The position numbers were made by a program, and so were the translations under genes. This document shows positions 1 through 43,926 of a stretch of 43,926 nucleotides of DNA, in pieces. Position 1 is the stretch's first letter, and every line of letters begins with the position of its first letter. Source of the stretch: a virus; the IMG/VR virus record IMGVR_UViG_3300036780_000411, positions 1 to 43,926 of that record. One strand, written 5' to 3'. Below the pieces are notes generated by a model. That model searched no databases. It was not told the origin of the DNA and worked only from the letters and a program-made list of their open reading frames with translations.

Positions 1-1431
1 GTGAACCTGCGCCTGCACGACACCGCGACCCGGACGGTCCGGGAGTTCCGTCCGCTCGTGCCCGGGACCGCGTCGCTTTACCTGTGCGGCGCCACCGTCC
101 AGGCGCCACCGCACATCGGGCATCTGCGGTCGGGCGTCACCTTCGACATCGTGGTGCGGTGGCTGCGGGCGACCGGGCACAAGGTCACGTTCTGCCGGAA
201 CGTCACCGATATCGACGACAAGATCCTCAAGGTGGCCGCCGGTGAGGGCGTGCCCTGGTGGGCGATTGCCGAGCGTAACCAGCGCGCGTTCAACCGGGCT
301 TACGACGCGCTTGGCTGCCTGCCGCCCGATGTCGAGCCGCGGGCGACCGGCCATGTGCCGGAGATGATCACGCTGATCCGGCGGCTGATCGAGCTCGGGC
401 ACGCGTATCCGGCCGAGGGCGACGTCTACTTCGACGTCCATTCCTACCGCCATTACGGCGAGCTTTCCGGCCAGCGGGTCGAGCAAATGCGGGCGGCCGA
501 CGACTCCGGCTCCCCGGGTAAGCGGGATCCCCGTGACTTCGCGCTGTGGAAGGGGGCCAAGCCCGGCGAGCCGTTCTGGGAGACGCCGTGGGGTCCCGGC
601 CGGCCGGGCTGGCACCTGGAGTGCTCGGCCATGGCCATGAAGTACCTGGGTGAGAGCTTCGACATCCACGGCGGCGGCCTGGACCTGGTGTTCCCGCACC
701 ACGAGAACGAGATCGCCCAGTCCAAGGCGGCCGGCTACGAGTTCGCCCGCTACTGGCTGCACAACGGTCTGGTCGGGGTGGCCGGGGAGAAGATGAGCAA
801 GTCGCTGGGCAATTCGCTGCTGGTCGGGGAGATGCTCGACAAGGTCCGGCCGGCCGAGCTTCGCTACTACCTCAGCCAGGCGCATTACCGGTCGCTGCTG
901 GAGTACTCACCGGACGCGCTGGCCGAGGCGGTGGCGGCCTACCGGCGGATCGAAGGGTTCGTGACCAGGGCGGCCGAGCTCACCCGTGGCGCCGACGTGA
1001 GTGTGGCCGAAGTTTGGGGCGACCTCACGGACGTCCGGGCCGGCGACCTGCCGCCCGCGTTCGCGGCCGCGATGAACGACGACCTCGGGTTGCCCGAGGC
1101 ACTGGCGGTCGTGCACACCGAGCTGCGCGGCGGCAACAACGCGCTGGCCGCCGGGGACCGGGACGCCGTCGCGGCATCGGCCGGCCGGCTGCGGGCCATG
1201 CTCGCCGTGCTCGGGCTCGACCCGCTGGACAAGCAGTGGCGCGCGGCCGAGCGCGACGACAACCTGCGCAGCGTGATCGACGCGCTGGTCGGGGTGGCGC
1301 TCGGCCAGCGGCAGGCGGCCCGTGAGCGCAAGGACTACCAGGCCGCCGACACGATCAGAGACGACCTGCGGGCCGCCGGGGTTCTCGTTGAGGACACCGC
1401 ACAGGGCTCGCGCTGGGAACTGGAGCGATGA
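1..1431 (+). CDS. cysS: Cysteinyl-tRNA synthetase
   Basis: Class I aminoacyl-tRNA synthetase that charges tRNA-Cys in the cytoplasm. The 476-residue length is normal for the family. The HIGH motif is PPHIGH near residues 35-40, and the KMSKS loop is KMSKS near residue 264. Zinc-ligand candidates Cys29, Cys208, His233 and Glu237 sit in the expected contexts (LCGATV, LECSAM, FPHHENE). The GTG at base 1 starts a typical actinobacterial N terminus ([11 protein letters not shown]), so the gene looks complete although its upstream region lies outside the window. Its last bases overlap rlmB as ATGA, which implies co-translation. This is host chromosome, not phage. Confidence 0.97.
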
Positions 1432-2504
1432 CAGGTTCTGAGGGTGGCGGCCGCGGCGGATCAGGGCTGGGCGGATCAGGGCTGGGCGGATCAGGGCTGG
1501 GCGGGTCAGGGCAGGGCAGGGCCGGGCGCGGCGGCGTCAGCAAGAAGGGCAGGCCACGTCCTGGCACCGGTGGTTACGGCAAGCGGCAGCTGGAAGGCAA
1601 GGGGCCGACGCCGCCCGCGCACATGCGGCCGGGGCACCCGGCGCAGCGACGCAGCGCCCAGCAGGCCGCCCAGCGGACCAAGACCGGCGGCCGCGACGGG
1701 GCCGACGACGGGGCCACCGCCCAGCCCGGGGGTGCGGCCTGGCCGCGCCGGTCCGATGGGCCCGAGGTGGTGGCCGGGCGCAACGCCGTGGTCGAGGCGC
1801 TGCGAGCCGCCGTGCCTGGCACCGCTCTTTACGTCGCGCACCGGCTCGAGAGCGACGACCGGGTCCGGGCCGCGATCAAGCTGGCGGCCGACGCCGGCCT
1901 GCCGGTGCTGGAGACCGGCCGCTCCGAACTGGACCGGCTGACCCAGGGCGCGGTGCACCAGGGCCTGGCGCTGCGGGTGCGGCCGTACCAGTACGCGCAC
2001 CCAGACGACCTGACCGCCCTGGCCGCCGACGCGGCTCAGCTTCCGCTGATCGTGGCGCTCGACGGGATCACCGACCCACACAACCTCGGCGCCGTGGCGC
2101 GTTCGGCCGCGGCGTTCGGTGGTCACGGGGTAGTGGTTCCCGCGCGGCGCAGCGCAGGCGTGACCGCGGGCGCGTGGAAGGCGTCGGCGGGCGCGCTGGC
2201 CAGGGTTCCGGTGGCGCAGGCGCCCAACCTGGCCCGCGCCCTCGCCAGCTACCAGCAGGACGGCCTGTTCGTGGTCGGCCTGGCCACCAGCGGCGGCACG
2301 GACATCGGCGACATGGACATCGCGGACAGCCCGCTGGTGCTGGTCGTCGGCTCGGAGGGGCGGGGCCTCTCGCGCCTGATCGCCGAGCAGTGCGACCTGC
2401 TCGTCCGGATCCCGATCGGCGTGACGGAGTCGCTGAACGCCAGCGTGGCGGCCGGTGTCGCGCTGTACGAGACGGCCCGCCGCCGCGGCACGCTCGGCCG
2501 CTGA
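1428..2504 (+). CDS. rlmB: 23S rRNA (guanosine-2'-O-)-methyltransferase RlmB, TrmH/SPOUT family
   Basis: SpoU/TrmH-type AdoMet-dependent methyltransferase predicted to methylate G2251 of 23S rRNA. A substrate-binding domain starts near residue 105 ([14 protein letters not shown]). The SPOUT knot motifs follow: [26 protein letters not shown] and [21 protein letters not shown]. The ATG overlaps the cysS stop by four bases, so the two genes form a coupled operon. The first ~105 residues are a low-complexity Gly/Arg/Pro/Ala extension, which actinobacterial RlmB proteins often carry. Here it contains a tandem GGSGL repeat encoded by a 15-bp DNA repeat. The final 250 residues carry the enzyme. Confidence 0.94.
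1455..1514 (+). repeat. 15-bp tandem repeat, four units, inside rlmB
   Basis: Three identical units of GGCGGATCAGGGCTG run from 1455 to 1499, and a fourth with two mismatches ends at 1514. Each unit is five codons (Gly-Gly-Ser-Gly-Leu), so gain or loss of a unit keeps the frame. It lies in the disordered N-terminal extension of RlmB and is likely to vary between strains. Confidence 0.9.
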
Positions 2505-2554
2505 CCCGCGGCGCCGCACTGGCCTGCGAGGACGGTCCAAGGTCAGGATTCGGC

Positions 2555-2560
2555 TACGAT
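2555..2560 (+). promoter_or_regulatory. Candidate -10 box for tRNA-Thr
   Basis: TACGAT matches the actinobacterial housekeeping -10 pattern TAnnnT and ends 16 bases before the tRNA 5' end, a spacing suited to a short pre-tRNA leader. No convincing -35 is visible 16-18 bases upstream, so the tRNA could also be read through from rlmB. Confidence 0.4.
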
Positions 2561-2576
2561 GGCGGCGGCGAAACCG

Positions 2577-2652
2577 GCCGGTGTAGCTCAGACGGCAGAG
2601 CAACGGTCTTGTAAACCGTAGGTCAGGGGTTCGACTCCCCTCGCCGGCTCCA
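2577..2652 (+). tRNA. tRNA-Thr (anticodon TGT)
   Basis: A full cloverleaf can be drawn. The acceptor GCCGGTG (2577-2583) pairs with CGCCGGC (2642-2648) with one G-U pair. The anticodon stem ACGGT/ACCGT encloses the loop CTTGTAA, giving anticodon TGT for threonine. The T arm is GGGGTTCGACTCCCC. CCA is encoded at 2650-2652. It is a host tRNA and the apparent integration target of the adjacent prophage, whose integrase gene ends 24 bases downstream in convergent orientation. The tRNA 3' half looks intact, as expected when the phage attP supplies an identical sequence. Confidence 0.95.
2621..2652. other. Inferred attL core (3' end of tRNA-Thr)
   Basis: Tyrosine integrases of actinophages commonly use the T arm and acceptor end of a tRNA as attB, with int adjacent. 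The tRNA-Thr 3' end followed immediately by an integrase gene fits this. The core limits shown are a guess: the matching attR copy is not in the window, so the right boundary lies beyond base 43926. Confidence 0.5.
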
Positions 2653-2675
2653 AGACGTAGCGCCTTGACCAGGTG

Positions 2676-4127
2676 TTACGCGTTTCCGGCAGCCTTTCGG
2701 GGCGGCCGGGATGATCTTTGGGTGGCCGTAGGGTGTCCATCCGGACGCGACCCGTGCCGTGGGATCGTCGCCACGATCGCCGCGGCCGCGGCCTCGTCCA
2801 GCTCGGTCAGCACCGACGTATACGTATCATCGGTGATCGCCTGATTCGTGTGCCCCATCCGCTCCTGGACCACCTTGGGCTTGACCCCGGCCAGCAGGGC
2901 GTAGGTGGCCATGGCGTGCCGGAGCCCGTGCAGTGTGATCGGCGGCAGCCCGGCCGCGTGGGCCAGCCTGGCGAATTCCATCGTGACGTGGTTGGGGTGC
3001 CACCCGGACCCGTCGGCCTGGATGAACACGAGTCCCGATTCCGCCCAGGCGCTGCCCGCTGCCAGGCGCATCTCTGGCAGCCGTTTGCGGAGCGCCCGGA
3101 ACTTCGCCCCGAGGCCTGGGTCCATCGCGATGGTCCGGTTGCTGGCGTCGGACTTCACCGAGTCGGGGACGACCTTGTTCCCGATGGTCACCCTGGTGGA
3201 CACCACATCGAAGGACGCCTTGTCGCCTAGAACGACTTCGGTCCACGGCAGCCCGCACGCCTCGGCGCGGCGGATGCCGGTCACGAGGATGGTCTCGAAC
3301 ATGTCGGCCAGCGGGTGCCGTTGCTCGTAGGTGTAGTCCAGGAACCAGCCGGCTTGCTCGGGTGTCCACACCATCACCCGGTACGGGCGGCGCCACGCTG
3401 CCCGCCACGCTTTCAACCCGTCAGTTTTCGGGTGCTCGGCCAGGTGGTCCTGGAGCTTGGCCCAGAACGCTTCTGTGCGTTCGGGAGTCCAGACCCGGGG
3501 GCGCTGCTTCGGCTCGGGGTCCATCTCCAGGCCGCGGGCCGGGTTGTTGGGCACCCGGGCCGGGCCGGCCGCGTTGAGAGCCGCGCGGAGCACAGCCCGG
3601 ATGCGTTGCATGGTCGCGGGCCCGACGTAGTGCTGATGTTTCCGCACCGGTTCGCCGCGGGCGAACGCCTCGTTCCATTCGCGGATGGTGTTGAACATGC
3701 CGGCCACGTCTTCGGGCCGGAGTTTGTCGAGGGGGATGTGGCCGAGCAGCGGGTCGAGGTACAGCCGGGTCACGGTCTCGTACCGGGCCCGGGTGGTTTG
3801 CTTGATCTTCCGCCGGCCTGCCAGCCACGCCTGCAGGTACGGGCCGGTCTTGTCCTTGTTGGCCGGGTCTCCCCCGGCGCCCAGCTTCGCTTTGGCTTCG
3901 TCCCGGGCGGCCTCGGCGTCGTCGCGGGTCGCGAAGCCGCCCACTCGCAGCGGCGACCGGCGTTTCCCGCCGGGGCCGGGTGGCAGTTCCAGCCGGTAGT
4001 ACCAGGTTCCGTGCCGCGGGTTGTAAGAGCCGTCGGACCGGTGCAGCTTCGGGCACATCGCCCCGAGTTCCCGGCCATCCTCGCCGCGGCACCTGCAGCG
4101 TTTCGAGTAGGAGTCTTTCGCTGGCAT
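2676..4127 (-). CDS. int: Tyrosine recombinase (phage integrase)
   Basis: Site-specific recombinase that integrates the prophage at tRNA-Thr. The start chosen is ATG at 4127, because GGAGG (4135-4139) lies 7 bases upstream; this gives 483 residues. The N terminus has a Cys-containing, arm-binding-type region (KRCRCRGEDG, then an AP2-like strand region). A SAM-like core-binding domain spans about residues 115-180 and the catalytic domain about 240-450. Visible active-site residues are Arg286 (TGIRRAEACGLPW), His400 and Arg403 (HGLRHAM) and Tyr436 (DDTYTSV). The gene converges on the tRNA and is divergent from the excisionase gene, the usual integration-module layout. Confidence 0.95.
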   Translation of the reverse strand: MPAKDSYSKRCRCRGEDGRELGAMCPKLHRSDGSYNPRHGTWYYRLELPPGPGGKRRSPLRVGGFATRDDAEAARDEAKAKLGAGGDPANKDKTGPYLQAWLAGRRKIKQTTRARYETVTRLYLDPLLGHIPLDKLRPEDVAGMFNTIREWNEAFARGEPVRKHQHYVGPATMQRIRAVLRAALNAAGPARVPNNPARGLEMDPEPKQRPRVWTPERTEAFWAKLQDHLAEHPKTDGLKAWRAAWRRPYRVMVWTPEQAGWFLDYTYEQRHPLADMFETILVTGIRRAEACGLPWTEVVLGDKASFDVVSTRVTIGNKVVPDSVKSDASNRTIAMDPGLGAKFRALRKRLPEMRLAAGSAWAESGLVFIQADGSGWHPNHVTMEFARLAHAAGLPPITLHGLRHAMATYALLAGVKPKVVQERMGHTNQAITDDTYTSVLTELDEAAAAAIVATIPRHGSRPDGHPTATQRSSRPPRKAAGNA

Positions 4128-4222
4128 CGGGTCGCCTCCGTGGTCGGCCAGCGCTGCCGCCCAGCGCAGCCAACGAAACCGTAGCGCACGATTCCAAACA
4201 GATCCACACTCGATCTTAAAAA

Positions 4223-4257
4223 TTAGACTCATGTGAACAGGCTGATACGATTTCACA
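4223..4257 (+). promoter_or_regulatory. Candidate promoter and operator-like inverted repeat between int and xis
   Basis: The 199-bp gap between int and xis is clearly AT-richer than its surroundings. A possible plus-strand promoter is TTAGAC (4223-4228), a 17-base spacer and TACGAT (4246-4251). A perfect inverted repeat TGTGAA-N14-TTCACA (4232-4237 and 4252-4257) brackets the -10, as an operator would. A second short palindrome, TGTTG-AA-CAACA, lies at 4274-4285, with another TGTTG at 4264-4268. The binding protein is unknown: a phage repressor, Xis, or the integrase arm domain are candidates. Confidence 0.4.
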
Positions 4258-4326
4258 CGAATATGTTGTACGGTGTTGAACAACAGCGTGTACTCACCGC
4301 GCTCACAGCAACAGAGGAGGCCCGGC

Positions 4327-4584
4327 GTGGCCGGTAAGGCGGCACCCCCTTTGACTGCGGCCGAGATTTACGAGCTGCCGGCCAGCGTCGACATCCCGAC
4401 TGCGAGCCGGGCCATAGGCATCAGCCCGGCAACCGGTTACGAGCTGCGACGGGCAGGCGAGTTCCCGATCACCGTCCTCCCCGTCGGCAGAACATTCAAG
4501 GTGCCGCTTTCGGCGATCCTGGCCTATCTGAACCTGCCCCCGCTGCCCGAGCACCCCGCAACCGCACGGGCCGGTGCGGCATGA
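4327..4584 (+). CDS. Excisionase-like helix-turn-helix protein
   Basis: Small DNA-binding protein of 85 residues, probably the recombination directionality factor or an AlpA/MerR-like regulator. The core resembles the excisionase winged-HTH pattern: a helix-turn-helix (IPTASRAIGISPATGYELRRAGEF) followed by a short beta wing (ITVLPVGRTFKVPLSAILAYLNL). GTG at 4327 is preferred over the GTG at 4273, because GAGGAGG (4314-4320) is placed six bases before it. It is transcribed away from int and is the first gene of an overlapping three-gene operon. A purely regulatory role cannot be excluded from sequence alone. Confidence 0.8.
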   Translation: MAGKAAPPLTAAEIYELPASVDIPTASRAIGISPATGYELRRAGEFPITVLPVGRTFKVPLSAILAYLNLPPLPEHPATARAGAA

Positions 4585-4769
4585 ACGACACGTGGCCGAC
4601 CATCGACCCGGCCGGACTCTCCCGCTCGCAGCAGGCCGGTCAGCGCTGCGCCGTCCCCAACTGCCGACGCCGCGGACCCCACGTCCAGATCGGCGTGTTC
4701 CCCGACGGCCGGCCAGCGCTCGTGTGCTCCGACTGCGCGGCTGCAGCGACCCCCAGGCGCGTGGCATGA
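4581..4769 (+). CDS. Small zinc-ribbon-like protein
   Basis: A 62-residue protein whose ATG overlaps the stop of the excisionase gene (ATGA), so it is translationally coupled. It contains two cysteine pairs, CAVPNC near residue 23 and CSDC near residue 50, separated by about 20 residues. That spacing suits a zinc ribbon. The rest is hydrophilic, with no membrane segment. I do not recognise a family. The position in the integration operon suggests a nucleic-acid-binding accessory, but this rests only on context. Confidence 0.65.
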   Translation: MNDTWPTIDPAGLSRSQQAGQRCAVPNCRRRGPHVQIGVFPDGRPALVCSDCAAAATPRRVA

Positions 4770-5071
4770 CACGGGCCCCAGCTTTCGACGCGATCGACGA
4801 CGCGATCGATACCCTTGAACACCTAAACAGTCTCCTCGCCCGCACCCGCGCTGGGATGATCCCGCCCGAGACGTGGCTGCTGTTCCGGTACGCGCTCGCC
4901 GACGCCATCGAGCAGCGCGGCCCCGAGGACCATTGCCAGGACTGCCAGGATGAGGGAGGCCAGTGCGGTCCCCACGCCCGCGACGCCTGGCTGCGCGACG
5001 CCTACCGTACGGCGCTCGACGCGCTCGGGGGCGACCCTGACTACGAACTGCTCGCTCCCTTGGAGGCGTGA
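4766..5071 (+). CDS. Hypothetical helical protein with Cys cluster
   Basis: A 101-residue protein beginning at ATG 4766, which overlaps the previous stop by four bases. Residues 1-55 are predicted amphipathic helices (DAIDDAIDTLEHLNSLLARTR). A Cys/His cluster follows, with pattern CQDCQD...CGPHA, then another helix and an acidic C terminus. The cluster could bind a metal. It is the last gene of the xis operon and is followed by a strong terminator. Similar small proteins occur in actinomycete integrative elements, but I cannot assign a function. Confidence 0.65.
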   Translation: MTRAPAFDAIDDAIDTLEHLNSLLARTRAGMIPPETWLLFRYALADAIEQRGPEDHCQDCQDEGGQCGPHARDAWLRDAYRTALDALGGDPDYELLAPLEA

Positions 5072-5080
5072 GCACGCTAA

Positions 5081-5138
5081 AAGCCGGCCCGCCAGGCCCA
5101 GCCCCGCGTGATGCGGAGCGGGCCTGGCGGGCCGGCTT
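5081..5138. terminator. Bidirectional terminator hairpin
   Basis: A perfect 19-bp inverted repeat: left arm 5081-5099 and right arm 5120-5138, joined by a 20-base loop that itself contains CCGC/GCGG. It lies between the convergent ends of the xis operon (stop at 5071) and the late minus-strand operon (last gene ends at 5156). It can therefore stop transcription from both sides. AA/TT flank the stem but no long U tract follows, which is usual in high-GC actinobacteria. Confidence 0.85.
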
Positions 5139-5155
5139 GTATGGTCCGGGCGAAG

Positions 5156-5518
5156 CTACCGGCTGGTGACCGGCTCGGTCTTGGACTTCGGCGCCTTCGA
5201 CGCCAGGAACGCCAGGAACGCGGCGGCCAGATTGTTGCCGTCCTTCGCGGCCGCCTGGATCGCGTTCAGGGCTTCCTGGACCTCGGGGGTCGCGCTCGGA
5301 TAGACCACGTTGACCAGTTGCACGACCGCGGCCTGGAACGCGGCGGCGTTGGTCAGGGCCGACTCGCTGAACGCGAGCACGTGGGCCACGTCGGGGGCGA
5401 TGTGACGCTCGAGGAATCCCTCGGCGTCCTGGACGATGGTCTCGGCGCGGCTTTCGATGCCGTCGAGGACGCGCTCAACGTCGGCGACGACGTCGGCCGC
5501 GGGGGCGGAAGTGTTCAT
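5156..5518 (-). CDS. Hypothetical all-helical protein, last gene of late operon
   Basis: A 120-residue protein starting at ATG 5518. It is almost entirely alpha-helical by composition (Ala, Glu, Val, Leu), with heptad-like stretches at residues 10-45 and 55-105. The C-terminal tail is basic (KAPKSKTEPVTSR). There is no signal peptide and no hydrophobic stretch long or pure enough to be a confident membrane span, although residues 96-106 are apolar. It is the most promoter-distal gene of the minus-strand late operon, directly before the terminator. No family is recognised; a virion-associated or lysis-accessory role is possible from position only. Confidence 0.6.
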   Translation of the reverse strand: MNTSAPAADVVADVERVLDGIESRAETIVQDAEGFLERHIAPDVAHVLAFSESALTNAAAFQAAVVQLVNVVYPSATPEVQEALNAIQAAAKDGNNLAAAFLAFLASKAPKSKTEPVTSR

Positions 5519-5613
5519 GGCGGGGTGACCCTCTCGATTGGGGGCGAAACGGGCTACGGGTGGGAGGCTACCGGCGGTCACGGACACTAGGACCGCGCCA
5601 CGCCGGGCGCTGG

Positions 5614-6474
5614 TCAGGCCGTCTTTACGATGGCCTGTTTGAAGTCGAAGTGCGAGCCGAGCATGCCCAGCGTGGACAGGTGGACCCGGTACTCGCCGTT
5701 GTCCGCGAACGCGCGGCTCCAGGAGTTGCGGACCCGGAACCACGAGTTGACGAGATCAATGTTCCCGACGGCGTCCAGCACCAGCCGCTCCAGCGCGGCC
5801 AGCAGGGTTTCGTGGCCGCCGGCGACACCGCCGGTGAGGGCCAGCATCAGCGACTCGACGCTGCCGTCGCCGTCTACGAACCCGGCCGCGTTGGGTTCCA
5901 TCCACGCCTTCAGGTACGGGCCGCCCATCATCACGCTGCCCTGCTGGATCAGGGAAGCGACGTTGGCCATGCCCGACGCGGACTTGTACGAGGCAGCCCA
6001 TCCCCGCTTCTCGAACTCCGAGCAGACGAACACGCCGTTGCTGCCGCCGTCGGTCGGCGGCCAGTCGGCTGGGGCGCCGGGCTGCTGATTGACGTAGTGG
6101 TAGAGCAGGATCGCGAATTCCTCGTCGGTCGTGCTGCCGGCCGGGCTAAGGGTGACCGGCCCGGAGGCTGACTGGAGGGTCAGTGCCGAGAACGCCGCGG
6201 TGCTGCCTGTGGCCGCGGCGACCCGCTCGGCCAGGTGTGCGGTGCCTGCGTTGCAGGAGCATGACCCGAGTGCCTTCACCTTCGGCGCGCCCGCGATCAG
6301 CGTGCTGGTGTCGATGCCCTGGGTATCCAGGTCTTCCTGGTCGAGGATCGGGATCGGCGGCTCCCACTCGACCTCACGGAGCGGGCCGCCCTGGTGCAGG
6401 TGCAGGCGGGCCGGGTTGAGCGTGAGCGCTACCGGGCGGTGACCGAACTTGGTGGGGGTAATGCCTGGGAACAC
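5614..6474 (-). CDS. Papain-like (C1-type) cysteine peptidase homologue
   Basis: A 286-residue protein with a papain-family triad in order. Cys74 is in GSCSCNAGTAH (compare GSCGSCWAF of C1 peptidases), His221 in AGGHETLL and Asn250 in VRNSWS. Intervening elements such as FVCSEFEKRGW also fit. The start chosen is GTG 6474: AGGAGG at 6481-6486 lies exactly six bases upstream, whereas the ATG at 6498 has no ribosome site. There is no signal peptide. C1-type proteins are uncommon in phages; possible roles are peptidoglycan cross-bridge cleavage, virion-protein processing or a host-directed effector. It lies in the hydrolase cluster downstream of the permuted papain-like gene. Confidence 0.75.
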   Translation of the reverse strand: MFPGITPTKFGHRPVALTLNPARLHLHQGGPLREVEWEPPIPILDQEDLDTQGIDTSTLIAGAPKVKALGSCSCNAGTAHLAERVAAATGSTAAFSALTLQSASGPVTLSPAGSTTDEEFAILLYHYVNQQPGAPADWPPTDGGSNGVFVCSEFEKRGWAASYKSASGMANVASLIQQGSVMMGGPYLKAWMEPNAAGFVDGDGSVESLMLALTGGVAGGHETLLAALERLVLDAVGNIDLVNSWFRVRNSWSRAFADNGEYRVHLSTLGMLGSHFDFKQAIVKTA

Positions 6475-6564
6475 GCGTGTCCTCCTGGTGGTGGGCATGG
6501 CGAAGTAAAGGGATGTCCCTCAACCGAGGTGGGGGAAGTAGAAGACCGCCTCTGTAACCGCAGG

Positions 6565-7119
6565 TCAGATGGTTCGCGCCGGGACAAGTGACCGGTCGAG
6601 GGTGAGCAGGTCACCCGGCGACACCAGGCCCGGCAGCCGCTTGTCGTTGAACAGGTGCCGGGCGAAATGCAGGTAGTACAGGTCGCAGAGCTGCGAGCAG
6701 ATCGCGTCCCGCGGATCGGTTGCGATGCGGCGCACCCACCACGGTTCGCGGCCGTCAAGCCACCGTTGCCGCGTCTCCGGCGACCACCGCTTCTGAGCGA
6801 TGCCAATCGCGGCGATGTCCAGCCAGCCGTACGGAATCCCGCACAGCGACTCAGCGACCGCCTCCTGCTCGGCGGCGCTGCTGCCCGGCGGCTGGATGTG
6901 AGTCAGCCATAGGGTGCCCGGGTAGGCGTCGTACCGGTTGAAGCCCGAGCCGCCCGGCCGCGCCTCGAGGATTCGGCCGCGGCCGATATAGACGAACGCA
7001 TGGTTGACCGGGCTTTGGGTGTCGAACTGGATCACCCAGGAGACGAACCGGTCGAACCAGGTCCCGGCGTGCAGGGTGGAGACGACACCGATTGTGCCGA
7101 CGGCCGGTTCAGTGATCAC
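6565..7119 (-). CDS. Permuted papain-fold (NlpC/P60 or YiiX-like) hydrolase
   Basis: A 184-residue protein with the order His, acidic residue, Cys of circularly permuted papain-fold amidases. His40 is in VNHAFVYIG, Glu52 in RILEARPGG and Cys141 in AICSQLCDLYY. A Tyr (PYGWLDIAAIG) sits between them. Relatives of this fold cleave peptidoglycan peptides or lipid-like amides. GTG 7119 is the start because GGAGG (7125-7129) is five bases upstream. The gene follows the GH-like gene by 14 bases. No secretion signal is visible, so export would need the holin. An endolysin-type amidase or endopeptidase is the simplest reading. Confidence 0.7.
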   Translation of the reverse strand: MITEPAVGTIGVVSTLHAGTWFDRFVSWVIQFDTQSPVNHAFVYIGRGRILEARPGGSGFNRYDAYPGTLWLTHIQPPGSSAAEQEAVAESLCGIPYGWLDIAAIGIAQKRWSPETRQRWLDGREPWWVRRIATDPRDAICSQLCDLYYLHFARHLFNDKRLPGLVSPGDLLTLDRSLVPARTI

Positions 7120-7133
7120 GGTGACCTCCGGGG

Positions 7134-7973
7134 CTACTGGTATGCGGCGATGGCATCGGAAACGGCCTGGAACGCCGGGACGTAGCTCGACTGCCACGGG
7201 CAGCTGCTGGACCAGAACGTCTGCAGGCCGGCGACGTCGTTGGCGACCACCCACGGCCAGACCGCGTTGATCCAGGCCACGCAGTCGAACGCCGAGTTGG
7301 TTTCGATGATCCGGACCGGCGTGCCCGGCAGGGCCTTCCGTGCGGCGGCGAGGGTGCCACCGAACACGTCGTCGGGGGTCTGGCTGGTGGAGTCGTGCTG
7401 GTAGCCGTCCATCCCGACGTAATCGGGCTTCGCGGCGAGGAACGGGGTTGGGTCCTGGCCGTTGAACTCGACCGGGTGCGTGGCCAGGCCCCGGCCGTAC
7501 AGCACCCAGGGGGCGACCTTGTCCCGCAGCGCCATCACATGGGTGTCGAGGGCCACGATGTCGGCGGCCGTGTAATTCCACTTGACCTGGTCAACGTTGG
7601 CTTCGTGGTAGGGCTCCAGGCAGGTGCCCGCTGGGCACGACGTGAGCAGCGCGGTCCACACCGTGTCGAGGGAGCCGTTCAGCGTGTTCGGGATGTCCGG
7701 TTCGAAGTCCATGACCCCGATCACCCCGGCAGGGAACGGATTGGTGCCGTGGCCGGGGTAGGCGTTCGGGATGCCGCTGGTGACGTTGGGGTCAGTCGCC
7801 GGGGTGTAGTTGATCGCCGTGGTCAGGCCCGGCACGTCGGCGGCGACCTGTGCACGGCTGGGGGCGTCTGTGCCGAACGTGCGGGCCGGCCCGATCACCA
7901 GGTTTCCCGTGGTGGCCGCGGACTGGCCGGTGGCCTTGTCCGCGCCGCCGGCGGCGACCGGGTACCAGGGCAT
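7134..7973 (-). CDS. Glycoside hydrolase-like TIM-barrel protein
   Basis: A 279-residue protein resembling the clan GH-A barrels and distantly GH26. A candidate acid/base Glu124 follows strand 4 (EPYHEANVD), aromatic loops come near residue 185 (DYVGMDGYQ), and a candidate nucleophile Glu224 lies on strand 7 (RIIETNSAFD). The two Glu are about 100 residues apart, as expected for retaining GH-A enzymes. No signal peptide is seen. It starts at ATG 7973, three bases past the preceding stop. Together with the secreted GH26-type protein at 9268-10149 it gives two related barrels in one module. The substrate is unknown. Confidence 0.65.
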   Translation of the reverse strand: MPWYPVAAGGADKATGQSAATTGNLVIGPARTFGTDAPSRAQVAADVPGLTTAINYTPATDPNVTSGIPNAYPGHGTNPFPAGVIGVMDFEPDIPNTLNGSLDTVWTALLTSCPAGTCLEPYHEANVDQVKWNYTAADIVALDTHVMALRDKVAPWVLYGRGLATHPVEFNGQDPTPFLAAKPDYVGMDGYQHDSTSQTPDDVFGGTLAAARKALPGTPVRIIETNSAFDCVAWINAVWPWVVANDVAGLQTFWSSSCPWQSSYVPAFQAVSDAIAAYQ

Positions 7974-7976
7974 CGC

Positions 7977-8300
7977 TCAGGCGGTCACGGTGTAGACGTT
8001 GGTCAGGACGTTGCCGGCCTGCTTGCTGGACTGGAGTGCCCACTTGGTGTTGGCGCCCTGCGACGTCTGGCCGCTGACCGACCCCGACAGCAGGTTCGGC
8101 AGGTTGACTACGATCTCGCCGGTGACGCTCGCGTCGTCGGTGGTCTTGTCGTCCTCGGCTGCCCCGGTGATGGGGAAGCTCTGACCGGTCGTGTTGGAGC
8201 CGGTGACGGTTTCGGTGACGGTGACGGTGTCGCCGGGGTTGGCCACGGCCTGGCCGTTCGGGTACTCGACGGCGATCGTGACGACGGGGGGCTGTGACAT
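7977..8300 (-). CDS. Small beta-sandwich protein
   Basis: A 107-residue protein with regular alternating hydrophobic/polar strands rich in Thr and Val (VTIAVEYPNG, DTVTVTETVTG, EIVVNLPNLL). This looks like an immunoglobulin-like or bacterial beta-sandwich domain. ATG 8300 is preferred, with AGAGGAG nearby upstream. An in-frame GTG at 8387 would add a 29-residue amphipathic basic helix and abut the preceding stop, but no ribosome site precedes it. It sits between two hydrolase genes. It could be an accessory carbohydrate-binding module or a virion component. No family is recognised. Confidence 0.6.
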   Translation of the reverse strand: MSQPPVVTIAVEYPNGQAVANPGDTVTVTETVTGSNTTGQSFPITGAAEDDKTTDDASVTGEIVVNLPNLLSGSVSGQTSQGANTKWALQSSKQAGNVLTNVYTVTA

Positions 8301-8392
8301 GGGAGTGCTCCTCTTGAAGGGGTTCAGCGCGTGGGCGGCCGAGCGGATGACCGCGGCGACCCGCTCGGCGATGGCGCGGATGTTCACGGCAG

Positions 8393-9271
8393 CTAGGACC
8401 CGGTCTTGTCGAAGGTGATCGTGACTGGGTACTGTGCGCGGTCCAGGTTGCTTGGCAGCACGATCCGGAGCTGCTTGCTGGTGAGCTTGATCGTCTGCTC
8501 GCCCAGGCCTTCGGCCAGCGGGACGGCCTTCGCGGCCCCCCAGTGGTCGAGGAAACCGACCGTGGCCTTGAGCTTCAGCGATTCGGGGGCTGAGCAGCCG
8601 ATTCTGACCTGGACGGTCCCCCACGGAGCGGGAATGGTGTTGTCGGCGCCGGTGAGCTGCATGCACATGTCGTCGTCCTCCTCGGTGGTGGGGGGCTGCG
8701 TGCCGGTGTAGGTGGCCAGCCACACGCGCAGGGCCGCGGGGGTGCCGTTGAACGCGTCTTTGTCCACGGGGGTCCAGGACCACTGCCAGAAATGCCACGC
8801 CGGCCAGGGATGGACCGACGGTGGTGGGGTGCTCTCCGGCCAGGACACCCACAGCGGGTAGCCGGTGCAGTTGCCGAGGTCCGCGGCGACCGACAGGTCG
8901 GTGTAGACGATCACGGGGTTGTGGAGGCCGACGAGCCGGGCGACGGTGTCGCAGAACGTCTTGACGTCGTCCGCAGTGACCCCGGCGTAGTCGCTGGCTA
9001 CGACGGCCAGCATGTCGCCCGGCCGGAGGCCTTGACCGCGGACTGTGGCCACAAAGAAAGCGGCCTGCGCGGTCGCGCTGCTGGTAGCGGTGAGCTCGTG
9101 GTAGGCACCCCGTGGGATACCCGCCTTGGCGATGTTGGCCCAGTTCGCGGCAAACGTAGGGTCGATCAAGCCGAGGCCGTTGGTCGCCTTAGCGAACCCG
9201 AAGTCGAGTCCAGACCAGGAGTAGATCGCCTGGAAAGAGGAGCGGTCCTGCCCTTCCGCCGATTGCGTCAT
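8393..9271 (-). CDS. GH25-like muramidase domain protein (catalytic Glu not evident)
   Basis: A 292-residue protein. Residues 1-195 follow the GH25 lysozyme order: GQDRSSFQ (where GxDxSxxQ is typical), DFGFAKATNG, GIPRGAYHE, NPVIVYTD, PLWVSW and HFWQWSW. At the strand that normally carries the catalytic DxE, the sequence is VVASDYAG: Asp is present but Glu is not. Residues 200-292 form a beta-rich C-terminal domain after an acidic linker (TEEDDDMC), possibly cell-wall binding. Its ATG overlaps the stop of the GH26-like gene (ATGA). It may be an inactive binder or use a shifted acid residue; otherwise it is the natural endolysin candidate. Confidence 0.75.
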   Translation of the reverse strand: MTQSAEGQDRSSFQAIYSWSGLDFGFAKATNGLGLIDPTFAANWANIAKAGIPRGAYHELTATSSATAQAAFFVATVRGQGLRPGDMLAVVASDYAGVTADDVKTFCDTVARLVGLHNPVIVYTDLSVAADLGNCTGYPLWVSWPESTPPPSVHPWPAWHFWQWSWTPVDKDAFNGTPAALRVWLATYTGTQPPTTEEDDDMCMQLTGADNTIPAPWGTVQVRIGCSAPESLKLKATVGFLDHWGAAKAVPLAEGLGEQTIKLTSKQLRIVLPSNLDRAQYPVTITFDKTGS

Positions 9272-10149
9272 GACCGCAGCGCCTCAGCCATCGCGGCACG
9301 CCCGGGCCGATGCAGGAAACTGCCGCCCTCATCGAACCAGACGAGCCCGGTCAGGCCGTCCGCCCGGGCCGCGCGGGCGAGCGCCTTGACCGCTGCTGGC
9401 CGTCCGGGCTCGGGCTCGATACCGGTCTCGGCGAGAAACCCCGGGGCGCTGGTCAGTTCCCTGATGGCCGCGACGGTCGGAGCGGTCTGGGCCGCGTACG
9501 TGTCGCCTGGTGCGGTGAGGTAGGAGTCCACCCCCCACTGATCCACGTATGCGACGCCGGGCCAGTAAGCGGCGACTGGGCCGCTTCCCGGCTGGACGCT
9601 GTTGGGCGCCCACACCCACATAGCGTTTGGCGCGAGCGGGTGGATGACGTTGTAGACGTGCTGCCACGCTGCCACGTAAGAGGCCGGCGGGTTGGCGCCC
9701 CGCTGCCCGTAATTTGTCTGCCACGGGTACCAGCAGCATCCGTTCATCTCATGATCGAAGGTGATCAGCACCGGGTACCCGTAGGCGGCGATCGCCTTGG
9801 CGAAGGGGATCAGGTAGGGCTGGTCGTACTCGCCGCTGGTGATCTTCGCCAAGGTGGGCTGCCCGTCTGGGCAAAGCCAGGTGCATTGCCAGGACCCGAG
9901 TTCTACGAACGGCTCAGCCCCGTGACTGTAGGTGGTCTGCGCGAAACCGGCCTGGAAGCCTTCACCCCAGGCGTAGTAGCCGACCGCGATCTGCGGGGCC
10001 GGCATCCCGTCGGTGTCCCACTGGAGGTGGCTCATCGCCTGGTCGTAGAGGCCGAACTCGAACGGTTGCGTGCTGGCGGCGGCTGGGGAGAAAACCGACG
10101 CGACGAGGATGAGGGCAGCCGAAACGGCCGCCACGAGGCGGTGACGCAT
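9268..10149 (-). CDS. Secreted GH26-like beta-mannanase-type glycosidase
   Basis: A 293-residue protein with a clear Sec signal peptide: basic MRHR, hydrophobic core to about residue 20, then SPAAAS before TQ. The GH26 signature HEMN followed by WYPW is at residues 133-143 and supplies acid/base Glu134. The nucleophile candidate is Glu241 (FLAETGIEP). WVWAPNS and VDQWGVDSY are also typical. GH26 enzymes hydrolyse beta-mannans and related glucans. Export through the host Sec system makes this gene able to act outside a lysogen without lysis. It lies 12 bases after the DUF1003 gene and overlaps the GH25-like gene. Confidence 0.8.
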   Translation of the reverse strand: MRHRLVAAVSAALILVASVFSPAAASTQPFEFGLYDQAMSHLQWDTDGMPAPQIAVGYYAWGEGFQAGFAQTTYSHGAEPFVELGSWQCTWLCPDGQPTLAKITSGEYDQPYLIPFAKAIAAYGYPVLITFDHEMNGCCWYPWQTNYGQRGANPPASYVAAWQHVYNVIHPLAPNAMWVWAPNSVQPGSGPVAAYWPGVAYVDQWGVDSYLTAPGDTYAAQTAPTVAAIRELTSAPGFLAETGIEPEPGRPAAVKALARAARADGLTGLVWFDEGGSFLHRPGRAAMAEALRS

Positions 10150-10161
10150 GAGGGGGTGCTC

Positions 10162-10527
10162 CTACTCGATGCCGAGATGCCGCTGGATGGCCTGGATTGC
10201 CGCGAGCGCGGCCGCGTTGGTCTCGTAGTCGTGTTCGGCTGTGAGCCGGTCGTGTTCGGCCGCCCGGTTCTGTGACAGGAGGATCAGCGGCGCGGCGTAG
10301 CTGGCCTGCGTGGAAAACAGCAGGTTGAGCAGGATGAACGGGTACCGGTCGAAGTGCAGCGTCCCGGTCAAGGCCAGGGTGTTGAACGCGATCCAGCAGA
10401 TGATCATCACTGTCATCCAGGCGATGAACTTGAGGCTGCCGAAGAACACGACGAACCGGTCAACGGCCACGTCGATCCGGCTCCGCTGGTCGAGCAGCTC
10501 CCGGTTGACCGGGTGCTTGTGGCTCAT
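10162..10527 (-). CDS. DUF1003 family membrane protein
   Basis: A 121-residue protein with two membrane helices, about residues 30-52 and 62-82. The family signature is clear: VVFFGSLKFIAW, then HFDRYPFILLNLLFS, then APLILLSQNRAAEHDR and DYETN. DUF1003 proteins are widespread small inner-membrane proteins of unsettled function. ATG 10527 overlaps the stop of the nucleotidyltransferase-like gene (ATGA); another in-frame ATG at 10539 is less likely. A holin or membrane-effector role is conceivable from its place between lysis-type genes but is not established. Confidence 0.88.
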   Translation of the reverse strand: MSHKHPVNRELLDQRSRIDVAVDRFVVFFGSLKFIAWMTVMIICWIAFNTLALTGTLHFDRYPFILLNLLFSTQASYAAPLILLSQNRAAEHDRLTAEHDYETNAAALAAIQAIQRHLGIE

Positions 10528-10916
10528 GTGGAATCCCATTCGGGTGTCCCGTCTCCACCGCCGGCGAAGATGCGGCCCATGCCGAGCGGGTTGCGTGGCC
10601 CGCGGAAGCGCTCGTTTGCTTCCCGGGTGCGCTGTATCTGGAAGTCGATCGGCAGGCCGGTCCTCTGCTGGAGGTAGGTGCTGATCGCGAGACACAGCAA
10701 CTCCCACCGGGCACGGTCGGGACATGCCAATGCGAACTGCTCGTCGTCGAGCATGAGCCGGACATCAACGTCCCGGTAGGTGGCCGCTCCGCCGACACCC
10801 GCGGTGCCGACAAGGTAGGGCGGTCCGCCGAACGCTGTGTGGATCGGGCGGCAGGCCACGTCGAGGTGATAAATCTCGGTCGTGGTGAGCTCGCCCGAAC
10901 GTCGCTTCGCGGTCAT
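10524..10916 (-). CDS. Small nucleotidyltransferase-fold protein
   Basis: A 130-residue protein with the polymerase-beta-type nucleotidyltransferase pattern. A Gly-rich turn (YLVGTAGVGG) precedes the metal-binding DVDVRLML, and a third acidic residue lies on a later strand (LPIDFQIQ). The usual G-[GS] is G-T here. All three metal-binding Asp candidates are present, so activity is plausible. It is too short for a CD-NTase and nearer in size to minimal NTases. Four-base overlaps couple it to the gene before it (stop at 10913) and to DUF1003 after it. A nucleotide- or RNA-modifying role is inferred; no substrate can be named. Confidence 0.7.
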   Translation of the reverse strand: MTAKRRSGELTTTEIYHLDVACRPIHTAFGGPPYLVGTAGVGGAATYRDVDVRLMLDDEQFALACPDRARWELLCLAISTYLQQRTGLPIDFQIQRTREANERFRGPRNPLGMGRIFAGGGDGTPEWDST

Positions 10917-11488
10917 GCGTTCACGAACTCGCCGTCGCGGATCCACCCGTGCCACGGCCGGGACGGGCTCCGGTCGTCGATGCTCGGGCTCACGGTGATC
11001 TGCGGCGCTGTACCGGTGATGGTCCAGTACGGGCCGAGCCGGTTCCCCTCGTCCCTTACCGCCCGGTCGTTCGTGCACCACCAGGTGCCGTTCGGCAGGA
11101 ACACGAGCCACGCCGGCGGCCGGCCAGGATTGTCACGCCACGGCACCCGGACCATCGCCCCCGGCGGCCCATCCCAGGAACCGATCCCCCACGCGAACCG
11201 CTGCCCATTGCCCTCATACCAGTCGAGTTCGTTGACCTGCCACACGTCGTCGCCCTGGAAGGCCTCACCACACTCACAGCAGGCCGGCCAGCGCGGGTCG
11301 TCATGCGGCACACGGCCGTCGGTGACCGGCTTAGTGCCGTCCGGGCGGTCCGGGGTGACCGGGGCGTCCTCGTCGATCACGACGGACGCGTCATGCGAGT
11401 GCCCGGCGCCATCTTCGCGGTGCCGGAACCGTCGCAGCGACAAGCGGCAAGCGCCGGTCGGCTCTGCAACGAACAACGGGATGCCCAT
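10913..11488 (-). CDS. Phage protein with C-terminal DUF6527-like motif
   Basis: A 191-residue soluble protein. The middle holds CCECGEAFQGDD, a possible half zinc site. The C terminus has the pattern PQITVSPSI followed by RPWHGWIRDGEF, which resembles DUF6527-type and other actinophage proteins I recall; this link is unverified. ATG 11488 has GGAGG seven bases upstream. The stop overlaps the nucleotidyltransferase gene start. Trp-rich segments (DVWQVNELDWYEGN, AWGIGSWDGPPGAMV) suggest a compact beta fold. Function unknown. Confidence 0.65.
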   Translation of the reverse strand: MGIPLFVAEPTGACRLSLRRFRHREDGAGHSHDASVVIDEDAPVTPDRPDGTKPVTDGRVPHDDPRWPACCECGEAFQGDDVWQVNELDWYEGNGQRFAWGIGSWDGPPGAMVRVPWRDNPGRPPAWLVFLPNGTWWCTNDRAVRDEGNRLGPYWTITGTAPQITVSPSIDDRSPSRPWHGWIRDGEFVNA

Positions 11489-11514
11489 AGCCTGACCTCC
11501 GTCAGCCGGCCCGT

Positions 11515-11943
11515 TCAGGCCAGCGCCACCGCGGCGCAAAGCGCGCCGGCTAGCAACGTCAGGCCGAATGTCTGCGCTGCCGCCTTCCAGCCCCGTTCGG
11601 GCCGGAGCCACGTCACCACCGCACACACCCCGGCGACGAGGGCCAAGGCCGGGATCAGCGCCGCTGTCCCGCTGGTGACCAGGTACGGCACCGCGGGAAT
11701 GATGCAGCCCAGCGCGGACGCGATGCCGCAGATAATCGCCCCTGGCCAGCCTCCGGCCGAGTCGGCCTGCCGCTGCGCCGCTGCCATCGACACGAGCTCG
11801 GCCAGGCCCCCGCACAGAGCGGCGTGCCAGAGCGCCGACGCGGACTGGCGCGACACGACGAGGCCAGCGATCAGGCCCATGACGATGCCGAGGCCGTCGG
11901 CGCTGCCGAGGATCGCCGGGGAGCGGAGCCGGTGGAAGTTCAT
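11515..11943 (-). CDS. VIT1/CCC1-like multi-TM protein, paralogue 1
   Basis: A 142-residue membrane protein with four to five hydrophobic helices. The start resembles vacuolar-iron-transporter-like proteins: SADGLGIVMGLIAGL, then GGLAELVSMAAAQRQAD. It aligns by eye with the product of 12753-13211 over the second half: a VPY..TSG..A motif, and AAQTFGLT here against AAQTYGVT there. The key metal-binding Glu pattern of true VIT transporters is only partly present. ATG 11943 overlaps the preceding stop by four bases. A transporter-derived holin is one possible reading in a lysis module. Confidence 0.6.
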   Translation of the reverse strand: MNFHRLRSPAILGSADGLGIVMGLIAGLVVSRQSASALWHAALCGGLAELVSMAAAQRQADSAGGWPGAIICGIASALGCIIPAVPYLVTSGTAALIPALALVAGVCAVVTWLRPERGWKAAAQTFGLTLLAGALCAAVALA

Positions 11944-12581
11944 CCCGCGGCGGGGGTTTGCTTCGCGAACGCAGCCCGGGCGGCCGGGTGGGTTTCGCCG
12001 AGGATGTGCAGGTGACCGGCCGCGTGGGAGGCCAGCATGTCCAGGTGCAGTTGCGACCCGGGTTCGGCCCACACGACATGGACCCGGGCGTCACCGGAGC
12101 CACGAGGCGCGACCGGCGCGACCGCAGCGCGGCGCCCTTCGTCGTCCATGACCCAGAGCTGGAAGTCGGCGTGCATGGTGACCTGCTGGTCCCAGATGCT
12201 CTTGGGGTAGTGGTGCCAGCCGCCGACATCCGGGTTCCGGTCGGACACGATCCCCTGGTGCAGGCCGGGTGACAGCATCACGCACGAGTTGTAGATGCTG
12301 TCGGTCCAGCGGGCGACACCCGCATGGTCGGTGATCGGGGTGCCGAGGATCGTCCGGGCCTCGCTGTAACCCAGCCGCTCCAGCTCGGTGATCGTCTCGG
12401 GGAACCTGGCGTACAGACGCTGCGCGTTCTTCCGGAGCTGGTCCACCTTGGCCGGGTCGGCCGCGAACTGGGCTGACCATTCGACGCCGGCCAGGTTGAG
12501 GACCATGAACCAGCCGTCGCCGTCGTGGACCCACAGTGACCCGGCGTGATGCGCCTGCATCGGCGCCGGCTGGCCGGTCAC
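11940..12581 (-). CDS. DUF6424-like phage protein, main part
   Basis: A 213-residue soluble protein starting at GTG 12581, which overlaps the stop of a 57-codon gene (GTGA). Characteristic stretches are HHAGSLWVHDGDGWFMV, LAGVEWSAQFAADPAKVD and GGWHHYPKSIWDQQ. It resembles a conserved actinomycete prophage family that I believe is DUF6424. In members as I recall them, the residues encoded by the upstream 57-codon ORF form the N terminus of the same protein. This may therefore be the 3' part of a gene split by a frameshift at a G6 run. Function unknown. Confidence 0.6.
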   Translation of the reverse strand: MTGQPAPMQAHHAGSLWVHDGDGWFMVLNLAGVEWSAQFAADPAKVDQLRKNAQRLYARFPETITELERLGYSEARTILGTPITDHAGVARWTDSIYNSCVMLSPGLHQGIVSDRNPDVGGWHHYPKSIWDQQVTMHADFQLWVMDDEGRRAAVAPVAPRGSGDARVHVVWAEPGSQLHLDMLASHAAGHLHILGETHPAARAAFAKQTPAAG

Positions 12582-12751
12582 CGGTCCCCCCTGGCGAGGA
12601 ACGCCAGCAGGCCCCCGCGGACAGTGGCGATGATCTTGTGGGCGGTGGTCTTGGACCGCCGGAACCCTTCGCTTTCGGTCCGGGCCGGGTGGTCGGGGAT
12701 GTCCACCTCCCACGGATGGTCTTCACGTTCGGTGTGTGTGCCAGTGGCCAC
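12578..12751 (-). CDS. Short ORF, possibly the detached N terminus of the DUF6424-like protein
   Basis: A 57-residue ORF from GTG 12751, with GGGAGG seven bases upstream. The product begins MATGTHTEREDHPWEVDIPD and continues HPARTESEGFRRSKTTAHK. The sequence reads as a genuine, polar protein start. It runs into the next gene through GCCAGGGGGGACCGGTGA, where the two frames differ by one base. Either it is a small independent protein coupled to its neighbour, or it is the N-terminal domain of a protein broken by loss or gain of one G in a six-G run. Confidence 0.6.
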   Translation of the reverse strand: MATGTHTEREDHPWEVDIPDHPARTESEGFRRSKTTAHKIIATVRGGLLAFLARGDR

Positions 12752-12752
12752 G

Positions 12753-13211
12753 TCAGAGCCTCCCTTTGACTATCCAGGCGGCGGCGAGGACCAGCAGGAA
12801 CACTCCCGTGGTGACGCCGTAGGTTTGCGCTGCGGTCCGGTGCCAGGTCTTCGCCGGGTCGCGGGCTTCGAGGTAGGTCATGGCGCCGGTCAGGATCACG
12901 GCGACACTGATGCTCAGCCACTCGGCGGTCAGGCCCGACGCGAACTGGTACGGCAGCGCGGGCGCGAGCATCCCCGCCCCGGCGGAGCCGCCGAGCATTG
13001 CGGACGCGCCGAGACCGTTCGGGCTCGGCGACAGCCATTCGGCTGCGCACAGGGTGACCGCTTGGGACAGAGCCAGCAGGATCGCGACCTCGAGCACGAT
13101 CGACGCGTGCCCCCAGATCGCGAGCGCGAGGCCGATCGCGGCGCTCATCGCGAACGCCCCGGCGAACACGGCGGCGCGCAGGCCAGGTGTCACCCGGCGC
13201 AGCGCGCTCAT
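12753..13211 (-). CDS. Multi-TM protein, VIT-like paralogue 2
   Basis: A 152-residue protein with about five hydrophobic helices. It aligns with the product of 11515-11943 in spacing and motifs (ALPYQFASG, WHRTAAQTYGVT). Its DG and EAVSM-type motifs are degraded (QAVTLCAAEW), so it has diverged from a transporter ancestor further than its partner. ATG 13211 overlaps the preceding stop. It is followed by the 57-codon ORF one base away. Duplicated membrane proteins in a lysis cassette could form a holin pair; this is inferred from position. Confidence 0.6.
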   Translation of the reverse strand: MSALRRVTPGLRAAVFAGAFAMSAAIGLALAIWGHASIVLEVAILLALSQAVTLCAAEWLSPSPNGLGASAMLGGSAGAGMLAPALPYQFASGLTAEWLSISVAVILTGAMTYLEARDPAKTWHRTAAQTYGVTTGVFLLVLAAAWIVKGRL

Positions 13212-13594
13212 CAGCGGCTCGCCAGCAACGCCCGCACGTACGCTGCCTCAGAACTCAGCCACACGCGGAAGCGGAGCATCCGGGGGTTGTCCCAGTTGTC
13301 CCTGACCATGACGGCGGTCCGCCAGAGAACCCCGGCAGCGACGAGGGTGAGCGACGCGCAGAAGTACCAGCCGTACCAGACCTGGTCGGCCAGGGAGAGC
13401 CCGAACATGCGGTGCAGGACCGACGGGCCGAGCGCCAGGACGAGGCCGGTGTCTACGACGATCAGGCTGATGCCGATCTGGGTCCGCCACCACGGAGCCA
13501 TCGCCGTGTAGCTCACGATGAACAGCAGGGCGGCGAAGAAGGCCGTCATGACGAGGTCGTCACCGAGGTCGGCGATGAGCTGGAGCTGCGTCAA
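13211..13594 (-). CDS. Putative holin-like membrane protein
   Basis: A 127-residue protein with three predicted membrane helices (about 14-33, 42-62 and 76-94) and a basic, Trp/Arg-rich cytoplasmic tail (RTAVMVRDNWDNPRML). Size and topology suit a phage holin, and proteins of this type in actinophages are commonly labelled so. The start is TTG 13594 with TAGGGGGG four bases upstream, overlapping the previous stop; a later ATG (MTAFFAALLF) would cut the N terminus. Its stop overlaps the next start (ATGA). Confidence 0.6.
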   Translation of the reverse strand: MTQLQLIADLGDDLVMTAFFAALLFIVSYTAMAPWWRTQIGISLIVVDTGLVLALGPSVLHRMFGLSLADQVWYGWYFCASLTLVAAGVLWRTAVMVRDNWDNPRMLRFRVWLSSEAAYVRALLASR

Positions 13595-13603
13595 CGGTCC
13601 CCC

Positions 13604-13831
13604 CTACCGGGCTTCCGGATAGCCCCGGAAGGCATCATGCGTCCGCTGCGCGAAGTGATTGTCGGCGACGATGCGCGTGATGTCGCTGCGGATCTTGGCG
13701 GCGTGGAGAGCCTTCCGGCGTGCGGCATCCCGGGCGGCGCGTGCCTGTGCGATCGCGGCCTTCCGCTGGTGCCGCACCGGCCAGGGCAACACGAACGCCA
13801 GCAGATTCCGGAGTGCATCCTTCGGGGTCAC
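13604..13831 (-). CDS. Small basic coiled-coil protein
   Basis: A 75-residue protein from GTG 13831, overlapping the preceding stop (GTGA). After a short apolar N terminus (LRNLLAFVLPWP) it becomes a long Arg/Lys/Ala helix (RKAAIAQARAARDAARRKALHAAKIRS is split by no helix breaker) and ends in DNHFAQRTHDAFRG. It may be membrane-anchored by the N-terminal segment or may bind nucleic acid. It lies between two membrane-protein genes of the lysis module. An overlapping ORF in another frame (13591-13818) has shadow composition and was not called. Confidence 0.6.
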   Translation of the reverse strand: MTPKDALRNLLAFVLPWPVRHQRKAAIAQARAARDAARRKALHAAKIRSDITRIVADNHFAQRTHDAFRGYPEAR

Positions 13832-14118
13832 AGCGCAGACCCCCCGGGAGCGATCTCGCGGGGGCTGCCGTCACCGTGGGCCATCTGGAGGCCCAGTTGC
13901 ACGGCGGCCATGACGTCCCGTGCGCCCTGCGCGGCCGCGACGGCGGCGTCGGCCCGTTCACGCTCGGCCGTGCACTCTTCCTCTTTGAGCTGGAGCCGCT
14001 CGCGGAGGTCGTTGTGCACCCACCGCGGCACAAGCCATCCGAGGAGCATCAGGATCACGACGACGCCCGCGGTGCCTGCGTTGATCAGGACGGTGACCAG
14101 CGTCGAATCGATCCCCAT
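13828..14118 (-). CDS. Single-TM coiled-coil protein (holin or spanin-like candidate)
   Basis: A 96-residue protein with one N-terminal membrane helix (about residues 8-31), then a charged coiled coil (NDLRERLQLKEEECTAERE), then an Ala-rich helix. This N-in, helix, coiled-coil layout recalls i-spanins and some mycobacteriophage second holins. ATG 14118 starts one base after the tail-fibre stop, so it is the first lysis-module gene after the tail genes. No lipobox partner is visible nearby. Confidence 0.6.
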   Translation of the reverse strand: MGIDSTLVTVLINAGTAGVVVILMLLGWLVPRWVHNDLRERLQLKEEECTAERERADAAVAAAQGARDVMAAVQLGLQMAHGDGSPREIAPGGSAL

Positions 14119-14119
14119 G

Positions 14120-16561
14120 TCAGACCGCCACCGTGGTGATGACGGCCGGGCCGCCAGCGTTGCCGCTGGTGATCGTGGTTGCGGTCTGGCCGAACGCGGT
14201 CACGGTCAGCGTGCTGCTGCCGGTCACCGCGAACAGGACGTCGAAGTTGTAGGACTGGCCCGGGGTCAGCGAGGTCACCGGGAACTTCAGCAGCACCTGA
14301 GTGACCGAGGTGCCCTGGGTGAACTGGACGCTGTCGCCTACCAGCGGCGAGATGCCGCCGATGGCCGCCAGCGCAAACGCCACGTTGCCGGAGGCGGAGT
14401 TCTTGATGAAGAGCTGAACCTCGACCAGCACCTCGCCGGAGGCGGGTGCTGTGAACGAGCCGGTGGAGACGGTGCCGGAACTGATCGCGGAGAACGTTGC
14501 GCTCGTCGTGGTGAGGTTGACCGCCGAGGGGCTGGGCGCGTACACCGTGGGTGCGCGCAGCAGCATCCCTGATGCGAAGTGGACATGCTTGGCATCAGCG
14601 GCCAGGCCAGAACTCCCAGCCGCCTGTGGGCCGGCCGGCTGGATATCGGTGGCCGTGCCGTCGAACTGCACCGCGCCCTGCGCGCCTGTCGTCGCCGTCG
14701 GAAGCTGCGACGTGGGTACTGTCCCGCCGCCGCCTAGGGTGGCCACGCCACCCGCTGCGCCCGCCGCGCTCAGCAGGATGAACGTCCCTGCGGTGACACT
14801 GAGCGTGTTCCCCAGCTTGGTGAGCCCTGTCCCGGCCGCGATCTCACCGGCGCCGGAGAACTGTGTCCAGGTCTCGGCGGTGGCGTCCACAGTGACCGCG
14901 GCGTTGCCGGACATGGCCCAGCCCGAGGACCCGTAGGTGTTCCCGGCCTCGACGAAAACGAACGAGCCCTGCTGTGATGAGCCGGAGGCGAAGTCGGCTG
15001 GCCGCGTCCAGGCGCCGGCCGCGACCACCCACAGGCCGTTCTGTGAGGCGGTGGACTGCCCGGCGGCTAGGCAGCGCATCCCGGCCGTCAGCGCTACTCC
15101 GTCAACGGTCTGCGTGCCCGACAGGGTGATGTTTCCCGCGGCCAGGGCGCTGACGGATGGCTTGGTGTCCAGGCCCTGGGCGATGGCCATCACATAGCCG
15201 ACCGTCGCGAGCTGCGTCGCGCTGGGCGAGCCGGTGGGCGTCGGCGCGGTCGGTGTCCCCGTCAGTGCTGGGCTGGCCAGCGGAGCCAGCAGCGCCTCTG
15301 CCTCCAGAGCCCGCGTCGTCTCGGCGCCGACTGCGGTGGTGGCGAAGCTTTGGGCTGCTGACTGGGCGTTGCCGGCGGCGCCTGCCGCGTCGAACGCGCT
15401 GGAGGACTGGAACGCGGCGGTGCCGAGCTGGCCGAAGGCGACGACATCCTGAGCAGCGCTGCCGTCCCCGGCGTTTGTGATCTTGTTGCCGCCCATGTTG
15501 ACCGGGCCGGTCATGGTGCCACCATCGAGCGGGAGAGATGCGGCCTCAGCCGCTTCCTGAGCTTCTCCCGCTGCCCCGGCCGGGTCGAACGCTGACGTGG
15601 GCTCGAAGGCGGCAGAACCGGCCCCGAGCTCGGTCAGCAGCTCCGTGCCGGACGTCGCGGATACGCCGGTGCCGCCGACGATGAGCGCTTGCGGGGTTTC
15701 CGCGGTCGGCTGCAGCCCGGCCGCGTACTCCTCCGCCGCTGTCTGGGCGTCGCCGGCGGCGCCTGCCGCGTCGAAGGACGACGCCGCCTGAGTGGCCGCG
15801 GTGCCGAGACCCAGCGCGGTCCTGGCCCCGGCTGCCGTCGTGGCTCCGGTGCCGCCTGCGGTAAGCGGAACGGGCAGGAGGATCGCGCCTTGAGTCTCGG
15901 CGCTGGCCGTTGGGAGGTTCGCTGACGGGACGAGTTTGCTGCCGTCGAGTGGCGCCACACCGCTGTCCGCCCCGACCAGCGACAGCGGGACGAACGTTTC
16001 GGCAGCGAAGGCCTCGGCGGCCTCCTGGGCTTCCGCTGCGGCCCCGGCCGGGTCGGCGTCTACCGCCTGCCACGCCCCGGCGCCCGAGGTGTCCTCCGAC
16101 GTCCACACCAGGCCGGCCGCGGCACCTGCCGGGATGATCAGCCCGGCGCCGAGGGTGAGCGGCCCGGTCATGTCGGCGCCGGTCACCAGCATGTACGCCA
16201 CCAGCGGGATCACGTCGCCGGTAGGCGTGATCTCGTCCAGGTACTGGGTCACGCCGCCCGTGTAGGGCAGGAAGAACGACCATTGCGACGCCGGGAGGTC
16301 ACCGATCGACTCGGTGATCGTCCATCCCCAGCCCTCTGGGGCGATGGTCGAGTTGTCGGTGGCGAGCAGCTCCACAGTGAACTGGCCGTTGACCAGTTCG
16401 GCGGCGACCGGCTGTGCGCGGAACGACTCGTGCACGGCCGTGCTGGACAGTGGGGCGCTCGGGACGAACATCACCGACCCCGACAGCGGGGGCGCGTCCT
16501 GGATCGGCCCGTCGTACCCGGCGGCAGGGTAGGTCCCGATAAGCGTGACGTAATTGAGCAT
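14120..16561 (-). CDS. Tail fibre protein with repeated Ala-rich segments
   Basis: An 813-residue virion protein. The N terminus (about 1-130) is a beta domain that probably attaches to the tail. The middle has at least four imperfect copies of an 18-residue unit of the type FDAAGAAGDAQTAAEEYA, interleaved with MTGPLTLGAG/MTGPVNMGGN fibre motifs. Such units form trimeric shafts in phage fibres. A segment near 440-560 (PALTGTPTAPTPTG, GLDTKPSVSALA) also follows fibre patterns, and the last 130 residues form a beta-sandwich receptor-binding-like domain. The ribosome-site G run sits in a hairpin (16562-16612) upstream of ATG 16561. Confidence 0.8.
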   Translation of the reverse strand: MLNYVTLIGTYPAAGYDGPIQDAPPLSGSVMFVPSAPLSSTAVHESFRAQPVAAELVNGQFTVELLATDNSTIAPEGWGWTITESIGDLPASQWSFFLPYTGGVTQYLDEITPTGDVIPLVAYMLVTGADMTGPLTLGAGLIIPAGAAAGLVWTSEDTSGAGAWQAVDADPAGAAAEAQEAAEAFAAETFVPLSLVGADSGVAPLDGSKLVPSANLPTASAETQGAILLPVPLTAGGTGATTAAGARTALGLGTAATQAASSFDAAGAAGDAQTAAEEYAAGLQPTAETPQALIVGGTGVSATSGTELLTELGAGSAAFEPTSAFDPAGAAGEAQEAAEAASLPLDGGTMTGPVNMGGNKITNAGDGSAAQDVVAFGQLGTAAFQSSSAFDAAGAAGNAQSAAQSFATTAVGAETTRALEAEALLAPLASPALTGTPTAPTPTGSPSATQLATVGYVMAIAQGLDTKPSVSALAAGNITLSGTQTVDGVALTAGMRCLAAGQSTASQNGLWVVAAGAWTRPADFASGSSQQGSFVFVEAGNTYGSSGWAMSGNAAVTVDATAETWTQFSGAGEIAAGTGLTKLGNTLSVTAGTFILLSAAGAAGGVATLGGGGTVPTSQLPTATTGAQGAVQFDGTATDIQPAGPQAAGSSGLAADAKHVHFASGMLLRAPTVYAPSPSAVNLTTTSATFSAISSGTVSTGSFTAPASGEVLVEVQLFIKNSASGNVAFALAAIGGISPLVGDSVQFTQGTSVTQVLLKFPVTSLTPGQSYNFDVLFAVTGSSTLTVTAFGQTATTITSGNAGGPAVITTVAV

Positions 16562-16613
16562 CCGCGCACCCCCCGAGGGTCCAGTAAGGCGGCGGCCCCA
16601 GGCGGGGCGCGGA

Positions 16614-17201
16614 TCAAAGCGAGTACCAGGAGATTTCGATAGTGCAGTTCTTGCCGCTGCCGGTGTTCATCTGCCCGTTGCCCGGGCCGGCCCAGTACAG
16701 GTAGCCGGAGACCGAGTCCTGACCGCCGAACAACTGCACCGGCACCGACCCGGAGATCAGGCCGATCTGGTTCGACGGGGCCCACCCGATGCCCACCACG
16801 GGCCCTGGGGTGCCGTTGACGGCGACTAGGGGCCGCATCGTCGTGCCCGTGTTGGTCGCGCCCTGCGCTGCACCGGTCAGGGAAACCAGGTAGGTGCCGG
16901 ACATGTCAGCCGGGCACGTCCACACCGACTCGGACGCGTTCCACCCCTCGAAGGGGTCCTCAAGCACAGTGTCGAACGGGATGAGCGTGGCGTCCCCGGC
17001 GGGCAGGTTGGCCGCGTGGCTGTTCAGGGTGGCGCGGAACACGACCCTGGTTGTGAGGAACGCGAACGGGCCCTGTATCCAGTCGTCGAAATCACCGGGC
17101 CCCGGCGCGTATCCGGCATCAAAAGTCGGGATGATGACCGGCTGGCTCGGCGCCGCTTCCCCGCCGAAGGTGTCGTCGAAAACATCGCTGAATACCGACA
17201 T
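16614..17201 (-). CDS. Tail-associated C1q/TNF-like jelly-roll protein
   Basis: A 195-residue protein. After a linker (PGPGDFDDWIQ) the sequence follows the C1q-like jelly-roll pattern: VVFRATLNS, then LIPFDTVLEDPFEGWN, WTCPADMSGTYLVSLTGA, IGLISGSVPVQLFGGQDSV and IEISWYSL. Such trimeric domains occur in phage receptor-binding tips. ATG 17201 follows directly on the tailspike stop (TGA-ATG), so the two are probably co-translated. It may cap or accompany the tailspike. Confidence 0.7.
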   Translation of the reverse strand: MSVFSDVFDDTFGGEAAPSQPVIIPTFDAGYAPGPGDFDDWIQGPFAFLTTRVVFRATLNSHAANLPAGDATLIPFDTVLEDPFEGWNASESVWTCPADMSGTYLVSLTGAAQGATNTGTTMRPLVAVNGTPGPVVGIGWAPSNQIGLISGSVPVQLFGGQDSVSGYLYWAGPGNGQMNTGSGKNCTIEISWYSL

Positions 17202-18530
17202 TCACAGCCAGCCGGTGGGCTTGCTGTTGTTACTGACTAGCGTGCTGTCGCCGAAGATTGGGGCGCCGATCTGGAAGTTGCCGCCGCCGGAGCCGATCGC
17301 TGGGCCGAAGTTGCCGTTGAATGACAGGATGCCTGCGCTCTGGCTGATGAAGTTGTTCGTGCCCATGTTGACCGTGGTGGGCCCGTAGGTCCGGCTGTTG
17401 TCTGATTCGATCTGGACGCCCAGCCAGGAGTTCGAGATGTGGCTGTAGTAGTTGCTGGCGCTGCCCCCCTGGAGGGACAGCACCGATGCACCGTTGCCGC
17501 CGGTCGAGCCGGACTGGGTGGCCGACGTGGAGCAGTTCCCCCGGAGCCGCATCTCGCCGTTGCGCAGCCACGCGCCGCCCTGCATCAGCACGCCGTTCTG
17601 GTTGGTGGGTGCGCCGTCGTCGGTGCAGCGCATCTGGATCACGAAGTCGAAGATGTTGAATTCCTGGCTCCACTGGGCCGAACTGGTGACGTCGTGGACC
17701 ACGCAGGTCGCGCAGTTCTGGATCCACGCCGAGAAATGCGACCTCTCGGTGAAGAACGCGTTGTAGCTGTTGTTGATGTGCAGGCCGATGCCGCCGATGC
17801 CGCAGTAGTTGTGGATGCTGACATGCCGCAGGTCGAAGTCGATTCCGTCGCCTACGTCCAGGCCGATGGCGTTGTGCACTGACGAGCCGGGCCCGACGAG
17901 CTCGAAGTGCGACATCTCGCCGGAGAAGTCGCTGGTGTTGGTGCCCCACGCCGCGCCCGACTTGCTGCCGTGCCAGGACAGCGTCGGCCCGGCGGTGACG
18001 CCGTTGATGACAGTGTTCGACCCGGTGCCGCGCAGCGACTGGCTGTTGTCCAGGCTGACGCTCTTGAGGTAGTAGACCCCGGCGCACAGGTCAACGCTGG
18101 CGCTGCTGCCGTACAGCGCGTAGGCCGCAGTCAGGTTCGCGGTGTCGGCGACCCCGGACGTGTCGCCGGATGGCGGGACGAGGATGCGCGCCGGCTGATT
18201 CCACCCGGCCGCGCCCGCCGTCGTGCCGAGCAGCACCTGCCCTTGGGTGGGTGTGCCGCCGGTGAGGGCCTGCAAGGCGGCCACGAGGTTCGGCGCGGTG
18301 CCGGGGGCGGTGCCGGTCAGCAACGCCAGGATGGCGGCGATGCCATTGTGGTCCTCGACATGCCCCGTGTCGCCTTCCGAGCGGTTATCGGGAGGGATCA
18401 CGGGGCCCATTGCCTGCCCGACGGTATAGAGGGCGGCACGCGGTGCCCGCCGGGCAGCCGCAGCCGCACGCCGGACGGCCGCCCGGCGGCCGCCCCTGCC
18501 CGGTGCCATGTCGTCGCTGTAGTCAGGCAT
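17202..18530 (-). CDS. Pectate-lyase-like beta-helix tailspike
   Basis: A 442-residue protein. The basic N terminus (RGGRRAAVRRAAAAARRAPR) leads to a tail-attachment segment and then, from about residue 150, a right-handed parallel beta-helix. The helix shows as serial short strands: VDLCAGVYYLKSVSLD, SLRGTGSNTVINGV, LRHVSIHNY, GLHINNSYN, HDVTSSAQ. This fold is used by tailspikes that bind or cut surface polysaccharide. ATG 18530 was chosen; an in-frame GTG at 18542 and TTG at 18533 are alternatives with similar weak support. It is followed without a gap by the C1q-like gene. Confidence 0.75.
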   Translation of the reverse strand: MPDYSDDMAPGRGGRRAAVRRAAAAARRAPRAALYTVGQAMGPVIPPDNRSEGDTGHVEDHNGIAAILALLTGTAPGTAPNLVAALQALTGGTPTQGQVLLGTTAGAAGWNQPARILVPPSGDTSGVADTANLTAAYALYGSSASVDLCAGVYYLKSVSLDNSQSLRGTGSNTVINGVTAGPTLSWHGSKSGAAWGTNTSDFSGEMSHFELVGPGSSVHNAIGLDVGDGIDFDLRHVSIHNYCGIGGIGLHINNSYNAFFTERSHFSAWIQNCATCVVHDVTSSAQWSQEFNIFDFVIQMRCTDDGAPTNQNGVLMQGGAWLRNGEMRLRGNCSTSATQSGSTGGNGASVLSLQGGSASNYYSHISNSWLGVQIESDNSRTYGPTTVNMGTNNFISQSAGILSFNGNFGPAIGSGGGNFQIGAPIFGDSTLVSNNSKPTGWL

Positions 18531-18547
18531 CAACCCATCCACCCCCC

Positions 18548-19711
18548 CTACGCGGACTCCCAAACGGCGATGAGCTTCGACTGGGGGCCGGTGTTGGCGC
18601 CCGGGTTGGTCAGCAGCACGTTCGCCCCGGTGGACTGGGCACCCACGAGTTGCACTGTCTGCCCGGCGGTGAGCCGGAGCTGCTTGGTCACTGACACGCA
18701 CAGCCCCGGCGACGAGGCGGGGCCGCGGATCGCCTTCCCCCACTGGGGAGTGCCCCCGGCCACCTGCAGTCCGGCGGAGTAGTTCCCGGAGCCTGATGCG
18801 GCGCCGAAAGAGACCTGGCCGTGCAGGTAGTAGACGCCATTGACCGGCGCTGTCCAGCCGTTCTTCACATACCCGCCGTAGTTGTCGAACGTCGGCGTAT
18901 CGAGCGGGACCACACTGCCTGCCGGGAACGACCCGGTCGGCATTTTCGCGACCCCGGCCTCGTAGAACAGGCGGGCGGTCGGCGGGTAGACGAGGTAGTC
19001 GATCGTGTCGCGGATGTTCGGGTTGAGCCAGCTACCAGGGTCGATGTAGTCCGGCGGCGTCGGCCACGCGGGGTTGGCCGGGACCGGCAGGCCCGCGACA
19101 CCGGTCAGGGCGCACGCCCACCGCAGCGACAGCCGCGGCGCCCCGGTGATGTTCGACGGAGTCAGCAGGTTGACCGGGCTGCCGGAGTTCTGGGCGCACC
19201 ACATGCCCACCGCCGACCCAAGCCCGGCGATCGCCCCGGACACGGTCAACGGCACGAGATCAACCACGCACGGCCCGGGGTAGTGGCCGTTGCCGACCGG
19301 GTGGGTCTCGCCCCACGTCGTGGTGAGCGACCCGCCTCCGCCGCTGTTCGGGGCGCCGTACTGGATGCCGGCCGAAAACAGCGCCGTGCTGCTCAGGGCG
19401 TAACCGAACGGCACGTAGCCCTCGGCGAGGTAGTAGCCGAGGGTGCCGGGCTGGGTGGCGTACCAGAACACGGGGTCGGTGGGCTGCCAGTGCCCGGCCC
19501 ACGTGTCGTAGACCTCCGTGTCGAGCGCTACGCCGTTCGGGCTGTAGCCGCCCCCGACCGCAGGGCCGGTGGTGCATGTCGCCTGGAAAGACGGCCGGTT
19601 GGCCAGGAACGCGACAGCGTTGGCGACGTCATTCCGCAGGAGGCTGGTGAACACGGGCCCGTCGATCCAGGTGACCGGCGCGGGCGGCACCGGGTAAGGC
19701 GGGAAAGGCAT
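18548..19711 (-). CDS. Minor tail protein with C-terminal jelly-roll
   Basis: A 387-residue virion protein beginning with a Pro-rich start (MPFPPYPVPPAPVTW). The first 260 residues resemble actinophage minor tail proteins (SLLRNDVANAVAFLANRP, IDPGSWLNPNIRDTIDYL). The last 125 residues are C1q-like: DTPTFDNYGGYV, WTAPVNGVYYLHGQVSF, KQLRLTAGQTVQLVGAQ, SKLIAVWES. It lies between the large tail-tip protein and the tailspike, so it probably belongs to the baseplate or adsorption apparatus. Confidence 0.75.
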   Translation of the reverse strand: MPFPPYPVPPAPVTWIDGPVFTSLLRNDVANAVAFLANRPSFQATCTTGPAVGGGYSPNGVALDTEVYDTWAGHWQPTDPVFWYATQPGTLGYYLAEGYVPFGYALSSTALFSAGIQYGAPNSGGGGSLTTTWGETHPVGNGHYPGPCVVDLVPLTVSGAIAGLGSAVGMWCAQNSGSPVNLLTPSNITGAPRLSLRWACALTGVAGLPVPANPAWPTPPDYIDPGSWLNPNIRDTIDYLVYPPTARLFYEAGVAKMPTGSFPAGSVVPLDTPTFDNYGGYVKNGWTAPVNGVYYLHGQVSFGAASGSGNYSAGLQVAGGTPQWGKAIRGPASSPGLCVSVTKQLRLTAGQTVQLVGAQSTGANVLLTNPGANTGPQSKLIAVWESA

Positions 19712-19726
19712 CCGGGCCTCCCCCCG

Positions 19727-22700
19727 CTACCACGGAAGCTGATTTAGTCCATTGAGCTGGCCATATACCGGATCGCCTGCGATCAGCACCTCCCCCTCGG
19801 GGAAGGTGTCGGTGACCACCTGCGCGCTGGCCGTCCCAGCCTTGAAGTTGAAGCTGCGTTTCACCTGGGCGATGATCGCGACGACGCTCGTCGGCTGGCT
19901 CGCCGTCACCGGCCGCCGGGTCCCCTGCATGATCTGGCCAGGCTCCACACCGAGGACGAACGGCCAGTTGGTGCTGTTAGCCGCAGCGTTGACCGTGCCC
20001 ACCTCGAGGCGGGTCGCCGGGTCGCCTTTCACGTTGACGATCCAGTTCGCCTCGTCGATCGTGTCGTTCAGGTCGTCCTGGTAGACGGTCGCGCTGTATG
20101 GCGTGGCCGAGTGCTGCTCGACGCTGTCGTCGTTTTGCGCGATCACTGGGGTTCCGTTGCCCGTGGACGGGGTGAGCTCGGCCACGTTCGCCAACTGGGC
20201 CTTGTCGTACCCGAACGTGATATCCGCCTCGACCGGGTACTCGCCGCTGGTGGTGTTCTCGCCGAGGAACCACACCGGCTGCTGGCCGTACAGGTCGATG
20301 CGGGAGATGAAGCACTGCACCCCGTGGCCGTCCACGTAGTCCATGCCGTTGTCGGAGACGACGATGTTCGACACCGCCTGGGAGGCCTGCTGGCCGCCAG
20401 ACGCTGACACCTGCCCGGAGGCGCTGACAAACCCGGGTGAACCCTGGATATCGCTGATCGGCGCCATCAGCATCGGCGAAGCAGTGGAGAGAGCCCGTGG
20501 GCCGGTCCAGCCGCCGTAGCCGAGGAGCCGTTCGATTCGCTGGTTCGCCGGTTCGGGGAACTGGCCACCGTCCGCGGTGGGGTAGCCGGCGTTGACGATC
20601 TGCGCGATCCGGTCAGCGGTCAGCAGCCGCGGGAACACCGCCAGGTGAGCGACCTCGCTATTGAACATCCCGCCGGTGTAGAACCGGTCCGCGGAGCCGA
20701 GGAACGACAGCCACTGGATCGAATCAGGCAGGTTGCATTCGCCGCTGAAACCTGCCGAGGCGCCACCCTCGATGACGACCTGCCAGGTGCCCTCGGTGAG
20801 CAGCAGGGCGAAGTGCGTGTTGCCCGCGGAGAGCCAGTTGCCGTCGTTGACGAGGGTGTTGGTCGCCTGCCTGGTCTCTTTGTCGTAGGTGCGCAGGTAC
20901 AGGCCACCCGGCGTGTACCCCTGGATGAACCCGAACATCAGGGCGAACGTGTTGCCGATCGCCGAGTTGGCGCCCTTCATCAGGTACGGGTTTTCGCTGA
21001 CCGGCTGACCAGTCCACACGTCACAGTCGCCGTTGCTGCCGGCGGTGATCGCCGACCCTCCGGGGGTTGTGGCCAGGCCCCACGTGGACCCGCCAGAGGC
21101 GACCACGTGGTACTGGTTTCCGGAGGTGAACCCACTCGGGATGCTGCCCGCACCGGGCCCGGTGAACAGGGTGACGATCTGCCCGTTGCTGAACGACGTG
21201 CTCCCCGAATGCCACACCGCCGAGCCGTTGCTGATCGTGGCCTCGGTGATCGTGGGAGCGACCGGGTTGAACCACCCCATGATGGTCATCCCGTCGCCGG
21301 ACAACGACGGGAACCCACCGTCCTGGCAGGCCAGCACGTACCCGGCGCCGAACTCGGTCAGCCCAGTCTGCGAGAACACGGTCGCGTCAGGGTCGCCCGG
21401 GTTGAGACCCGAGTCGGCGCCGAACGCCGCCGTCGCGCCCCCCGGTCCGCCCTTGCTCACGGCCACCTGCAGCGGCACCGTATTGCCCGGCGCCGCGTTC
21501 TGCCCGTACGCGGACCCGGCGGCGTCGCCGAGCGTCCAGTAGTAGGCCGGCTGGCTCGTCAGGATTTCGGACTGCTGGCACGAGTTGAGCTGCGCGTTGA
21601 GCAGGCTCCACGAGTCGACGATCGTGAGCTGGGCCAGGCCGCGGCGGGTGCTGCTGTTCCAGGACTGCGGGATCCGGGCGACGTAGCCGGTGAACTGCCG
21701 GTAGGTGCGGCCTTCCCACGTCATCTGCAGCATGACCGGCGTGTCTGCGACCATCAGCGGGTAGTACGGCGAGTCGGTGTTGTCCGGGCTCAGGTAGGAG
21801 TCCTTGTTGTCCAGGGTGAGGCCGACCTGCCCGGCCTGCGTCTGGTCGAGCTGGTACTGCTTGCCGCGGGTCGCTGACGTCTCGGTCGCACCTTCGAGCC
21901 GGGAGGTCAGGTCGGTCCAGGCGATCTCGTCCAGCGGCGTGTTCGCTCCGGAGCCGAACCCGAACAGCAGTTCGGTGTACGGCCAGTTCGGGTTCGGCTG
22001 CGGTGGGGCGGCGACATCGACGAGGATGACAGCCACGCACGCGGACAGGTCCGCCAGCGACGTGCCGGTGCGCCAGGCGCATGGCGCTTCCGCACCGGAC
22101 ATCTGCCAGGCGACCGACGTGCTGAGCATGACCGGGTCGCCGTTGTCCACCCGGATGCCGGGCAGGGACTGCCAACCTTCGCCGGGCCCGGCGGTGAACG
22201 GGGCACCGTCGGAGGCGGCCACGGCCACCTGGAGCGCGGTTGAGATCGGGGCACCCGCATCCGCTGACACCGCCGACACGTCGTTGCCGCTCGCGGTCAC
22301 CACGGCCGGGAGCCCCAGGTAGGGCGACATGCCGGTGACCTCGATGACCGTGCAGCCGATCACAGCCGGGTAGACAGGCTGACCGGCTGTGCCGGTCGGG
22401 TACACGTACACGTGGCTGGTCTGCGGGTACGTGTACGCGCTCGCCGAGTTGATCGGCCGCGCCCAGATCGAGCAGCGCGTGTACCCGTCTGGCGAGCTGG
22501 TGCCGTTGGGTGCGCCGAGCGGGCACCAGCAGCCGTGCACGTCATCCGCGACGCCGAGCGTGGATCCGAGGAACCCGTCGGGGAGGGTTTGGGAGCAGAA
22601 CGCGATCAGCCACCCGGTGCCGTCGGAGTCGATCGGCACGTCCAGCGACGCGCTCGTCGGCGCCCCCGAGGCGAACGCGGTCCCGATCGACCGGCTGCCC

Positions 22701-24367
22701 GTCCACGCCTGCGTGACGTCCACCATCGGCGGCGGCGTCCACGGCGCGCCCGGGTTCTGCCAGACCCGGCCGTACCGTTCCTCAGCCGGCCGCCGGCCCC
22801 AGTTCGGCACCGGCCCCCGGGGCGGCCGGATCGCCGGGCCCGCCGTCGGGGGCATCGTCACTGGCGCGGACCCGCCGGACCGCAGGATGCGGCCGTACCG
22901 TTCCTCGGCCCCAGGCCGGTGCTGCAGGGAGACCGGGCCGGTTCGCCGCCGGGGTGCTGGCCCGGTGCCGAACCATGGGCCGGCCGTGGCCCACACGCGA
23001 CCCCGGGCTGTGGCTGGTTCCAGAACGGCCTGCACTGGGCGGGTCAGCGCCGTCGCGGTGGCGGGCACCTCCGGCATGAAGGTGAGCACCAGCATCGACC
23101 ATGTCGTAGAGGTGATCGTGCCCGAGGGGGTGATCGGCGCCTGGCTGCCGGTGGGCATGTAGGCGATCGCCGTGTATTCGCCGCGGGTCGGGTTCTGCAG
23201 GGTGGCGTCCGTCCAGCCCGCCGCCCAGGCGATCGGGCCGCCGGTCTGCGCGTTCGTCTCGATCGCGACCGCGATCTCGACAGTCCGGGCGAGGCCCCCC
23301 GTGGTGATCGACGGGGTGCCGCTGCCGCTGCTGCTGCCGGTGCCGGCTTGCTGGTCGAGCGGTGCTGTCGGGTCCGCGCCCGGGACGGCCATCACGAACC
23401 CGGTCTTGGAGCCATCTGATCCGCTGATCTGGACGAGGACTGAGTCGCTGGTGCCGAGCGGGGTCGCACCGGGCGCGTAGGCGCTGGACGCGGCCTGGAG
23501 GCCGGCCCCGCCGCCGGTGTCTACGTTGAACGGGCCGAGTTGCCACTCGTTGCCTTGGGTGTCGGTGACGCCGGTGATGACGCCGTGGCCGGAGCAGCCG
23601 ACCCCCAAGACGAGCGTGTCGCCCACTGCGCTGGGGGTGGTGACCGGAACCGTCATGCTGGTACCGGAAGCGATCTGGTCGCTGCCAACCATGTAGGCGG
23701 CCGGGAGCAGGGTCAGGCCGGTCATCGACCAGGCCACGGCGCCGCCGAGGGTGGCCGACGCCGCGATGGGTTCGTCCAGCCGGCTGGTGAACTGGTAGGC
23801 GACCGACGTGTAGAAGCTGGTCCCCGAGCCGACCGTGTCGAGGACGTTCCAGCCGGTGCTCCAGGTCGGCGCGCCGGAGGTGCCGCGGTTGACCTCGACC
23901 GCGATCGCCAGTTCGGTGCTCCAGCCGAGACCGCCGGGGGTGACCGCGAACGGCTTTGTGCTGTTAGCGAACGCCGGGGTGAAGAGCTGGTCTACCGCAG
24001 CCGCGGCGGCCACACCGGGGAGTGCGACAGCGACGGCCCCGTGTGTCGTCGCGGTGCCGGCCCAGGTGCAGGTGATCGTGTCGGTGGTGGCCAGCGGGGT
24101 CGCGTTCAGGGCCAGGTACACCCATTGGCCGCGCGAGTTCGACGCCGACGTTTGTGACGTGAAGAGCTGGTAGGCGTTGCCTTGGGTGTCGATGACCGGG
24201 TTCACCGTGGCGGGCAGGTCCCCGGGTGCCCCGTTGGAACTCATCACGACGAAAATCGCCGTGGTGACACCGGCCGGGCTGGCCGTGCCGACGGTCAGCG
24301 TGGTTGAGGCGCTCCCGCCCGCCGCGACCGCGGTCCCCGCGAGCAGGACGGGGGTGCTGAATCCCAT
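19727..24367 (-). CDS. Large modular minor tail (tail tip) protein
   Basis: A 1546-residue virion protein. Residues about 10-215 and 225-450 are tandem copies of one beta-sandwich domain (VIDTQGNAYQLF / VTDTQGNEWQLG; ELAIAVEVN / EIAVAIETN; MTGLTLLP / MLVLTFMP). A Pro/Arg linker with two AEERYGR units separates them from a third related domain (about 555-795). Residues 800-960 contain the tail-tip core (LLFGFGSGANTPLDEIAW, GYVARIPQSWN). A LamG/ConA-like insert follows at about 1000-1260. The C terminus (DLNDTIDEANWIV, GQIMQGTRRPV) is typical of actinophage minor tail proteins. It is the first adsorption gene after the tape measure module. Confidence 0.85.
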   Translation of the reverse strand: MGFSTPVLLAGTAVAAGGSASTTLTVGTASPAGVTTAIFVVMSSNGAPGDLPATVNPVIDTQGNAYQLFTSQTSASNSRGQWVYLALNATPLATTDTITCTWAGTATTHGAVAVALPGVAAAAAVDQLFTPAFANSTKPFAVTPGGLGWSTELAIAVEVNRGTSGAPTWSTGWNVLDTVGSGTSFYTSVAYQFTSRLDEPIAASATLGGAVAWSMTGLTLLPAAYMVGSDQIASGTSMTVPVTTPSAVGDTLVLGVGCSGHGVITGVTDTQGNEWQLGPFNVDTGGGAGLQAASSAYAPGATPLGTSDSVLVQISGSDGSKTGFVMAVPGADPTAPLDQQAGTGSSSGSGTPSITTGGLARTVEIAVAIETNAQTGGPIAWAAGWTDATLQNPTRGEYTAIAYMPTGSQAPITPSGTITSTTWSMLVLTFMPEVPATATALTRPVQAVLEPATARGRVWATAGPWFGTGPAPRRRTGPVSLQHRPGAEERYGRILRSGGSAPVTMPPTAGPAIRPPRGPVPNWGRRPAEERYGRVWQNPGAPWTPPPMVDVTQAWTGSRSIGTAFASGAPTSASLDVPIDSDGTGWLIAFCSQTLPDGFLGSTLGVADDVHGCWCPLGAPNGTSSPDGYTRCSIWARPINSASAYTYPQTSHVYVYPTGTAGQPVYPAVIGCTVIEVTGMSPYLGLPAVVTASGNDVSAVSADAGAPISTALQVAVAASDGAPFTAGPGEGWQSLPGIRVDNGDPVMLSTSVAWQMSGAEAPCAWRTGTSLADLSACVAVILVDVAAPPQPNPNWPYTELLFGFGSGANTPLDEIAWTDLTSRLEGATETSATRGKQYQLDQTQAGQVGLTLDNKDSYLSPDNTDSPYYPLMVADTPVMLQMTWEGRTYRQFTGYVARIPQSWNSSTRRGLAQLTIVDSWSLLNAQLNSCQQSEILTSQPAYYWTLGDAAGSAYGQNAAPGNTVPLQVAVSKGGPGGATAAFGADSGLNPGDPDATVFSQTGLTEFGAGYVLACQDGGFPSLSGDGMTIMGWFNPVAPTITEATISNGSAVWHSGSTSFSNGQIVTLFTGPGAGSIPSGFTSGNQYHVVASGGSTWGLATTPGGSAITAGSNGDCDVWTGQPVSENPYLMKGANSAIGNTFALMFGFIQGYTPGGLYLRTYDKETRQATNTLVNDGNWLSAGNTHFALLLTEGTWQVVIEGGASAGFSGECNLPDSIQWLSFLGSADRFYTGGMFNSEVAHLAVFPRLLTADRIAQIVNAGYPTADGGQFPEPANQRIERLLGYGGWTGPRALSTASPMLMAPISDIQGSPGFVSASGQVSASGGQQASQAVSNIVVSDNGMDYVDGHGVQCFISRIDLYGQQPVWFLGENTTSGEYPVEADITFGYDKAQLANVAELTPSTGNGTPVIAQNDDSVEQHSATPYSATVYQDDLNDTIDEANWIVNVKGDPATRLEVGTVNAAANSTNWPFVLGVEPGQIMQGTRRPVTASQPTSVVAIIAQVKRSFNFKAGTASAQVVTDTFPEGEVLIAGDPVYGQLNGLNQLPW

Positions 24368-24409
24368 CAGCCCCCCCGTCGCCTCTTCTGGTGGATCCGG
24401 CCGGGCTGG

Positions 24410-24910
24410 TTACTCGGTGAACACCATCTCGACAGCGAAGTAGGCGTTCGTCGGCGCAGAGCTGCAGGTGACGAAGAACGCCCCCCACGAGGACGGCCCG
24501 ATCTCCCACTCCGACTGGGGGGTCACCCACTCGCCCCAGTTGGCCCCGGCGGTCAACGCGAACGGCACACCCCACAGCACGCCCCCGGCTGTCGGCGTTG
24601 GGCAGGTGGGGGCTGTTGACCAGGACCCGATCGTCCACGTGCTGTTGCATGCCTGGCCGCTGGCCCGGTGCGAGGTCGGGGTGATGGTGGTCCCGCCGGA
24701 GGGTGTGTTCGATGCCCTGGCCAGGTATGGCTGGACGGTGCCGTTCTGGACGTAGCTGGCACCCGACGAACCGGACGCGACTCCCACCCGGAGCGCCTGA
24801 ATGTAGAGGTTGGTCGTGGAGTTGGTGGCGACCATCAGCAGCGGCGTCTGTGTGTTGACCGCGACTGCGATCTGACCGGAATCCACCGTGTACACGCGGC
24901 CATTGGGCAT
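24410..24910 (-). CDS. Small beta-rich tail protein
   Basis: A 166-residue protein from ATG 24910 with GAGGAG seven bases upstream. It is rich in Thr, Ser and Gly with alternating strands (GQIAVAVNTQTPLLMV, NLYIQALRVGV, EIGPSSWGAFFVTC, YFAVEMVFTE). The pattern suggests a jelly-roll or Ig-like structural domain. Its position between the tape measure and the tail-tip gene suggests a distal tail or adaptor protein. No signal peptide or enzymatic motif is visible. Confidence 0.7.
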   Translation of the reverse strand: MPNGRVYTVDSGQIAVAVNTQTPLLMVATNSTTNLYIQALRVGVASGSSGASYVQNGTVQPYLARASNTPSGGTTITPTSHRASGQACNSTWTIGSWSTAPTCPTPTAGGVLWGVPFALTAGANWGEWVTPQSEWEIGPSSWGAFFVTCSSAPTNAYFAVEMVFTE

Positions 24911-24959
24911 GACGGAACTCCTCGGGGGCGAGGTAGGGAGCGGCGGGGAGAGGGAGGGG

Positions 24960-27900
24960 TTAGCGGCCGGCTAGCTGGAGACCGGTCGTGCCGTTGTAGA
25001 GGCCGTGGTCCAACGTGGCCCGCTGGATGATCGGGAACAGTGCGTCGGCGAGCTGCTGCTCGGTGCCGACGAACCCGTACTGCACATGGACGTTCACGTT
25101 CAGCACCACGCCACCACCAGCCGCAGCGGCCAGCGGGGCCGCGTAGGCGCCGTCGCCGCCGACTGCGAGAGCGGCGATCTGGCGGCTGGCCAGCATCGGC
25201 GACTGGGTCGCCGCGGCCAGCCTGGCCGCAGCGGCGGTGACCGCGCCGTGCCCGTCGTCCATGCCCGCGATCAGCCCGGCGACGATCATTTGCCCGTGCT
25301 GGTAGAACACCCGCGACGGCGAGTGGATCCCGAGGATGCTCTCGGCGCCGTGGACGATGCTGGAACCCACGCTCTTCACGGCGCTGATCGCCGCGCCGAC
25401 CATCGCCTTCATGCCGCCGATCAGGCCGTGGATCAGCGCCTCACCAGCCGACCACAGCAGGTTGCCGAACCCGGATGCGATGGTCTTGATGACTGACACC
25501 ACGTCGTGGAATTGCTGAGACGCTAGTGTCACCAGGTCATGCCACGCCTGCGACCAATGCCCGGTGATCAAGTCGAGGGCGATGCCGATAATCCCGGTAA
25601 TAAGCTGGAGAGCCTGGTGAATGGTCTCACCGATAATCGACCAGGTGGTTTCGACAGTGTTGGAGATTATCGCCCAGATCACACCCCAGGTGGCCTTTAT
25701 TGCTGCCATCCCGACCGTGATCGCGGAGCCTATGATGGCCATCATGATTTTCACGGTGGTCACGATCAGGTCTGCGGCTACCCTGAATACGGTGCTTACG
25801 ACCGCCCAGCCAGCTTTCACCACGGCCGCGATGATGGCCATGTTGACCTTGGCCCACAGGGATACCGCCGACCAGACGACGCGGGCGACCTCTTCGATTT
25901 CCTGGCCGTGCTGAGCCCAGAATTGCGTCAAGACGGATAGCTGCTGCTTAAGCCAGCCGGTGAAATCATCCCAGATACGCCGGGCGTCGGAAACGGCGCT
26001 GTCCCAGGTGCTGGCGACCCGGTGCCCGAAGTTTTCGGCGGCTGACACGGCCGGCTGGAAATCGGCTGCGATCCCGCTGAAAATCCTTGTGATGTCATGC
26101 CAGAGGCTGTCTGCGGCTTTCTCTACGCGGCCGAAATTGTCTATCAGCAGCATGACCGCTGTGCCGAAAGGCCCGAACAGCACCGAGGCGCCGACGGTGG
26201 CGAGCAGCTTCCAGTGAGCGATTACCCAGTCGATGTGGGTGGCCAGCAGTACCAGGCCGGCCACGAGCGCCGCGACCGCGAGGACGATCAACCCGATCGG
26301 GTTGGCGTCCATGGCGACGTCGAGCCCGGTCTGGGCGGCGGTGGCACCATCGGTGGCGGCTTCCTGGGCGTCGGTCGCCGCGGCCAGCCCGTCGGCTGCC
26401 GCGGCCTGCCCCTCCATCGCGGCCGCGGCAGCGTCCGATGCGGCAGCCTGGGCTTCCGTCGCGTCAGCCGACCCGGTGAACAGGCCGGTCAGGCCGTTCC
26501 AGGCTGAGGAGGCGACGGAGCCGATCTTGCTGAGCATCTGGCTGAACTCAGACGCTTCGCCGTCGGCGCCGCGGAAGAACCCGATCAGGTCCCCGCCGCT
26601 GCTGACCATGTCCTTGATGCCGGAGGTGCCTAGCTTGAGGCCCTTAACGAGCCCCTTTTCAAGGGCCCCGGCCAGCAGCACGCCGACCACCACGGCGAGG
26701 GCGTTGCAGGCGATCGTGTTGTGTGCGATCAGCGACGCGAACGACGCTACGACGTGCATGACCGCTGTGGCGGCGGGCAGCAGCGCCGACCCGAAGGACC
26801 GGGCCATGGCCATAACGGCCTGGCCGGCCTGGCCGAGCTGGAAGTTGAAGTTGTGCTGGATCAGGGCCCAGTTGTTGACGTTCTGCCCGGCGTTCTCCGC
26901 GCTCCCGGCGATCGCGTCAACGTTGTCGGAGAACACCTTGGCGTGCGCGCCGCCGACCATCAGCGCCACCTGGGCGCCGGTGACGCCGCCCATCATCTTG
27001 GCCAGGGCCGCGTTGAACGTCTGCGCGTCGGAGCCGCCGGCCTTGAGCTGCTCGTTGAACCCGTGCGCCGCGTTCTCGGTGGTGGAGAACTGCTGCAGCA
27101 GGTTCTTCGCCGCCGCGGACTCGCTGCCCTTGTAGATGATCTGCTGCCACTGCTGGGCGCTGATCTTGCCCTGCTGGTAGGCGGTCGCCAGTTTCGCCAG
27201 CGACGGCGGCATCGCCTTGATCATCTCGTCGGCGGACTGGGCGGCGAGCTTGGACTGGTTGAACGACTTGAGCAGGACCGTCCCGGCCGGCCCCATCTGC
27301 TTGAGGATTGCCTCCTCAAGCTCCTGGATCGTGCCGGTCAGGCCCTGCTTGCCGATGTTCTTGGCGACGTCGATCGAGTTGAGGCCGAGCTGGCCCATCT
27401 CCTGCGACTGCACAGAGGTCGGGTTCTGCAGGCTCATGATCGCGTGCCGCAGGTCCAGGCTGGCCTGCTGCGCGGACATGCCCTGGCTCGTCATGGTCGC
27501 GATCGCGCCGGTGACCTGCGCGAGGCTGATGTGGGCCTTGGCCGCGACCGGCAGCACTGTGGAGATGCTGGAGGCCAGGTCTTGCATGGTCATCTTGCCG
27601 CGGCCGACGGCGGTGACCATTTCGTCGGTGACGGCAGTGGCGTGCTTCGCACCGAGCCCGTAGGAGTTCAGCGCGGACGTCACCGCGTCGGCGACAGTGG
27701 TCAGGTCCGCGTTCTCGGCCTTCGCGCCCTCCGCGGCGGCGCGCATCACCTCGAGGCCGTCCGCACCGTGGAACCCGGCGGACTCGACGTAGTACATGCC
27801 GGCGGCGAGCTGGTTGGCGGAGGTGGCGGTGTCGATGGCCATCTGCTGCAGGCCTGTTGACACCATGCCGATGTTCTTGCGGGTCTCCCCGGCGGAGGTG

Positions 27901-28640
27901 ACCAGCCGGGTCATCGACGCCTGCCAGTCGCCAGCCATCTTGACGCTGATCGCCGCCCCGGCCAGAGCAGCGATGCCGAGCAGCTTGAAGTGGCCGGCCA
28001 GCCCTGACGCACCGCCCGCCGCAGCCTCTTCCGACTTGAGCACCTTGACGCTGGATGCGTCGGCTACCTCGGCTGTCTCGCCGGAGACGTCTCGCAGCGT
28101 GGCCATGGCCCGCGCCTCAGTCCCGAGGGCCTCGGTTGCCGCGGCGGAGGCCTCTGCGAGGGCCTTGTCGGCCTCGGCGAGGCCCGCGAGCATGTCCCGC
28201 TCGAACGCCGCCGAATCACCAACGCCTTTGAGACCGTCCGACAGGCCGGTCGTGGAACTGGTCAGGCCCTCGGTGGCCTCGGTGGCGGCCTTGGCCCCGT
28301 CGGCCAGCCCGGTTACGGCGTCGGTGGCGGTTTTGGCGCCGCCGCTGATCGCGTCGGTGGCTCCACCGACCGCATCCCCCGCGGCGGTAGCGGACTCGGC
28401 CAGGCCCTTGCAGGCGTCCGCGGCGGTGGTTGCGCCTTCGCCGAAGGCACCCTCGGATTCGGTGCCCCGCTCTGCGTTGCCGGCCAGTTCCCCGAACGCG
28501 TCCGATACCGACTGCAGCCCTTCCAGCAGCGTGCGGGTGAAGTCCTCGCCCGCGCTGCCGGACTCCTCCAGCCCGGACATGAACTGGGCATTTTGGAGGC
28601 TGAGAGCGACGTACAGGTCAGCCAGGCCGCCATCAGGCAC
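24960..28640 (-). CDS. Tail tape measure protein
   Basis: A 1226-residue protein and the longest helical protein in the window. The N-terminal 200 residues are Ala/Glu/Asp coiled coil. A TP901-type tape-measure core follows at about 240-450 (DWQASMTRLVTSAGET, NQLAAGMYYVESAGFHG, MTSQGMSAQQASLDLRHA). The remainder has several hydrophobic segments (VVVGVLLAGALEKG, GLIVLAVAALVAGLVLLAT) and helical repeats. Near the C terminus IHSPSRVFYQHGQMIVAGLI is a common tape-measure motif. At roughly 1.5 angstrom per residue it would set a tail of about 180 nm. GTG 28640 starts it. Confidence 0.95.
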   Translation of the reverse strand: MPDGGLADLYVALSLQNAQFMSGLEESGSAGEDFTRTLLEGLQSVSDAFGELAGNAERGTESEGAFGEGATTAADACKGLAESATAAGDAVGGATDAISGGAKTATDAVTGLADGAKAATEATEGLTSSTTGLSDGLKGVGDSAAFERDMLAGLAEADKALAEASAAATEALGTEARAMATLRDVSGETAEVADASSVKVLKSEEAAAGGASGLAGHFKLLGIAALAGAAISVKMAGDWQASMTRLVTSAGETRKNIGMVSTGLQQMAIDTATSANQLAAGMYYVESAGFHGADGLEVMRAAAEGAKAENADLTTVADAVTSALNSYGLGAKHATAVTDEMVTAVGRGKMTMQDLASSISTVLPVAAKAHISLAQVTGAIATMTSQGMSAQQASLDLRHAIMSLQNPTSVQSQEMGQLGLNSIDVAKNIGKQGLTGTIQELEEAILKQMGPAGTVLLKSFNQSKLAAQSADEMIKAMPPSLAKLATAYQQGKISAQQWQQIIYKGSESAAAKNLLQQFSTTENAAHGFNEQLKAGGSDAQTFNAALAKMMGGVTGAQVALMVGGAHAKVFSDNVDAIAGSAENAGQNVNNWALIQHNFNFQLGQAGQAVMAMARSFGSALLPAATAVMHVVASFASLIAHNTIACNALAVVVGVLLAGALEKGLVKGLKLGTSGIKDMVSSGGDLIGFFRGADGEASEFSQMLSKIGSVASSAWNGLTGLFTGSADATEAQAAASDAAAAAMEGQAAAADGLAAATDAQEAATDGATAAQTGLDVAMDANPIGLIVLAVAALVAGLVLLATHIDWVIAHWKLLATVGASVLFGPFGTAVMLLIDNFGRVEKAADSLWHDITRIFSGIAADFQPAVSAAENFGHRVASTWDSAVSDARRIWDDFTGWLKQQLSVLTQFWAQHGQEIEEVARVVWSAVSLWAKVNMAIIAAVVKAGWAVVSTVFRVAADLIVTTVKIMMAIIGSAITVGMAAIKATWGVIWAIISNTVETTWSIIGETIHQALQLITGIIGIALDLITGHWSQAWHDLVTLASQQFHDVVSVIKTIASGFGNLLWSAGEALIHGLIGGMKAMVGAAISAVKSVGSSIVHGAESILGIHSPSRVFYQHGQMIVAGLIAGMDDGHGAVTAAAARLAAATQSPMLASRQIAALAVGGDGAYAAPLAAAAGGGVVLNVNVHVQYGFVGTEQQLADALFPIIQRATLDHGLYNGTTGLQLAGR

Positions 28641-28671
28641 GGGTGCTCACCCCCGCCCCGGGTCCAGAAGG

Positions 28672-29166
28672 TCAGCCGAAAGCGGGCCACGGGGCGCCGA
28701 ATAGCTCCCGCAAGATCACGGGCCCGGCGACCAGTTCGACGAAGTCACGAGCCGGGCCCATGAACGGGTAGGTGCGCCCCCAATCGTCAAACTCCAGGTA
28801 GTAGGCATACCGGGCCGAGTCAGCCGGGGGCAGCGGATGCGGCTTGTAGTGCCGCTTCGGGAAGGCGTACGGCGGCCAGAACCCAGGCACCATGCCCACC
28901 ATGGCCGACCAGCCGCCGGCGATCGCCACCGTGGGTGTGTGCGAGATGGTGCGCCGTAGCGTCCCCGACACCACTGCGGGGCCGGTTCCCTCGGCGGCCG
29001 GGGTGGGGGTGTTGACCGAGTGCGCCCCGTTCGACGCGTTAATCTTCGCCTGGGTTTCGAGGGCGTTGGTCATGAGCTGGACACTCTTGCGCGACCGGGC
29101 CTGCGCCTCGGCCGCGACGGCAGCGAACCCGCGTTCGAACACCCCCGGCTCCAGCGGGATCGCCAT
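28672..29166 (-). CDS. HK97 gp10-like tail/head-tail protein
   Basis: A 164-residue protein. The helical N terminus (FERGFAAVAAEAQARSRKSVQLMTNALETQAK) followed by YAYYLEFDDWG and YPFMGPARDFVE matches the pattern of HK97 gp10-type proteins, which normally act at the head-tail or tail-completion stage. It starts at ATG 29166, just after the stop of the frameshifted chaperone at 29173. Its place between the chaperones and the tape measure is unusual, because gp10-type genes normally precede the tail-tube gene. Confidence 0.6.
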   Translation of the reverse strand: MAIPLEPGVFERGFAAVAAEAQARSRKSVQLMTNALETQAKINASNGAHSVNTPTPAAEGTGPAVVSGTLRRTISHTPTVAIAGGWSAMVGMVPGFWPPYAFPKRHYKPHPLPPADSARYAYYLEFDDWGRTYPFMGPARDFVELVAGPVILRELFGAPWPAFG

Positions 29167-29172
29167 CCCCGG

Positions 29173-29813
29173 TCACTTCCTCCCCGGCGCCACCGCCCGG
29201 GCCCGCGCCTCATTCCGCATGAGCAGGAAGTCGGCGCAGTACCGGCGCACATACATGGGAGTGGCCTGCAGTTCGTCCCAGGACCAGTGCATCTGCAGCA
29301 TCACCTCGAAGTCGGCGAGCTCGGCCGGGGCGTCCCCGCCTAGGCCAGTCCAGGTGCCGTCGTAGATCGATCCGGCGATGCTGTAGACGTCCTCGAAGTA
29401 CGGGTCGCCGGGGGCTACTGAGGGTTTGACGCCTCCTTGACCTCCCGGCCGATCGCGTTGATGATCTCCATCGGCAACCGGGAGACGTTGTCGGCGTTGA
29501 AGTCGCCTGAGCCGTGCGGCAGCAGCGTCTGCGGGGTGATGTCTTCCCCGACCGCGTTGAGCTGGATCGGTGTGGAGGCGTCATAGGCGCGCCAGCCGAC
29601 GATCAGCCGGGCGAACATAGCGTGCATCGCGACGGTCGCGGCCTTGGCGTCCGCCGCCTGCCCGTCCGCCGTGATCGGGGTCGCGTCGTCGGGAACGAGT
29701 TCGTGCGGGGGCACGAGCCGCGGGTTCCTGATCGCCACCCAGATGTCGTCCTCCGGGGTGTCGGTGAGGTCGGGGAAGTCGATCCGGATGACGCGCTTGC
29801 TGTAGCCGCCCAC
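29173..29813 (-). CDS. Tail assembly chaperone GT fusion made by -1 frameshift
   Basis: Predicted 213-residue frameshift product. The first 131 codons are those of gpG (29813 down to 29421). The ribosome then slips back one base on AAACCCT and reads 82 codons of the T frame to the TGA at 29173. The T part, beginning SVAPGDPYFEDVYS and containing MHWSWDELQATPMYVRRYC, has no start codon of its own and looks like the usual T extension. G and GT together chaperone tape-measure folding and tube assembly in siphoviruses. Location between the tail tube and tape measure is classical. Confidence 0.85.
29415..29813 (-). CDS. Tail assembly chaperone G
   Basis: A 132-residue zero-frame product. The start is GTG 29813 (GTGGGCGGC) and the stop is TAG at 29415-29417, eleven bases after the slip site begins. 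The fold is mainly helical, with an N-terminal beta segment (KRVIRIDFPDL, DIWVAIRNPRLVP). It is made in excess over GT in related phages because only a minority of ribosomes shift. It precedes the gp10-like gene and the tape measure. Confidence 0.85.
   Translation of the reverse strand: MGGYSKRVIRIDFPDLTDTPEDDIWVAIRNPRLVPPHELVPDDATPITADGQAADAKAATVAMHAMFARLIVGWRAYDASTPIQLNAVGEDITPQTLLPHGSGDFNADNVSRLPMEIINAIGREVKEASNPQ
29421..29427 (-). promoter_or_regulatory. Programmed -1 frameshift slippery site AAACCCT
   Basis: Read on the minus strand the frame-zero codons are TCA AAC CCT CAG TAG. The heptamer A-AAC-CCT is a canonical X-XXY-YYZ site. Both tRNAs can re-pair as AAA and CCC, and the new frame (TCA GTA GCC) stays open for 82 codons. 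The zero-frame stop is two codons downstream. Confidence 0.85.
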
Positions 29814-29862
29814 GTGGAGGCCGCCTTTCTGGATGGGGGGGGTGGAACGGATCGCCGGCGGC

Positions 29863-31053
29863 CTAGTACGAGGTCGTGACGAAGTTCTGAAGGGACACCT
29901 GGGCGACGCCGCCGAGGGTGGAGTCGGTGGCGTTGGCGATGCCGGACACGTCGTAGCTGGCCTGCACGTACTGCTGGCCGAGGTCCCGCTTGCCGGTGGG
30001 GTACCCGGACTGCGACATGGTGATCTTGAGGACGGCGCCGCCCAACGTGACCGGCTGGGTCAGCGTGTGAACTGTCGGCTCCTGCAAGTACTGCTCGTAC
30101 AGGTTCATGTCGAGTTCGTTCTCGAAAATCGCCTTGTACGAGCCCTCGGCCTCCAGCGCGCCGGGGAAGATTTCCCGCGGGGCCTGGAGGCCGTCGGATG
30201 CGGCGATCGCTTCGACGGCACGCTTGAGGGTGAAATCCATGGTCAGGCCGCGGGTGGAGGACGCCGCCCCGTTGGTCAGGGTCCACGCCCAGCCGACGAC
30301 TGCCTGTGCCGACGACGCCGCGTAGGCGAACGTGGACTCGGCCTGCGCGGGCATGCCGGTGAACTTCGGCGAGACGGTGACGAAGTTCTTCGGGTCGATC
30401 TTGATCGCGACCTCGCTGGCCACGTTGCCCGGCCAGCCGAGCTGGTCACCGGTCGGCCCGGTGTCCGTGGTGAACGAGTAGGTCGGCCAGACCGTGGAGA
30501 AGGTCCGGTTCTGCTGGAACAGGTGGGTCGTCTGCGACACCACTGACCCACCGGCGGCGGTGTGCGCGAACCGGGTCGTGTTCCCGCCGGTGCCACCACC
30601 GACAGCGATCGTGGCCGTGTAGGGCCCGGACCCGGTGACGGTGGAGATCTGGACGTACTCCAGGTTCGCGCCGGCGGAGTCGGAGATCTGCAGCCCCGAG
30701 TTCGCGGTCACTGTGGCAGTCAGTGAGACCGTCGAGGCGTTGATCACCGAGTTGGCCGCCAGGGTGGTGGACACCCCGGCGGTTACCGTGTCCGGGCCGA
30801 TGATCGCCCGGAACCAGTTGCCGATGATGTCCGCGTAGGCGTTGGTGCCGATTTCCCAGTCGGTGGTCCGGGGACCCTGCTGCAGGCCCTGGAGTACGGC
30901 GTCGTTGGCGCGGAACGACTCGTCCCGCAGTGGGGCGATGTTGTTGGTGTACTGCGCCGAGTTGAATGGGATGCTGAAGGTCGGCGCGAGGTAGGTGTAC
31001 TGGCTGGTTTCCTTGGCGCCGCCGAGCTTGGCGAGCCTGGACAGGTATGTCAT
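29863..31053 (-). CDS. Major tail (tube) protein
   Basis: A 396-residue virion protein. It has tail-tube features: an N-terminal segment found in actinophage tube proteins (LAPTFSIPFNSAQYTNN), a capsid-joining style core (GNVASEVAIKIDPKN, TGMPAQAESTFAY, MDFTLKRAVEAI) and a closing beta region (FENELDMNLYEQYLQE, KITMSQSGYPTG). An insert at about 90-175 is Thr/Ser-rich and beta-stranded, likely a surface Ig-like decoration. The ATG overlaps the stop of the 121-residue upstream gene. It is followed by the G/GT chaperones, as in most siphoviruses. Confidence 0.85.
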   Translation of the reverse strand: MTYLSRLAKLGGAKETSQYTYLAPTFSIPFNSAQYTNNIAPLRDESFRANDAVLQGLQQGPRTTDWEIGTNAYADIIGNWFRAIIGPDTVTAGVSTTLAANSVINASTVSLTATVTANSGLQISDSAGANLEYVQISTVTGSGPYTATIAVGGGTGGNTTRFAHTAAGGSVVSQTTHLFQQNRTFSTVWPTYSFTTDTGPTGDQLGWPGNVASEVAIKIDPKNFVTVSPKFTGMPAQAESTFAYAASSAQAVVGWAWTLTNGAASSTRGLTMDFTLKRAVEAIAASDGLQAPREIFPGALEAEGSYKAIFENELDMNLYEQYLQEPTVHTLTQPVTLGGAVLKITMSQSGYPTGKRDLGQQYVQASYDVSGIANATDSTLGGVAQVSLQNFVTTSY

Positions 31054-31415
31054 GCCTGGTCCCCCTTGCTGCGGCCGGTCCGGGCCGCGGTCTTGCGGGC
31101 CGGCGTGACGGGTACGTGCTCACCGGCGTGCTCGCGGGCTTCGTCCTCGGGTGTCGGCACGCCCTCGGTGGCGGCCGACGCGTTTGCCGCCTCTTGCATG
31201 CCTGGGCTCGGGTTGTCGTCCTCGTCGCCCACCAGGTCGTCGCCCTGGTCCGTGCCAGCGCCCCCCTCGGAGTCGGCCGGCACCTCCTTGGGCGCGTCGA
31301 GGTTGGTGCAGCCGGTGATGTAGACCGGTGACTCGAACACGTCCGGGCCGGGCAGGATTACACGGCCGAGGTCGGGCGAGTTGAGCGGGTAGCCGCTGTC
31401 GTTGCGCAGCCGCAT
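31050..31415 (-). CDS. Small acidic protein before the tail tube
   Basis: A 121-residue protein from ATG 31415 with GGAGG six bases upstream. Residues 1-45 are ordered (RNDSGYPLNSPDLGRVILPG, DVFESPVYITGC). The rest is disordered and very acidic (GTDQGDDLVGDEDDNPSPG), ending in a basic tail (RKTAARTGRSKGDQA). It overlaps the tail-tube start (ATGA). The ordered part resembles short proteins that sit before the tube gene in actinophages. Function unknown. Confidence 0.65.
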   Translation of the reverse strand: MRLRNDSGYPLNSPDLGRVILPGPDVFESPVYITGCTNLDAPKEVPADSEGGAGTDQGDDLVGDEDDNPSPGMQEAANASAATEGVPTPEDEAREHAGEHVPVTPARKTAARTGRSKGDQA

Positions 31416-31446
31416 GAACGCCTCCCGGGCGGGTTACGGTGGAGGA

Positions 31447-31686
31447 ATGGAACAGGTGAGCGACGGGGCGCGAGAACTGACAGCGCGGCTTCAGTGCGCG
31501 GCGATCACCAGGGGATGCATGTCGGCGCTGGTCTTCCCGGTGGGCCAGAACGTGGACGTCCACCACCTGGACATGGCCGTGGCGGTCGATCGCCGGGCGG
31601 CTGCCCTGCTGGTGATGAACGGCTGGTGGCTAGACCACGGCCAGTGGGTCTGTGGCCACCACTCGCGCTCAGGCCCCTGTGGCTAG
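31447..31686 (+). CDS. Plus-strand moron-like gene 1
   Basis: A 79-residue protein encoded against the late operon. ATG 31447 follows GGTGGAGGA; GTG 31456 is an alternative with better spacing. It starts 31 bases from the divergent start at 31415, and its TAG (31684-31686) shares CTAG with the stop of the convergent gene at 31683. The product has Cys/His spacing compatible with metal binding (Cys27, HH at 45-46, CGHH near the C terminus). No family is recognised. A separate lysogen-expressed transcription unit is inferred. Confidence 0.6.
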   Translation: MEQVSDGARELTARLQCAAITRGCMSALVFPVGQNVDVHHLDMAVAVDRRAAALLVMNGWWLDHGQWVCGHHSRSGPCG

Positions 31687-32210
31687 CCGTTGAACTCGAA
31701 GTCGTCGGCGAAGTAGGTCACACGGCAGCGGAGCGCCTTCTGCTGCTGGATCGTGGTCTCCGGATCGTCGAGGTCGAATGTGACCGGCTGCGACTCCGGC
31801 ACCTGGGCGACGCTCAGGAACCGGCCCCCGTGGGTCTTGTCCCCGACCACGTCCTCGATCCGCTGCCGCAGCAGCTCAAGCGCGTAGTCGAAGTTCTGAG
31901 CTTCGGTCTCAGCGATCCCGGCAGTCGTCACGCGGACCGGCCAGACGACCTTGAGCTGGAACGGGTACTGAGGCCGGATCCGCTGGGCCGCGACTTTCGG
32001 GTCGGTGATCCTGGCCCGCTGCACGTAGACGCTGGTCTTCTGACTGGCGAACCTCGCACCCGGCCAATACGCCTGGACGACATCGAACGGGCCGCCTGCC
32101 GAGGTGAGCAGCGCGGGCAGGCTGTCGGTCGCCGTGGCCAGCCACGCGGCCTCACGAGCGACCGCGTCCGAAGTGATCGGCGGGTTGGGTGCCCAGGATG
32201 GGGTTGTCAA
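31683..32210 (-). CDS. Tail completion or terminator-like protein
   Basis: A 175-residue protein starting at TTG 32210, because GAGGAG (32216-32221) is six bases upstream; an ATG at 32258 would overlap the previous gene by 38 bases. Features are ITSDAVAREAAWLATATDSLP, a central beta region (FQLKVVWPVRVTT), FDYALELLRQRIEDVV and C-terminal CRVTYFADDFEF. The alpha/beta layout and place before the tail tube match gpU/gp17-type tail terminator proteins. The family assignment is tentative. Confidence 0.6.
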   Translation of the reverse strand: MTTPSWAPNPPITSDAVAREAAWLATATDSLPALLTSAGGPFDVVQAYWPGARFASQKTSVYVQRARITDPKVAAQRIRPQYPFQLKVVWPVRVTTAGIAETEAQNFDYALELLRQRIEDVVGDKTHGGRFLSVAQVPESQPVTFDLDDPETTIQQQKALRCRVTYFADDFEFNG

Positions 32211-32220
32211 CAGCGTCTCC

Positions 32221-32889
32221 TCACCAGTCGATCGCCCACGCGCCGACGGCGTGCTCAAGCAGCTCGGCCGGCCCGAGGGCGCCCCACGTGGCCACGCCGC
32301 CGGAGGTGATGGTGACGGCGTGCTGCAGGGGCCAGCCGGGGGCGCGCACCGCCACGACTGCGCCGACTCGTGCCTCGGCCGCGGGTATAGGCCTGACCGC
32401 GCGGGGCCGGATTCCGCCCAAGCCGCCGGTCAGGAGTTCATGGAAGACGTTGCCGAGCAGCCGCGCCGTGTCCGGGTCGGCGCCGGCGGCCAGGTGCAGG
32501 GCAAGAACGTCGTCGTCGGTGACCCGGTGGCCGGTGACGGCGAGCAGCGAGTTCGCCGCCGCGGCCGCGGCGCACGCCGGGAACCGGTCGTTGCCGCCCA
32601 TGACCCACGCGCCGCGGTGATGGTCGACCGGCCGCGCGTAGCCGACCTGGGCGGCCTTCAGCTTGTACTTGGCCGCTTTCCCGGCGTCCTTGATCGCTTT
32701 CTTCATGTCCCGGCTCGCGGTGGCCTTGTGCCCGAGCTTCCGCTCCCCGGCCGCGACCTCCCGGTATCCGGCCGCCCGGTTCAGGTATTCCTTGGCCTTG
32801 GCCAGGTCTCGGGCGCGGCGTTGCGCTGGTGTGAGCGTCGGGCCGGATACCGACCCGGATGACGTCCCGGAGGTGGCTGCTTTCTTCAC
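32221..32889 (-). CDS. Papain-fold-like protein in the head-tail module
   Basis: A 222-residue protein. The N terminus is a basic helical region (QRRARDLAKAKEYLNRAAGYRE, KAIKDAGKAAKYKLKAAQ). A domain then follows with FPACAAAAAANSLLAVTG (Cys at about 105) and, 80 residues later, WPLQHAVTIT with His and VATWGAL. This Cys-helix then His-strand order is that of papain-fold proteins found in actinobacterial mobile elements. A third catalytic residue is not obvious. It could process virion proteins or be injected. Confidence 0.55.
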   Translation of the reverse strand: MKKAATSGTSSGSVSGPTLTPAQRRARDLAKAKEYLNRAAGYREVAAGERKLGHKATASRDMKKAIKDAGKAAKYKLKAAQVGYARPVDHHRGAWVMGGNDRFPACAAAAAANSLLAVTGHRVTDDDVLALHLAAGADPDTARLLGNVFHELLTGGLGGIRPRAVRPIPAAEARVGAVVAVRAPGWPLQHAVTITSGGVATWGALGPAELLEHAVGAWAIDW

Positions 32890-32892
32890 GGG

Positions 32893-33555
32893 CTAGTCGT
32901 CGTCCTGCTGCCACGGAGCCAGGGCCAGCATGGCGTCCACGTGCATCTGGTCTGGGTCGTGGGTGGCGTCCTCGGGGTTCAGGTCCCGGAGCACGATGTA
33001 GGCGGCCATGTATTTGGCCGCCCGGACCAGGCCGCGTGGGATCGGGTTGTAGCCGCCGGAGTAGGTGACCCGCAGCCTGGAGCCGATGGGGATGAACTGG
33101 CCGAGGGTGAACCAGATGTGGCCGCGGTTGTCGGGGCCGTCGAGGATGTTCGCCCGCATCGGTGTCCCGCCGTACGACAAGATCACCTGGACGGTGGTGT
33201 TGCTGTACTGCCACATGTCGGGGTACCGCTTGCCGGGGAACTGGTCTATCCACACGTGCCGGACCAGGTTGGTCGCGTTCAGCGCCTCGGCCTGCGACCA
33301 TCCGAGGGTGCCCTGAAGGCTCATGGGCATGTTGGCGCCGTCGGAGTACTCGTCCGGGTCCATGGCCGAGGCCCGCTGCGTTTCGGTGATCGTGAACGGG
33401 ACCAGCCGCCGGCCGCCGCAGTCGTCTTCGCACATGCGGGTGGACTCGGCGAGCACGTCCACCAGCGTGCCCTCGTCGTAGTCCTTGACCAAGTCCCCAA
33501 GCGGCCCGGACTGGAACTGGGCGGGGTTGCACAGCAGCGGCGGCAGGTCAGACAC
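32893..33555 (-). CDS. Head-tail connector (adaptor) protein
   Basis: A 220-residue protein from GTG 33555 with GGGAGG six to seven bases upstream. The C-terminal half has features of HK97 gp6-like adaptors (SRLRVTYSGGYNPIPRGLV, AAKYMAAYIVLRDL). The N-terminal half has TRMCEDDCGGRRLVPFTITE, with two Cys. It overlaps the upstream Cys-rich gene by eight bases and lies between the capsid and tail genes, where an adaptor is expected. Confidence 0.65.
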   Translation of the reverse strand: MSDLPPLLCNPAQFQSGPLGDLVKDYDEGTLVDVLAESTRMCEDDCGGRRLVPFTITETQRASAMDPDEYSDGANMPMSLQGTLGWSQAEALNATNLVRHVWIDQFPGKRYPDMWQYSNTTVQVILSYGGTPMRANILDGPDNRGHIWFTLGQFIPIGSRLRVTYSGGYNPIPRGLVRAAKYMAAYIVLRDLNPEDATHDPDQMHVDAMLALAPWQQDDD

Positions 33556-33769
33556 GGCTGCCCTCCCCCCGCAGGTAGTCAGGCGTGAACGCCTCGGCAA
33601 TGGAGTGCGTCCCGTCCTCTGGGATCGGCGAGCAGCACGCCGGGCAAGGCATCCCTGCGGCGCCGCAGTTGCCGTCGTGGCCCTCTACGGTGATGCCCCA
33701 CGGGTAGGCCGGGTGGTCCTCGCAAACGTGCCCGTCGTCGAGGCAGTGCAGGCAGCGGGGCACCTCCAC
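33548..33769 (-). CDS. Small Cys-rich zinc-ribbon-like protein
   Basis: A 73-residue protein with many metal-ligand candidates: CLHCLDDGHVCEDH near the N terminus and CGAAGMPCPACC in the middle. GTG 33769 was chosen (GTG 33763 also possible); no strong ribosome site is visible. It overlaps the adaptor gene by eight bases. Small Cys-rich ORFs of this kind recur in actinophage head modules. It may be virion-associated or regulatory. Confidence 0.6.
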   Translation of the reverse strand: MEVPRCLHCLDDGHVCEDHPAYPWGITVEGHDGNCGAAGMPCPACCSPIPEDGTHSIAEAFTPDYLRGEGSRV

Positions 33770-33783
33770 GAGGGGTGTGCCGC

Positions 33784-34098
33784 CTACTCGGTGACGGTCT
33801 TGCCGGCGGTGCCCCCGCGCCGGCCGCCGCGAGCACCCCGGCCAGGCTCGGTGACAGTGCTCTTCGACGCCGGCGCGGGTTCGGTCACCGTCTTGCCGTC
33901 GTCCCCGCCTGTGTCGTCGTCCTTGCTCTCAGGCTCGTCCGGTTCGTCCATGACGTCGGTGAAGTCGCCTCCCTGGATCGCGAGCAGCTCCAGGCCGAAC
34001 TCGTAGGGGACCTCGACGGTGTCGCCGTCGTTTTCCCACGTGTAGGCGACGGCCTTGTAGTTGAGCGTGGAACCGCCCTGGGCCTTGCGAAGCAGCAT
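33784..34098 (-). CDS. Small capsid-module protein with acidic linker
   Basis: A 104-residue protein starting at ATG 34098. The first 50 residues are ordered (LLRKAQGGSTLNYKAVAYTW, EVPYEFGLELLAIQGGDFTDV). They are followed by an acidic stretch (DEPDEPESKDDDTGGDDG) and a repetitive basic tail containing three copies of TVTE. It is the first gene after the major capsid and is separated from it by a strong hairpin. Its role is probably in the head; no specific family is recognised. Confidence 0.65.
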   Translation of the reverse strand: MLLRKAQGGSTLNYKAVAYTWENDGDTVEVPYEFGLELLAIQGGDFTDVMDEPDEPESKDDDTGGDDGKTVTEPAPASKSTVTEPGRGARGGRRGGTAGKTVTE

Positions 34099-34140
34099 GA
34101 TGTCTCCCGTGCCGGGTTGCTGTCGGGTGGAGGATGATGG

Positions 34141-34184
34141 CCGTCCGGCATCCCAGGGCCCACGCTCCCCGGGATGCCGGACGG
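34141..34184 (-). terminator. Hairpin downstream of major capsid gene
   Basis: A perfect 14-bp inverted repeat, arms 34141-34154 (CCGTCCGGCATCCC) and 34171-34184, with a 16-base loop. It begins 16 bases after the capsid stop, in the 102-bp gap before the next gene. Such structures often partly terminate or stabilise capsid mRNA, giving high capsid expression relative to downstream genes. No U tract follows, so attenuation or RNA stability are both possible. Confidence 0.65.
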
Positions 34185-34200
34185 TGCTAGGTGGCCCGGG

Positions 34201-35589
34201 TCAGACGTTGACCCCGAGGCGGTACGCCCGGCCTACGAACTTCGGCGTGCGGACGGCCAGGCAGCAGTCGCCCATGATCGCGAACGGCAGGCTGTCGGGG
34301 CTGGATGACGTCGGGTAGACATCCAGTGGCCTCGCCTCACGCACGAACGGGCGCACGATGTTGCCCGGGTCGCGAGACATCAGGTAGATGTTCTCCTGGC
34401 CCGCGCCGGGCGGCTGCATGGCCGTGTTGCCGCCGATGTAGGCGGTCGGCAGCACGTTCGGGACGACGCTGCCCGAGGACTGCTGCGGCACCAGCGCCGC
34501 CCCCGTGTCCACGATCTGGTTGGTGACGATCTGGGTCACGCCGTCAGCGGCGGTGCCGACGGTGGAGTCCACGTAGCCGAGCAGCGTCTCCGTGCCGGCC
34601 GCGCCACCCGCGGCGGTGCGCCACACCTTGTACAGCTGCGCGGCACCGGTGTCCTGCCCCGTCGGCGGGGTGAACGACAGAGTGATGGTGTTCAAGTTCC
34701 CACCGGAACCGGTGGTCTGCGACACCTCCTGCGACGGCAGGATTTCACCCTGGCGGGCGATGATCGGGGAGATCATGTACTTGTAGGTGCTGGAGGCCGG
34801 CAGTTGACCGTTGGACCCGGAGGTGGCGGCGGTGACCGCCCCCATCGAGTAGCCGCGGGTGGACAGGAACGAGGACGGGACGAGCGGCACCTTCTTGTAG
34901 GTGGAGACGATCAGGCCGGCTTCGACCTCCACCTCGTTGAACCGCTGCTGGTTGACCAGCAACTGGCCGATCTTCGCCTCGGCCGTGGTGGACATGACGA
35001 ACATCCACGAGGAGTCGGCGACGGGCTCGGCGGCGTTGCCGGACACCATGTCGATCAGCTCGTCCAGAGTCGCCAGAGACAGCGACCGGCCGGCGTAGTC
35101 GATGACGTTCTGGCTGCCGCCCTGCGAGAACTGCTGGATCTGGGTGTCGAGACCGTCGAACTGGGGCTGCGCGCCGTTCGCCGTGCTGGCGGCGTTGCCC
35201 CAGCCGCAGAACGTCTCGACGTCCCAGTAGTAGCCCTTGATCGCGCCATTGATTTCAGTTGCCCTCAGGTCGTCGATGACGTCCTGCGTGACTTCCTGCG
35301 CGTAGCCGGTGACCGAGCCGACAGCCTGGATGTGGGCCATCTGGAACTCGTTCTGCGCGTACACGGAGGTGGAGACCGGCCGGGCGCCGCCGTCGGGCAC
35401 AGCACCGCCCTGCACGACGACCTGCCTGGTGTTCCAGTAGTAGGTCGTCGAGTTCCACTTTCGGGTACTGATCGACCGGCACCAGGGGGCGAACCGGCGC
35501 TGGTATTCGACCAGCACAGAGTCGATGATCTTGGGTACGAACGGGGCTGCGCCAGCGGCGGTCAGCGCCTCGCGAAGCTCACTGGACAT
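34201..35589 (-). CDS. Major capsid protein with Ig/FN3-like insert
   Basis: A 462-residue virion protein with HK97-type features: EYQRRFAPWCRSIS, an E-loop/long-helix region, EINGAIKGYYWDVE, SLATLDELIDMV, SSWMFVMSTTAEAKIG and a C-terminal A-domain strand set (DPGNIVRPFVREARPLDV, MGDCCLAVRTPKFVGRAYRL). A segment at about 255-375 looks inserted: TITLSFTPPTG, AAQLYKVWRTAAGG and ETLLGYVDS follow the fibronectin-III/Ig strand pattern and would project from the capsid surface. ATG 35589 follows AAAGGGA. It is flanked by hairpins on both sides. Confidence 0.85.
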   Translation of the reverse strand: MSSELREALTAAGAAPFVPKIIDSVLVEYQRRFAPWCRSISTRKWNSTTYYWNTRQVVVQGGAVPDGGARPVSTSVYAQNEFQMAHIQAVGSVTGYAQEVTQDVIDDLRATEINGAIKGYYWDVETFCGWGNAASTANGAQPQFDGLDTQIQQFSQGGSQNVIDYAGRSLSLATLDELIDMVSGNAAEPVADSSWMFVMSTTAEAKIGQLLVNQQRFNEVEVEAGLIVSTYKKVPLVPSSFLSTRGYSMGAVTAATSGSNGQLPASSTYKYMISPIIARQGEILPSQEVSQTTGSGGNLNTITLSFTPPTGQDTGAAQLYKVWRTAAGGAAGTETLLGYVDSTVGTAADGVTQIVTNQIVDTGAALVPQQSSGSVVPNVLPTAYIGGNTAMQPPGAGQENIYLMSRDPGNIVRPFVREARPLDVYPTSSSPDSLPFAIMGDCCLAVRTPKFVGRAYRLGVNV

Positions 35590-35628
35590 GCGGGTGTCCC
35601 TTTCAGGTGGGAGAGGTGGGGGAATGCG

Positions 35629-35654
35629 AAAGCCCCAGCCGTGGCCGGGGCTTT
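35629..35654 (-). terminator. Compact hairpin between protease and capsid genes
   Basis: AAAGCCCC (35629-35636) pairs with GGGGCTTT (35647-35654), extended by an inner GCC/GGC around a two-base loop with one mismatch. It lies 39 bases before the capsid ATG in the 151-bp gap after the protease gene. This may be an mRNA processing or attenuation element that sets capsid levels. The remaining gap, 35655-35740, shows nothing recognisable. Confidence 0.5.
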
Positions 35655-35740
35655 GTGACCGTCTCCGCCGAGAAAGGGGCACCCGCGGGCTAGCCGCTGG
35701 CGGTCAAAGGGCGTGCTGGTTAAACGGGTAGTACGGGGGT

Positions 35741-37672
35741 TCAGGCGCGACGCGCGCCGGGGCCGAACGCCGCTGCCGCGGTCTTGGCCAGGTCCACGTT
35801 CGTGGCTTCCTGGAGGTTCTTCCCGGTCGCTGCGGCCTCCAGCGCCGACGGGTCAGGCCCGGCGGCCAGGCCCCTGCGGGTGACACCGCCGTTCTCGGCC
35901 TGGGCCTGCCGCAGCGGCACGAGCCGCTCCTCCAGCAGACGTGCCATGACCTGCTCGTCGGTCTCCGCAGCGGTCAGGCCCTCCCGGGCGGCAGCCTCGG
36001 CGATCTTGGCGTCGGCCAGCGCGGACAGGCGGGCCATCCGCTGCTCCTGGGTTTCCTGCGCCGGGGTGCCAGCGGCCGGCTGAGCAGCTGGGGCCGCGGC
36101 GGCCGGGGCCGGGGTTCCCGCGGGCGCGGTCTCCGCCGCCGGAACTGCGGCGGGGGCACCGGCAGTGGCGGCTTCACGGGCTGCCTTCTTGGCCAGCCGC
36201 TTCGTCTCCTTGGCCAGGAGCCTCTGGTACAGGTCCGGGTCAACACCGGCGGCCACATTGCTGTTCTCGGCTGCCGGGGTCGTCCCGGCCGCCGGTGGGG
36301 TGGTTCCGCCCATGGCGGGGTCCTCCTGTTCGGTCGCGGCAGCCGGGGTGGATGCCGGGTCTGTGCCCCCCTCTGGGGGGGCGGTCTCGTCGGGGTCGTC
36401 GCCGTGGGCTGTTTCGTGGGCGTCATCGTCCGGATCGCTGTTGTTACCGACACCGGGGACGTCTACGTCGCCGTCCATGTCCGGGTCGAGCGATGCCAGC
36501 GCGTCACCTGCTGCGACCGCAGCGGCGGCGAGGATCGCTTTCAGGTCGGCCGGGTCCATGCAGTACGACGACATGTAGAGGTTGACCGGGCCGTTGCTGG
36601 CGCTGACGCTCCACGACCCGGACCGTGCCGCGTCCTGCTCCGGGCTCATCCACTCCTGGACGCTCTCGGAAAGCTGCACCGGGGCGGTGACCGTCCAGCC
36701 GCGGGTTTCGCTGGCCGACGGGGTGACGCCGAACTTCTTCAGCGCCTTGACGATCCGGCCCTTGATCCGCTTGAGCCGGATCGACGAGTACGCCTTAGCG
36801 TTCTTGGCCCGGTTGATGAACCGCCAGGCTGCGACGGCGTGCGCCTTCGTGTCGAGCTGGTAACGCTGCTTCCCGTCCGTCTGGTAACCGGGGTCGGCGT
36901 ACGGGCCGCCGGGGCCGCTGATGCCCGCCTTCCGCTTCGACATCGGCTGTCCGGCTTCGGCCACAGTCTCGGCCGGGCAGGTGACGCAGATGCCGTCCTC
37001 AAGGACGTGCCCCGGGACCGGGTACAGCGCCTCCAGCATCGCCCGAACTTCAGCCGGTGCCGGTGCCGTGGTTTCTGGGGTGGCTCCCTCGGTGATGGTC
37101 ACCCGTGCCTCCTGAACGCTCTCTGTGATGGCGACCCGCTCGGTCGTTTCGGTCCGGCCGGCACGGTCCACCCACGCGAACGTGTCCACCCCGGCGCCAG
37201 TGACGCCAGGTGACTTGGTGTAGTCCAGGCCGTCCAGCTCGATGCCGTCGGCGGTCTCGACCTGGGCGCCTTCGGGGCCTTTGACCTTGCGGACGGTGCC
37301 CTTCCAGTACCCGCGGATCGACACGCCGTCCAGGAACGCGGGCTGCCCGTCGCTGGTGTCGAGCAGCTTGGCGATGGTCTGGCCGGCTTCGGTGTCGGCG
37401 ATGTCGGCGGTGAACCTGGCCGCGCCGGTCTCGTCGAGCGACATGGAGGTGAGCCGGCCGACGATCTGGACCGAGTCGTCTCCGGCGCCGTGGTGGGTGA
37501 GCTGGGCCAGCGGATACTGCCGGTCGGTGAGCGCGATTCCCTGGCCGGAGCCGATCCGCGTCTGCGCTTCCTTGACTGACGCGGCGATCATGTCGGCGGT
37601 GTACCAGCGCTGATTCAGGCTGACGCCTGGTTTCAGCGCAACCCCGCCGACTGTGGCGATGACTCCGGCCAT
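35741..37672 (-). CDS. Capsid maturation protease fused to scaffold
   Basis: A 643-residue protein. Residues 1-170 resemble prohead proteases of the actinophage type (PLAQLTHHGAGDDSVQIVGRL, LDGVSIRGYWKG). A DUF6582-like segment lies at about 255-330 (YADPGYQTDGKQRYQLDTK, RLKRIKGRIVKALKKFG). An acidic linker follows, then a Pro/Ala-rich and coiled-coil scaffold region (EQRMARLSALADAKIAEAA, ETDEQVMARLLEERLV). Scaffold and protease in one ORF allow self-removal during maturation. The gene precedes the major capsid, as expected. GAGGGAG lies upstream of ATG 37672. Confidence 0.75.
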   Translation of the reverse strand: MAGVIATVGGVALKPGVSLNQRWYTADMIAASVKEAQTRIGSGQGIALTDRQYPLAQLTHHGAGDDSVQIVGRLTSMSLDETGAARFTADIADTEAGQTIAKLLDTSDGQPAFLDGVSIRGYWKGTVRKVKGPEGAQVETADGIELDGLDYTKSPGVTGAGVDTFAWVDRAGRTETTERVAITESVQEARVTITEGATPETTAPAPAEVRAMLEALYPVPGHVLEDGICVTCPAETVAEAGQPMSKRKAGISGPGGPYADPGYQTDGKQRYQLDTKAHAVAAWRFINRAKNAKAYSSIRLKRIKGRIVKALKKFGVTPSASETRGWTVTAPVQLSESVQEWMSPEQDAARSGSWSVSASNGPVNLYMSSYCMDPADLKAILAAAAVAAGDALASLDPDMDGDVDVPGVGNNSDPDDDAHETAHGDDPDETAPPEGGTDPASTPAAATEQEDPAMGGTTPPAAGTTPAAENSNVAAGVDPDLYQRLLAKETKRLAKKAAREAATAGAPAAVPAAETAPAGTPAPAAAAPAAQPAAGTPAQETQEQRMARLSALADAKIAEAAAREGLTAAETDEQVMARLLEERLVPLRQAQAENGGVTRRGLAAGPDPSALEAAATGKNLQEATNVDLAKTAAAAFGPGARRA

Positions 37673-37721
37673 GGGCGCAACTCCCTCGGCTAGCCGGGTG
37701 GACAGGGGCGGTGGCCGGGGG

Positions 37722-38045
37722 CTAGTTGTAGCCGAGGGTGAACGCCGGACCGCTGGCCACGTTGACCACGACGATGCTGTTCGCCGCAGGCATCTGGATC
37801 GTGATCTGCGTGCCCACGGCGGCGCTGCCCAGAATCACGGCCAGGATGGTGCCGCTGGCCCCGTCGGTGATGGTGGCGTTGTCGCCGCCAGTGCCCGCCG
37901 CGGTGACCAGCGCGTTGATGACGCGGCCGGGCGCGTTCTTGACGGCGACGGTGGCGGCACCGGTCACGATCGCTGCGGTCTTCTCGGCGTAGATCGAGTT
38001 TCCGGCGGAGTCGGTGTCGGTGTTGAAGGTGAGTGGTGCTCGCAT
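37722..38045 (-). CDS. Small beta-barrel decoration-like protein
   Basis: A 107-residue protein from ATG 38045. It is Ala/Val/Thr/Gly-rich with strand-turn repetition (VTGAATVAVKNAPGRV, NATITDGASGTILAVILG, TQITIQMPAANSIVVVNV). It is of the type that decorates HK97-like capsids or forms phage stabilising trimers. Similar short proteins lie beside the protease in actinophage head modules. Function is inferred from fold-like pattern and position. Confidence 0.65.
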   Translation of the reverse strand: MRAPLTFNTDTDSAGNSIYAEKTAAIVTGAATVAVKNAPGRVINALVTAAGTGGDNATITDGASGTILAVILGSAAVGTQITIQMPAANSIVVVNVASGPAFTLGYN

Positions 38046-38097
38046 GGCGGAGCGCCCCTTTCGGGTCCGGTGGATGGTGAGAAGCGGGGCAGGATGC

Positions 38098-38532
38098 TCA
38101 GCGGCCGTACAGGGCGATCTGAGCGCCCGACACCGACGTGCTGTTCGTGATCGACCAGGACACCCGCCCCCAGTCGGGAAGCACGAGGTACGTGCTCGCG
38201 GAGCCGCCGTGCAGGCCGCCGGTGACCGTCTTCGACCCGGCCGCCGACAGGGCTGCGGTCGACAGGACCGCGGGGAACAGGTTGCCCAGGTTGTCGTACA
38301 GGTCGAGGTTGACCGTGAACGCCGGGGAGCCGGTAACCCCGGCGACGGTGACCATGAGTACGACGTCTGTGATCTCCCGCAAGTCCACCGGGGTTTCAGC
38401 GTCGGCAGACGGCGGCCAGCCAGGCAGCGTGCCGTCCCAACTGCCAGAGTTCCCGGCCGCGCTGAGAGTCGTACCGAGGCCGGAGGCGGCGAGGGACCAG
38501 AGGAGCTTGGAGCGTGGCTGCAGGTTGCCCAC
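38098..38532 (-). CDS. Beta-rich head-module protein
   Basis: A 144-residue protein from GTG 38532, with AGGAGG five bases upstream; an upstream in-frame start has no such site. It has a jelly-roll-like alternation (ITDVVLMVTVAGVTG, PAFTVNLDLYDNLGN, TYLVLPDWGRVSWSI, SGAQIALYGR). It precedes the decoration-like gene. It might be a second decoration or head-fibre protein. No enzymatic motif. Confidence 0.6.
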   Translation of the reverse strand: MGNLQPRSKLLWSLAASGLGTTLSAAGNSGSWDGTLPGWPPSADAETPVDLREITDVVLMVTVAGVTGSPAFTVNLDLYDNLGNLFPAVLSTAALSAAGSKTVTGGLHGGSASTYLVLPDWGRVSWSITNSTSVSGAQIALYGR

Positions 38533-38557
38533 GGTGACCTCCTGGCAGACTGGGGGG

Positions 38558-38977
38558 ATGGACGAACCGTCGGCATGTGGCTGCATTCAGGTCGGCGGCC
38601 ACAGCAACCCGGCCTTCTGCCTGATCCATGGGTTTACTAGGCCGGAGCAACCGACCGAGTTCGTCGGCTTGGATGACCTCATCGAGGAGCCGTTGGTGAG
38701 CGACGGCAGCTACCGGCTGAGCAGCGACGAGCGGCTGGAATGGGACGGCGTCGAGATTCTGGTGGTCAGCGACTCACGGTTGGTCGAGATGAGCGAGGCC
38801 ATGATGATCGGCGGCAGGCGCGGGGGCCGCTCGACGACGCACCGCCGACAGACCGAATGGCGCGCCGATCACGGCTGGCACACGCACGCCATCGGTCACG
38901 CCGGTCAGTGGTGCGTGACCCGCCAGCCGATCGGCTACCTCTACGAGCGCATCCCGCGCGAGAGGGTTTGCGGCTAG
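38558..38977 (+). CDS. Plus-strand moron-like gene 2
   Basis: A 139-residue protein running against the late operon, starting 25 bases from the divergent start at 38532. Its TAG (38975-38977) shares CTAG with the stop of the MuF-type gene (38974). The start ATG 38558 directly follows a GGGGGG run. The product has an N-terminal Cys/His group (CGCIQVGG, CLIHG), an acidic middle and a C-terminal region with HGWHTHAIGHAGQWCV. No family is recognised. An independent, lysogen-phase promoter is likely, but none is evident in the short gap. Confidence 0.6.
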   Translation: MDEPSACGCIQVGGHSNPAFCLIHGFTRPEQPTEFVGLDDLIEEPLVSDGSYRLSSDERLEWDGVEILVVSDSRLVEMSEAMMIGGRRGGRSTTHRRQTEWRADHGWHTHAIGHAGQWCVTRQPIGYLYERIPRERVCG

Positions 38978-40479
38978 GCAGCGGCCTTCAGGAATTGGCT
39001 GAACGCGGAGAACGGCAACGCCCGCTGCGACGCAGCCACACAACACCGGCACAGCGGATGCGCGGGCACGATCGGTATCTGGCCGGGCAGCAGGGTGTGC
39101 GGGTTGTCGTCCTGCGCTTGATCGCAGGCCGGGCAGACGCGGGCGTCGCCGGCGGTCATCACGTCGTACGCCTCGATGCCTTCGGCGGCGTACAGGTTCA
39201 GCGCGCCCTGGTTCGCCGACCCGGACATGGCGTAGTCGATCAGGGTGATGACGGCGCGGATACTGTCGCCGGTGGTCAGCTCTTCGACGGCATCGACCAT
39301 CTCCTGGTACGTGCCGCCGTTCGCTGCGAGCGACGCGAGACGCTGCCCGATGTCGGCTGCGTTACCGCTGATCAGCGCTTCGACCCACGGGTCGGCCATG
39401 CCGGGCAGGTTTTCCAGGTGGGTCAGCGGCTCGTACATGTGCTCGAACGCGGCCGCCCAGATGAACCCGTCGTGGGCGCCTTCGGCCGCCGCGGCCGCGA
39501 GCACACCGGTTTTACCTTCGGCGATGGCGGCCGCGAGTGCTTCCTCGATCGCCGTGATCAGGGCCTCGTGGTCGTCGCCGTAGCGGATGCCGCCGAGCAT
39601 CCCGGCCGCGAGCATCTTGGCCTGGGCGCGGGCCTCGTCGGACTGTGCGGATTCGCGGGTCATCCCGGTCAGGCCACGGAACGACCGGACCAGCCGCCCG
39701 CGATCCAGGTTCTTGCACGCCCGCCGCCAGACGGCTTCGACCTCGGCGACGTGGTGCCGGATGAGGTCGTCGCGGCGTTGGAGTACTCGCGCCCAGGTGC
39801 CGTCCGTCTTCCCGACCTCGAGCACGACCTCGAGCAGCCGCGGGTTGGCCGCCTGCTCCAGTGCGGCCGTGACGGCGGTGTGGCAGCCGTGGCTGAGGGT
39901 TTCGCTGGCCGGGCCGCCAGATAGGGCCCAGCCGGTCATGTACGCCTCGGCGGCGGCGTCGGCCAGCGTCGGGGTGAACGCGTAGTCGGTACGGTCCTGC
40001 CCGTGCACGGCCGATACGGCGCCGAATTCGACCGGGAGGGCGGCGATCCGCTGCACTGGACTCGGCGCCCAGGTGGAGACGTATTCGATGGCGATGTGGG
40101 GGCAGAACCCGTACGCCGACCGGATCGACAGCCTCTCAGCCGCGAGCAGATCCTCGGTGTCACGGCGCAGGTCGTCAAGCCGCGGGGAGGACAGGAGCGC
40201 GACGACACAGTCGAGGTCTTCGGCGCCGGTGAACCGGCCGTGGCCGGACAGCAGCGCGGTGATGGGGCTGCGGGCGGCGAGGGCAGCGGCGACCCGGTTG
40301 AGTGCAGCCTTGTCCACTTCGCCGGATGGGCCGACGTAAGCGATGGTGAGGTGGAGGGAGCCCGGGTCGGGTCCGTCGTCGGTGGCCAGCGTGTCCGCCA
40401 GCGTGGATGGCGGGTAGAGGGCGATCATGCACGAGCCGGTGTAGTCCGGCTGCTGGGTCGCCTCATGCACGTTGGTCAC
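38974..40479 (-). CDS. 2H-phosphoesterase-like domain fused to MuF/SPP1 gp7-type head protein
   Basis: A 501-residue protein. Residues 10-165 follow the 2H (LigT/2'-5' RNA ligase) fold, with motifs HLTIAYVG (His43, Thr45) and HIAIEY (His128). The second motif has Ala130 where Thr or Ser is usual. Residues 180-500 are a helical minor-head protein ending in the MuF-type motif: YDVMTAGDARVCPACDQ, then PAHPLCRCC. MuF proteins bind the portal region and some are injected with DNA. GTG 40479 has AGGAG five to six bases upstream. It precedes the decoration, protease and capsid genes. Confidence 0.8.
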   Translation of the reverse strand: MTNVHEATQQPDYTGSCMIALYPPSTLADTLATDDGPDPGSLHLTIAYVGPSGEVDKAALNRVAAALAARSPITALLSGHGRFTGAEDLDCVVALLSSPRLDDLRRDTEDLLAAERLSIRSAYGFCPHIAIEYVSTWAPSPVQRIAALPVEFGAVSAVHGQDRTDYAFTPTLADAAAEAYMTGWALSGGPASETLSHGCHTAVTAALEQAANPRLLEVVLEVGKTDGTWARVLQRRDDLIRHHVAEVEAVWRRACKNLDRGRLVRSFRGLTGMTRESAQSDEARAQAKMLAAGMLGGIRYGDDHEALITAIEEALAAAIAEGKTGVLAAAAAEGAHDGFIWAAAFEHMYEPLTHLENLPGMADPWVEALISGNAADIGQRLASLAANGGTYQEMVDAVEELTTGDSIRAVITLIDYAMSGSANQGALNLYAAEGIEAYDVMTAGDARVCPACDQAQDDNPHTLLPGQIPIVPAHPLCRCCVAASQRALPFSAFSQFLKAAA

Positions 40480-40487
40480 GTGCGCTC

Positions 40488-40736
40488 CTATCGCCTCTTA
40501 CGCGGGTACCAGCGGAGCCAGCGGCAGACGACGTCTTCGGGGAGGTCGCAACCGCGCGGCATGCGTTCGCAGGTCAGGGCGTAGCGCGGGCAGGCGGCTG
40601 GGTCGCGGCGCTGCATCCGGCGGGATGTGACGACCAGGTAGCGGGCACCGGCCTGGGTGGCGATCCAGTCACCGGGCTCGACCGTGCCGCCGAGCGGCCG
40701 GTCCATGTACAGCGAACACGGGCTCGCCACCAGCAC
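40488..40736 (-). CDS. Small Cys-containing phage protein
   Basis: An 82-residue protein upstream of the MuF-type gene. It begins with a small beta region (GDWIATQAGARYLVVTSRRM). It ends with a Cys-rich, Trp/Arg-rich part (CPRYALTCERMPRGCDLPE, VVCRWLRWYPRKRR). GTG 40736 follows a GAGGGGG run at short spacing. It ends eight bases before the next start. The Cys pattern suggests metal binding or a compact disulfide-free fold. Function unknown. Confidence 0.6.
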   Translation of the reverse strand: MLVASPCSLYMDRPLGGTVEPGDWIATQAGARYLVVTSRRMQRRDPAACPRYALTCERMPRGCDLPEDVVCRWLRWYPRKRR

Positions 40737-40782
40737 GGCCCCCTCGGCATCGGGTGCCCGGTCAACCAGGAAGGCCGTCCGC

Positions 40783-40795
40783 GCGTCTTAGACGC
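40783..40795. promoter_or_regulatory. 13-bp palindrome abutting the lipoprotein start
   Basis: GCGTCT-T-AGACGC ends one base before the ATG at 40797. No ribosome site lies at usual spacing before that ATG, so the palindrome may be an operator or hairpin on a short or leaderless mRNA. It is short enough to be fortuitous. Confidence 0.3.
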
Positions 40796-40796
40796 C

Positions 40797-41324
40797 ATGA
40801 GGAAGATCCCTATCGCGGCCGTAGCCGCAGCAGCCTTACTGACCGTCGCCGCGTGCAGCCATCCCGCCGCAGCGCCCGCCGATCCTGCCGCAGCAACCAG
40901 CGCGGCCAGCCCGTCCACGCCGACGGTGAGCGTGAGCCCGCAGACACCGGCCGGTGCCAAAGCTGCCGCGGTGACCTACTTCAGCTTTTACGGGGCTAGC
41001 CAGTACGCGGCCACTTACCCGCTGCTGGCCCGGGCCAGCCACGCCATCGTCAGCGAGCGGACATGGGTCGCAGTGCACGAGGGGTGTAAGCGGGAGAGCG
41101 CGGGCCTGTCCTACAAGGTCACCCACCCACTCGTGTCTGGCACGACCGCGGTAGTGACTGTTTCGCTGGCCGGTGCCGCGGCGTCGATCAGCAGTGAGCA
41201 GGCGAGCTTCACCTATGCGGGCGGCCGGTGGGGGTACGACATTCCGGACCCGTCCGTCTACCGGCATCACACCGCACGCCAGGCCTTGGCGGCCCTGAAC
41301 GCTGAGGGAGAATGCGGGGGGTGA
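40797..41324 (+). CDS. Lipoprotein, probable lysogenic-conversion gene
   Basis: A 175-residue protein with a lipoprotein signal peptide: MRKIP, an Ala/Val core, then LTVAAC with the lipidated Cys at residue 20. An Ala/Pro/Thr linker to about residue 55 leads to a globular domain (VTYFSFYGASQYAATYPLL, VTVSLAGAAASISSEQASFTYAGGRW is beta-rich). It has a single Cys in the domain (EGCKRE). It is transcribed opposite to the late genes and ends six bases before the 3' end of tRNA-Gln. A surface protein that alters the lysogen, for example by blocking superinfection, is the common role for such genes; this is inference. Confidence 0.75.
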   Translation: MRKIPIAAVAAAALLTVAACSHPAAAPADPAAATSAASPSTPTVSVSPQTPAGAKAAAVTYFSFYGASQYAATYPLLARASHAIVSERTWVAVHEGCKRESAGLSYKVTHPLVSGTTAVVTVSLAGAAASISSEQASFTYAGGRWGYDIPDPSVYRHHTARQALAALNAEGECGG

Positions 41325-41329
41325 GCGTG

Positions 41330-41401
41330 CTCCCCCCCGTGGATTCGAACCACGATCGTCGGGTCCAGAACCCGGTGTCCTGCCTGTTAGACGAAGGGGG
41401 A
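41330..41401 (-). tRNA. Phage-borne tRNA-Gln (anticodon CTG)
   Basis: On the minus strand TCCCCCT (5' end at 41401) pairs with GGGGGGA (41331-41337) as acceptor stem with a terminal U-G. The D stem is GTC/GAC, the anticodon loop TTCTGGA gives CTG, and the T arm is CGTGG-TTCGAAT-CCACG. The discriminator is G73, typical of tRNA-Gln. The anticodon stem has one C-A mismatch at 27-43. CCA is not encoded (GCAC follows). It lies in the late operon, 24 bases after the 41426 gene. Confidence 0.88.
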
Positions 41402-41425
41402 TTGATCGGGCGGCGGCAGGCGGGG

Positions 41426-41827
41426 TCAGTCGCTCTTTATCGCTTCCCCATGTCCCGGGACGTGACCACTCGAAGGGTGGTGCTGCCGGGGTCCGGCTGT
41501 CACCGGACTTCCTGCTCTTCCCTGCGACTCGGCCGCAAGCCTGGTTCGGCGGTCAGCCTGGAACGAACGCCAGCCGCGGACGTACACCGGCACCGACACC
41601 AGCGTGATCAGCAGGAACCCGAACTGGCTGGTGGCCACGTCGTAGGGCACCCACAAGGCTTGGGCGGCGATCGCGATCAGCCACCCGGCCGGATGCTTCC
41701 GGGCCAGCAGCCACATCGACGCCAGCGCCAGGACCGCGAGGGCCGTTGAACCGGCTGCCAGCAACCGTGTCTCCGTCCTCGCCGTGGCGGCAGGCGCAGC
41801 CGATGACCTCGCAGCCGTCGCAATCAT
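41426..41827 (-). CDS. Small membrane protein (PnuC-like pattern)
   Basis: A protein of up to 133 residues with two to three membrane helices (about 24-42, 48-62 and 70-85). The stretch HPAGWLIAIAAQALWVPYDV, followed by QFGFLLITLVSVPVYVRGW, is of the kind seen in short PnuC-like phage membrane proteins. Two starts are possible: ATG 41827 without a clear ribosome site, or TTG 41764 with GGAG six bases upstream (112 residues). The tail is polar. tRNA-Gln follows at once. It overlaps a Cys-rich ORF in another frame. Confidence 0.6.
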   Translation of the reverse strand: MIATAARSSAAPAATARTETRLLAAGSTALAVLALASMWLLARKHPAGWLIAIAAQALWVPYDVATSQFGFLLITLVSVPVYVRGWRSFQADRRTRLAAESQGRAGSPVTAGPRQHHPSSGHVPGHGEAIKSD

Positions 41828-41858
41828 CCCGAGAGCAGGGGCGGCACATTGGGATCAA
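41553..41858 (-). CDS. Cys-rich ORF overlapping the membrane-protein gene
   Basis: A possible start is TTG 41858, overlapping the preceding stop (TTGA), with AAGGAG eight bases upstream; ATG 41849 is in frame. The first 25 codons give MCRPCSRDDCDGCEVIGCAC, a dense metal-binding pattern that looks selected. From about codon 40 the sequence turns into out-of-frame shadow of the membrane gene and stays open to 41553. Either a short protein lost its stop, or a frameshift joins this head to the membrane protein, or the overlap is accidental. Confidence 0.3.
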   Translation of the reverse strand: MIPMCRPCSRDDCDGCEVIGCACRHGEDGDTVAGSRFNGPRGPGAGVDVAAGPEASGRVADRDRRPSLVGALRRGHQPVRVPADHAGVGAGVRPRLAFVPG

Positions 41859-42394
41859 GGCCAGTACTCCTTGACGCTGGGCGGTTCCAGCAGTTCCATC
41901 GCTCCCGAGCGGCCCGAGGTGATCGTGACGTTCGGGCCGAGCGGACGCCTGCGGGCCGTGCCGTCGCTGTACTCGTGCACCAGCGACACCGCCACCAGCC
42001 GCCGCGGTTCCCGTGCCTGACGCAGCCCACGGCGGAACCCGAACACGAAGCTCGCAATGATCCAGGCGGCCAGGGTGAGCAGCATCGAAACCCCGAGCCA
42101 CTGAAGGTCGTTCAGGAGCGCGGTCGGCGGCTGTGAGCAGACCCGGTTCGTGCCAGGCGCCTTGTACGCCGTGGGGGTGGCCACCCAGGTGAGCGTCAGG
42201 AATGCCACCCAGGCGGCGACCGGGATGGCGGTGAAGATGCGGCGTGTCGGCCGGGTGGTCCGGGTCTGGAGGGGACGCTGGCCGAACAGCCACCGCAGCG
42301 TGCTGTGGAGGTGCCTGCGGTCAAACTCTGCGACGTTGGCCAGCACCCACGCCAGAGTGTGGCGGACAGCCAGCGTGCGACGGCGAGCGCTCAT
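41855..42394 (-). CDS. Two-TM membrane protein
   Basis: A 179-residue protein from ATG 42394, which overlaps the preceding stop by four bases. A basic N-terminal 50 residues (RRRTLAVRHTLAWVL, STLRWLFGQRPLQTRTTRP) precedes two membrane helices, about 53-72 and 98-118. A cytoplasmic C-terminal beta segment follows (RRLVAVSLVHEYSDGTARR, NVTITSGRSGAMELL). No family is recognised. It lies upstream of the MuF/capsid genes, away from the lysis module. Confidence 0.6.
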   Translation of the reverse strand: MSARRRTLAVRHTLAWVLANVAEFDRRHLHSTLRWLFGQRPLQTRTTRPTRRIFTAIPVAAWVAFLTLTWVATPTAYKAPGTNRVCSQPPTALLNDLQWLGVSMLLTLAAWIIASFVFGFRRGLRQAREPRRLVAVSLVHEYSDGTARRRPLGPNVTITSGRSGAMELLEPPSVKEYWP

Positions 42395-43338
42395 GGGCGC
42401 AGGCCCGGTATCACCGTCGGTGGGCCGACCTCGAAGTGCCGGTCCTGTGGTCGCACTGTGTGCAGGCCGGACCGGGTGACCGGGTAGACCACCCGAGTTC
42501 CGTCCGGAAGGTGCAAGTTCAGCTCGGCCGGATCTCCGGTGATTTGGTCCAGAACGACGGTGGCTCCGGTAAGCGGGCACGCGTGCCATTCGAGATCGTC
42601 GCGGCCGGCGATATTCTCGACGGCCACGACGCTCGGTGCCGTTTCGTCCACCTGGTGCCGTGGGCCAAGGTCGAATTGCCGTCCCTTGTGCCTAGGAGAC
42701 CCGCCGATACCCCAGCCGCTGTCCTGAGCTACCGGGTAGTTGTACTGGCGTCCGTCGGCCAGCGTCAGGAGCAGCTCCCCCGGCCGCTCGGTGAAATCGT
42801 GCGTGAGCAGGGCAACAGCTACGACGTGGTCGGCCGGCACTTCTCCTGGTGGCGTCCAGCCCGCGTCGATCAGCTCCTGCCGCTGCAGCGCGGCCCGGTC
42901 GTCTGCGGCCTGGCGTTCCGCGAGAGCCAGTTCAGCGCGCAGCCGCTCGATCTCACGCCGGTTCGGGCTGGACAGGTGCATGTCTGCGCCGCAGCCACGG
43001 CACACCTTGACGAATCGGTCGTGCGGATGGATCGGGTAGACCGTGCGGCAGGCCGGGCACAGCCACTCGGCGTGCTCACAGGCTGCTTCCCCGGGCGGTG
43101 TCCAGCCCATCGCGATCAGCGCCGTGCGGGTCGCCTCGCAGAACGCCACCTTGGCGTCCACGACGATCGTGCCGCCGCAGACGTCGAGAGGCAGCGTCAC
43201 CGTGAGTTGCGGACCCTGATCGGCCGTGTGGTCGATGGTGAGCGCGCTGTACGGCAGGAGGTGGCCGCCGATGGTGAGCTCGCCGCGGCATTCGTCGGTC
43301 CACTCCACGTGGAACCGTTCCGGCTCAGCCGAGGTCAT
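42391..43338 (-). CDS. Protein with zinc ribbon, coiled coil and repeated domain
   Basis: A 315-residue protein. A zinc-ribbon-like part (CEHAEWLCPACRTVYP, VKVCRGCGADMH) is followed by a coiled coil (RREIERLRAELALAERQAADDRA) and a beta-rich C-terminal half. The motif ALIAMGWTPPGE before the ribbon recurs as ELIDAGWTPPGE after the coil, so the protein contains a partial internal duplication. It overlaps the 95-residue gene by 14 bases. A nucleic-acid or assembly role is possible; no family is recognised. Confidence 0.6.
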   Translation of the reverse strand: MTSAEPERFHVEWTDECRGELTIGGHLLPYSALTIDHTADQGPQLTVTLPLDVCGGTIVVDAKVAFCEATRTALIAMGWTPPGEAACEHAEWLCPACRTVYPIHPHDRFVKVCRGCGADMHLSSPNRREIERLRAELALAERQAADDRAALQRQELIDAGWTPPGEVPADHVVAVALLTHDFTERPGELLLTLADGRQYNYPVAQDSGWGIGGSPRHKGRQFDLGPRHQVDETAPSVVAVENIAGRDDLEWHACPLTGATVVLDQITGDPAELNLHLPDGTRVVYPVTRSGLHTVRPQDRHFEVGPPTVIPGLRP

Positions 43339-43612
43339 CGCTGCCGTCCAGTCGCGTCGAGTTCAGCGGCCGGAACGTGAGGTCGGCCGGTGCACCGCCG
43401 GTCTCGCCGACGACCTGTGATGTCGGTTTGAACGGCACGGCCTGGGAGGCGGTGAGCTGCTCGGCTGCCTCCCGGCTCTCGTCCGCAGCCGCCGCAACCT
43501 TCTCCAGGGCGTCGGCGAGCGCGGTCATGTGCTTCGCGATCACCCGTGCTGTTTTGATCAGGTCACGGGGGTCGGCGGGGATTGGTACGACGAGCGCATC
43601 GGCGTGGGCCAT
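43325..43612 (-). CDS. Small coiled-coil protein
   Basis: A 95-residue protein from ATG 43612. After an N-terminal ADALVVPIPADPRDLIKTA, a continuous amphipathic helix runs to about residue 55 (AKHMTALADALEKVAAAADE). A polar, probably disordered tail ends in FRPLNSTRLDGSDDLG. AAGGAG is 12 bases upstream, longer than optimal. It sits in a chain of small genes at the right edge, upstream of the head genes. Function unknown. Confidence 0.6.
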   Translation of the reverse strand: MAHADALVVPIPADPRDLIKTARVIAKHMTALADALEKVAAAADESREAAEQLTASQAVPFKPTSQVVGETGGAPADLTFRPLNSTRLDGSDDLG

Positions 43613-43628
43613 GGCGCTTCCGATCTCC

Positions 43629-43926
43629 TTACGGGAGGCGTCCGGGGATGGTGTTGATCCCGGCTGGAGTGTGGGCGGTCACGGTCTTGCATGACAGGCA
43701 TTGGACCCAAGTGCAGGTCGGGCTCGGGCAGTGTGCTTCCATGGCACCGGACTGGCATTTGCCGCAGCACGCTGGCGCGTTCGGCCGTGTGGGGGTCATG
43801 GCTGGTAACCCGATCTCCTTCGGCACGAAACACGCGGCCTTAGCTGCGGTCAGAGGCTGGTTGGGCAGGTCGGCCGGGCCGGGCGCGGGCTGCGTCCCCG
43901 GCAGCTCGTATGGCTCTTCGCCTTCC
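43629..43926 (-). CDS. Zinc-ribbon protein or C terminus of a longer protein, open at the window edge
   Basis: This frame is open from the right edge to TAA at 43629, with strong GC bias at third positions throughout. The edge part reads EGEEPYELPGTQPAPGP and could be a portal-type C terminus. The 3' part holds CCGKCQSGAMEAHCPSPTC and CLSC, a zinc-ribbon pattern. If the latter is a separate gene, it could begin at GTG 43826 or ATG 43799, though neither has a good ribosome site. Sequence beyond the edge is needed to decide. Confidence 0.5.
   Translation of the reverse strand, partial: EGEEPYELPGTQPAPGPADLPNQPLTAAKAACFVPKEIGLPAMTPTRPNAPACCGKCQSGAMEAHCPSPTCTWVQCLSCKTVTAHTPAGINTIPGRLP

Follow-up and report, generated by a model that had tools for sequence, protein, structure and literature searches.

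A degenerate 2H phosphoesterase-like domain fused to a MuF-type minor head protein in a putative prophage

The window, by which we mean the whole stretch of DNA that was analysed, comprises the 43,926 bases of an IMG/VR virus record. It opens with two host-type genes, coding for a cysteinyl-tRNA synthetase (cysS, 1-1431) and a SpoU rRNA methylase (1428-2504), and as these are followed by a tRNA-Thr (2577-2652) and an integrase (2676-4283), the window is most likely an integrated prophage, the far end of which is probably cut off. The tRNA-Thr and integrase adjoining the cysS and SpoU methylase genes (2577-4283) are likely to mark the site of integration; the end of the tRNA-Thr is not repeated elsewhere in the window. 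Genes for a tape measure protein, an endolysin, a major capsid protein and a protease-like protein indicate a tailed phage. The minus strand encodes the major capsid protein, which is of the SU10 type (34201..35682; PF17236, E 1.6e-9; PHROG 752, E 2.3e-31), a head-maturation-protease-like protein with a DUF6582 region (35741..37672; PHROG 207, E 0.0086; PF20223, E 3.1e-8), a small protein of no assigned family (38098..38586) and, with this small gene on its 3' side, the fusion protein that is the subject of this report. The fusion ORF spans positions 38974-40479 and codes for 501 residues, with a GTG start at 40479, an AGGAG directly 5' of it, and a stop at 38974. A first-pass annotation of this DNA, made from the sequence alone, had joined a 2H-fold domain to a MuF-type head protein at these coordinates; the ORF is confirmed there, and we add its strand (minus), which that annotation did not give. 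Just past the fusion gene (40754-41401), the series of head genes on the minus strand is interrupted by a lipoprotein-like ORF on the plus strand and by a tRNA-Gln, itself on the minus strand (41329-41401).

The N-terminal part of the protein, residues 1-175 (39955..40479, minus strand; fold core approximately residues 14-170), is a 2H phosphoesterase domain as delimited by Pfam, AlphaFold2 and PDB matches. PF13563 matches residues 42-140 of the fusion above its cut-off (E 5.5e-8; 33.4 versus 27 bits), and the protein also matches a PHROG family described as 'RNA ligase' (E 5e-10). An AlphaFold2 model of the domain, built from an alignment of 81 related domains, has a mean pLDDT of 92.8, and on the strength of this model the 2H fold can be predicted with confidence. 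Its best match among solved structures is the Deinococcus CPDase 5h7e (Z 17.4, rmsd 3.0, 159 residues), followed by the Thermus protein 1iuh (Z 16.4), E. coli LigT (Z ~14.6), Usb1 (Z 13.7), AKAP18 (Z 13.3), the rotavirus VP3 phosphodiesterase (Z 12.8-13.2) and Acb1 (7t26, Z 11.3). The solved CPDases are likewise recovered by a profile built from the sequences of this family (E 4.6e-12), and in the alignment the second motif of the family falls on the HiTL of the CPDases.

These results uphold the 2H fold that the first-pass annotation had read from two short motifs. The comparison it had proposed, with Acb1, LigT and CPDase, matches all three, with CPDase ahead of LigT and LigT ahead of Acb1; its specific link to Acb1, the phage anti-CBASS enzyme, is not sustained. 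The predicted fold points to the bacterial RNA 2',3'-cyclic phosphodiesterases and LigT as the nearest solved kin, and the Acb1 family model (PF23474) has no match in the window at E<=1; matches to it below its cut-off occur in the relatives L104, L134, L137 and L143. Acb1 shares the 2H fold with the window domain, but its match ranks lower and covers fewer residues (130). The CPDase/LigT structures (5h7e, 1iuh and 5ldi) have the fold in common with the window domain over approximately 150-160 residues (Z 14-17), as well as both histidines and the threonine of the first motif. They differ from it in their second motif, which is HxT rather than HxA, in sequence, with an identity of only 16-18%, and in that, unlike them, the window domain is fused to a head protein.

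The rest of the protein, residues 172-501 (38974..39966 with the stop codon, minus strand), resembles a minor head module of the MuF/SPP1-gp7 type. TIGR01641 matches residues 379-482 with an E-value of 6.2e-6 and a score of 26.5 bits, which lies below the curated cut-off of 39.65, and the fusion also matches PHROG 2841, 'minor head protein' (E 6.5e-8). The MuF half was modelled poorly in a full-length AlphaFold prediction, and a PDB profile search with it returned no meaningful match. Taken singly the TIGR01641 match is weak, but it recurs across the family, at E<=0.01 in 12 of 16 diverse members, and together with PHROG 2841 and the position downstream of the portal in many relatives this supports the MuF-type partner named in the first-pass annotation. 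All 16 members furthermore share three invariant cysteines and one invariant histidine in a C-terminal CxxC...HPxCRC stretch.

In many relatives a portal gene precedes the fusion, and genes for a protease and a capsid protein follow it. The relative L104, for instance, has a Phage_portal gene (PF04860, E 4.4e-30) just upstream of the fusion, which is followed by a gene for 133 residues and a protease-like gene. The fusion or MuF gene lies downstream of the portal also in L115, L122, L124 and L140, and a counterpart of the protease-like DUF6582 gene is kept near the fusion in relatives. No portal was recognised in the window or in the examined flank of its nearest relative, L143; there was neither portal nor terminase among the PHROG matches of the window ORFs scanned, and a comparison of the window with the portal of L104 gave no significant match. 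The capsid and protease-like genes of the window and the portal, protease and capsid neighbours in relatives agree with the head-gene setting that had been supposed for the protein. SPP1 gp7 binds the portal and is located inside the procapsid, and virions without gp7 assemble, with only ~25% of them infectious (PMC6316719; PMC5576092); by analogy, the window protein may dock on a portal in the same manner.

Related 2H domains in general show the same association. Pfam matches in 56 2H-bearing ORFs include Phage_portal (13), Portal_Mu (4), Phage_Mu_F (8), Peptidase_S78_2 (8), Peptidase_S78 (3) and Phage_capsid (2); the fusion partners of related 2H domains are thus mainly head proteins. L009, which is among the closest of the stand-alone 2H relatives (53-55% identical), is encoded between portal-like and ClpP-like protease genes, these names being read from translations. 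On a Deinococcus plasmid a 2H domain forms the end of a DUF935 protein, and on a Streptomyces plasmid one occurs in a protein annotated as 2'-5' RNA ligase, encoded just before a capsid gene. Gordonia phage ChisanaKitsune (L007, 5728-7784) has a stand-alone 2H gene between the portal and a gene annotated as a VIP2-like ADP-ribosyltransferase toxin. In Arthrobacter phage Mufasa8 (L008, 2134-5136) a long frame with a MuF-like end that matches the window is annotated as portal in one record and as NUDIX hydrolase in another.

A scan of viral contigs with the fusion as a single query found nothing, and a mixed alignment gave no usable search pattern. Patterns located outside the second motif retrieved 23 distinct further full-length 2H-MuF fusions of the same type (type A) from viral contigs, one of which (L104) is also present in a bacterial genome, along with four MuF relatives (L148, L150, L151 and L153) that carry a distant second type of 2H domain (type B) in the same place. 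L104 aligns with the window protein across both halves (39% identity over 487 residues, E 6e-104), the 2H half being 48% and the MuF half 35% identical. High-GC DNA contains many spurious ORFs, and the fusion might on that account be suspected to be a product of chance or of a wrong frame; the full-length homologues over both halves, the synteny, the profile match to solved CPDases and the Pfam match above cut-off make the probability of this negligible, and with such homologues at hand we regard the artefact as refuted.

The junction between the two halves is modular, judging by the homologues compared. A homologue on an Amycolatopsis plasmid without the 2H half begins at the junction and aligns with the window protein only from residue 172, and there is no 2H domain detectable in the DNA examined around the MuF relatives L147, L149, L152, L154, L158 and L161. 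The identities of the two halves often disagree: the window protein and L143 are 51% identical in the 2H half and 73% in the MuF half, and L137 and L118 are 92% and 61% identical respectively. Exchange among lineages would explain this, and so would evolution at very uneven rates. A tree of the 2H domains gave no supported placement of the window; in the MuF tree two proteins without a detectable 2H domain, L149 and L158, fall among the fusion-bearing proteins, and therefore the 2H domain was probably lost or gained more than once. Two further frames recall the fusion. In L129 (5501-12985) an open-ended frame of 2495 residues starts with window-like 2H and MuF halves and continues for approximately 2000 more residues, possibly as a polyvalent virion protein. 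A Streptomyces cynarae plasmid (L004, 5965-6522) has a broken 2H-MuF remnant, in which the tail of the 2H domain and the start of the MuF module are still recognisable.

The 2H superfamily is characterized by two H-x-T/S motifs. The first is present in the window protein as HLT (residues 43-45); the second is replaced by His-Ile-Ala (residues 128-130; codons CAC ATC GCC; 40090..40098, minus strand). Both motifs are as the first-pass annotation described them, and its warning over the alanine gains weight from the relatives. The second motif is H-x-T/S in 23 of the 23 other type-A fusions and in all four type-B fusions, and the alanine, with its GCC codon known from one sequenced copy in which an error at a single base is possible, occurs, among the fusions found, in the window only. 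The motif is kept in the nearest relative, L143, and reads H-x-T in 9 of 9 genome matches found without a pattern over this motif, some of which overlap with the earlier sets. In an earlier set of 80 relatives the near-invariance of this motif is partly a matter of selection, as these were picked by the pattern [HY]GF[TCS]PH[IM][TA], and the set does not count as independent evidence; this pattern permitted alanine, though, and the window alone had it. The window protein also departs from the consensus at S97, Y123 and C126. A joint decay of the active site comprising these positions was considered and dropped, as L134 has the same three residues and yet keeps HLT as its second motif; the replacement of Thr-130 by alanine is therefore the sole clean difference of the window protein. 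The reverse condition, a changed first motif with an intact second one, is seen in L126 (1364-2833; HVP) and in L070/L095 (6350-8371; HIA). Across the sequences compared, losses of a single motif thus recur at low frequency.

In mouse CNPase the replacement of the second-motif threonine by alanine (T311A) left no measurable activity (PMC4643303). Because Thr-130 is alanine in the window protein and T311A is inactive, its 2H domain is probably crippled, i.e. weak or inactive, and the suggestion of the first-pass annotation that it might be active is weakened accordingly. By fold and sequence the domain is a 2H homologue, but one that has degenerated and departs from the canonical enzymes. Residual activity is possible by comparison with the T232A mutant of CNPase, which had almost no activity though product was present in its crystals (PMC4643303), as both catalytic histidines and the first-motif threonine remain. 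These intact residues, the confidently predicted fold, the lack of general decay in the 2H half, which is better conserved towards L104 than the MuF half, and the activity already proposed for the 2H-MuF architecture in the literature discussed below would also suit a phosphodiesterase that is delivered by the virion, is still active with its second motif relaxed, and degrades immune nucleotides or heals RNA ends. We consider this doubtful in view of the restriction of Ala-130 to the window and the loss of measurable activity in the corresponding CNPase mutant. The intact ORF and predicted folding of a domain with an altered active site might instead point to a positive non-catalytic role, either as a structural part or as a sponge that binds nucleotides or RNA; phages are known to make sponge proteins that act as inhibitors of immune nucleotide signalling (PMC11722364). 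Such a role is unlikely, as the second motif is kept in all relatives and the function of the family hence looks catalytic. The narrower notion of a virion-borne binder that sequesters rather than cleaves an immune signal is quite improbable; if true, the domain would represent a branch of an injected enzyme family that has turned non-catalytic.

The fusion also resembles the MuF polymorphic toxins, which are widespread in temperate phages (PMC5576092), in that both combine the MuF module of a temperate phage with an extra domain. Usb1 is a good fold match of the 2H domain, and an earlier study proposed that such domains act as RNases in the manner of Usb1 (PMC5512222), so that the domain could be pictured as an RNase directed against the host or competitors. 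This seems very improbable: the cargo of the window protein is N-terminal, whereas toxin domains of MuF proteins are C-terminal (PMC6316719), its active site is altered, and no cognate immunity gene is evident. The downstream gene at 38098-38586 was considered as a candidate for the latter and discarded, as this conserved gene is kept in several relatives even without a 2H domain.

Fusions of 2H to MuF or portal domains were described by Iyer et al. in 2017, who suggested an RNase activity akin to that of Usb1, or the degradation of 2'-5' oligoadenylate or related immune nucleotides (PMC5512222). According to a 2022 survey, such fusions suggest that the proteins are packaged in the head and injected in order to counter signalling by nucleotides (PMC9503650). 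The first-pass hypothesis of a virion-delivered 2H activity is thus in line with these accounts and not new: in both, the same two domain classes occur in one polypeptide with the same proposed role. What sets the window protein apart from those fusions, as far as their text descriptions go, is the alanine in the second motif. It is a further member of a known architecture, with a probably disabled active site as its distinguishing feature.

On balance we somewhat favor the view that the window encodes a late-expressed prophage minor head protein with a crippled 2H cargo. The MuF module would dock on the portal inside the procapsid in a few copies and enter the cell along with the DNA. The N-terminal domain would be a cargo of the LigT/CPDase type. 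Ancestrally this cargo probably acted early in infection, opening or cleaving phosphodiester linkages of the 2',3'-cyclic or 2'-5' kind in damaged RNA or immune nucleotides. With the change of the second-motif threonine to alanine in this phage, the cargo is most likely crippled in its catalysis and retained for now as a folded passenger. The idea of a 2H enzyme in the phage head is years old, and we found no report of a test of it in the literature searched. The family offers a matched comparison, namely L143 with an intact second motif, the window protein with its threonine lost and homologues without the 2H domain, and this set of matched proteins therefore makes the packaged-enzyme idea testable.
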